Assembly (NCBI RefSeq): GCF_006539865.1
Contig: NZ_BJNV01000037.1
Span: 1-47,456 of the forward strand
DNA from: Zoogloea ramigera
GTDB taxonomy: Bacteria; Pseudomonadota; Gammaproteobacteria; Burkholderiales; Rhodocyclaceae
Direction of reading: 5' to 3'
DNA: 47,456 nucleotides
The notes under the pieces are model-generated. The model was not told where the DNA came from. It searched no databases and was given only the letters and a program-made list of their open reading frames with translations. The position numbers and the translations under genes are program-made. Shown piece after piece: positions 1 to 47,456 of this stretch; positions within the stretch are counted from its first letter, which is position 1, and every line of letters begins with the position of its first letter.

Positions 1-19
1 GGCGCTGCGCACCAGCACC

Positions 20-34
20 GCCCCCCGAGGGGGC
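20..34. repeat. Dispersed GC-rich palindrome, copy 1
   Basis: The 15-mer GCCCCCCGAGGGGGC (arms GCCCCC/GGGGGC around CGA) occurs here and, identically, at 2787-2801. It is followed by a second dyad-rich stretch containing AGCTTGGGGCGG (about 44-55). Two identical intergenic copies in one window suggest a dispersed palindromic element. Its mobility and function cannot be judged from this sequence. Confidence 0.6.
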
Positions 35-159
35 AGGCCGGAAAGCTTGGGGCGGCCCGGCGCTTTCCGGCTGGCGGCTGGCCGCCGGCCCGCCGGCGTG
101 GCAGACTGCCCGGCGCTCCGGGCCAGCCCGGCCCCGGGGCGGTCATTCCGGAGGCCCCG

Positions 160-639
160 ATGGAAAAACACCCCTGGTGGCGGGGGCGACGTGGCGAATG
201 GTACGTCGCGCTGCAGCTGTGCCTGTTTGCGCTGGTGGTCTTCGGGCCAACTGGCGGTTCGGCGTGGCCGGCGCCCCTGGCGGCGCTTGCCGGGCCGGCG
301 GGTATGGCGTTGATCGTCGTCGGCGGGCTGATCTCGGCCGCCGCGGCGCTGCATCTGGGGCCCCACCTCACACCCCTGCCCCACCCCAAGGACAGCTGCG
401 AACTGATCGACAGCGGCCTCTATGCCTGGGTGCGCCACCCGATCTACTGCGGCATCATCCTCGCCGCCTTCGGCTGGGCGCTATACGTGCAGGGGGTGCT
501 CAGCCTGCTGTGGGCCGCGCTGCTGGTGGTCTTCTTCGACATCAAGTCACGCCGCGAGGAGGCCTGGCTGGCCGCCCGCTTCCCGGCCTACGCCGATTAC
601 CGGCGGCGGGTGCGCAAGCTGATTCCGTTCATCTACTGA
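160..639 (+). CDS. Isoprenylcysteine carboxyl methyltransferase-family membrane protein
   Basis: This 159-residue protein has about four hydrophobic segments. Its C-terminal half has the ICMT/PEMT-family pattern: GLYAWVRHPIYCG near residues 86-98, a further membrane segment, then REEAWLAARFPAYADYRRR near 130-148 with a basic C-terminus. Bacterial members are S-adenosylmethionine-dependent integral membrane methyltransferases whose substrates are mostly unknown. The ATG at 160 is preceded by GGAGG at 150-154. The downstream gene converges from the other strand, so this is probably a single-gene transcript. The family call is firm; the substrate is not identifiable. Confidence 0.85.
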   Translation: MEKHPWWRGRRGEWYVALQLCLFALVVFGPTGGSAWPAPLAALAGPAGMALIVVGGLISAAAALHLGPHLTPLPHPKDSCELIDSGLYAWVRHPIYCGIILAAFGWALYVQGVLSLLWAALLVVFFDIKSRREEAWLAARFPAYADYRRRVRKLIPFIY

Positions 640-760
640 GCGCCCGGGCCGGGCGTCGCCCAGCCCGCCCGCCGCGGGGGTGGATGAAACCTGAGGCGGC
701 CCTGTGGTTCCTTGAGGCACCACGGCGGCTTTGTCAGGCAGCGCGGCCCACGACCGCAAC

Positions 761-1702
761 TCATGCCATCGCCAGCTCGACCCTGTTGCGGCCGTCCCGC
801 TTGGCCTCGTAGAGCTTGGCGTCGGCCTTGCGGAACAGCTGTGCCAGCGCGCCCTCGGCCCGCGGCTGATACGCGCCCCCCACCGAGAGGGTGATGCGCC
901 CCCAGGGCTCATTGGACTCGTGGGGGATCGCCAGCCCCACCACTCCGGCCCTGAGCGCCTCGGCGATGCGGGGAAAGGCCTTGACCGGGCAGCGCGGCAG
1001 GATCACCGAAAACTCCTCGCCCCCGTAGCGTGCCACGAAGGCCTCCCGCAGCCCTTCGGCGTTGGCCCCCTCGACGACCCGGCTGAGGGCGCCCGCCACC
1101 TGGCGCAGGGCATCGTCGCCGAGCAGGTGGCCGTAACGGTCGTTGTAGCGCTTGAAGTGGTCCACATCCACCATCAGCAGACCACAGGGGGCCGCCTCGC
1201 GGGACAGCACCGCCCACAGCTCGTCGAGGCGCTGGTCCATGTAACGCCGGTTGAAGAGGCCGGTGAGCCCGTCCAGATTGGCCTGCGCCGCCAGCTTGCG
1301 GTTGGCCCGCGACAGCTCGGCCCGCAGCGCGGCGATCCGCGCCATGGCCTTCATCTTGGCCTCGAACACCGCCGCCGGCACCGACTTGGCGATGAAGGCG
1401 TCTCCCCCCGCATCGATGGCGGCCACCAGGTTCTCGGGCGTGTTGGTGGCGGTAAGGAAGATGATGGGCGTCCACGCCCACTGCCGCGTGGCTTCGAAGG
1501 CGCGGATGTGCCGCACCGCCTCGAAACCGTTCATCCCCGGCATCTCGATGTCCATGAACACCAGGTCGGGGGGGATCTCACGGAAGCGGGCCAGCGCCTC
1601 GGCGCCATCGGCGGCGGGAACGACTTCGTGCCCCATCGCCTTCAGCCTGGCACTGAAGGCGACCCGCACAGAACACGAATCGTCCACGAACAACACACGC
1701 AT
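761..1702 (-). CDS. Response regulator with GGDEF diguanylate cyclase domain
   Basis: This 313-residue protein has an N-terminal receiver domain (acidic pair DD at 7-8, phospho-acceptor Asp51 in FMDIEMPG, Lys106 in FIAKS) followed by a GGDEF domain with intact GGEEF at about 227-231. It is therefore expected to make cyclic di-GMP under control of phosphorylation. No RxxD inhibitory site is visible five residues before GGEEF. The start MRVLFVDD at 1702 is chosen because GGAGAGG lies just upstream on the minus strand; a start eight codons further upstream is possible but has no such site. No partner kinase is adjacent. The gene is divergent from norE. Confidence 0.93.
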   Translation of the reverse strand: MRVLFVDDSCSVRVAFSARLKAMGHEVVPAADGAEALARFREIPPDLVFMDIEMPGMNGFEAVRHIRAFEATRQWAWTPIIFLTATNTPENLVAAIDAGGDAFIAKSVPAAVFEAKMKAMARIAALRAELSRANRKLAAQANLDGLTGLFNRRYMDQRLDELWAVLSREAAPCGLLMVDVDHFKRYNDRYGHLLGDDALRQVAGALSRVVEGANAEGLREAFVARYGGEEFSVILPRCPVKAFPRIAEALRAGVVGLAIPHESNEPWGRITLSVGGAYQPRAEGALAQLFRKADAKLYEAKRDGRNRVELAMA

Positions 1703-1798
1703 CCCGACCTCTCCACCCGTGACCAAGCCCAGCTCTTTCTAACGCTGCGCCGCGCAAAAACTTGAGGGTTATACCCCCGATCGAGCCTGCCGGCGAAC

Positions 1799-1812
1799 TT
1801 GTGACAAATCAA
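1799..1812. promoter_or_regulatory. FNR/Dnr-type box upstream of norE
   Basis: TTGTGACAAATCAA matches TTGAT-N4-ATCAA with one perfect half-site (ATCAA) and two mismatches in the other. It lies 35 bp before the ATG at 1848. If bound at -41.5 as in class II FNR promoters, transcription would start near 1847, just before that ATG. This fits oxygen- or NO-responsive control of norEFQ. It is inferred from sequence only. Confidence 0.6.
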
Positions 1813-1847
1813 GGCCCATGCGGCGCCCTTCTGCGATCCTGCCGAAC

Positions 1848-2438
1848 ATGGAAAACCACCCCGACACCGTCCATCCCGGCCCCGCGGCGGCTCCGCCCGG
1901 CGACCTGGCGATCTGGTTCTTCATCCTGGCCGAGCTGCTGGCCTTCGGCGTGTTCTTTGCCGCCTACGCCTTCGGTCGGGCCCACAACGTGGCGCTCTTC
2001 AACGAGATGCAGCAGACCCTCGACCGCCAGGCCGGGGCCTTCAACACCGTGCTGCTGATCACCGGCAGCTGGTGCGTGGCGCGGGCCGTCGAGGCCGTCG
2101 AGCGCAGCCGCTCGGCCACCGGCGCGCGCTGGCTGGCGGCGGGCATCGCCTGCGGCGGCGGCTTTCTGGTGGTGAAGGGCTTCGAGTACGCGGCCAAGTT
2201 CGGGGCGGGCATCAACCTGTCCACCAACACCTTCTATATGTTCTACCTGTCGCTCACCTTCTTCCACTTCATGCACGTCATCCTGGGCATGGTGATCCTG
2301 GTCGCGCTGTGGTGGAAGACCCGCCAGGGCGCCTACGGGCCGGGCAACATGAACGGCATCGAGAGCGGCGCCGCCTACTGGCACATGGTTGACCTGGTGT
2401 GGATCGTGCTGTTCCCCCTCGTGTATGTGATGCACTGA
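1848..2438 (+). CDS. norE: NorE-like cytochrome c oxidase subunit III-family protein
   Basis: This 196-residue membrane protein belongs to the subunit III (CoxC/NorE) fold. It has about five hydrophobic segments, beginning with DLAIWFFILAELLAFGVFF, and includes FYMFYLSLTFFHFMHVILG and a C-terminal YWHMVDLVWIVLFPLVYVMH. At this short length and beside a NorF-like protein and NorQ, it is the NOR accessory protein rather than a terminal oxidase subunit. NorE supports nitric oxide reductase activity without being part of the NorCB core. The ATG at 1848 is preferred because the FNR-like box at 1799-1812 would start transcription near 1847; an in-frame ATG at 1818 lies almost inside the box. norF follows after 46 bp. 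Confidence 0.9.
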   Translation: MENHPDTVHPGPAAAPPGDLAIWFFILAELLAFGVFFAAYAFGRAHNVALFNEMQQTLDRQAGAFNTVLLITGSWCVARAVEAVERSRSATGARWLAAGIACGGGFLVVKGFEYAAKFGAGINLSTNTFYMFYLSLTFFHFMHVILGMVILVALWWKTRQGAYGPGNMNGIESGAAYWHMVDLVWIVLFPLVYVMH

Positions 2439-2484
2439 TGAAAACCCACGCCACCCGGCTTCCACCCGCCCTGCAGGGAGCACG

Positions 2485-2760
2485 ATGATGAACACTCGCC
2501 AGCTCAACTTCGTGTGGGTCGTGCTGATGCTCGCGACCCTCGCCACCTACGCCATCGGCGAGGTCGGCGCGCAGCTCGGCATCGTCGGCCCGCTGGCGAT
2601 GACCGCACTGCTGGTCATCAGCTTCATCAAGGGCCGGCTGGTGGCGCTGGACTTCATGGGCCTGCGCGGGGTCAAATTCTTCTGGCGCGGCCTGCTGATC
2701 GGCTGGCTGCTGCTCGTCTCGGCGCTGATCGCGCTGGCCTACTGGATCGCACTGAAATGA
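2485..2760 (+). CDS. norF: NorF-like small membrane protein (cytochrome c oxidase subunit IV family)
   Basis: This 91-residue protein has three hydrophobic helices, the prokaryotic COX4/NorF pattern: FVWVVLMLATLATYAIGE, then a central PLAMTALLVISFIKGRLVALDF segment, then LLIGWLLLVSALIALAYWIAL. It acts in the inner membrane. NorE and NorF are encoded together in many denitrifiers and are required for full NOR activity. The start at 2485 follows GGGAG at 2475-2479; a second ATG overlaps at 2488. The NorF call relies on size, topology and position between norE and norQ. Confidence 0.85.
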   Translation: MMNTRQLNFVWVVLMLATLATYAIGEVGAQLGIVGPLAMTALLVISFIKGRLVALDFMGLRGVKFFWRGLLIGWLLLVSALIALAYWIALK

Positions 2761-2786
2761 CAACCCCCACGCTCAGTCCCTTCGCT

Positions 2787-2801
2787 GCCCCCCGAGGGGG
2801 C
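2787..2801. repeat. Dispersed GC-rich palindrome, copy 2, plus flanking dyad
   Basis: This copy is identical to the 15-mer at 20-34. It is followed by the inverted pair CAGTCCC (2805-2811) and GGGACTG (2827-2833), which ends three bases before the norQ start codon. CAGTCCCTTCG also occurs twice directly (2774-2784 and 2805-2815). The element fills the whole norF-norQ gap and could affect norQ translation or transcript stability. Confidence 0.65.
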
Positions 2802-2835
2802 GCCCAGTCCCTTCGGGCGGCCGGGCGGGACTGGG

Positions 2836-3642
2836 ATGAACGCCCCGATGACCACAATGACCATTGACACCCCCTTCTACGAAGCCGCCGGCAACGAGAT
2901 CGAAGTCTTCGAACAGGCCTGGAAGAACCGCCTGCCGCTCCTCATCAAGGGCCCCACCGGCGTCGGAAAGACGCGCTTCGTGGCCCACATGGCGGCCCGG
3001 CTGGGGCTGCCGCTGTACACCGTGGCCTGCCACGACGATCTCACCGCCGCCGACCTGGTGGGCCGCCACCTGCTCGGCGACGGCCAGACGGTGTGGTGCG
3101 ACGGCCCCCTCACCCGCGCCGTGCGCGAGGGCGGCATCTGCTACCTCGACGAGGTGGTCGAAGCCCGCCGCGACACCACCGTGGTCATCCACCCCCTCGC
3201 CGACGACCGCCGCGTGCTACCCATCGACCGCACCGGCGAGCTGCTCCACGCCCCCGACCGCTTCATGCTGGTGATGTCCTACAACCCGGGCTACCAGAAC
3301 TTCCTCAAGGGCCTCAAGCCCTCCACCCGCCAGCGCTTCGTGAGCCTGCGCTTCGACTTCCCGAGCGCCGCCCGCGAAGAGTCCATCCTCCTGGGCGAGG
3401 CCGCCTGCGACCCGCTGCTCGCCAGGCAGCTCGTCTCCATCGCCCAGCGCCTGCGCAGCCTGAAGGACGTGGACCTCGAGGAGGTCGTGTCCACCCGCCT
3501 GCTGGTGTATGCGGCCAAGCTCGTCAAGGTCGGCCTCGACCCGGTCGAAGCGTGCCGCTCGGCGCTGGTCGAGAGCCTCACCGACGACGTGGAAGTTGCC
3601 GAGGCGCTCCTCGAGGTGGTCAAGGCTACATTCGGCCGCTAG
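2836..3642 (+). CDS. norQ: NorQ/NirQ/CbbQ-family AAA+ ATPase
   Basis: This 268-residue cytoplasmic MoxR-like AAA+ protein carries Walker A GPTGVGKT (residues about 39-46) and a Walker B strand ICYLDEV (about 101-107), then the family segment SYNPGYQNFLKGLKPSTRQR. NirQ/NorQ proteins work with a von Willebrand-domain partner (NorD) to activate NOR, probably by metal or heme insertion or remodelling. Here it is grouped with norE and norF instead of norCB, and no norD gene is present in the window. The start at 2836 abuts the palindromic element; in-frame ATGs at 2848 and 2857 are alternatives. Confidence 0.94.
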   Translation: MNAPMTTMTIDTPFYEAAGNEIEVFEQAWKNRLPLLIKGPTGVGKTRFVAHMAARLGLPLYTVACHDDLTAADLVGRHLLGDGQTVWCDGPLTRAVREGGICYLDEVVEARRDTTVVIHPLADDRRVLPIDRTGELLHAPDRFMLVMSYNPGYQNFLKGLKPSTRQRFVSLRFDFPSAAREESILLGEAACDPLLARQLVSIAQRLRSLKDVDLEEVVSTRLLVYAAKLVKVGLDPVEACRSALVESLTDDVEVAEALLEVVKATFGR

Positions 3643-3758
3643 GCACGGCTGCGCCAAAAGCCCTTTTCTGGCGGGCTTCCGGCGGGTATGTTGCGGGTCG
3701 GCCACCCCGAGCGGGGGCCGTTACCCCTCAACGTTGCATGCCGAAGCCAAGCCCAAGA

Positions 3759-4292
3759 ATGAACCGACTCCTCCTCGCCGGCCTGCTGCTGTCCGCCTCC
3801 GCGGTGGCAGCGGCGGTGGACGCCCCGCCGTCCCTGACCTACTCCCGCTCCATCTCCAGCCCCATCACCATCACCCCCGCTGCCGCGCCCGGCGCCAGCC
3901 CCCTCAACCTCAAGCAGCTCCGCGCCCTTTACGCCGACATCGTGAAGCCCATCGAGCCGACCCGGCTGTGGTTCAAGAAGCCGCTCGCCGCCCGGCTCGG
4001 CGCCGAGCGGGACGCCGAGGCGCTGGTGCAGCGCATCGACAAGACCTTCGGCGAGGCGCCCGACGGCCCCGCCGCCGCCTGCCGCAGCGCGGCGATCCAG
4101 CAGCGCATGTACGTGGGCGCCATGAACAACATGGTGGCGCTGGCCGAAGGCCACGGCCAACCCGCCGCCCTCGACCTGCTGAGCGCCCTTGGCACCGCCG
4201 TGGCCTACGGCCAGGCCGCCGCCGATTGCCGCCGCTACCTGGAGAGCCAGCTCCCGGACGGCAAGACGCTGGACACGCCCACGAAAAAATGA
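3759..4292 (+). CDS. Predicted secreted protein of unknown function
   Basis: This 177-residue protein begins with a clear signal peptide (MNRLLLAGLLLSASAVAAAVDA), so it is probably periplasmic. The mature part is proline- and alanine-rich at first (about 25-55) and then helical, with two cysteines near residues 107 and 157. No family is recognised. A start at 3738 would add seven residues; neither start has a strong ribosome-binding site. It follows norQ by 116 bp and precedes a PA2779-type gene, but nothing ties it to either. Confidence 0.7.
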   Translation: MNRLLLAGLLLSASAVAAAVDAPPSLTYSRSISSPITITPAAAPGASPLNLKQLRALYADIVKPIEPTRLWFKKPLAARLGAERDAEALVQRIDKTFGEAPDGPAAACRSAAIQQRMYVGAMNNMVALAEGHGQPAALDLLSALGTAVAYGQAAADCRRYLESQLPDGKTLDTPTKK

Positions 4293-4402
4293 GGCCCCAC
4301 CCGGCCGGCCTCGCTTAACGCCGTGTTACAGCGCGCCGCTTGAAGCCGGCCGCCGGTGATGGGACGATCCAGCCCCGTCCCTTTTTGCCGAGAACAACAA
4401 CC

Positions 4403-4804
4403 ATGCGCCTCAAGCAGACACTCGCCGCCCTGCTCATCGTCAGCACCACCCACGTGGGTTTCGTCCAGACCGCCCAGGCCGCGATGGTCGGCACCGAAGC
4501 GGTCGCCCAGGCCAGCCAGGGCGCCGCCGCCCGCTCCGCCGACGAGGCCCGCAGCCAGCTCAACGACGCCTTCGCCCGCGCCGACGTGCAGGCCCGCCTG
4601 CAGGCCCTCGGCGTAGATAGCCGCGACGCCAGCGAGCGCGTCGCCGCCCTCACCGACGACGAAGCCACGCGCCTCGCCGGCGAGATCGACAAGGCCCCGG
4701 CCGGCGGCATCATCGAGGTGATCCTGTTCGTCTTCTTCGTGCTGCTCGTCACCGACATCCTCGGCTTCACCAAGGTCTTCCCCTTCACCCGCTCCATCCG
4801 CTAG
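4403..4804 (+). CDS. PA2779-family small membrane protein
   Basis: This 133-residue protein has a signal peptide (MRLKQTLAALLIVSTTHVGF, cleaved near AQAA), an alpha-helical region with DARSQLNDAFARADVQARL-like features, a segment SRDASERVAALTDDEATRLAGEID, and a C-terminal membrane helix (IIEVILFVFFVLLVTDILGF) with a basic tail. This architecture matches the uncharacterised PA2779 family, usually paired with a PA2778-type peptidase as here. The next gene starts three bases after its stop codon, indicating one transcript. The function is unknown. Confidence 0.85.
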   Translation: MRLKQTLAALLIVSTTHVGFVQTAQAAMVGTEAVAQASQGAAARSADEARSQLNDAFARADVQARLQALGVDSRDASERVAALTDDEATRLAGEIDKAPAGGIIEVILFVFFVLLVTDILGFTKVFPFTRSIR

Positions 4805-4807
4805 GCC

Positions 4808-5821
4808 ATGACGGCCCACCCCGGGCGGCGCCGGCTGCTTGCCGCGGCCGGCGCGCTGGCACTCGGCGGGCTGGCCGGCTGTGCCAGCCTCGGCGCCGCC
4901 GGCACCGCCGCCCTGCGCAGCGCACCGCCCGCCGGCCTGCCGCGGCGGGTCGAGCTGGCGGCGACACCCTTTTACCCCCAGGAAGACTTCCAGTGCGGCC
5001 CCGCCGCGCTGGCCATGGCACTCGGCGCCGCCGGGCTGGCAACGCCGCCCGAACAGCTCGCCCGCCAGATCTTCCTGCCCGGCCGGCAGGGCACGCTGCA
5101 GGTCGAGATGGTCACCGGCGCCCGCCGCAACGGCGCGCTGGCCGTCGAGATCCCCGGCAGCCTCGACGCACTGCTGCGCGAGACCGCTGCCGGCCACCCG
5201 GTGGTCGTGCTGCTCAACCTGGGGCTGTCGTGGGCGCCGTCGTGGCATTACGCGGTAGTGATCGGCTACGACCTCGACGCAGCCGCCTTCCTGCTCCGCT
5301 CCGGCCCCATCGAACGCCAGGTGCTGCCCTTCGAGACCCTCGAGCGCACCTGGGCCCGCGGCGGCAACTGGGCCTTTGTGGTGCTGCCGCCCGGCAAGCT
5401 CGCCGCCAGCGCTGGCGAGACGCAGACCACCACCGCCCTCGTCGCCTTCGAAAAGACCGCCCCGCCGCTCCGCGCCGCCACGGCCTACCGCAGCGCCCTC
5501 GAACGCTGGCCCGGCAGCCTCACCCTGGCGATGGGCCTCGGCAACAGCCTCTACAAAGCCGGCGCACTGCCCGAAGCCGAAACCGTGTTCAAGAACGCCG
5601 CCCGCCGCCACGACGCGGCCGCGGCCTGGAACAACCTCGCCAACCTCCTGCTCGAGCGTGGGCGCCTGCGCGAAGCCCGCGACGCGGCACAAAAAGCCGT
5701 CGCCCTCGGCGGCCCCACGCTGGACACGGCGCAGGACACCCTGCGACAGATCGAAGCCCGCCTGACTGCTTCTGCCAGCCCCCGCCGCAAAGCCCCCCGC
5801 GACAGGGCCGCCCGGCGCTGA
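4808..5821 (+). CDS. PA2778-family C39-like cysteine peptidase lipoprotein with TPR repeats
   Basis: This 337-residue protein has a twin-arginine-like basic start and a lipobox (GLAGC, Cys near residue 26), so it is a predicted lipoprotein. A papain-like C39 peptidase domain follows: QEDFQCGPAALAMAL supplies the nucleophilic Cys and its preceding Gln, and SWHYAVVIGY supplies the catalytic His. The C-terminal third has tetratricopeptide-like units (GNSLYKAGALPEAETVFKNA and NNLANLLLERGRLREARDA). C39 domains elsewhere cut double-glycine leaders, but no such substrate is visible nearby, so the physiological target is unknown. It is coupled to the PA2779-family gene. Confidence 0.88.
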   Translation: MTAHPGRRRLLAAAGALALGGLAGCASLGAAGTAALRSAPPAGLPRRVELAATPFYPQEDFQCGPAALAMALGAAGLATPPEQLARQIFLPGRQGTLQVEMVTGARRNGALAVEIPGSLDALLRETAAGHPVVVLLNLGLSWAPSWHYAVVIGYDLDAAAFLLRSGPIERQVLPFETLERTWARGGNWAFVVLPPGKLAASAGETQTTTALVAFEKTAPPLRAATAYRSALERWPGSLTLAMGLGNSLYKAGALPEAETVFKNAARRHDAAAAWNNLANLLLERGRLREARDAAQKAVALGGPTLDTAQDTLRQIEARLTASASPRRKAPRDRAARR

Positions 5822-5830
5822 CGCGCCCCC

Positions 5831-6529
5831 TCAGCACCCGCAGGCGGGATATCGCCCGGCAAAGCGGGCCGCCAAGCCCACCAGCTGCCCGGGCCCGGCC
5901 AGCGAAGAAAGATACAAACGGTCGTCGAAACCGCAGTTGTCGTCGGGCAGGCTGAGCAGCAGGTCGGCCCGGCCGTCCCCATCCAGGTCGCCCGCCCATC
6001 GCACGCGGGGGGTCGTGTCGCCGCCGTAGTGGCCCTCGAACGCCGTCGCAAACAAGAACTGCCGCGTCGTGCCGTCGCCCAGGTGGTAGCGGAAGCCCCC
6101 CTGCTCGGGCAGGCGCACCCACGACAGGGCCAGCTGCCGCGCATCCCCCGGCACCGTCCACCTCCCGCGCCGCCGCAGCTGATCGGCGACGCGGTCAACG
6201 TCCTTGCCGGCCCCATGCCAGCGCGTCACCGGGCCGGGGCTCAGCGCCAGCCCGTGCAGCAGCGCCAGCGGGCTGCCCTTGACCCGGGGGATCTCCAGCG
6301 GCACGCGAAATTCATCCAGATGCAGCACCGTCTTGCGGCTCAGCTGCAGGCGCGTCGAGCGCAGCGCGCAGCCGGCCGGCCCGCACTCCAGCGCCAGCCA
6401 GCCGCCCCCCGCCGGCAGGCTACCCGGCGCGTAGGCACCAGCCAGGTCGGTGAGCACCAACGGCCCCCCTTCTGCCCCGGCAGCGGGGCCGGCGAGGCTC
6501 AGCAGGATCAACAGCCGCACATGCTTCAT
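5831..6529 (-). CDS. Predicted secreted protein with an FG-GAP/VCBS-like Ca-binding motif
   Basis: This 232-residue protein has a short signal peptide (MKHVRLLILLSLAGPAAGAEG). The C-terminal part contains WAGDLDGDGRADLLLSLP, a DxDxDG loop typical of FG-GAP/VCBS-type calcium-binding beta repeats. Several cysteines are present (CGPAGC near 50-55, CGF near 203 and a terminal ACGC), suggesting disulfides in the periplasm. The start at 6529 is supported by GGGAGAA upstream on the minus strand; the frame continues further upstream into the 21-bp repeat array, but without a credible start. It converges on the peptidase gene with only 9 bp between stop codons. No specific function is recognised. Confidence 0.72.
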   Translation of the reverse strand: MKHVRLLILLSLAGPAAGAEGGPLVLTDLAGAYAPGSLPAGGGWLALECGPAGCALRSTRLQLSRKTVLHLDEFRVPLEIPRVKGSPLALLHGLALSPGPVTRWHGAGKDVDRVADQLRRRGRWTVPGDARQLALSWVRLPEQGGFRYHLGDGTTRQFLFATAFEGHYGGDTTPRVRWAGDLDGDGRADLLLSLPDDNCGFDDRLYLSSLAGPGQLVGLAARFAGRYPACGC

Positions 6530-6600
6530 GGGTTCTCCCAACCACCGACGCGCCGACGGAGGCGCCGCCTGGAACAGTAAAACGCTGACAGGCTCAACCT

Positions 6601-6852
6601 TCGGGCCGGACGGCCCAAGTCCGACTTGAACGATCGCAAGTCTAAGCCCCGCATGTTCAAGTTCGACTTGAACTCGTTCAAGTCCGAGCTGCAAATGTTC
6701 AAGTCGGACTTGAACATTCAAAGGTAAAACTTGAACTCGCCGAGCCCGGACTTGAACTGTTTCAAGTCCGACTTGAACTCGTTCAAGTCAAAGTTGAACT
6801 CACTCAAGTCAAACTTGAGCGGGTTCAAGTCCGGGCATCGACAGTTCAAGTC
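6601..6852. repeat. Array of twelve 21-bp palindromic units
   Basis: Read on the minus strand, twelve consecutive 21-bp units run without any insertion or deletion. Most follow GACTTGAA-N4-TTCAAGTC plus one base, so each unit is itself an inverted repeat and adjacent units form further dyads. In one minus-strand frame the units read as a heptapeptide close to DLNEFKS, interrupted by a TGA in the seventh unit. The outer units are the most degenerate. The array ends 72 bp before the start of the secreted-protein gene at 6529. It could be a regulator-binding array, a structural element, or the remnant of a heptad-repeat gene. Confidence 0.85.
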
Positions 6853-7057
6853 TGCGCATCAAAAAAGCATCAGTGCGACCGCAAAAAGCACCCAGCGATA
6901 GGCTGCCCGAGACCGCCTGATGCACCGCATAGTGTTGGTTGAGCACGTCGAGGCTAGTACCATCCGGTACCGGTTATTAACCGCCCCCTGCCAACCTTCG
7001 TTGAAGGTCGGCTAGCCGTGGTCGGATGCCACTACGCGAGATCCCCGCCAAACCTGT
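6853..7057. other. Intergenic region with three closely spaced dyads upstream of res
   Basis: The non-coding gap from 6530 to 7057 holds the 21-bp array and then this stretch. Within it lie GTACC-N4-GGTAC (6957-6970), CGGTTATTAACCG (6971-6983), ACCTTC-GTT-GAAGGT (6994-7008) and CGGCTAGCCG (7009-7018). The res start codon at 7058 has no recognisable ribosome-binding site. The dyads are candidate operators or RNA hairpins controlling the restriction-modification genes. No C-protein gene is seen. Confidence 0.5.
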
Positions 7058-9769
7058 ATGTCCTACCTCTACCAAGCCCTTGCCGAGCGAGTGGCTACCT
7101 GGCGCGCAGCAAACTATTCCTGCGACCACTACCCTGCGATTCGCGAGATTCTTGAGTTCGCCACCGAGGACGGGGAGGCTGCCCAACTTCGCTACCTCCG
7201 GCGCGCCCAGTTCCGAGCCCTGGAAACCTACTGGTACCTCCGGCTGGTTCTCGAAACCCCTCGGATTCCGGAAGTCTACGCCAAGCTGTTCCCGAAGCCG
7301 AAGGATCGCCGCGAGGCGATGGGCCTGACCCATCCGGACATCGTCAGCTTCATTGCAGACGAGGGCCTGGAAAGCTGCCTGGAACGCGTCAGGAGCGACA
7401 ACGCCTTCGTCCGCCAGTACGCACTGGAGAGCCTGCGCGAATCCCTGACCCTCGACTACGCCAGCTACATCCTGGCCTTGGCGATGGGGGCGGGCAAGAC
7501 GATCCTGATGGGCTCCATCGTGGCCACCGAATTCGCGATGGCCATGGAGTATCCGGATGGTCCCTTCGTGCAAAACGCACTGATCTTTGCACCGGGCAAG
7601 ACAATCCTCAGCGCGCTGCGCGAGCTGTCCGACGTGCCCTACGACAAGCTGCTGCCGCCGCGCATGCACAAGCCGTTCGCCGCCAGCCTGAAGCTGACCT
7701 TCACGCGCGACGGTGACAAGCAGATCCCCATCGTCTGGGGCAGCAGCTTCAACGTCATCGTCACCAACACCGAGAAGATCCGCATCCAGAAACCCAACCT
7801 GCGAAGCAACGGCAAGCAGATACCGCTCTTCGCCGGCACGAAGGTGGAAGAACAGACCGAGCTCGCCAACCTGCGCCTGCAAGCCGTCGCATCGCTGCCG
7901 CATCTGGCCGTTTTCTCGGACGAGGCCCACCACACCTACGGTCAGAAGCTGCTGGGCAAGTGGGAGAAGGACAAGGAGACCGGCGAACTCGTCTTCAAGG
8001 ATGACGGCATCAAGAAGGTCCGGCGCACCATCGACTATCTGGCCGAGGAAACCAACCTCATCGTCGTCATCAACGCCACGGGCACGCCGTATTTCGAGCG
8101 CCAGCCGCTGCGCGACGTGGTGGTCTGGTACGGCCTGGGCGAAGGCATCCGCGACGGCGTGCTGAAGGAGCTGGCCAGGAACATCAAGGTGCTCGACCTG
8201 GGCGACGGTGAAGCCGACACCCTGGTGTCCAAGGTCATCGAAGACTTCGTGCGTGACTACTGGGCAGTGAGCCTGCCCAACGGCGCGCCGGCGCGCCTGG
8301 CGCTGTACTTCCCCAACATCGAGACCCGCGACGAACTTCGCGGCGCTGTCGAATCGGCCCTCGCACTGCGCGGCATCGGCACCGACACCCTCCTCGCCGT
8401 GGACGGCAAGAGCAACGAAGCCACAAGGCGCCAGTTCGAGGCCGTGGCACGTAACCCCGACGCCCCCGAACGGGTGCTGCTGCTGGTGAACATGGGCACC
8501 GAAGGCTGGAACTGCCCAAGCCTGTTCGCCACGGCGCTGGTACGCAAGCTGGCCAACAGCAACAACTTCGTGCTCCAGGCCGCCACCCGCTGCCTGCGCC
8601 AGGTGCCCGGCAACAAGCACCCGGCCCGGGTCTACCTGACCGACAGCAACCGCAAGACGCTCGAGTCTCAGCTTGCCGAGACCTATGGCACCTCGCTCAA
8701 GGACCTGAACGCCCAACAGGCCGAGCGGGTAGAGCGGGAAATCGTGCTGCATCGGCCCAACCTGCCGCCCCTGCTGATCAAGAAGCGCGTGCTGCGCTAC
8801 CGGCGCAAAGCAGAGCCGGGCACGGCGGCGCCGCTTCACCTCACGGTGCCAGACGTGGCCGCGCCAGCGGGCGTGAGCATCGAGACCCTGACGCCCGTGC
8901 AAACCGCATCGGGCAAGACTGCGCTACAGAAGGTGGACGGCGGCGACGACGTATTGCCGGCGCCGCCACCCGAGCTGGACAGCTACGCCGCCGCCGCCGA
9001 GCTGGCCGCCAACTACCACCTGCCCACGGCCGAGGTGCTGGCCGCACTGCGCCGGGCCTATGGTGCGGGCGCCGACATCCCCGACTACCACCTCGATGCC
9101 CTGGGCCAACAGATCGAAGCCCAGCGCTCGGACTACGAAGAGCACTTCGAGGAGATCGACGTGGCCATCGCGCTGGTCAAGGCTGAGGGCTTCGAGCGGT
9201 CCGAGCGTGGCGGCCAGCCGGTCTACACGGCCCGCATCAGCTTTGCCAAGGAACGCGAGCCGCTGTACCTGATGGCGCGCGACACGCCGGATGCTGCGCA
9301 CGCCCTGGCCAACAGCTTCCACTACGAGGGCTACAACTTCGACTCCGGCCCCGAGGCTGAATTTCTGCAATGGGCGTTGGCCCAGTTGCAGGGCGAGGCC
9401 CATCAGATCGAGGGGGTCTGGTTCACCGGCGGCATCACCGACCCCGCCAAGACCGACCTCTACGCCGAATACCTGGGCGACGACGGCCGGTGGCACCGCT
9501 ATACGCCGGACTTCGTCTTGCGCCGCGCGGATGGCAAGCACCTGGTGGTGGAGATCAAGCGCGACAGCTACAGCCCCGACATCCAGGGCGACCTCGACCG
9601 CCTCGCCCGGGGCGAAGCGGCACAAACAAAGGAAGGCCAGAAAGCCGTGGCGCTGAAGGCTTGGGAAGGCCTGAACCCCGACACGCTCGCCTACCACGTG
9701 ATGTTTGCCGACACCGACATCAAGGCCGAGGGCTACGCCAAAGTCCGCGACTTCATCCGCGGCACCTGA
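7058..9769 (+). CDS. res: Type III-like restriction enzyme Res subunit (SF2 helicase-endonuclease)
   Basis: This 903-residue protein has superfamily 2 helicase motifs: motif I AMGAGKT (about 142-148), motif II DEAH (about 288-291), and later motifs including LLLVNMGTEGWNCPSL and the arginine-rich LQAATRCLRQV. Near the C-terminus a PD-(D/E)xK nuclease signature is intact: PD at 817-818 and EIK at 832-834. This is the layout of type III Res subunits, which translocate or slide on DNA and cleave when paired with Mod. It precedes mod, the reverse of the usual mod-res order, with 35 bp between the genes. No strong ribosome-binding site precedes the ATG. Confidence 0.93.
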   Translation: MSYLYQALAERVATWRAANYSCDHYPAIREILEFATEDGEAAQLRYLRRAQFRALETYWYLRLVLETPRIPEVYAKLFPKPKDRREAMGLTHPDIVSFIADEGLESCLERVRSDNAFVRQYALESLRESLTLDYASYILALAMGAGKTILMGSIVATEFAMAMEYPDGPFVQNALIFAPGKTILSALRELSDVPYDKLLPPRMHKPFAASLKLTFTRDGDKQIPIVWGSSFNVIVTNTEKIRIQKPNLRSNGKQIPLFAGTKVEEQTELANLRLQAVASLPHLAVFSDEAHHTYGQKLLGKWEKDKETGELVFKDDGIKKVRRTIDYLAEETNLIVVINATGTPYFERQPLRDVVVWYGLGEGIRDGVLKELARNIKVLDLGDGEADTLVSKVIEDFVRDYWAVSLPNGAPARLALYFPNIETRDELRGAVESALALRGIGTDTLLAVDGKSNEATRRQFEAVARNPDAPERVLLLVNMGTEGWNCPSLFATALVRKLANSNNFVLQAATRCLRQVPGNKHPARVYLTDSNRKTLESQLAETYGTSLKDLNAQQAERVEREIVLHRPNLPPLLIKKRVLRYRRKAEPGTAAPLHLTVPDVAAPAGVSIETLTPVQTASGKTALQKVDGGDDVLPAPPPELDSYAAAAELAANYHLPTAEVLAALRRAYGAGADIPDYHLDALGQQIEAQRSDYEEHFEEIDVAIALVKAEGFERSERGGQPVYTARISFAKEREPLYLMARDTPDAAHALANSFHYEGYNFDSGPEAEFLQWALAQLQGEAHQIEGVWFTGGITDPAKTDLYAEYLGDDGRWHRYTPDFVLRRADGKHLVVEIKRDSYSPDIQGDLDRLARGEAAQTKEGQKAVALKAWEGLNPDTLAYHVMFADTDIKAEGYAKVRDFIRGT

Positions 9770-9804
9770 TCCGCCAGCAGCAACGCAAAGAACACTGACA
9801 GACC

Positions 9805-11832
9805 ATGACCGAAAACATCAAGAAACCCAAGGACGTGAGCATCGCCAAGGCCAAGGGCCGCCCCATGCTCACCTGGGTCGGCAAAAAGCCGCTGGCCCGC
9901 GTGAGGGCCTATCCAGCACAAGCCATCGAGCGATTCGACGCGACGGCCGGCGGGGCCGTTGCCCTGCAGGAAGCGGATTGGAGCGATTGGCCCAAGGATG
10001 TGCCGAAGGGCGGCCTGCTGTACCACGGCGACAACAAGGACGTGCTGGCCCACCTGCTCGCCAACGGCTTTCGCGGCAAGGTCAAGCTGATCTACATCGA
10101 CCCGCCGTTCGACAGCGGGGCGGACTACGTGCGCAAGGTACAACTGCGCGGCGCCAAGGGCACCGTCAAGATCGACGGCGAGGACTACACGCTGGGCGAG
10201 CAGGTGCAGTACAGCGATATCTGGGCGAACGACAACTACCTGCAGTTCATGTATGAGCGGCTGTTGATGTTGAGGGAGCTCCTGAGCGACGAAGGTGCTT
10301 TGTATCTTCACTGCGACTGGAATCGCAGCCACCAACTTCGGATGGTTTTAGACGAAGTATTCAGCGCAGAATTTTGCCGAAACGAGATCATCTGGAAGCG
10401 CACTTCGGCACGCAGTGACTCAAAGTTCTATAACCACATTCACGACGTGATCCTCTTCTATTCCAAGGGGAATGCTCCGACGTTCAACGAGCAATTTACA
10501 CCATATGAAAAGGCCTATCTGGACAAGTACTTCGGGATGAAAGATGCCGACGGGCGCAGATTCGCCTCGAAAGACGCAACTCAAGCGGGGCTCAGAAATG
10601 GCGCCACAGGAACGCCATGGCGAGGCTTTAACCCCGCGTCGAAGGGAAACCACTGGAAGGTGGTGCCGACCGAGTTGGATAGACTAGATCAGGAAGGCCG
10701 TATCTACTGGCCGGAGAAAGAGGGTGGTTGGCCGCGCCTCAAACAGTACCTTGATGAAACAAAGGGTCGTGCAATTCAGTCGATTTGGGATGACGTCATG
10801 CCGGTCAACAGTCAAGCAGACGAGCGCGAGGAGTACCCAACGCAAAAGCCTGTCACGCTACTCGAACGCTTGATTCGGTCCTCTACGAACCCAGGGGACA
10901 TAGTTCTAGACTGCTTTATCGGGTCGGGGACTACGGCGGCAGTGGCGCAGCAGTTGAACCGCCGCTGGATCGGCTGCGACATCAACAAGGGCGCCATTCA
11001 GACCACCGCGAAGCGCCTTCAGGAGTTGATGCGAGCTCAGGCCTCCACCGCCGGCATGCCCCAGCAAGGCGACCTGATCGGCACTTCCGAGCCCACCCAG
11101 CAGCCGTGCCAGCTCGGTTTTGCCACCTATCGGGTCAACGACTACGACCTGCAGATCCAGCATAACGAGGCGGTCGAACTGGCCTGCCAATACCTCGGCG
11201 TCACCCGCACGCGCACGGACTCATTTTTTGAAGGTACCCAGGGCGGCCGCCTGGTCAAGATCGTGCCCTTCAACCATCCATTGACGCCGCTGGACCTGGA
11301 GGCGGTGCGCAACGAGCTGAAGACCCGCCCCACCGAAGAACGCGACGTGATGCTGGTCTGCCTGGGCTGGCAGCACGACGCCCGGGCCTGGGTGGACAGC
11401 TACAACCGCAACCGCCCCGTGAACAAGCTGCATGTCGTGGAGCTGCGCACCGACCGCAAGCTCGGCGGGATCATCAAGCACGAACCACTGAGCGCCCAGG
11501 TCAGCGCCCAGCGCGTGGGCGAAGGCGCCGACGCCCAGTTGGTGGTGGAGCTTCAAGACGTCGTGTCGCCCACCATCATGCAGCGCCTGAACCTGGAACA
11601 AGGGGTGTTCCGCGCCCAGATCACCGACTGGCGTGCAGTGGTGGACTGCATCCTGATCGACACGCAGTTCGACGGCCAGGTCTTCAACGTCACCCTGGCC
11701 GATGTCCCCGAGCGGAAGCAAGACCTCGTGAATGGGCGCTACGAACTGCCGGCGCCGCCTGCGGGGTCGACCGTGGCGGTCAAGATCATCGACATGCTGG
11801 GCGAGGAGTTGGTCGTCACCACGGCAATCTGA
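9805..11832 (+). CDS. mod: Type III-like site-specific DNA methyltransferase (Mod)
   Basis: This 675-residue amino-methyltransferase has beta-class motif order: the catalytic IDPPFDSG (DPPF at about 99-102), then the S-adenosylmethionine motif DCFIGSGTT near 370. The region between them holds the target recognition domain. That central block (about 10250-10925) is clearly AT-richer than its surroundings: bases 10441-10500 are 29/60 G+C, against 40/60 at 9961-10020 and 41/60 at 11281-11340. This suggests exchange of the recognition domain. Together with Res it should form a complete restriction-modification system methylating adenine or cytosine N4 at an unknown asymmetric site. No homopolymer or short tandem repeats suggesting phase variation were seen. 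Confidence 0.94.
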   Translation: MTENIKKPKDVSIAKAKGRPMLTWVGKKPLARVRAYPAQAIERFDATAGGAVALQEADWSDWPKDVPKGGLLYHGDNKDVLAHLLANGFRGKVKLIYIDPPFDSGADYVRKVQLRGAKGTVKIDGEDYTLGEQVQYSDIWANDNYLQFMYERLLMLRELLSDEGALYLHCDWNRSHQLRMVLDEVFSAEFCRNEIIWKRTSARSDSKFYNHIHDVILFYSKGNAPTFNEQFTPYEKAYLDKYFGMKDADGRRFASKDATQAGLRNGATGTPWRGFNPASKGNHWKVVPTELDRLDQEGRIYWPEKEGGWPRLKQYLDETKGRAIQSIWDDVMPVNSQADEREEYPTQKPVTLLERLIRSSTNPGDIVLDCFIGSGTTAAVAQQLNRRWIGCDINKGAIQTTAKRLQELMRAQASTAGMPQQGDLIGTSEPTQQPCQLGFATYRVNDYDLQIQHNEAVELACQYLGVTRTRTDSFFEGTQGGRLVKIVPFNHPLTPLDLEAVRNELKTRPTEERDVMLVCLGWQHDARAWVDSYNRNRPVNKLHVVELRTDRKLGGIIKHEPLSAQVSAQRVGEGADAQLVVELQDVVSPTIMQRLNLEQGVFRAQITDWRAVVDCILIDTQFDGQVFNVTLADVPERKQDLVNGRYELPAPPAGSTVAVKIIDMLGEELVVTTAI

Positions 11833-11842
11833 GCCATCAAAA

Positions 11843-11876
11843 GCAAAAAGGGGTGGCCTCGGCCGCCCCTTTTTGC
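11843..11876. terminator. Bidirectional intrinsic terminator between mod and metH
   Basis: A long hairpin (arms GCAAAAAGGGG and CCCCTTTTTGC with an inner GGC-CTCG-GCC) lies between the convergent ends of mod and metH. It has a T-run on either strand, as expected of a shared terminator. Confidence 0.9.
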
Positions 11877-11899
11877 TTGTGCCGCAGCCCGCGCCCGGC

Positions 11900-15613
<3,714 letters not shown>

Positions 15614-15650
15614 GACGGTTCCTTGAAAAGACGGCCGGGGCGCGCAATAG

Positions 15651-15690
15651 AAAAACGGCGCGACAAACCGGAAGGTTTGCGAGCGCCGTT
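15651..15690 (-). terminator. Conditional terminator in the metH leader
   Basis: On the minus strand AACGGCGC (end of the aptamer) can pair with GCGCCGTT 24 bases downstream, enclosing a smaller GCAAACC/GGTTTGT hairpin and followed by a T-run. Its 5' arm is the same sequence the SAH aptamer uses for its pseudoknot, so ligand binding and termination are expected to be mutually exclusive. This predicts transcription ON with SAH. Confidence 0.75.
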
Positions 15691-15756
15691 GATCGGTTGC
15701 CGAGCCTGGCCTGCACGTCATCCGGGGGATGAGCAGGTCGCAACGCTCCTCGGCAA
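15679..15756 (-). ncRNA. SAH (S-adenosylhomocysteine) riboswitch upstream of metH
   Basis: On the minus strand the leader contains the conserved SAH aptamer core: P1 made by TTGCCGAG (15756-15749) and CTCGGCAA (15704-15697), the invariant CCGAGGAGCG directly after the 5' strand of P1, a P2 arm with CCTGC/GCAGG, GCCAGGCTCGG, and AACGGCGCTC, which pairs with GAGCG as the pseudoknot. SAH riboswitches are known in front of ahcY and metH in proteobacteria. A sigma70-like promoter (TTGGCA, 18 bp, TAAAAT) ends about 8 bp upstream. Confidence 0.92.
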
Positions 15757-15763
15757 GGTGCGG

Positions 15764-15793
15764 ATTTTACGGGGTTTTCAGGTGGTCTGCCAA
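15764..15793 (-). promoter_or_regulatory. Sigma70-like promoter of metH
   Basis: On the minus strand, -35 TTGGCA (15793-15788) and -10 TAAAAT (15769-15764) are separated by 18 bp. The predicted start near 15757 is exactly at the 5' end of the SAH aptamer. Confidence 0.6.
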
Positions 15794-15815
15794 GCCAGTG
15801 CCACGCACGGCCGCC

Positions 15816-16043
15816 TCAGCCGCCCAGCAGCGCCCGCGCGTCCTCGCGCCACCAGTGGAGCGCCGTGTAGTAGCCCTCCCACACGCAGCCGTTGCAGCCG
15901 CGGCCGCAGCAGGTGGTGGGCGGCGGTGGCGGGTTGCGATGGGCATGGCCGGCCGCATCCAGCAGGGCACGGATCTCGGCGATCTGCGCCTCGGCCTCGG
16001 CCAGGCTGGCGGGGCGTTGATCGAAGGGGACGGTGGCGGTCAT
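15816..16043 (-). CDS. Small cysteine-rich oxidoreductase-like domain protein
   Basis: This 75-residue protein has a helical N-terminus, a proline run (NPPPPP) and then CCGRGCNGCVWEGYYTALHW. The four closely spaced cysteines followed by C-VWE-YY match the small 'oxidoreductase-like' domain found as stand-alone short proteins in proteobacteria and at the N-terminus of some eukaryotic proteins. The cysteines could bind a metal or an iron-sulfur centre, but the role is not established. A GGAG lies just upstream of its ATG (in CTCCGGAGCCCGCC, minus strand). It ends about 20 bp from the metH promoter. Confidence 0.82.
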   Translation of the reverse strand: MTATVPFDQRPASLAEAEAQIAEIRALLDAAGHAHRNPPPPPTTCCGRGCNGCVWEGYYTALHWWREDARALLGG

Positions 16044-16178
16044 GGCGGGCTCCGGAGGGGTCGCGACGATAGCACCCCCGGGCGCCTCCGGCCAAGCCGC
16101 CCCACATCAGGAGACGATTGCCTGCGTCATTCGCCCGATAGGCGATTAGAATATGCCGAGATTCCTCGAGCCCCCATC

Positions 16179-17027
16179 ATGCACGACACCCACGCCATCC
16201 TGTGCTTCGGCAAGACCCTACCCGGTTTCGACCCTCTGACGGTCCGGCGGGCCATACAGCATTCGTTCAAGTGCTCCGAGGCCGAGATGAACGAGATGTT
16301 CTCCGGCACCGAGGTCAGGTTGCGCGAGGCCCTCAGCGCCGACGAGGCGGAGCTCTGGCGGCAGCAGCTCAACAGCCTGGGCCTGAAGGTGATGATCGAC
16401 CCGCCCCCGCTCACCCGCTCGCCGGCCCCGGCCGGGCCCGACGCCGATGGCCTGGCGCCTCACCCCGGCGCCCGTCGCGCAGCCCGTGCGGAGGCCGGCA
16501 GCCCCCCGGTTTTCGGCCTCGACTTCCAGGGGCGGCTCGGGCGAGATGCCTACCTGAAGGCCGCTTGCTGCATCTTCATCATGGCCAGCATCCTCGTGCC
16601 GGCCAGCCTGACGCTCAGCGCCGAGCGCTGGGGCGGGCCGACGATGGCGCTGGCGCTGGGGCTGACCCTGCTGCTCACGGGCTTCTGCATGCTGCGGTCC
16701 ACCTGGATGCGCTGCCATGACGTCGGGCTGAGCGGAAAATGGGCGCTCCTGCCGCCGCTGGCCTGCGTCCCCATCGCGGCCTTGCCCTTCGGCGGGCTCG
16801 ACCCGCTCGCTGCAAGCCTCTCCCCCGCCAACCAGGCCTGGTCCGGCCTGGGCCTCTGCATCGCCCTCATCCTCATCCTGCTCACCTGGCCCGGCCAGAC
16901 GGCAGACAACCACTGGGGGCCGCCGACTGACCGGGTGAATGCCATCCCCGCGCTGCTCGGTGCGCTCTGCGTCGCCGGGGCCTACGCGGCGCTGATCGTC
17001 TTCGGCCTGAAGCTGCTGCCGCGCTGA
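16179..17027 (+). CDS. DUF805-family membrane protein with N-terminal small domain
   Basis: This 282-residue protein starts with a roughly 75-residue soluble domain (LPGFDPLTVRRAIQHSFKC, EMFSGTEVRLREALSADEAE, LGLKVMID) of the kind found in front of DUF805 or RDD membrane domains. A low-complexity linker follows, then a DUF805 domain with QGRLGRDAYLKA, about four membrane helices, WMRCHDVGLSGKW and a C-terminal DNHWGPP. DUF805 proteins are inner membrane proteins of unknown function. A TAGAAT hexamer at 16147-16152 could be a -10 element, but no good -35 is seen. It is followed by a 257-bp gap before the lipid operon. Confidence 0.85.
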   Translation: MHDTHAILCFGKTLPGFDPLTVRRAIQHSFKCSEAEMNEMFSGTEVRLREALSADEAELWRQQLNSLGLKVMIDPPPLTRSPAPAGPDADGLAPHPGARRAARAEAGSPPVFGLDFQGRLGRDAYLKAACCIFIMASILVPASLTLSAERWGGPTMALALGLTLLLTGFCMLRSTWMRCHDVGLSGKWALLPPLACVPIAALPFGGLDPLAASLSPANQAWSGLGLCIALILILLTWPGQTADNHWGPPTDRVNAIPALLGALCVAGAYAALIVFGLKLLPR

Positions 17028-17250
17028 AGGCTCCGGGCCCTCCTGCCAGAGGGCTCTACCGCGCCACCTGCCCAGGCTGGGCCGAACGGTATAAAGTCAC
17101 TCCGAAGACGGGAGCAAGCGCCTGCAGGCAGCCTGCCTGCACCACCCGGCTGCGGCACCCGGCAGACGCACGCCCCGCCCAGAGGCGTCGCCCCGTGCAA
17201 TTCCATCCACATGAAATCACGCCTCGACACGGGCGCCCCATGCCTCTAAA

Positions 17251-17266
17251 CTGTTTATAAATACAG
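17251..17266. promoter_or_regulatory. LexA (SOS) box upstream of the ynb-like lipid operon
   Basis: CTGTTTATAAATACAG fits the beta/gammaproteobacterial LexA operator CTGT-N8-ACAG with an AT-rich centre. It ends 18 bp before the ATG of the CDP-alcohol phosphatidyltransferase gene. The internal TATAAA could itself be the -10 element, so LexA binding would block the promoter. No gene starts on the opposite strand here. Confidence 0.75.
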
Positions 17267-17284
17267 TCATCTGTGCAGCCGGCC

Positions 17285-17893
17285 ATGCTCAGCATCTACC
17301 AGCTCAAACCCCGCTTCCAGGCCCTGCTGCGGCCCCTGGTCGGCCGTCTCGCTGCCGCCGGAGTCACCGCCAACGGCGTCACCCTCGCCGCCATGGCGGT
17401 GTCGATCGCCCTCGGGGCCGGGCTGTTCCTGTGGCCCGAGCCCCTGGCCTTCCTGCTGCTGCCCCTGTGGATGTTCCTGCGGATGGCCTTCAACGCCGTC
17501 GACGGCATGCTGGCGCGGGAGTTCGGCCAGCAGTCGGCCCTCGGCGCCTACCTCAACGAGCTCTCCGACGTCGTCTCCGACGCTGCCCTCTACCTCCCCT
17601 TCGTGGCGATCGCGCCCTTCGGCTGGGGCAGCGTCGGGGCGGTGATCTTCCTCTCCGCGGTCTCCGAGATGGCCGGCGCCCTCGGGCCGATGGTCGGCAG
17701 CCCGCGCCAGTACGACGGCCCGATGGGCAAGAGCGACCGGGCCTTCGTGTTCGGCGCGCTGGGGCTTTGGCTGGGGCTCGCCGGCAGCCTGCCGGGCTGG
17801 GCCCTTTGGCTGATGCCCGCGGTGGCCGTGGCCATCGCCATCAATGTGTTCAAGCGAGTCCGCAACGGCACCCGCCAGGCCCGCCCCCGTTAG
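17285..17893 (+). CDS. ynbA: YnbA-like CDP-alcohol phosphatidyltransferase
   Basis: This 202-residue membrane protein of the CDP-alcohol phosphotransferase family has about six hydrophobic segments. The active-site motif reads NAVDGMLAR-x8-GAYLNELSD: compared with the classical DxxDGxxAR-x8-GxxxDxxxD, the first and third Asp are Asn. As far as I recall, E. coli YnbA has the same two Asn, so this looks like a subfamily trait, with possible effect on metal binding or activity. It is the first gene of an apparent operon resembling ynbABCD, directly behind a LexA box. The alcohol substrate and lipid product are unknown. Confidence 0.88.
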   Translation: MLSIYQLKPRFQALLRPLVGRLAAAGVTANGVTLAAMAVSIALGAGLFLWPEPLAFLLLPLWMFLRMAFNAVDGMLAREFGQQSALGAYLNELSDVVSDAALYLPFVAIAPFGWGSVGAVIFLSAVSEMAGALGPMVGSPRQYDGPMGKSDRAFVFGALGLWLGLAGSLPGWALWLMPAVAVAIAINVFKRVRNGTRQARPR

Positions 17894-17906
17894 CCAGGAG
17901 CCCCCG

Positions 17907-19664
17907 ATGCCCGCGCCCCACACCATGGCCGAAAACCACTTCCAGACCCACGACGGGGTCTCGCTGTTCTACCGCCACCGGCCGGCCCAGGGCCGCCGGC
18001 GCGGCGCCGTCGTCATGTTCCACCGGGGCCACGAACACTCGGGCCGCCTGGCCCACCTGATCGACGAGCTCGACCTGCCCGACTTCGACTTCTTCGCCTG
18101 GGACGCCCGCGGTCACGGCCTCTCCCCCGGCGAGCGCGGGCACTCCCCCAGCTTCGGCACCTCGGTGCGCGACGTGCAGACCTTCATCGAGCACATCCGG
18201 GCCCAATACGGGGTCGACCCGGCCGACATCGCGGTGCTGGCCCAGAGCGTCGGCGCTGTGCTGGTGGCCACCTGGGCCCACGACTACGCGCCCCGGGTGC
18301 GCTGCCTGGTGCTCGCCTCGCCGGCCTTCAAGGTCAAGCTCTACGTCCCCTTCGCCCGCCCGGGCCTGGCCCTCCTGCAGAAGCTGCGCGGCAACTTCTT
18401 CGTGAACAGCTACGTCAAGGCCAAGTTTTTGACCCACGACCCGGCCCGCCAGGCCTCCTACGACACCGACCCGCTGATCGCCCGGGCCATCTCGGTCAAT
18501 ATCCTGCTCGGCCTCTACGAAGCCGCCGAGCGGGTCGTCGCCGACGCCCAGGCCATCACTCTGCCCACCCAGCTGCTCATCTCCGGCGCCGACTGGGTGG
18601 TGCACCACGGCCCGCAGCACGCCTTCTTCAAGGGCCTGGGCTCGCCGGTCAAAGAAAAGCACGTGCTGCCCGGCTTCTACCACGACACCCTGGGCGAAAA
18701 AGACCGCGCCCTGGCCGTCGGCAAGGCCCGGCGCTTCATCCTGCGCCAGTTCGACAACCCACCCGAGCCCCCCGACCTGCGCGACGCCGACCGCTTCGGC
18801 CCGACCCGCGACGAGTCCGACGCCCTCGCCCGCCCGCTGCCGCGGCTCAGCCCGGGGGCGCTGTACTGGTCGGCCTACCGGGCCAACATGAAGCTCGGCG
18901 GCCTGCTCTCCGAGGGTGTGCGCCTGGGCCATCAAACCGGCTTCGACTCCGGCAGCACCCTCGACTACGTCTATCGCAACACCCCCGCCGGCCGCGGCCC
19001 CATCGGGCGAGCCATCGACCGGCACTACCTCGACGCCATCGGCTGGCGTGGCATCCGCCAGCGCAAGCTGCACCTCGAGGAACTCCTGCGCCTGGCCCTG
19101 GCCCGCCTGCAGGCCACCGGGCGCCCGCGCCGCATCCTCGACATCGCCGCCGGCCACGGGCGCTACGTGCTCGAGGCCCTCGAAGGCGCGCCCTGCCAGC
19201 CCGACGCCATCCTGCTGCGCGACTTCAGCGACATCAACGTGCGCGACGGGCGTGCCCTCATCGACCGCAAGGGGCTGGGCGGCATCGCCCACTTCGAGAA
19301 GGGCGACGCCTTCGACCCGGCCTCGATAGCATCGGTAACGCCCCAGCCGACCATCGGCATCGTCTCCGGCCTGTATGAGCTCTTCCCCGACAACGGCATG
19401 GTCGTCCGCTCCCTGGCTGGCCTCGCCGAGGCCATCGAGCCCGGCGGCTACCTCATCTATACCTGCCAGCCCTGGCACCCCCAGCTCGAACTCATCGCCC
19501 GCGCCCTCACCAGCCACCGGGGCGGCCAGGCCTGGGTGATGCGCCGACGCAGCCAGGCCGAAATGGACCAACTGGTCGACCACGCCGGCTTCGAGAAACT
19601 CACCCAGCGCATCGACGAATGGGGCATCTTCACCGTCGCCCTCGCCCGCCGGCGCGCGCCATGA
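17907..19664 (+). CDS. ynbC: YnbC-like fused alpha/beta hydrolase and SAM methyltransferase
   Basis: This 585-residue protein is a fusion. Residues about 10-300 form a serine hydrolase (S33/monoglyceride lipase type): oxyanion region FHRGHEHSGR, DARGHGLSPGERG, nucleophile Ser114 in LAQSVGAV, acid near GADWVVHHG and His in GFYHDTLGE. Residues about 390-585 form a class I methyltransferase with motif I ILDIAAGHGRYVLEAL. Such proteins are encoded in ynb-type clusters and may remodel or modify a lipid head group. The start at 17907 follows AGGAG at 17896-17900. The next gene overlaps its stop codon by ATGA. Confidence 0.9.
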   Translation: MPAPHTMAENHFQTHDGVSLFYRHRPAQGRRRGAVVMFHRGHEHSGRLAHLIDELDLPDFDFFAWDARGHGLSPGERGHSPSFGTSVRDVQTFIEHIRAQYGVDPADIAVLAQSVGAVLVATWAHDYAPRVRCLVLASPAFKVKLYVPFARPGLALLQKLRGNFFVNSYVKAKFLTHDPARQASYDTDPLIARAISVNILLGLYEAAERVVADAQAITLPTQLLISGADWVVHHGPQHAFFKGLGSPVKEKHVLPGFYHDTLGEKDRALAVGKARRFILRQFDNPPEPPDLRDADRFGPTRDESDALARPLPRLSPGALYWSAYRANMKLGGLLSEGVRLGHQTGFDSGSTLDYVYRNTPAGRGPIGRAIDRHYLDAIGWRGIRQRKLHLEELLRLALARLQATGRPRRILDIAAGHGRYVLEALEGAPCQPDAILLRDFSDINVRDGRALIDRKGLGGIAHFEKGDAFDPASIASVTPQPTIGIVSGLYELFPDNGMVVRSLAGLAEAIEPGGYLIYTCQPWHPQLELIARALTSHRGGQAWVMRRRSQAEMDQLVDHAGFEKLTQRIDEWGIFTVALARRRAP

Positions 19665-21001
19665 ACACGCCCGCCAGCGCCCCGGCCGCGGCGATCCCCT
19701 GGCAGAGGGGCGTCGCCTGGCTGCTCTTCCTGGGGCCCTTCTTCTTCATCAGCTACGGCTTCGCCAACAACATGGCCGGCCGCTGGCAGGTGAGCGAGGC
19801 GCACGTCTACGACTGGGAGCGGCATATCCCGTTCATTCCCTGGACCATCGTGCCTTATTGGTCCATCGATCTGCTCTACGGCCTGTCCTTCCTGCTCTGC
19901 CGCAGCGTGCAGCAGGTCGACCGCCACGCCCTGCGCCTCCTCACCGCCCAGCTGCTGTCGGTGGCCTGCTTTCTGGCCTTCCCGCTCACCTTCAGCTTCG
20001 CCCGCCCGGCCACCGACGGGCTGTTCGGAGGCCTGTTCGACGCCCTCGCCGGCTTCGACCAGCCCTACAACCAGGCGCCCTCGCTGCACATCAGCCTGCT
20101 CGTCATCATCTGGGTGCGTTTTGCTGGCGCCAGCCGGGGCCCGGCGCGCCTCGCCGTCGACCTCTGGGCAGCACTCATCGCCGCCTCGGTGCTCACCACC
20201 TACCAGCATCATTTCATCGACCTCCCCACCGGCGCCCTGGTCGGCCTGCTGTGCCTGTGGCTGTGGCCCGACGAAGGCCCGGCGCCCCTCGCCAGCGCCC
20301 GGCTCACGCCATCGCCTCAGCGCCGGTGCCTGGCCCTGCTATACGGCCTCGCCAGCCTCGGCTGCATCGCCCTCGCCCTCCGTCTCGGCGGCGCCGGCCT
20401 GTGGCTGGGCTGGCCCGGGCTGGCCACGGCGCTGGTGGCGCTCAACTACGCCTTCATCGGCCCCGCAGGCTTCCAGAAACACGCCGGCCGCCACAGCCTC
20501 GCCAGCGCTGCCCTGCTGCTCCCCTACACCCTGGCTGCGCGGCTCAACGCCTGGCTGTGGACACGCCGCCATCCCCAGCCCGACGAGATTACCGACGGTG
20601 TCTGGCTCGGCCGCCTGCCCGACGCAGCCACCCTGCGGGCCGGCGGCTTTCACGGCTTGGTCGACCTCACCGCCGAACTGCCCGCGCCCACGGGCACCTG
20701 GGCCCATGCCGGCCTGCCCTGGCTCGATCTCATTGCACCAACCGCGAGCCAGCTCGACGCCGCCGCCCGCCACATCGCCCGCCTGCAGCCCGGCGGCCCC
20801 GTGCTGGTCGCCTGCGCGCTGGGCTACTCGCGCAGCGCCAGCGCGGTGGCCGCGTGGCTGATCCTTACCCGGCGTGCGGCCTCGGTGGACGAGGCCGCTG
20901 CCATCCTGCAGCGGGCGCGGCCCCGGGTCGTGCTCGGCCCGGCCCACCGCAAGGCCCTCGCCAGCCTCAGCCCGGCAGTGGAGATCAGCGGTGGCGCCTG
21001 A
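19661..21001 (+). CDS. ynbD: YnbD-like PAP2/dual-specificity phosphatase fusion
   Basis: This 446-residue inner membrane protein joins two phosphatase modules. The N-terminal part is a PAP2-type membrane phosphatase domain with PSLHISL and YQHHFIDLPTGALVG, many transmembrane helices, and a further helical block. The C-terminal about 150 residues are a cysteine phosphatase with the Cys-x5-Arg loop ACALGYSRSAS. Both modules commonly act on phospholipid intermediates such as phosphatidylglycerophosphate. The ATG overlaps the stop codon of the ynbC-like gene, indicating translational coupling. Confidence 0.9.
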   Translation: MNTPASAPAAAIPWQRGVAWLLFLGPFFFISYGFANNMAGRWQVSEAHVYDWERHIPFIPWTIVPYWSIDLLYGLSFLLCRSVQQVDRHALRLLTAQLLSVACFLAFPLTFSFARPATDGLFGGLFDALAGFDQPYNQAPSLHISLLVIIWVRFAGASRGPARLAVDLWAALIAASVLTTYQHHFIDLPTGALVGLLCLWLWPDEGPAPLASARLTPSPQRRCLALLYGLASLGCIALALRLGGAGLWLGWPGLATALVALNYAFIGPAGFQKHAGRHSLASAALLLPYTLAARLNAWLWTRRHPQPDEITDGVWLGRLPDAATLRAGGFHGLVDLTAELPAPTGTWAHAGLPWLDLIAPTASQLDAAARHIARLQPGGPVLVACALGYSRSASAVAAWLILTRRAASVDEAAAILQRARPRVVLGPAHRKALASLSPAVEISGGA

Positions 21002-21455
21002 CCCCCACCGCGCGGCGGCCACCGCCGCCCTCGTCGCCGCCAGCCTCGGCCACGGGCGCAGCCTCGACCGGCTGAGCCAGGGGCTGCTCCTCCTCGCCCT
21101 CGCGGCGTTGCTGCTGCCAGAGCTCGGCGCCACCGCCTGCGGGCTGCTGCTGGCCAGCCTCATCCCCGCCGGCGTCCAGGCCTACCACGCCTTCCGCTGC
21201 GGGCTGGATTCACACATCTTCGCCCACTGGGCCCGGCACTGGCCCGTCGGCAGCCTGCCCGATGCCGACCTCGACGCCTTCGATCAGGCCCTGGCACACT
21301 GCTTCGGAATGCGCCCGGACACGCCGGATGCGGCCACTCCACGCACCCTCGACGACCGGGCCCGGGGCGCCCTGCGCCTCCTGCGCCGGCAGGCCCTGGC
21401 GCTCGCCTGCCAGGGCCTCCTGGTGCTGGCCGCCCTCGTCACCCGAATCGTCTAG
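20991..21455 (+). CDS. Small membrane protein of unknown function in the lipid cluster
   Basis: This protein of about 154 residues has a GTG start at 20991 that overlaps the end of the ynbD-like gene by 11 bp; no ATG gives a sensible product. It has two adjacent hydrophobic segments (LSQGLLLLALAALLLPELGATACGLLLASLIPAGV) and a C-terminal one (ALALACQGLLVLAALVTRIV). No family is recognised. Overlap upstream and a 9-bp gap downstream tie it to the operon. Confidence 0.65.
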   Translation: MAPDPHRAAATAALVAASLGHGRSLDRLSQGLLLLALAALLLPELGATACGLLLASLIPAGVQAYHAFRCGLDSHIFAHWARHWPVGSLPDADLDAFDQALAHCFGMRPDTPDAATPRTLDDRARGALRLLRRQALALACQGLLVLAALVTRIV

Positions 21456-21463
21456 GAACCCGG

Positions 21464-22087
21464 ATGTCCGTCGACCACCTCATCGCCGCCAGCCTGTGCG
21501 GTTTCGCCAAGCTCCTCACCGGCGTTCGCGCCCTCTGGCTGGGCAGCGAGCCCGTCGCCCGCACCCGGGTGTACTTTGCCAACCACCGCAGCCATGGCGA
21601 TTTCGTGCTGATCTGGGCCTCCCTGCCGCCGGCCCTCCGCCAGCGCACCCGGCCCGTGGCGGGGGCCGACTACTGGCTCACTTCGCCGCTGCGGCGCTTC
21701 CTGATCAACCGGGTCTTCCACGGCGTCACGATAGACCGCCGCCCCGACCGTCAGGGCCCCAACCCCGTCGAGCAGATGGGCGCGGCGCTGGTGGCCGGCG
21801 ACTCGCTGATCCTCTTCCCCGAGGGCACCCGCAACCTGGGTGAGGGCCTGCTGCCCTTCAAGAGCGGCCTCTACCACCTCGCCCGCGCCCACCCCGAGGC
21901 CGAGCTCGTCCCGGTCTGGATCGAGAACCTCGGGCGGGTGATGCCCAAGGGCAGCGTGATCCCGGTGCCGCTGCTGTGCACCCTCAGCTTCGGCCCACCC
22001 CTGGCGCCCATTGCGGGCGAAAACCGCGCAGACTTCCTCGGCCGCGCGCGGGACGCCCTGCTGGCCCTCGCCCCGCCCCCCGACTGA
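21464..22087 (+). CDS. PlsC-like lysophospholipid acyltransferase
   Basis: This 207-residue protein carries the acyltransferase motifs NHRSHGD (HxxxxD, about 41-47), a middle TIDRRPDR segment, FPEGTRN (about 111-117) and VPVWIENL. It is shorter than PlsC itself, as are many accessory members. It would transfer an acyl chain from acyl-ACP or acyl-CoA to a lysophospholipid at the inner membrane. AGGAA lies about 5 bp before its ATG. It sits between the orphan membrane protein and the cytidylyltransferase, consistent with a pathway making or remodelling a phospholipid. Confidence 0.9.
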   Translation: MSVDHLIAASLCGFAKLLTGVRALWLGSEPVARTRVYFANHRSHGDFVLIWASLPPALRQRTRPVAGADYWLTSPLRRFLINRVFHGVTIDRRPDRQGPNPVEQMGAALVAGDSLILFPEGTRNLGEGLLPFKSGLYHLARAHPEAELVPVWIENLGRVMPKGSVIPVPLLCTLSFGPPLAPIAGENRADFLGRARDALLALAPPPD

Positions 22088-22106
22088 CCCACGCCCCCGC
22101 CCAAGC

Positions 22107-23048
22107 ATGGACACCACCCGCGACCTCATCAGCGTTTTCGGCGGCATCTTCGCGCTGCTCACCGTGGCCAGCCTGATCGGCGCCGGGCTCAAGTGGCGCC
22201 TGTCACCCGCCGCCGCCCATCCGGTCATCGACAACCTCAACACGCGCATCAAGGCCTGGTGGGCGATGATCCTGCTCATCGGCGCCGCGATCTGGGCCGG
22301 CAAGGGCGGCGTGATCGCCCTCTTCGCCTTCATCTCCTTCCAGAGCCTGCGCGAGTTCATCTCCCTCACCCACACCCGGCTCGGTGACCACCGGGCCCTG
22401 CTGTGGGTGTTCTTCGTGTTCCTGCCGCTGCAGTACACCCTCATCGCCATCGACTGGTACGGGCTGTTCGCGATCCTGATCCCCGTCTATGCCTTCCTGC
22501 TGCTGCCGATCTCGGCCGCCCTCGGCGCCGACACCACGCGCTTTCTGGAGCGGGCGGCAAAGGTCCAGTGGGGTCTGATGATCTGCGTGTATTGCCTGTC
22601 CCACGTGCCGGCCTTGCTCACCCTCGACATCCCCGGCTACGCCGGCCGCAACGCGCTGCTGGTGGTCTTCCTGGTGCTCACCGTGCAGTCGAGCGACGTC
22701 TTCCAGTACGTGTGGGGCAAGCTGCTCGGGCGCCGCCGGCTGTCGCCGGCGATCTCACCGTCGAAGACCGTCGAAGGCCTGGTGGGCGGCGTGCTCAGCT
22801 CCACCGCGGTAGGCGCCGCGCTGTGGTGGATCACGCCCTTCACGCCGCTGCAGGCCGGCCTGATCGCCCTCGTCGCGAACATCATGGGCTTCTTCGGCGG
22901 CTTCGTGCTGTCGGCCATCAAGCGCGACCGGGGCGTCAAGGACTGGGGCGCGATGATCGAGGGCCACGGCGGCATGCTCGACCGCGTCGACTCGCTCAGC
23001 TTCTCGGCGCCGATCTTCTTCCACATCGTGCGCTACTGGTGGGCATGA
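22107..23048 (+). CDS. ynbB: YnbB-like phosphatidate cytidylyltransferase
   Basis: This 313-residue integral membrane protein has about eight helices and the CdsA signature near the C-terminus: SAIKRDRGVKDWGAMIEGHG followed by GMLDRVDS. It makes CDP-diacylglycerol from phosphatidate and CTP. It is distinct from the housekeeping CdsA by context: it closes the cluster with YnbA-, YnbC- and YnbD-like proteins, so the locus could both make CDP-diacylglycerol and use it in the YnbA-like transferase. The ATG is at 22107, 19 bp after the acyltransferase stop codon. Confidence 0.93.
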   Translation: MDTTRDLISVFGGIFALLTVASLIGAGLKWRLSPAAAHPVIDNLNTRIKAWWAMILLIGAAIWAGKGGVIALFAFISFQSLREFISLTHTRLGDHRALLWVFFVFLPLQYTLIAIDWYGLFAILIPVYAFLLLPISAALGADTTRFLERAAKVQWGLMICVYCLSHVPALLTLDIPGYAGRNALLVVFLVLTVQSSDVFQYVWGKLLGRRRLSPAISPSKTVEGLVGGVLSSTAVGAALWWITPFTPLQAGLIALVANIMGFFGGFVLSAIKRDRGVKDWGAMIEGHGGMLDRVDSLSFSAPIFFHIVRYWWA

Positions 23049-23082
23049 CGCCGACCGCCCCGGCCCGGGGGATAATCCAGCC

Positions 23083-24531
23083 ATGACCGCCCCCCTCCCC
23101 GCCTGGCTCGAAGCCTTCCGCCACCGCCTCGGCGCCGAGGTGGTCGAGACCCACATCTCCTGGCTGCTCCTCGCCGGCGACACGGCCTGGAAGCTCAAGA
23201 AGCCCCTCACCCTGCCCTTCCTCGACTACGGCACGCCCGCGCTGCGGCGGCACTTCTGCACCGAAGAGCTCCGCCTCAACCGCCGCTTTGCGCCCGGCCT
23301 CTACCTGGGGCTCGACGCCGTCGATGGCACCGAAGAATGGGCGGTGCGGATGCGGCGCTTCCCCGAAAGCCAGCGCCTCGACCACGTCTGCACCCGCGGC
23401 GAGCTTAGCCTGGAGCAACTATCCCAGCTCGCCCGGCTCGTCGTCGCCTTCCACGACGCGGCGGCGGTCGCCGGGCCCGACACGCGCTTCGGCGAGCCCG
23501 CCCAGGTGCTGGCCCCGGCTCTCGACAACTTCGCCCCCCTGCGCGCCCGGCTGCCGGGCCAGGCCCCGCGCCTCGACGCCCTCGAAGCCTGGACCCGCGC
23601 CGAGTTCGCCCGCATCGAGCCCACACTTGCCGCCCGCAAGGCCGGCGGCCGCATCCGCGAATGCCACGGCGACCTGCACCTGGGCAACCTGGTGCTCCTC
23701 GACGGCCAGGTGTGCCCCTTCGACTGCATCGAGTTCAGCGACGATCTGCGCTGGATCGACGTCGCCTCCGAACTCGCCTTCACCTACATGGACCTCCTCG
23801 ACCACCGGCGCCCCGACCTGGCCGCCTGGCTGCTCGACGCCTGGCTGCACGAGTCCGGCGACTTCTCAGCCGTGCCGGTGCTGCGCTTCTACAGCGTTTA
23901 CAAGGCCCTGGTGCGCGCCAAGGTCGCCGCGCTGGGCGGTGCCGGCCTCCAGGCCAGCGGCTACCTGGCCCTCGCCGAATCCATCGCCACCCCGCCGCCG
24001 CCCCGGCTGACGATCACCTTCGGGCTGTCCGGCTCGGGCAAGAGCACCCAGAGCGGTGCCCTGTTACGTTCGAGCCCGGGCGCCACGACCCTGCGCCTGC
24101 GCTCCGACGTCGAACGCAAACGCCTCCACGGCCTGGCGCCCCTCGAGCGCAGCCACTCGACACCGGCCGGCGGCATCTACACCGCCGAAGCCACCCGGCG
24201 CACCTACGCCCTGCTCCACGCCACCGCCGCGATGGTGCTCGACGCCGGCTGGTCGGTGGTCGTCGATGCGGCCTTCCTCAAGCGCCACGAGCGGGACAGC
24301 TTCCGCGCCCTGGCCGCCGAGCGAGGTGCCGATTTCGCCATCCTCGCCTGCAGCGCACCGCTCGACGAGATGCGCCACCGCCTCGAAACCCGCCAGCACG
24401 ACGCCTCCGAGGCCACCGTCGAAGTGCTCGAGCGCCAGCTCGACTGGGTCGAACCCCTGGCTACCGACGAAGCCCCGCTGTGCATCCCGATGCTTGATCC
24501 AGAACAGGGCAGGCGCGGCCCCAGGGCGTAA
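23083..24531 (+). CDS. Fused aminoglycoside-phosphotransferase-like and P-loop kinase protein
   Basis: This 482-residue two-domain protein has an N-terminal part (about 1-310) with a kinase-like APH fold: catalytic HGDLHLGNL and metal-binding FDCIEFSDDLRWIDVASE. The C-terminal part (about 315-480) is a zeta-toxin/gluconokinase-like P-loop kinase with GLSGSGKST, a conserved RSDVERKRL lid and DAAFLKRHERD. Proteins of this fusion type are widespread in proteobacteria and annotated as bifunctional phosphotransferase/ATP-binding proteins; the substrate is not known and antibiotic resistance should not be assumed. It follows the lipid operon by 34 bp and might be co-transcribed. Confidence 0.9.
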   Translation: MTAPLPAWLEAFRHRLGAEVVETHISWLLLAGDTAWKLKKPLTLPFLDYGTPALRRHFCTEELRLNRRFAPGLYLGLDAVDGTEEWAVRMRRFPESQRLDHVCTRGELSLEQLSQLARLVVAFHDAAAVAGPDTRFGEPAQVLAPALDNFAPLRARLPGQAPRLDALEAWTRAEFARIEPTLAARKAGGRIRECHGDLHLGNLVLLDGQVCPFDCIEFSDDLRWIDVASELAFTYMDLLDHRRPDLAAWLLDAWLHESGDFSAVPVLRFYSVYKALVRAKVAALGGAGLQASGYLALAESIATPPPPRLTITFGLSGSGKSTQSGALLRSSPGATTLRLRSDVERKRLHGLAPLERSHSTPAGGIYTAEATRRTYALLHATAAMVLDAGWSVVVDAAFLKRHERDSFRALAAERGADFAILACSAPLDEMRHRLETRQHDASEATVEVLERQLDWVEPLATDEAPLCIPMLDPEQGRRGPRA

Positions 24532-24567
24532 GCTGGTGATCCATCCGGGTTGGTCGGAACTCATTCG

Positions 24568-24882
24568 ATGCGCACGCCCCACCTCCTCCGCACCCTGCAC
24601 ATGCCGCTCGCCGGCCTGCTGCTGACCCTCGCCGCCACCGCCCACGCCGGCCCCTGGCGGGCCGACCCCGACAACAGCCGCGGCTGGGAGCTGATGAGCC
24701 CCGCCGAGCGCATCGAGCACCAGCGCCGCCTGCGCAGCTTCACCGATTACGAAGCCTGCCGCGCTTACCAGCAGGCCCACCACGCACAAATGGAGGCCCG
24801 CGCCCAGGCCGCGGGCCGCAGCCTCCGGCCCCGCGCCCGCTCGCCGTGCGACGACCTGCGAGAGCGTGGAGACCTCAAATGA
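24568..24882 (+). CDS. Small secreted protein of unknown function
   Basis: This 104-residue protein has a signal peptide (MRTPHLLRTLHMPLAGLLLT, cleavage near AHAG) and a charged, helical mature part containing LMSPAERIEHQRRLRSFTDY and EACRAYQQAHHAQM. Two cysteines are present (EACR and SPCDD). No named family is assigned. It overlaps the following ferric-reductase-like gene by ATGA, so it is translationally coupled to it and may work in the same periplasmic redox module. Confidence 0.72.
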   Translation: MRTPHLLRTLHMPLAGLLLTLAATAHAGPWRADPDNSRGWELMSPAERIEHQRRLRSFTDYEACRAYQQAHHAQMEARAQAAGRSLRPRARSPCDDLRERGDLK

Positions 24883-26135
24883 AGCCACAGCGCTGGCTTC
24901 CCCCCGCCCTGTGCCTCGCGCTGCCCCTGGCCGGCATGGCCTGGGCCTGGCCCGTGGGCCTTTCACCCTGGCGCAGCGTATCAATCCTGAGCGCCTGGGC
25001 CGGCTGCGGCGCCCTGCTCGCCAGCCTGGTGCTGATGGTCCGCGACCCACGCTTCGCCGCAGCCCTCGGCGGCCTCGACAGCCTCTACCGCTGGCACCAC
25101 CGCAGCGGCACCGTGGGCTACTGCCTGCTGCTCATCCACCCCCTGGCCCTCGCCACCGACGGCCTCGACGAATCCCCGCAGGTGGCCTGGCAGACGCTCT
25201 CGCCCCTGGCCCAGGACTGGCCGGAGTGGCTCGGCTGGCTCGGCCTGCTGCTGCTGATGGCCGGCCTCGCCAGCACTTTCATGCCCCGCCTGCCTTACCG
25301 CCGCTGGCGGGCGCTGCACTACCTGCTGGGGCTGGGCGTGCTGCTCGGGCTGGCGCACCTGTGGGCGATCCTCGGCGGCAGCCTCGGCGTGCTCGGCGCG
25401 ATCGGCATCGCCCTGGCGGCCCTGGGCTGGCGGCTGGTGGTGAGCGACTTCGGCGCCCTCGCCCGGCCCTACCGGGTCAGCGCGGTGCGCCACCCGGCCA
25501 CCGACCTGGTCGAGGTCACCCTCGCCCCCTGCGCGGCGGCCCTGGCGGCCACGCCCGGCCAGTTCGTGCTGGCGGCGTTCGGCGACGGCGAGGGCTTCCA
25601 CGGCTGCCGCGAGTTCCACCCCTTCACGGTCAGCGGGATAGGCCCGGGCGGCGTGCTGAAGCTCGACATCAAGGCCCTCGGCCCATGCACCCGCCACCTG
25701 CAGCACCTGACGCCGGGCGTCACCTTGCGCCTCGAAGGCCCCTTCGGCGACTTCCTGGCCGCGGCCGGTGACGGCCCCCAGCTGTGGCTGGCCGGCGGGA
25801 TCGGCATCGCGCCCTTTCTGGCCGTGCTGCGCAGCCGGCTGCCCGCCCAGCCCACCCACCTGATCCACCTGTTCCGCCACGCCGACGACGCCGGCTTCAG
25901 CGACGAGATCCAGGCGCTGGCAGCCGGCTCGCCGAACCTGAGCTTCGTGCCGGTCGCCTCCGGCGACAGCCCGCCCGACATCGGCCCGCTGCTGGCTGCG
26001 GTGCCCGGCCTCGCCGGGCGCGAAGCCTGGCTGTGCGGCCCACCCGGCCTCAACGCCGCCGCAAGCAGAGCCCTGCGCCGGGCCGGGGTGCCCCCCGAAG
26101 CCATCCACTTCGAAAGCTTCGAGTTCAGATCATGA
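24879..26135 (+). CDS. Ferric-reductase-like membrane flavocytochrome
   Basis: This 418-residue protein has a ferric-reductase-like transmembrane domain in its N-terminal half, with four histidines positioned to bind two b hemes (RWHHRSG, LLIHPLA, RALHYLLG, LGLAHLW). The C-terminal half is a ferredoxin-NADP reductase-type module: flavin-binding HPFTVSG, nucleotide-binding LAGGIGIAPFLAVLR and the terminal LCGPPGLNAA. It should move electrons from NAD(P)H through FAD and hemes across the inner membrane. The natural acceptor is unknown; the coupled b5-like protein is the obvious candidate. Confidence 0.92.
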   Translation: MKPQRWLPPALCLALPLAGMAWAWPVGLSPWRSVSILSAWAGCGALLASLVLMVRDPRFAAALGGLDSLYRWHHRSGTVGYCLLLIHPLALATDGLDESPQVAWQTLSPLAQDWPEWLGWLGLLLLMAGLASTFMPRLPYRRWRALHYLLGLGVLLGLAHLWAILGGSLGVLGAIGIALAALGWRLVVSDFGALARPYRVSAVRHPATDLVEVTLAPCAAALAATPGQFVLAAFGDGEGFHGCREFHPFTVSGIGPGGVLKLDIKALGPCTRHLQHLTPGVTLRLEGPFGDFLAAAGDGPQLWLAGGIGIAPFLAVLRSRLPAQPTHLIHLFRHADDAGFSDEIQALAAGSPNLSFVPVASGDSPPDIGPLLAAVPGLAGREAWLCGPPGLNAAASRALRRAGVPPEAIHFESFEFRS

Positions 26136-26500
26136 AAAAACTGTTCATTTCGTCGACCCTGCTGTTCGGCATCGCGGTAACGGGCTTCTGGCTGGCCGCC
26201 GCACTCGCCCCCGAACCCGTTGGCCAGCGCGCCGTGGCCGCCCCGGCCGACAAGCAATACAGCCTGCAGGATGTGGCGAAGCACGCCACGCCCGGCGACT
26301 GCTGGATGGGCATCAACGGCCAGGTGTACGACTTCACCGCCTACCTGCCCGGCCACCCTGCCGACCCGGCCGTCATCCAGCCCTGGTGCGGCAAGGACGC
26401 CAGCGAGGCCTACCGCACCAAGACCCGCGGCCGGCCGCACTCCCCCTACGCCGACACCTTGCTGCCCAAATACCGCATCGGCGCGCTGACGGCAAAGTAG
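26132..26500 (+). CDS. Membrane-anchored cytochrome b5-like heme protein
   Basis: This 122-residue protein has an N-terminal signal anchor (LFISSTLLFGIAVTGFWLAAAL) and then a b5-type domain: YSLQDVAKHATPGDCWMGINGQVYDFTAYLPGHP. The first heme-ligand region reads GHPADP in place of the usual HPGG, and a second histidine is available in GRPHSPYA. Two extra cysteines (DCW and PWCGK) might form a disulfide. It starts within the stop codon of the ferric-reductase-like gene (ATGA), so the pair probably forms an electron-transfer chain ending in the periplasm. Confidence 0.88.
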   Translation: MKKLFISSTLLFGIAVTGFWLAAALAPEPVGQRAVAAPADKQYSLQDVAKHATPGDCWMGINGQVYDFTAYLPGHPADPAVIQPWCGKDASEAYRTKTRGRPHSPYADTLLPKYRIGALTAK

Positions 26501-26736
26501 GCCGCGCGCAGCCGCCCGGCTTCACGCTGAAAATGAGCGTCGGGCGCGTCCCGCGGTGCGCATGGGCAGCCGCCTGGAGCGAGCCCTCCGGAGATACCGC
26601 GACGCGGCGCCCCCCCACGAGGGCCGCAATCGCGAGGTTGCGGCAAGCGGTCAACTGCGGTTACCAAGATGATTAAGCCTGCACCCGGCCGCCGGGCTGC
26701 GCATCAAGCAGGCCGCCCCGAACCGGCGCCCGCCGA

Positions 26737-28908
26737 TCAAAAATGGGCGTCGACCTGCAGGCGCCCCCGGGCGACGGCCTTGCCGACCTGCATCGCCTCG
26801 ACGAAGGGGCTGACCCGCTCGGCTGCCGCAGGGACGTAAAGGCTGAGCTCGTCGCGGACCCGGGTGATCGCGACGTAAAAGCGGTTGCTCTCCTCGGCAC
26901 GGTCGCAACCCGCCATCGGGAAGGCACCGGCTTCGAGATAGGGCAGCATCACGGCCTGGAATTCCTGCCCCTTGGCCGCCTCGACGGTGCACAGCAGCAC
27001 GGCGCCGGCGGCACGCAGCCGGGCTTCGCGCACTTCCGCCTTGCGCAGCCAGTGGGCGAAGTCGTGCAGGGACAGGTTGCGGCGGCGGGATGCGTCGATG
27101 AAGCCCTCGATGGAGCGGGTCACCATGAGGGCCCGGCTAGGCGCGATGAAGATGTCCCGGGCAACCCGCCGGAGCTGGAGCATGTCGACGGCGCGCTCCA
27201 GCAGCGCATGGGCCGGTGCGTCGGCGGGCGCCGCGCGGAGCATGGCGAGGGCCTGTTCCAGCCGCAGGCGCGCGTTGCGCTGGGCGGAGCTTTCGTCGAT
27301 GGTCTCGGCGTCGGCCCGGCGGAGATTGAGCAGGGTGTTGGCCTCTTCGCCCCGGCCGCTCTGGCGCAGCGCGTTGATTTTTTCGAGGAAGCGCGCATCC
27401 GCTTCGGCCGCCTCGTCGTCGGAGAGATGGCGGGCTTGCTTGTCGGCGCGGGTCTGGGGCTTGAGCAGCAGCCCCTTGAGGAAGGCGTCGAACAGCTCGG
27501 GCTGGGCGGCGGCCGTCTTCAGCGCGCTGTCCTCGAGCCGCCGGGCGCCCCAGTCGAACTGCTGCCACAGCAGCAAGGCGTGCAGCACCTTGAGGCGCTT
27601 GTCGACGCCGGGGATCGATTCGTAGTCTTCGAGCGCAAAGGCGATGACCCCGCGCAGCATCAGGATCTCGGAGCGCAGCAGGTAGCTTTCCAGCCCCTCC
27701 ACCCGCCAGCCGATGCCGGCCTCGAGCAGCGCGTTTTCGATGTGGATGGACTGGTAGGGCGCGCGCAACACCACCGCGCAGGCATCGAGCTGCCCGCCGC
27801 GGCTCTTCCAGTCGAGGATGTCGGCCACCACCTTGTCGGCGGCGTCCCGCGGGTCGGCGTAGGGCACGAGCCGGAGGCGGGTTTCGTGCACGCGCCCCGA
27901 TACGACCGCCTTGTTCTTCAGCGCGGCGGTGGCCAGGGCCATCACCGGGCCGTGGCGGTAGGTGCGGGTGAGCGGCAGGGATTCCACGTTGCGCCAGCCC
28001 TGGCCGAACTGGCTGCGGATGAAATTGACGTCGGCACCGGCCCAGCGGTGGATCACCTGGTCGAAGTCACCGGCGCCGGTGAAGAAGGCCTTGCCCCGCG
28101 CCAGCAAGTGCTCCAGCACCACGTAGGTCGCCGGGTTCATGTCCTGCAGTTCATCGACGATCACGATGCGGTATTCAGGCAGCGGAACCTGCACCTCGCC
28201 GGCCTGCAGCAGGCAGGCCAGATCGTAGGTCGCGTCGAACTCGGTGCGCCAGCGCGGCCCGACGCCGTCGCCCGCACGCTCCCGCTCCAGATGGCGGTAG
28301 AGCAGGAAGACGCCCTCCGGGATGCCCAGCAGCTCGGCGCGCTCCTCGATGGTCTCGCCGTCATCGAGCTCCGGCCTCACCATGCGGGCCTTGATCTGCC
28401 GGGCCAGGGTGAGGAATTCGAAGATCAGGTCGTTGTGCTCGGGCAGCCAGAGCTCCCGCGGTGATCGGCGCTGGGCGTTCTCGAGCTGAAGCCTGGCGAC
28501 GGTGGCGCGCACATGGGGCGCCAGGGCTTCGTTGCTGGCCAGGAACGGCGGCTGGACGCCCTCGAAATCGTTGAGCACCTGCTGGGCCAAGGCGTCGAAG
28601 GTGACGCAGCGGACGCGGCGGGCGACCTTCGCATCGACGCCGATCTCGATCAGCCTGGCCTGCAGCACACGCGCCGCTTCTGACGAGAAGGTGAGCGCGA
28701 CGATGCTCTCGGGCCACACGCCGCGGGTGATCGACTCGGCGATGCGCAGCGCCAGCGTGGTGGTCTTGGCGGCGCCGGCGTTGGCCATCGCGATGACGTG
28801 GCGGGCGCGGCTGGTCTGGATGGCGATCTGCTCGTCGGTGGGCGCGATGCCCACGGCAACGAACCGCGGTGCCGAAGAGGCGCCCTGCGCTGTCGGGTGT
28901 TTTGCCAT
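26737..28908 (-). CDS. UvrD/Rep-like superfamily 1 helicase with atypical P-loop
   Basis: This 723-residue protein has a Q-motif-like APTDEQIAIQ, motif Ia ALTFSSEAARVLQARL, motif II VDELQDMNP (about 250), motif III FFTGAGDFDQVIHRWAGAD, and C-terminal motifs TVEAAKGQEFQAVMLP and RFYVAITRVRDELSLY. The P-loop reads ANAGAAKTTT (about 42-50), with Ala where the Gly before the catalytic Lys normally stands. It probably unwinds or translocates on DNA 3' to 5', but ATP binding may be altered. It stands alone: the b5-like gene converges on it, and a small orphan is upstream in the same direction. Confidence 0.87.
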   Translation of the reverse strand: MAKHPTAQGASSAPRFVAVGIAPTDEQIAIQTSRARHVIAMANAGAAKTTTLALRIAESITRGVWPESIVALTFSSEAARVLQARLIEIGVDAKVARRVRCVTFDALAQQVLNDFEGVQPPFLASNEALAPHVRATVARLQLENAQRRSPRELWLPEHNDLIFEFLTLARQIKARMVRPELDDGETIEERAELLGIPEGVFLLYRHLERERAGDGVGPRWRTEFDATYDLACLLQAGEVQVPLPEYRIVIVDELQDMNPATYVVLEHLLARGKAFFTGAGDFDQVIHRWAGADVNFIRSQFGQGWRNVESLPLTRTYRHGPVMALATAALKNKAVVSGRVHETRLRLVPYADPRDAADKVVADILDWKSRGGQLDACAVVLRAPYQSIHIENALLEAGIGWRVEGLESYLLRSEILMLRGVIAFALEDYESIPGVDKRLKVLHALLLWQQFDWGARRLEDSALKTAAAQPELFDAFLKGLLLKPQTRADKQARHLSDDEAAEADARFLEKINALRQSGRGEEANTLLNLRRADAETIDESSAQRNARLRLEQALAMLRAAPADAPAHALLERAVDMLQLRRVARDIFIAPSRALMVTRSIEGFIDASRRRNLSLHDFAHWLRKAEVREARLRAAGAVLLCTVEAAKGQEFQAVMLPYLEAGAFPMAGCDRAEESNRFYVAITRVRDELSLYVPAAAERVSPFVEAMQVGKAVARGRLQVDAHF

Positions 28909-28994
28909 GCTGAAACCGGATGGGCCGGGGAGGCGGAAAAGTCTCCCATCTTAACCGAGCCCCCGGAAGACCCGCCTCGCGTTCGGCCCTGGGC

Positions 28995-29315
28995 TTAGCG
29001 CAAGGAGCCGATGTAGCGCTGCGTCGGGTGGGTCGCGCCGGAGCGGGCGCTGCGCAGGCGCTCGAGCAGGCCGGGCGGCGCCTCGCGGCGGGGCTCGGCG
29101 GGGGCAGCCGGCGGGTCCAGCTCCATCGCCTGGCGCAGCCGGTCGCACAGCTCGATCAGTTCGGCATGGCCCGTGGCCACGCCGACGCGGACGATCTCGC
29201 GGGCATAGTCCTTGTTGATCCGCATGTATTCGATGTCGATGATGCGGTTGGCGGCCCGGCGCATCAGCAGATGAATGCGTCCGAGGAGGCCGTAGAGGAC
29301 GGAGTCGGATTCCAT
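28995..29315 (-). CDS. Small protein of unknown function downstream of norB
   Basis: This 106-residue, probably cytoplasmic protein is mostly helical. The first 65 residues (LLGRIHLLMRRAANRIIDIE, YMRINKDYAREIVRVG, ELIELCDRLRQAMEL) look folded; the rest is proline- and arginine-rich and disordered. No family is recognised. GGAG is correctly spaced before the ATG at 29315. It lies in the same direction as norCB but beyond the norB terminator, so it probably has its own promoter. Confidence 0.65.
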   Translation of the reverse strand: MESDSVLYGLLGRIHLLMRRAANRIIDIEYMRINKDYAREIVRVGVATGHAELIELCDRLRQAMELDPPAAPAEPRREAPPGLLERLRSARSGATHPTQRYIGSLR

Positions 29316-29511
29316 GGGAGCTCCTTCTGTTTCGGGTTTCGGTGCGGGCGGAAGCCACTTTGACTGGCTGCTGGGCACTCGCAGCAAAATTTGTGCCGAC
29401 GCAGATCCAGCCAAAAACCCCCGCGCCGAAGCATCCGGCGCTCCCGAATGAGGCGACAAACACCTTCAGGGCACCGACGTGGTGCGATGCGGCGCCGGAC
29501 GCACCCACAAG

Positions 29512-29538
29512 AAAAAGCCCGGCACATGGCCGGGCTTT
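29512..29538 (-). terminator. Intrinsic terminator of norCB
   Basis: On the minus strand a GCCCGGC/GCCGGGC stem with a short loop is followed by TTTTTC, 27 bp after the norB stop codon. Confidence 0.85.
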
Positions 29539-29564
29539 GGGGTGCTACAGAGGCTTGGTCAGGC

Positions 29565-31396
<1,832 letters not shown>

Positions 31397-31463
31397 GGAA
31401 CCTCCCTGGATGGCTTCGCTGCACGGCGCAGCTTGGGGCGGATGTTCGTCTGCGGGAGGGGGT

Positions 31464-31491
31464 GACGTCCTTGACTGTGGTCAAGGACGTC
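31464..31491. promoter_or_regulatory. 28-bp perfect palindrome with Dnr/FNR-type core upstream of norC
   Basis: The arms GACGTCCTTGAC and GTCAAGGACGTC flank TGTG and are perfect reverse complements. The core TTGACTGTGGTCAA (31471-31484) is a symmetric CRP/FNR-superfamily site of the TTGAC-N4-GTCAA kind typical of Dnr/NnrR control of nor genes. At -41.5 it would place the transcription start near 31436 and give a leader of about 40 bases. The extra symmetric GACGTCC arms are unusual. Confidence 0.75.
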
Positions 31492-31644
31492 GGATCACAC
31501 CGGGACAGCGGCATATCTGCCGGGCGTGGAGCGCGGCGTGGCGCGCGCTGCCCGCCGCCGGGCACTGCCAGACAGCCGCCCCGGCGGGCTCGTCGGGTAG
31601 CGAAAAGGCGCGGAGCGGGCCCGTGGCGCAGGGCCGGCGCAGCG

Positions 31645-31893
31645 TCAGGTGAGGCGCACCGGACGGGCGGCGAGGGCTTCCTGGAGGGTCGGGAAAGTGC
31701 GCGTGCGATCGGCAGCCAGCCGATAGTAGCGGCGGTCGTCCGCGTGGCGCCCGCAATAGCTGGTGATGGTGACGCGCTCGATGCCCGGGAAGCCCGGGTT
31801 GGCCTCGATGGTCTTGAGGGCGCCGGTGCCGGTGTCGTACACACCGGGGCGCTCCCTGAGCACGTCGGAAATCAGCGGGGATTTGTTGTCCAT
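31645..31893 (-). CDS. Small protein of unknown function between norC and the HHDH-like gene
   Basis: This 82-residue protein has no signal peptide or membrane segment. The sequence includes LISDVLRERPGVYDTGTG, FPGIERVTITSYCGRHADD and YYRLAADRTRTFPTLQEALA; it looks like a small alpha/beta domain with one Cys. No family is recognised. GAGG precedes the ATG. It follows the halohydrin-dehalogenase-like gene by 79 bp in the same direction and may be co-transcribed with it; the norC promoter region lies downstream. Confidence 0.65.
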   Translation of the reverse strand: MDNKSPLISDVLRERPGVYDTGTGALKTIEANPGFPGIERVTITSYCGRHADDRRYYRLAADRTRTFPTLQEALAARPVRLT

Positions 31894-31972
31894 GTCGGCC
31901 TCGTGAATCTGCCCTGCACCTGGGCGGAGGATAGCACCGCGGCCGGGCGGCAGAAACCGCCGCGGCGGGCCC

Positions 31973-32656
31973 TCAGCGCGGCACCCAGCCGCCCCACATC
32001 GGGAAGACCTGGCCGACGAAACAGTCGGCCGCGGCACTCGCCAGATAGGCGCAGAAGGCCGCGTCCTCGTGGGCTGCCACCAGCCGGCCCAGGGGCACCT
32101 CGCGCTGCAGGCGCTCCTGGAAGCGCGGATTGGCCTGCACCTCGGGCGGGAAGTAGGTGGGGTTGTCCACGAAGTTCTGGGCGATGGCATTGACCTGCAC
32201 GTGGTGAGGCGCCATCTCGACGCCCAGCGCCTGCACGTAGGCGAGCTGGGCGCCGCGGGCCGCGCTGTAGGTGGACGCCCGCTTCATGCCGCGCAGGGCC
32301 GCAGCGCTGCCCATCACCACGATCTTGCCGGCGCCGCGGGCCACCATCTGGGGCAGCACCGCCCGGCACAGGCGCGGCAGCGGGGCGACCAGGGCCGCAA
32401 ACACGGCGCGCCATTCGTCCTCGTCCACCTCCAGGGCCGGGGTGGTCGGCGCCGGGATGGCCAGGTTGGCGACGAGCACATCCACCTGCCCGGCGGCCTC
32501 GACGACGACGGCCGGCGCGGCGGGGTCGAGGAGGCTCTCGGTGCTGGCGATCACGGTCGCCCCGCGGGCGGTAAAGACCTCGCACAGGGCCGGCCCCATG
32601 AAGGCATCGGCCTGGGTGATGAGCACGCGTTTGTCGGCAAGGGCAGTGTCGGACAT
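31973..32656 (-). CDS. Halohydrin-dehalogenase-like SDR-superfamily protein
   Basis: This 227-residue Rossmann-fold protein of the SDR superfamily lacks the coenzyme-binding TGxxxGxG motif. It instead has T14-x4-F19-x-G21 (TQADAFMG) and the catalytic pattern S117-x12-Y130-x3-R134, with Arg in place of the SDR Lys. These are the two signatures that define halohydrin dehalogenases (HheC: Ser132, Tyr145, Arg149), cofactor-free lyases converting vicinal halohydrins to epoxides and halide. Further resemblance to HheC includes GQVDVLV, a PTYFPPE loop and GQVFPMWGGW near the C-terminus. GGGAGG precedes the ATG at 32656. Activity and substrate are inferred. Confidence 0.82.
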   Translation of the reverse strand: MSDTALADKRVLITQADAFMGPALCEVFTARGATVIASTESLLDPAAPAVVVEAAGQVDVLVANLAIPAPTTPALEVDEDEWRAVFAALVAPLPRLCRAVLPQMVARGAGKIVVMGSAAALRGMKRASTYSAARGAQLAYVQALGVEMAPHHVQVNAIAQNFVDNPTYFPPEVQANPRFQERLQREVPLGRLVAAHEDAAFCAYLASAAADCFVGQVFPMWGGWVPR

Positions 32657-32799
32657 GGGAGCCTCCCGGAGGACGTGGGTTCGAAGAGGCAAGCTTACGC
32701 TCATCGCCCCGGGAACCCCATCCGGCCACGCGCCTGGCCCGGGCTTGAGTGTGTTGACGTGCCGGGGGCTGCTCGCCCCCACCGCCCACCCGACGCGCC

Positions 32800-32828
32800 A
32801 AAAAGCAGACGGGCCGCAATGCGGCCCG
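32800..32828 (-). terminator. Intrinsic terminator of the nap operon
   Basis: On the minus strand CGGGCCGC-ATT-GCGGCCCG forms a perfect stem 63 bp after the napC stop codon. It is followed by TCTGC and then a T-run. Confidence 0.7.
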
Positions 32829-32891
32829 CCCACTCCCCATCAGCCGGCCCCGGAGGGCGCGGCCGCTGCTGCTAAACGGCTGCCCCGGGGC

Positions 32892-33536
32892 TCAGCCCTT
32901 GTCGGCCTTCGGCGCTTCAGGCTTGGGCGTCTCCGGGTGGAACTCTTCCGGCGTCGCGCCTTCCTTCGGCGAGCCGATGGCTTGCTCGACCTCGGGCAGC
33001 GAGTGCGCGATGCCCTTGTGGCAATCGATGCAGGTCTTGCCCTCGTTGAGGCCGGTCTGGTGCATCTTGGACGAACGGCGGCCCTGCTCGGCGTAGTCGA
33101 AGCTGCCGAAGTTGTGGCAGTTGCGGCACTCGCGGGAGTCGGTCTTCTTCATCCGGTCCCACTCGTGCTTGGCCAGTTCGAGACGCTTGGCGTTGAACTT
33201 CTCGGGCGTGTCGATGGTGCCCAGCACCTTGTGCAGGACTTCGTTGGAGGCCTGGATCTTGCGGATCATCTTGGGGCCCCACTCCTTCGGCACGTGGCAG
33301 TCCGGGCAGGTGGCCCGCACGCCGGAGCGGTTGGAGGCGTGGATGGTGTTGCGGTACTCCTGGTAAACGTTGTCCTTCATCTCGTGGCACGAGATGCAGA
33401 ACTCTTCCCGGTTGGTCCATTCCATCGCGGTGTTGAAGCCGCCCCAGAACAGCACGCCGGCAATGAACAGCATCGCGGCGAAGCCCCAGCCCAGTGATCG
33501 GATACGGCCGATCAAACCCTTTTTGTTGGTATCCAT
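32892..33536 (-). CDS. napC: NapC/NirT-family tetraheme cytochrome c
   Basis: This 214-residue protein has an N-terminal membrane anchor ([20 protein letters not shown]) and four CxxCH heme sites: CISCH, CPDCH, CRNCH and CIDCH. NapC oxidises quinol in the inner membrane and passes electrons to NapB/NapA in the periplasm. The C-terminus after the last heme is a proline- and glutamate-rich tail of about 35 residues. It is the last gene of the nap operon, 25 bp after napB. Confidence 0.97.
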
Positions 33537-33561
33537 TTATCCGAACTCCATTGTTATGCGC

Positions 33562-34053
33562 TCAGCGCATGCCGGTGCCTGGCTTGAAGCTGTTGCCGAC
33601 CAGGGGCTTGGCATCGCTCTGGGGGACGTGACACTGGTTGCAGAAATAACGGCGCGGCGACACGCTGGAGAGCTCCTCGCCCTCGCGGGTCTTGAAGTGG
33701 GTCACCGAGATCTTGGTGGCGCCGGTTTCCTTGGCGCGGGCCCAAGCGTGGCAGTCAAGACACTTGTTGAAGTTCTTGGTGACCGTGTAGCCCTTGATCG
33801 TGTGCGGGATCAGCGGCGGTTGCTGCACGAAGTCGCGGGGCAGCGGTGCCTGATCGCGGCCGTAGCGGGTGCCATCGCCCTCCGGGTCGCTGGCCTGGAT
33901 GTCGGCCCCGCGCAGGGTCATGAGCTTGATGGCGGGTTCGCTGGCGGCAAACGCATCGGCGGGAGCAAGGAGAGCCTGGCCAAGGGCCGCAGACAGCGTC
34001 AGGGCCAGCGCGGCTGCGCGCAGGCGGGTGGATTTGAAGGTCGGCTTGTTCAT
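33562..34053 (-). CDS. napB: Periplasmic nitrate reductase diheme cytochrome subunit
   Basis: This 163-residue periplasmic protein has a signal peptide (cleavage near AFAAS) and two CxxCH heme sites (CLDCH and CNQCH). NapB is the small subunit of NapAB that relays electrons from NapC to NapA. The PLPRDFVQQPPLIPHTIKGY segment, with a candidate distal heme His, is typical. The ATG at 34053 shares one base with the napH stop codon; a GTG one codon upstream is also possible. GGAG precedes it. Confidence 0.97.
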   Translation of the reverse strand: MNKPTFKSTRLRAAALALTLSAALGQALLAPADAFAASEPAIKLMTLRGADIQASDPEGDGTRYGRDQAPLPRDFVQQPPLIPHTIKGYTVTKNFNKCLDCHAWARAKETGATKISVTHFKTREGEELSSVSPRRYFCNQCHVPQSDAKPLVGNSFKPGTGMR

Positions 34054-34916
34054 CACTCGCTCCTTTGGTCGAACCTATGGGTCATTTTGAAAACCTGTTT
34101 GTCACACACATCGATGCAGCGGCCGCAGGTGGTGCAGTCCGATGCCAGAATAAGAGGGCTCTCCTGCCCGACCTTCTTGAGGGCCGGGCGGATCACCTGG
34201 GGTTCGGGGCAGACCGCGAAGCAGTCCATGCAGTCGTCGCAGGCCTTGCGGTTGGCGGCCGAGATGCGCACCAGGGATTTCTTGCCGAGCAGCCCGTAGA
34301 AGGCGCCCATCGGGCACAGGTGGCCGCACCAGCCGCGGCTGGCCATCAGCAGGTCGTAGATGAAGATGCCGACGATCACGAACAGCCCGCCACCCATCCC
34401 GAAGATCAGGCCCCGGTGCAGCAGGGACACCGGATTGACCCATTCCCAAACCAGGGTGCCGGTGACCGCCGCCGCCACCAGGATGCCGCCGAGCAGCCAG
34501 TTGCGGGTGTTGGCGTCGGGCACCCGGCCGGTCTTGATGCCGAGGCGGCGGCGCGACCAGGCGGCGGCGTCGGTGACCACATTCACCGGGCACACCCAGC
34601 TGCAGAACAGCCGCCCGCCGAACAGCAGGTAAAAAACCAGCACGATCGCCGCGCCGATCAACGCCGACGAATAGGGCAGATGGCCGGTGGCCAGCGTCTG
34701 CAGCACCAGCAGCGGGTCGGTGAGGGGCAGCACGCCCAGGGTGAGGGATGATGAAAGGTTGCCCTTGGCGATCCACACCCCGAACCACGGGCCGGTGAGG
34801 AAGGCCAGCAGCACCAGCAGCTGGCTCGCCCGGCGCAGCAGCAGCCAGCGGTTGCGGGCCAGGAAGCCGCGCCGGCTGGCCTTCAGCGTATCAACGGAAA
34901 TCGTCGAGGTGGCCAT
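34053..34916 (-). CDS. napH: Quinol dehydrogenase membrane component NapH
   Basis: This 287-residue inner membrane iron-sulfur protein has four to five helices, the conserved cysteine motifs CSWVCPVN and CGHLCPMG at the membrane surface, and two C-terminal 4Fe-4S sites (CDDCMDCFAVCP and CTTCGRCIDVCDK). With NapG it forms an alternative quinol-oxidising route feeding Nap. It lies 3 bp after napG, and its stop codon overlaps the napB start, indicating tight coupling. Confidence 0.97.
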   Translation of the reverse strand: MATSTISVDTLKASRRGFLARNRWLLLRRASQLLVLLAFLTGPWFGVWIAKGNLSSSLTLGVLPLTDPLLVLQTLATGHLPYSSALIGAAIVLVFYLLFGGRLFCSWVCPVNVVTDAAAWSRRRLGIKTGRVPDANTRNWLLGGILVAAAVTGTLVWEWVNPVSLLHRGLIFGMGGGLFVIVGIFIYDLLMASRGWCGHLCPMGAFYGLLGKKSLVRISAANRKACDDCMDCFAVCPEPQVIRPALKKVGQESPLILASDCTTCGRCIDVCDKQVFKMTHRFDQRSE

Positions 34917-34919
34917 GGC

Positions 34920-35825
34920 TCAGGGCTTCCAGTTCGAGTTGATGCCCGGCGGTGCCTTGCGGGGCGCGGCAGACGGCGCATCCGGCACGATGGGGGCCGC
35001 GGGGGCGGCCGGCGCCACCACGGTTTCGGTGGCCGAGCGACCGGCGGTGGGGCCTTCGAAGCCGCGCACCGGCAGCTCGACCTGCTCACCGATCAGCGAG
35101 CCGCCATGGCGGGCCTTTTCTTCCCAGCCCTTGCGGTAGTGGGCGGGCAGCGCGCCCTGGGCCAGCTTGCGCGGGAAGACCTTGATCGCCGCCTCGGGCA
35201 GCACGCAGGATTTCTCGCACTTGCCGCAGCCGGTGCAGGCATCGGAATGCACCGTCGGCAGCAGCATGGCGTGCCGGTCGGAGCGGGGGTTGTGCTGGGT
35301 TTCGAGGGTGATCGCCTTGTCGATCACCGGGCACACGCGGTAACACACGTCACAGCGCAGGCCGAGGAAATTGAGGCAGCTCTCGTGGTCGACGAGCGCG
35401 GCGAGGCCCATCTGGGCCTTGTTGATGTCGGTGAGCTCCCGGTCAAGAGCGCCGGTCGGGCAGGCCTTGACGCAGGGGATGTCCTCGCACATCTCGCAGG
35501 GCACCTGGCGGGCGTTGAAATACGGCGTGCCCGCCACCACCGGGTCGCCCAGGTCGGCGAGCCGCAGGGTGTCGTAGGGGCAATCACGGACACACAGGCC
35601 GCAGCGCACGCAGGCGGCCAGAAAGTCGGCCTCGGGCAACGCGCCGGGCGGGCGCAAGGCCTGGGCCGGCAGCGCCGAGGCGCTCTTTGAGTAGAGCCCT
35701 GCCCCCAGCGCCAACAGGCAGCCGCCACCGGCCGCGGCAGCGACGCTGTTGATGAACTTCCGCCGGGCAACCGAGGCCGGAGGCTCGGCGGCTGCGGGAC
35801 GAGCGGGTTTCTTGCCGGTGTCCAT
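34920..35825 (-). CDS. napG: Ferredoxin-type protein NapG
   Basis: This 301-residue protein has a twin-arginine signal ([17 protein letters not shown]) and four 4Fe-4S motifs: [35 protein letters not shown] and [12 protein letters not shown]. It is exported folded and partners NapH in electron transfer to Nap. The C-terminus is extended by about 45 proline- and alanine-rich residues ([18 protein letters not shown]), longer than needed for the fold and possibly a flexible tail. A REP-like palindrome separates it from napA. Confidence 0.96.
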
Positions 35826-35858
35826 GATGTGTCTTCTTTGATGCGTGCGCCGCCAGGA

Positions 35859-35888
35859 GGTCGGGTGTCGGGTTGCAACCCGACCTAC
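35859..35888. repeat. REP-like palindrome between napA and napG
   Basis: GTCGGGTTGCAACCCGAC (35867-35884) is an 18-bp perfect palindrome nested in a wider GGTCGGGT/ACCCGACC dyad and ending in CTAC. It resembles the GTAG-REP elements (CGTAGGTCGGGTT type) of many proteobacteria. Inside the nap operon it may protect or attenuate the mRNA between napA and napG. Confidence 0.65.
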
Positions 35889-35903
35889 GGGCAGGCGGAT
35901 CGA

Positions 35904-38456
35904 TCAGGCGCGAAGCACCTTCACTGCGCACTTCTTGTAGTCGGTTTCCTTGGAGATCGGGCAGGTGGCGTCAAGGGTGAGCTTGTTCACCAGCTTCGAT
36001 TCATCGAAGAAGGGCACGAAGATCAGGCCCACCGGCGGCTTGTTGCGGCCCTTGGTCTCGAGGCGGGCGATCATCTCGCCGCGACGGGACTGGACCTTGA
36101 CCACCATGCCGCGCTGGAGCCCGCGCTTCTTGGCGTCGTCGGGGTGCATGAAGACCTGGGCCTCGGGGACGGCCTTGTGCAGCTCGGGCACCCGGCGGGT
36201 CATCGTGCCGGTGTGCCAGTGCTCCAGCACGCGGCCGGTGCACAGCCACATGTCGAACTCGGCATCGGGCTTCTCGGGGGGGTCCTGGTAGGGCAGCGCG
36301 AAGATGACCGCCTTGCCGTCCTTGTGGCCGTAGAACTTCACGCCCTCGCCCTTCTTGACGTAGGGGTCGTAGCCTTCGCGGAAGCGCCACAGGGTTTCCT
36401 TGCCATCGACCACCGGCCAGCGCAGGCCGCGGGCCTTGTGATAGACGTCGAAGGGGGCGAGGTCGTGGCCATGGCCGCGGCCGAAGATCGCGTATTCCTC
36501 GAACAGGCCCTTCTGCACGTAGAAGCCGAAGGCCTCGGACTCGTCGTTGGTGTAGTTCTTGATGGCGTGTTCGTTAACCCGGGCCAGCTCGCTCTTCGGG
36601 AACTTGTTCACCACCTTGTTGGCGTAGAGCACGTCGTAGAGGGTCTTGCCCTTGTACTCGGGCTTCTTGGCGATCAGCTCGGCAGGCCAGACCTCCTCGA
36701 CCTTGAAGCGCTTGGAGAACTCCATGTACTGCCACAGGTCGGACTTGGCCTCGCCCGGTGCCTTGACCTGCTGGCGCCACACCTGGGTGCGCCGCTCGGC
36801 GTTGCCGAAGGCGCCTTCCTTTTCGGTCCACATGGCGGAGGGCAGGATCAGGTCGGCAGCCAGCGCCGAGACGGTGGGGTACACGTCCGACACCACCACG
36901 AAGGCCGCCGGGTTACGCCACCCCGGGTAGATCTCCTGGTTGATGTTGGGGCCGGCCTGCATGTTGTTGGTGGTGCTGGTCCAGTAGCACTTGAGCTTGC
37001 CGTCCTTGAGGGCGCGGCTCTGGGCGACGGCGTGGAGGCCGATCTTGTCGGGGATCGTGCCTTCGGGCAGCTGCCAGATTTCTTCGGTGTGGTGACGGTG
37101 CTCGGGGTTGGTGACGACCATGTCGGCCGGCAGGCGATGGGCGAAGGTGCCCACTTCACGGGCGGTGCCGCAGGCGGAGGGCTGGCCGGTGAGCGAGAAG
37201 GGGCCGGAGCCCGGGGTGGAGATTTTGCCCACCAGCAGGTGGACGTTGTAGATCATGTTGTTCACCCAGGTGCCGCGGGTGTGCTGGTTGAAGCCCATCG
37301 TCCAGAAGCTGACGACCTTCTTTTTCGGGTCGGCGTACAGCTCGGCGAGCTTCTGCAGGCGGTCTTTGGGCACGCCGGAGAGCTTGGAGGTGTAGTCGAG
37401 CGTATACGTGGAGACGAACTTCTTGAACTCTTCGAAGGTGGACGGCCGGGCGTCGTTGGGGTTGTTCTTGGGCTTGCCGTCGGCGCCGGGGTAGCCGTTG
37501 AACTTGGCGTCCTTCTCGAGCGCATGGTTGGGGCGCAGGCCGAAGCCGATGTCGGTCTCGCCGGCCTTGAAGTTGACGTGGGCCTTGACGAACTCCTGGT
37601 TCACCTTGCCCGACTGGATGATGTGGTTGCAGATGTAGTTGAGGATCGCCAGATCGGTGTTGGGCACGAAGATCATGCCGTTGTCGGCGAGCTCGAAGCT
37701 GCGATGCTCGAAGGTGGACAGCACGTGCACCTGGGTGTCGGTCTTGGTGAGGCGACGGTCGGTGATGCGGGTCCACAGGATGGGGTGCATCTCGGCCATG
37801 TTGGAGCCCCACAGCACGAAGGCGTCGGCCTGCTCGATGTCGTCGTAGCAGCCCATCGGCTCGTCGATGCCGAAGGTGCGCATGAAGCCGGTGACCGCCG
37901 AGGCCATGCAGTGGCGGGCGTTGGGGTCGAGGTTGTTGGAGCGGAAGCCGGCCTTCATCAGCTTGGAGGCGGCGTAGCCTTCCCAGATCGTCCACTGGCC
38001 GGAGCCGAACATGGCGATCGAGGCCGGGCCGGTGGTCTTCAGCGCGTCCTTCCACTTCTCGGCCATGATGTCGAAGGCCTGGTTCCAGCTGATCGGGGTG
38101 AATTCGCCATCCTTGCTGTACTTGCCGTCCTTCATGCGCAGCAGCGGCCTGGTGAGGCGGTCTTCGCCGTACATGATCTTGGACAGGAAGTAGCCCTTGA
38201 TGCAGTTGAGTCCCCGGTTGACCGGCGCGTCCGGGTCACCCTGGGTGGCCACCACGCGGCCGTTCTGGACACCCACCAGCACCGAGCAGCCAGTGCCGCA
38301 GAAGCGGCAGGCGGCCTTGTCCCAGCGCACCGCGGTGGTGTTTTCGGCGGCGGGGGCGGCCTCCTTGGCTGCCAATGCAGGCACGGAGATGCCTGCCGTG
38401 GCGGCGGCGGTGGCAATCGCCTGGGTCTTGATGAAGTCGCGTCGGTTGATGGTCAT
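35904..38456 (-). CDS. napA: Periplasmic nitrate reductase catalytic subunit
   Basis: This 850-residue molybdenum enzyme reduces nitrate to nitrite in the periplasm. It has a Tat signal ([15 protein letters not shown]), an N-terminal 4Fe-4S site (CRFCGTGC and NCIKGY), the Mo-coordinating cysteine in [13 protein letters not shown], and the molybdopterin-guanine-dinucleotide-binding C-terminal domain ([19 protein letters not shown]). Length and motifs are complete. The start at 38456 follows a strong GGAGG. It lies 38 bp after napD, whose chaperone product binds this Tat signal. Confidence 0.99.
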
Positions 38457-38494
38457 TTGAGCCTCCTCGCAGGGGGATTCGGTGATGGCGTGAA

Positions 38495-38767
38495 TTACGT
38501 GGCTTGGGACTGGCTGGCGGGCACGGGGGCCGAAAGCATCGCGTCGGTGTGTTCGTAGGCCAGGGTTGCGGCGAGCACCTGGGGCACCCGGTGGAGCGCG
38601 ATCAGGGTGTCGGACATGGCGGCGCCTTCGGCGTCCTCCACGGTGACCACGAGCTTGCCGTCGTCGGACATGCCGTGGCATTCGACGCCGGGATAGGCCG
38701 TGAGCGCCGCTTCGGCCTCGGCGCGGGTCTCGGGGTGGATACGCAGGACGAGACTGACGATGTTCAT
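38495..38767 (-). CDS. napD: Nap chaperone NapD
   Basis: This 90-residue cytoplasmic chaperone has the NapD ferredoxin-like fold pattern: [39 protein letters not shown] and a final LAATLAYEH. NapD binds the NapA Tat signal and delays export until the cofactor is inserted. Its start overlaps the napF stop codon by ATGA. The tail after residue 75 is unrelated to the fold and variable in the family. Confidence 0.96.
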
Positions 38768-39276
38768 GGAAGCTCCGGGTTGGGGGTTACGCCGCCGACG
38801 CCGGCGATGCGCTGCACGGCGCTCACCGGGCAGGGCGCGATGCAGGCGCCGCAGCCGTTGCAGGCGGTGTTGTCCACCTCGGGCAGCGGCACGCCGCCGA
38901 TGCGGGGACGAAAACGGATCGCCGAGACGTCGCAGGCCTCGCCGCACACGCGGCATTCGACGTTCTGGGCGGCCAGGCAGCCTTCGGCGATGGCGATGCC
39001 GAAGGCCCAGGGTGCCGCGGTGCTGTCGCGGCCGATGGCGCCGGTGGTGCAGGCCCGGGCGCAGTCGCCGCAGAAGGTGCACGCCGCGGCGGCGAAATCG
39101 GCCACCGGCAAACCGCCCTCACCCCGCTGCAGCAGGCCGGTCGGGCAGGCTTTCAGGCAGTCGTCACAGGCGGTGCAGGTGTTGACAAAACGAGCCTCAG
39201 GAACGCTCCACGGCGGGCGAAACGGCGCCGGGCCGGGCTTGCGACCTCCCAGAAAACGGCGACGGGAAACATCCAT
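38764..39276 (-). CDS. napF: Ferredoxin-type protein NapF
   Basis: This 170-residue cytoplasmic iron-sulfur protein has four cysteine clusters: [33 protein letters not shown] and [12 protein letters not shown]. It begins with the typical VSRRRFLGG, which resembles a Tat motif but lacks a hydrophobic stretch. NapF is thought to help maturation of the NapA iron-sulfur centre. It is the first gene of napFDAGHBC; its upstream region holds an FNR-like half-site and a -10 element. Confidence 0.95.
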
Positions 39277-39306
39277 GGGCTTGACTCGGGATTACGGGAT
39301 TGTTTG

Positions 39307-39348
39307 ATTCTACGCCCCAATTCGGGAGCAATCCTTGATCCAAGCAAA
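39307..39348 (-). promoter_or_regulatory. Candidate FNR/Dnr-type class II promoter of napF
   Basis: On the minus strand TTTGCTTGGATCAA (39348-39335) has one perfect FNR half-site (ATCAA) and a poor second half. TAGAAT (39312-39307) is a good -10 element. The site centre (39341.5) is 41.5 bp from the start (about 39300) predicted by the -10, the class II spacing, and the leader would be about 24 bases. Confidence 0.5.
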
Positions 39349-39403
39349 GGAAACCTCGTGAAAACCCCACTGGCGGCCCGGCCTTACGAGGCGGGCGGCG
39401 TGA

Positions 39404-41416
39404 TCAGAAATCGACGCTGCCCCTCAGGAGCGCCGTGCGCCCGAGCTGGGGCATGCTCCAGCGCGGCCCGGCGATGGTGCTGTCTTCGGCCACCGGATCG
39501 CTGAAGCGCCGGTCGAGCAGGTTGTAGAGCCCCAGCGACAGCGCCCAGCGCCGGGCCGGTGGCTGGTAACGCAGGTTGAGGTTCACCAGCGTGTAGGCGC
39601 CCACCGCCTGCGTGCCGGAGGCGGCCAGGCGGCGGGTGACGTGCTGTGCCTCGAGGCCGCCATGAAAGCCGCCGCCCAGCTCCGCCGCGAGGTTGGCCTT
39701 GAACATCTGGCGCGGCGCGTTGTCCGGGCGGCCGCCCTCGCCGCTGGGCAGCTGCAGGGTGTAGCCCGCGCGCAGGGAGAAACGCTCGGCCCAGCGCTGC
39801 TCGAACTCGAGTTCCAGCCCGCGCCCGGTGAGGGCCCGGCTGTTGCGGACGATGCCGCTGGCGTCGGGGGCGATCATGTCGTGGAGCCTGAAGAAATAGG
39901 CCGAGGCGCTCAGCCGGCCGTTGCCGAGGCGCTTCTCCCAGGCCGCCTCGAGGGAACGCATGTGCTCGGAGTGCACCGCGGAGTTGCCGTAGTCGAAGGT
40001 GGGCGCGGAGTAAAAGCGCTCGTAGGCCGACGGGTCGCGGAAGGCGGTAGCGTAGAGCAGCTTGAAGATGCCCGCCCCCTCGGTTTCGTGGACCAGGCCC
40101 AGGCGCGGGCTCCACTGGCCGCCGCCGCGGCTGCGGTGATCGAAGCGCAGCCCGGCGGTGAGCAGGGTCTGGCGGCTCAGGCTGATCTCGTCCTGGGCGT
40201 ACAGGCTGGCGAGGTGGCTGCTCGTGCGGCTGTCGAGGCAGGCGCCGGGCAGCAGCGCGAGGCTGGCGTCGTAGCAGCTGTTTCCGAGGTCGGCGTTTTT
40301 CTGGTACTGGCGCAGGTTGTCGCGGTATTCGAAGCCGAGCGTCCAGCGCTGCCCGGCAAGGGCCCGGCTGACGAGGCGCCCTTCGAGGCCCCACCAGCGG
40401 CCCTCGGCGCCGTCCCGGTTGAGGTGGTAGCTGGGCGCGGCATAGGGGAAGTTGCCGCGGTAGCGATAACTGCCGACGTAAACACGCTGGTGCAGGGTGG
40501 TGTGGGCGTCGGCGGACTGGTCGGCGGCGAACTCGGCCAGGGTGTAGTCGTCGCGCTCCCGGTGGGCCGGGTCGTTGAACTCGGTCTCGTAGCTGCCGGT
40601 GGGCACGACGCGGTCGCGCTCGGAGTGCACCAGGGTGGCGCGCCAGTCGCTGCTGCGCAGGCGGGCAAACAGGCGGCCGCCGGTCTCGCCGCGCAGCTCG
40701 CGGGCGGTGCCGTCGTAGCCGCCGGCGGCGATGTCGGGAAACGCCAGGCTGTGGCCGTGGGCGCGGAAGCCGCTGGCCGACAGCAGGTAGCCGAGGCCGC
40801 CGTCGGTCTGCCCGCCCCGGGCGACCCGGCCCTCGAGGTGACGGCCGCTGCCCGCCGCCAGCGAGGCCTCGCCGCCGTCAAGGCTGCGGGTCACCACATT
40901 GACCACGCCGAACATCGAGTCGCCCCCATACACCGAGGCGCTCGGCCCGCGGATCACCTCGATGCGCTCGACCAGCTCCAGGTCGAGGGGAAAGGCGGAA
41001 TCCACCGGCACGCTGGCATAGACGTTCTCATTGACGCTCATCCCGTCGATGAGCACCTGGAAGCGCTGGCGGTAATCACCCGGGGCCGACACGCCCCGCA
41101 CGCCTCCGTAGGCGTAGGTGTGATCCTCGGTGACGTTGAAGCCCTGCAGCGAGCGCAGCACGTCGGCGAGGGTTCGCCAGCCGAAGCTGCGGATCTCGGC
41201 GGCGGTGAGGATGGAGACCGAGCTGGGCGAGTGCTCGGCGTCTTCGGCAAACTTGGGCGTGGCCAGAATGCGCACCGCGGTGAGCTCTTCGAGGGACATC
41301 GACAGGGCATCGAGGCGGGCGGTGGCCTGGCCGGTGGCGGGGCCCAGCGCGCAGCCGGCCAGCACCAGCACCAGCAGCCGGCGAGGGAGTGAAACTGCGA
41401 GGGGTCGGCGGCTCAT
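39404..41416 (-). CDS. TonB-dependent outer membrane receptor
   Basis: This 670-residue protein has a signal peptide (with an incidental LAGC), a plug domain (SVSILTAAEIRSFGWRTLADVL, IEVIRGPSASVYGGDSMFGVVNVVT) and an extended beta-barrel ending in aromatic Phe (LLRGSVDF). A TonB-box-like segment may lie near residues 38-50. It should import or sense an unknown ligand across the outer membrane. It is the last gene of an operon with a YfiR-family protein, a hybrid kinase and an EAL protein, and its ATG overlaps the preceding stop codon by ATGA. No siderophore or cobalamin genes nearby point to a substrate. Confidence 0.94.
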   Translation of the reverse strand: MSRRPLAVSLPRRLLVLVLAGCALGPATGQATARLDALSMSLEELTAVRILATPKFAEDAEHSPSSVSILTAAEIRSFGWRTLADVLRSLQGFNVTEDHTYAYGGVRGVSAPGDYRQRFQVLIDGMSVNENVYASVPVDSAFPLDLELVERIEVIRGPSASVYGGDSMFGVVNVVTRSLDGGEASLAAGSGRHLEGRVARGGQTDGGLGYLLSASGFRAHGHSLAFPDIAAGGYDGTARELRGETGGRLFARLRSSDWRATLVHSERDRVVPTGSYETEFNDPAHRERDDYTLAEFAADQSADAHTTLHQRVYVGSYRYRGNFPYAAPSYHLNRDGAEGRWWGLEGRLVSRALAGQRWTLGFEYRDNLRQYQKNADLGNSCYDASLALLPGACLDSRTSSHLASLYAQDEISLSRQTLLTAGLRFDHRSRGGGQWSPRLGLVHETEGAGIFKLLYATAFRDPSAYERFYSAPTFDYGNSAVHSEHMRSLEAAWEKRLGNGRLSASAYFFRLHDMIAPDASGIVRNSRALTGRGLELEFEQRWAERFSLRAGYTLQLPSGEGGRPDNAPRQMFKANLAAELGGGFHGGLEAQHVTRRLAASGTQAVGAYTLVNLNLRYQPPARRWALSLGLYNLLDRRFSDPVAEDSTIAGPRWSMPQLGRTALLRGSVDF

Positions 41417-43522
41417 GGTGGCGAAGCCCTCCCGGTAGCACCCGCGATATAGGCCGTGAATTGGTCCGCCGGCATCGGCCGGGCATACAGAAAACCCTGC
41501 AGCACGTCACACCCCAGGTGGCGCAGGCGGGCCGCCTGGGCATCGGTCTCGACCCCCTCCGCCACCACCGACAGGCCCAGCGCCCGGCCCAGCCCGACGA
41601 TGGCGCTGACCAGGGCCTGGTTGCCGGCCTTGCTGTCCACGTCGATGACGAAGGAACGGTCGATCTTGATCTCGTCCACCGGAAAGCGCTGCAGGTAGCC
41701 GAGGGACGAATAGCCGGTGCCGAAGTCGTCCACCGAGATGCCGATGTGGCGCTCGCGCAGGTCGCTGAGCACCTGCACCGCGGCCTCGCGGTCGTGCATC
41801 AGGATGCTCTCGGTGATCTCGATGAAGAGCTGCTCGCCGGCCACACCGCTCCTGGCGAGCAGCTCGTCGATATGGCGCACCAGCCCGCCGCCGTAGAAGC
41901 TGTGGGCCGACACGTTGACGCTGATCTTGCCCGGTTCGAGCCCGGCCGCCTGCCACGCGGCGATCTGCTCCACTGCGCGCAGCAGCAGCCAGTCGGTCAT
42001 CGGCCGGATCAGGCCGGTGCGCTCGGCCAGCGGGATGAACTCGCCCGGGCTGACCATGCCCCGCTCGGGCTGGGGCCAGCGCATCAGCACCTCGGCGCCC
42101 ACCGGCAGGCCGCTGATGGCATCCACCTTGGGCTGGAAATACAGCTGCAGCTGGTCGCCGCTGTCGATGGCGGCACGCAGCTGGCGCTCCAGCAGGTGGA
42201 GCGAGGCCTCCTCGGCGTCGTGGGCCGGGTCGTAGAAGACGATGTGCACCGCCGGGTCGCCGGCCGCCAGGTTGGCGCTGCGCATCGCACAGCGGATCAG
42301 TTCCTGGACGTCGGCGGCGTCGTCGGGGCTGCGGGCGATGCCGATCGAGGGCGCCAGCTGTAGCGCCTCACCGTCGACCTCCAGCGGCGCGGAGATCTCC
42401 GCCAGCAGCTGCTCGGCGAGCTGCTGCCAGGCAGCCCGGGGCAGCTCGCCGGGCAGCGCGATCAAAAAATCCGCCTCGTCGTAGCGCCCCAGCCGGGCCC
42501 GGCGCAGGGACTGCTGCGGGCCGTCGGCGGTGGTCACCAGGGCGCGCTCGGCAAACTGACGCAGGCGCTCGCACAACATCAAGAGGGCCGCGTCGGCGGT
42601 GGCCTGGCCCAGCAGCAGCGAGGCCTTGCGCAGGCCGCTGAGCTGGATGAACAAGAGGCCGAGGGGCAGCGGGCGGCCTTCCGGCCCGGACATGTCCCGG
42701 GCCGTCAGCTCGCTGATGCGTGAGCGGTTGAGCAGGCCGCTGTGGGGGTCGTACCAGGCCAGGCGGCGCACCTGCTCTTCGGCGACGACCCGCTGGGTGA
42801 TGTCCTGGGTGTAGCCGTAGCCGCCCGTCGCGCCCTGCCCCGGCTTCGGGTAGCCCACCTCGTGGAGGTGCGCAACGCTGCCGTCAGCGGCCGTGACGCG
42901 GTAGTCGAGCTGGTAGGGGAAGCCCTTCAGCAGCCCGCTGCGCGCCGCCTCGAGCGCGGCGCAGTCTTCATGGTGCACCCGCGCCAGCAGCGCCGCCGCC
43001 GGCCGCGGGAGGCGGCCAATGCCGAGCAGCGCGCGGTATTGCTCGGCGCAATTGACCAGGGCGCCGGCGCCGTCGAGCTCCCAGTCGCCGAGGCGGGCGA
43101 TCTTCTGGGTGTTGATGAGGGTTTCGCGACTCTCGAGGAGCTGCTGGAAGGTCATCGCCGAGCGCAGCAGGTAGCGGATGCGGTGCGGCAGCAGCGGCAT
43201 GTTGAGGGGCTTGGTGATGAAGTCGGTGGCGCCGCTGAAATAGGCTTCGTCGATGGATTTCTGGTCGTCGAGGGCGGTCAGCATCACGATCGGCAGGTGC
43301 TCGAAGCGCGGGTCGGCGCGCAGCCGGCGGCAGGCTTCGTAGCCGCTCATGCCCGGCATGATCACGTCGAGCAGGATCACCTGCGGCACGAAGCCGTCGG
43401 CCAGCATCTCCAGCGCCACTTCGGCCGTTTCTGCGGCCTCGACGATGAAACCCTGCGCCGCCAGCACCGACTCGGTGATCATGCGGGTGACGGGCTCGTC
43501 ATCGACGACGAGGATGCGGACT

Positions 43523-43530
<8 letters not shown>
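41413..43530 (-). CDS. Receiver-PAS-GGDEF-EAL response regulator
   Basis: This 705-residue protein has an N-terminal receiver (Asp55 in ILLDVIMPG, Lys107 in ITKPLN), a PAS-like region (about 140-260), a GGDEF domain whose signature is degenerate (RYDEADF in place of GGDEF, near 360), and an EAL domain with EVLMR for EALxR, NVSAHSF, ITES and [10 protein letters not shown]. The GGDEF domain is probably inactive or regulatory, while the EAL domain keeps most metal-binding and catalytic residues, so cyclic di-GMP hydrolysis is likely. The start at 43530 has GGAGGGG upstream and overlaps the hybrid kinase gene by 8 bp; that kinase is its probable partner. Confidence 0.92.
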
Positions 43531-46284
<2,754 letters not shown>

Positions 46285-46288
<4 letters not shown>

Positions 46289-46878
46289 CGCGCACCCCCC
46301 GACACGTCGCGGGCGAGCCGCAGCATCTGCGGGCTGACGCGCAGGCCGGCCCGCGTGACGACGCTCATGTTGACGTCGAAGACGATGCGGCCGTCCTGGC
46401 GCAGCAGGGCCAGCGCACCCCCTTGCTGGACAAAGGCCGCGGTCTCGCCGACGGTCAGCACCGGCAGGCGCGCCGCGGCCTTGATCACCGCCGCCTGACG
46501 CTCCTCGTCGGTTTCGGCCACGTAGAGTTCCTGGCAATCGGCCAGTTGATCGAACTGGAAGATGCGGCGCACGCGCAGCTCCCGCCCCTGCACGCTGCGC
46601 CCCTCGTAGGGGGCCAGGTAAGCGCTCAGGGTGTCGCGGCCATACAGGCAGATCGTGGCCGTCACCCCGCCGCCGGGCCATTCGACGTACTTCAGGAAGT
46701 TGACCAGGTAGGCCGCCCGCAGCTGGGGCTCGGGCACCGCCTGGGCGCCCGCCGCCAAGGGCTGCAGGAGCGCCAGCGCCAAGCCCGCCCCGCACAGCGC
46801 GGCGGCGACGCGGCGCAGCCGGACGGCACGCCACGTGCGGCGACCGCACCCCGGGGAAAAGGCAAGCGTGCGGCCCAT
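46285..46878 (-). CDS. YfiR-family periplasmic protein
   Basis: This 197-residue protein has an N-terminal signal sequence with a long basic lead (hydrophobic core [17 protein letters not shown], cleavage near AGAQA). The mature part follows the YfiR family: [71 protein letters not shown] and a C-terminal [11 protein letters not shown]. YfiR of Pseudomonas is a periplasmic redox-sensitive repressor of a diguanylate cyclase; here the likely partner is the coupled CHASE-type hybrid kinase. It is the first gene of the operon and diverges from the cupin gene. Confidence 0.93.
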
Positions 46879-47067
46879 GGGCTCAGCACAACGGGAGAAA
46901 TGTCATGTTGCCTATATCGGAAACCGGCACCCCATCTTTAGGCGCGCCCCAGGCCGCGCTAGGCCGCAACCGGCACGCCTTACCGATCCGTCGCTGGCCC
47001 GGGCGCCGCGGATGACCTAAGCTCGACACGCCGTTTCTTGCAACGCGCGGATATCAAGGAGGCGAAA

Positions 47068-47361
47068 ATGCCTGATCCGGATTTTGCAGCATTCGAGGCC
47101 GAGGCCCTGGCGGAGGGCTTCGACGAAGTCCTCGAGCGGGTGTGGGCGCCGGGCACGGTGCTGGCCGAGCACACTCACCCCTTTGCAGTGAAGGCGGTGC
47201 TGGTGCAGGGCGAGATGCACCTGGAGGTGGGCGCCGAGACGCAGCACCTGCGGCCCGGCGACCGCTTCAGCCTGCCCGCCGGCCTGCCCCACGCCGAACG
47301 CTACGGCCCGGAGGGTGCGATCTACTGGGTCGCCCGCCGCAACCCGGCAGGCGGCGGCTGA
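47068..47361 (+). CDS. Small cupin-domain protein
   Basis: This 97-residue single-domain cupin has motif 1 HTHPFAVKAVLVQGEMHLEVG and motif 2 RPGDRFSLPAGLPHAERYG, including the metal-binding histidines and acidic residue. It is probably cytoplasmic. Stand-alone cupins bind metals or small ligands; the role cannot be stated. The start at 47068 has a perfect AAGGAGG at 47056-47062. It is divergent from the YfiR-family operon across a 189-bp gap. Confidence 0.85.
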   Translation: MPDPDFAAFEAEALAEGFDEVLERVWAPGTVLAEHTHPFAVKAVLVQGEMHLEVGAETQHLRPGDRFSLPAGLPHAERYGPEGAIYWVARRNPAGGG

Positions 47362-47414
47362 TCCGCCGGGCCCATCCGCCGCAGCGCCACGGCGCTGGCG
47401 GGCGGCCTGGCCCG

Positions 47415-47456
47415 TCAGGCGCTCTCAAGGAAACGCAGGGCCGCCCCAAGTGTCCT
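47415..47456 (-). CDS. Possible C-terminal end of a gene running off the window
   Basis: In one minus-strand frame the last bases read RTLGAALRFLESA followed by TGA, which would be a plausible C-terminus. There is too little sequence to be sure or to identify a family. Confidence 0.25.
   Translation of the reverse strand, partial: RTLGAALRFLESA

Follow-up and report, generated by a model that had tools for sequence, protein, structure and literature searches.

The window, that is, the whole stretch of 47,456 nucleotides of Zoogloea ramigera DNA analysed here, encodes a protein that we read, at a probability of roughly 0.8, as a cofactor-independent halohydrin dehalogenase (HHDH) of the D type, whose gene would be a passenger in the variable spacer that separates nap from nor in one small Zoogloea lineage and which most likely performs a stand-alone job untied to denitrification. 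The features of the gene are as follows.

31973..32656, minus strand: D-type HHDH, 227 aa (motifs, PDB matches, purifying selection)
32594..32617, minus strand: codons of motif 1, T14-x4-F19-x-G21 (translation, counted from the ATG at 32656)
32255..32308, minus strand: codons of motif 2, S117-x12-Y130-x3-R134, the catalytic triad (translation, counted from the ATG at 32656)
32147..32179, minus strand: presumed halide loop, codons 160-170, QNFVDNPTYFP (alignment; low model confidence)

The frame opens with an ATG and encodes 227 amino acids followed by a stop codon. Its translation bears out both signatures named in the original prediction, which held that the coenzyme motif of short-chain dehydrogenases/reductases (SDRs) had been replaced by T-x4-F-x-G and that the active site read S-x12-Y-x3-R. 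Motif 1 is T14-QADA-F19-M-G21, in place of the glycine-rich SDR coenzyme loop, and motif 2 is S117-x12-Y130-SAA-R134, where an NAD(P)-dependent SDR has S-Y-x3-K. In the available text of PMC4989007 and PMC11976700, the patterns T-x4-F/Y-x-G and S-x12-Y-x3-R are given as HHDH signatures. Among HheD-type sequences no shorter than 215 aa, 121 of 124 kept both motifs; the window protein is one of the 124, and two shorter sequences were omitted. Natural variants of motif 1 also occur among D-type HHDHs: L051 and L128 differ at the Thr position and L094 at the Gly position.

Nine SDR paralogues are encoded in the same genome, seven of which were checked and two left out. Neither HHDH motif was found in any of these seven, all of which contain S-x(10-14)-Y-x3-K, and the HHDH motifs of the window protein are more than chance. 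The dN/dS ratio of the gene is 0.12 against L062 and 0.18 against L063; the gene is therefore under purifying selection and has been retained. It is extremely improbable that the protein is a normal NAD(P)-dependent SDR whose motifs arose by chance. Pfam and NCBIfam do place it in SDR families, but none of the listed NCBIfam matches reaches its cut-off, the glycine-rich coenzyme motif and Y-x3-K are both absent, and the score against HheD2 is 344 bits, compared with at most 80.6 bits for the best sorbitol dehydrogenase.

Sequence searches against the PDB returned HheD2 (7b73, 344 bits), HheD8 (8xxb, 304 bits), HheB (4zd6, 202 bits) and HheC (1pwx, 71.5 bits). Given both motifs and these matches, the proposed halohydrin-dehalogenase-like identity can be narrowed to the HheD subtype, whereas the suggestion that further loops resemble HheC does not agree with the low score of that enzyme. 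An AlphaFold2 monomer model computed from 42 sequences (mean pLDDT 81.8, pTM 0.81) placed HheD2, HheD8, HheB and the dehalogenase 6a41 in Foldseek ranks 1 to 10, with HheD2 and HheD8 as the closest solved proteins by both sequence and fold. Identity in the Foldseek alignments is 69% to HheD2 and 65% to the HheD8 mutant, within the 57-95% identity to verified HheD enzymes that the available text of PMC4989007 records for HheD19 to HheD38. Assignment to the HheD subtype is thus supported. Model confidence falls below a pLDDT of 50 at residues 119-121, 161-168, 185-192 and 221-227. The segment QNFVDNPTYFP, which from HHDH structures we take to be the halide loop, is identical in its letters to that of HheD2 and, at residues 161-168, contains the worst part of the model.

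Genes of this family are more frequent than the original prediction, which called such enzymes rare, had supposed. With a match threshold of E 1e-40 or better and the window genome included in every count, HHDH matches were obtained in 25 of 199 genomes of the family, 33 of 399 of the order (six of these being HheB-like, with Tyr in motif 1), 5 of 369 of the class and 14 of the 23 genomes of the genus Zoogloea. In one genome collection 493 HHDH-encoding stretches were found, and the best 80 of these 493 were taken further. The nearest named record to the window protein, at 96%, is that of the Zoogloea metagenome-assembled genome L062. The HHDH gene of another Zoogloea genome, G965 (L188:349-1028, minus strand), is frame-shifted.

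The immediate neighbourhood of the HHDH gene comprises the following features.

32892..33536, minus strand: napC, last gene of the nap unit (family matches)
32800..32831, minus strand: hairpin with T-rich tail after napC, terminator-like (folding z -2.0; pattern match)
31645..31893, minus strand: small gene of 82 codons downstream of the HHDH gene (no Pfam or NCBIfam match)
31471..31484, minus strand: TTGAC-N4-GTCAA palindrome upstream of norC, FNR/DNR-like
29565..31396, minus strand: norC (30971-31396) and norB (29565-30944)

The position of the gene beside nap and nor, as originally described, is confirmed by the best PDB matches of NorB (3o0r, 775 bits) and NapA (2nya, 1406 bits) and by NapH and NapG, whose scores exceed the curated NCBIfam cut-offs; for NapC and NapB the family matches fall short of the cut-off. 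To place this arrangement among relatives, the nap, nor and neighbouring proteins of the window were searched against all fetched HHDH loci, which after removal of nine duplicates amounted to 132 (126 HheD-type, window included, and 6 HheB-like). On both sides of the HHDH gene 92 of the 132 reach 3 kb, and some contexts are consequently unseen. Neither nap nor nor was found beside the HHDH gene in the 24 other family loci or in the 36 loci from the order and class, and either was found in 3 of the 80 collection loci (L062, L063 and L086; best 80 of 493). In L052 there is one weak NapH-like match, at 26% identity and about 8 kb from the HHDH gene. The placement hence occurs in 4 of 132 non-redundant loci, the collection part being the best 80 of 493, and all four belong to Zoogloea or the Zoogloeaceae.

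The HHDH gene lies on the same strand as nap and nor in the four genomes that share the placement. The contig of L063 stops short of nor. In genome G954, the contig that constitutes L086 starts inside the HHDH gene and the napC contig ends inside the start of the HHDH gene; these two contig ends have exactly 141 bases in common, and the order is therefore napC, HHDH, a 422-aa protein without Pfam match, norC and norB. The 82-codon gene adjoins the HHDH gene in the window, L062 and L063 only. The linkage of HHDH to nap and nor is local and not conserved, and the neighbourhood seems to be a peculiarity of a single small bacterial lineage.

The pairing of nap and nor has a broader distribution. 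All 16 of the Zoogloea genomes (of 23) that carry napC and norB on one contig have them within 12 kb of each other, with gaps, measured by hand, of 990 bp (G961) to 11.7 kb (G958). An HHDH gene lies between the two in 2 of these 16 islands (the window and G955) and elsewhere in the genome in 9, and the remaining 5 genomes have no HHDH gene. It follows that the adjacency of nap and nor is more widespread in Zoogloea than the placement of HHDH within it. Counted over the HHDH-bearing Zoogloea genomes, the gene is located elsewhere than nap-nor in 10 of 14; the tenth of these is that of G965, which lies at one end of a 33-kb contig whose first 8 kb contain no napC. Between napC and norC there is no gene at all in G961, a PAS-containing hybrid histidine kinase in L057, and phosphoserine transaminase (serC) together with a 405-aa protein without match in L060; L058 and L059 hold frames that are similar by eye. 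The spacer is thus a variable site in Zoogloea, being empty or holding a kinase, serC or HHDH. Across the spacers of the window (31397-32891) and of L057 to L060, the cargo varies by species in the manner of a preferred insertion site.

Signals flanking the spacer were found irrespective of its content. The stretch after napC, GGGCGGGCCGC-ATT-GCGGCCCGTCTGCTTTTT (32800-32831), folds somewhat better than its shuffled versions (z -2.0, with 8 of 200 shuffles as good). A similar hairpin was recognised by eye 3' of napC in 9 of 10 stretches, with or without HHDH: in the window, L057 to L063 and G954, the T tail being weak in L061, and not in G961. The hairpin pattern search matched the window alone, the hairpin after napC was absent from the output of the simple terminator scan, and the promoter scan returned nothing. 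On the other side, a TTGAY-N4-RTCAA box, which we presume to be an FNR/DNR site, is located 87-88 bp upstream of norC in all seven stretches that hold norC, with or without HHDH, and also precedes norC in G961. Palindromes like this box are unremarkable in the window on their own, with 2 matches at no more than one mismatch against 1.1 expected. Together, the predicted hairpin and box suggest that nap ends before the HHDH gene and that nor begins after it. Since both bracket the spacer regardless of HHDH, the gene has the appearance of a passenger lying between two units of transcription, and from their conservation we infer that it is probably transcribed separately.

These observations bear on the proposal, put forward originally as speculative yet tempting, that HHDH was recruited to the nap-nor island and uses Nap-made nitrite as its nucleophile, for instance by opening epoxides to nitrite esters that then yield diols. 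The available text of PMC4989007 lists nitrite as an accepted HHDH nucleophile giving diols via unstable esters, and four genomes share the placement. NorB also co-occurs weakly with HHDH among the 199 family genomes when these are tallied singly (20 of 25 HHDH genomes against 87 of 174 others, p 0.005, which counts as evidence for a link). By genus, that signal is gone (12 of 15 against 35 of 53, p 0.36), and NapA displays no co-occurrence (16 of 25 against 103 of 174, p 0.83), in tables that were counted by hand. A denitrification link through co-occurrence was accordingly rejected. Furthermore, the placement is missing from 128 of the 132 loci (collection part, best 80 of 493), 10 of 14 Zoogloea HHDH genes lie elsewhere, and the gene falls outside the apparent nap and nor units. 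Nap produces nitrite in the periplasm, and HHDHs are known as cytoplasmic enzymes. Recruitment for a nitrite-dependent role is therefore very unlikely, and a placement in 4 of 132 loci, a variable spacer and flanking signals that are independent of HHDH leave the proposal unsupported. If it were true, the family would gain a physiological partner ion other than halide.

The history of the placement was addressed with a 54-row tree, in which Thauera-type HHDHs encoded beside photolyase share a group with those of the window, L062 and L063 (97/95), and L086 groups with other Zoogloea (81/69), apart from the window group. Given the branches with strong support, the nap/nor label must have changed at least twice, and no bootstrap tree contained a single change. 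Two separate arrivals of HHDH at the nap-nor spot could account for this topology; two origins were not retained, because a single nap/nor clade is not rejected (p-AU 0.37). A single clade of the loci with HHDH in a liu-like gene cluster, described below, is likewise not rejected (p-AU 0.43). We regard as highly improbable the fuller scenario in which the Zoogloea nap-nor island captured a D-type HHDH, perhaps on two occasions, with respiratory nitrite as its natural nucleophile for clearing epoxides.

The remaining contexts were surveyed by clustering the open frames of the 132 loci (E 1e-10, 60% coverage) and listing families present in at least five loci. No neighbour family was found within about 3 kb of the HHDH gene in more than 8 of the 132 loci, of which 92 reach 3 kb on both sides, and genome context thus does not settle HHDH function. 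The recurrent contexts are bound to clades, as with an unidentified long gene in six other Zoogloea loci and pyruvate phosphate dikinase in four. In one D-type clade, the Thauera-type loci L064, L065, L066 and L070, and in one HheB-like clade, the loci L168, L169, L171 and L172, a DNA photolyase gene is found no more than about 2 kb from HHDH. In the literature searched, neither a nap/nor nor a liu placement of HHDH was met, which is weak evidence of absence, and no report pairing halohydrin dehalogenase with Thauera was found.

The context that does name a pathway is a liu-like (leucine/isovalerate) cluster, in which the HHDH gene lies between genes for a biotin-dependent carboxylase and HMG-CoA lyase in 5 of 132 loci (L071, with HHDH at 2855, and L077, L084, L135 and L136, with HHDH at 10001). 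HMG-CoA lyase starts about 65-90 bp downstream of HHDH in these loci. In L135 the HHDH gene directly follows the carboxylase stop, and in L136 the frame runs through. A fused carboxylase-HHDH frame was rejected for L136, the record of which has unread residues, L135 having two genes there. Such an arrangement would fit D-type HHDHs that serve acyl-CoA catabolism, with the nap-nor placement as a relocation. This reading is nonetheless very unlikely: it concerns only 5 of 132 loci, other or longer stretches lie upstream in L071, L077 and L084, and faulty assembly may explain why the frame of L136 runs through. Moreover, NCBIfam names the carboxylase only as a biotin carboxylase relative, its identity as methylcrotonyl-CoA carboxylase following from context alone, and we know of no halohydrin or epoxide step in the leucine/isovalerate pathway.

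The reading that we favour, a stand-alone D-type HHDH in a variable spacer, contributes one more D-type enzyme to a family with uses in biocatalysis. By analogy with characterised relatives, Tyr130, aided by Arg134 and Ser117, would take the proton of a vicinal halohydrin, after which the epoxide would close and the halide leave; the reaction could also run backwards, using halide or a different small anion. This anion would occupy the position that the nicotinamide has in an SDR, close to F19 and the QNFVDNPTYF loop. The enzyme might convert stray halohydrins or epoxides, for example, while nap and nor would form two separately controlled units on either side of its gene. The survey also indicates that D-type genes are common in relatives and have a different neighbourhood in nearly every clade, so that context, nap and nor included, does not reveal the natural role of HHDHs. 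According to the available text of PMC4989007, what HHDHs do in nature had yet to be settled; of the HHDH genes known at that time, only two shared an operon with an epoxide hydrolase, and other physiological functions could not be excluded.

Among the characterised systems, HheC (1pwx) has the family motifs and chemistry in common with the window protein, as far as the available text of PMC11976700 describes them, and differs from it in belonging to another subtype, with a match of 71.5 bits only. HheB (4zd6) is closer: it shares motif 2 and the fold, is about 50% identical when aligned by fold, and differs by a Tyr instead of F19 in motif 1, as seen in the alignment and in the available text of PMC11976700. 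HheD8 (8xxb, a chloride-bound triple mutant) has both motifs at 65% identity and differs in sequence. A near copy of HheD8, judged by eye, is encoded at L028, a locus in another genome of the family, with neither nap nor nor adjoining its HHDH gene. The closest counterpart is HheD2 (7b73), which resembles the window protein in both motifs, in fold and in the letters of the loop, with 69% identity over 225 columns, and from which it differs in sequence only.
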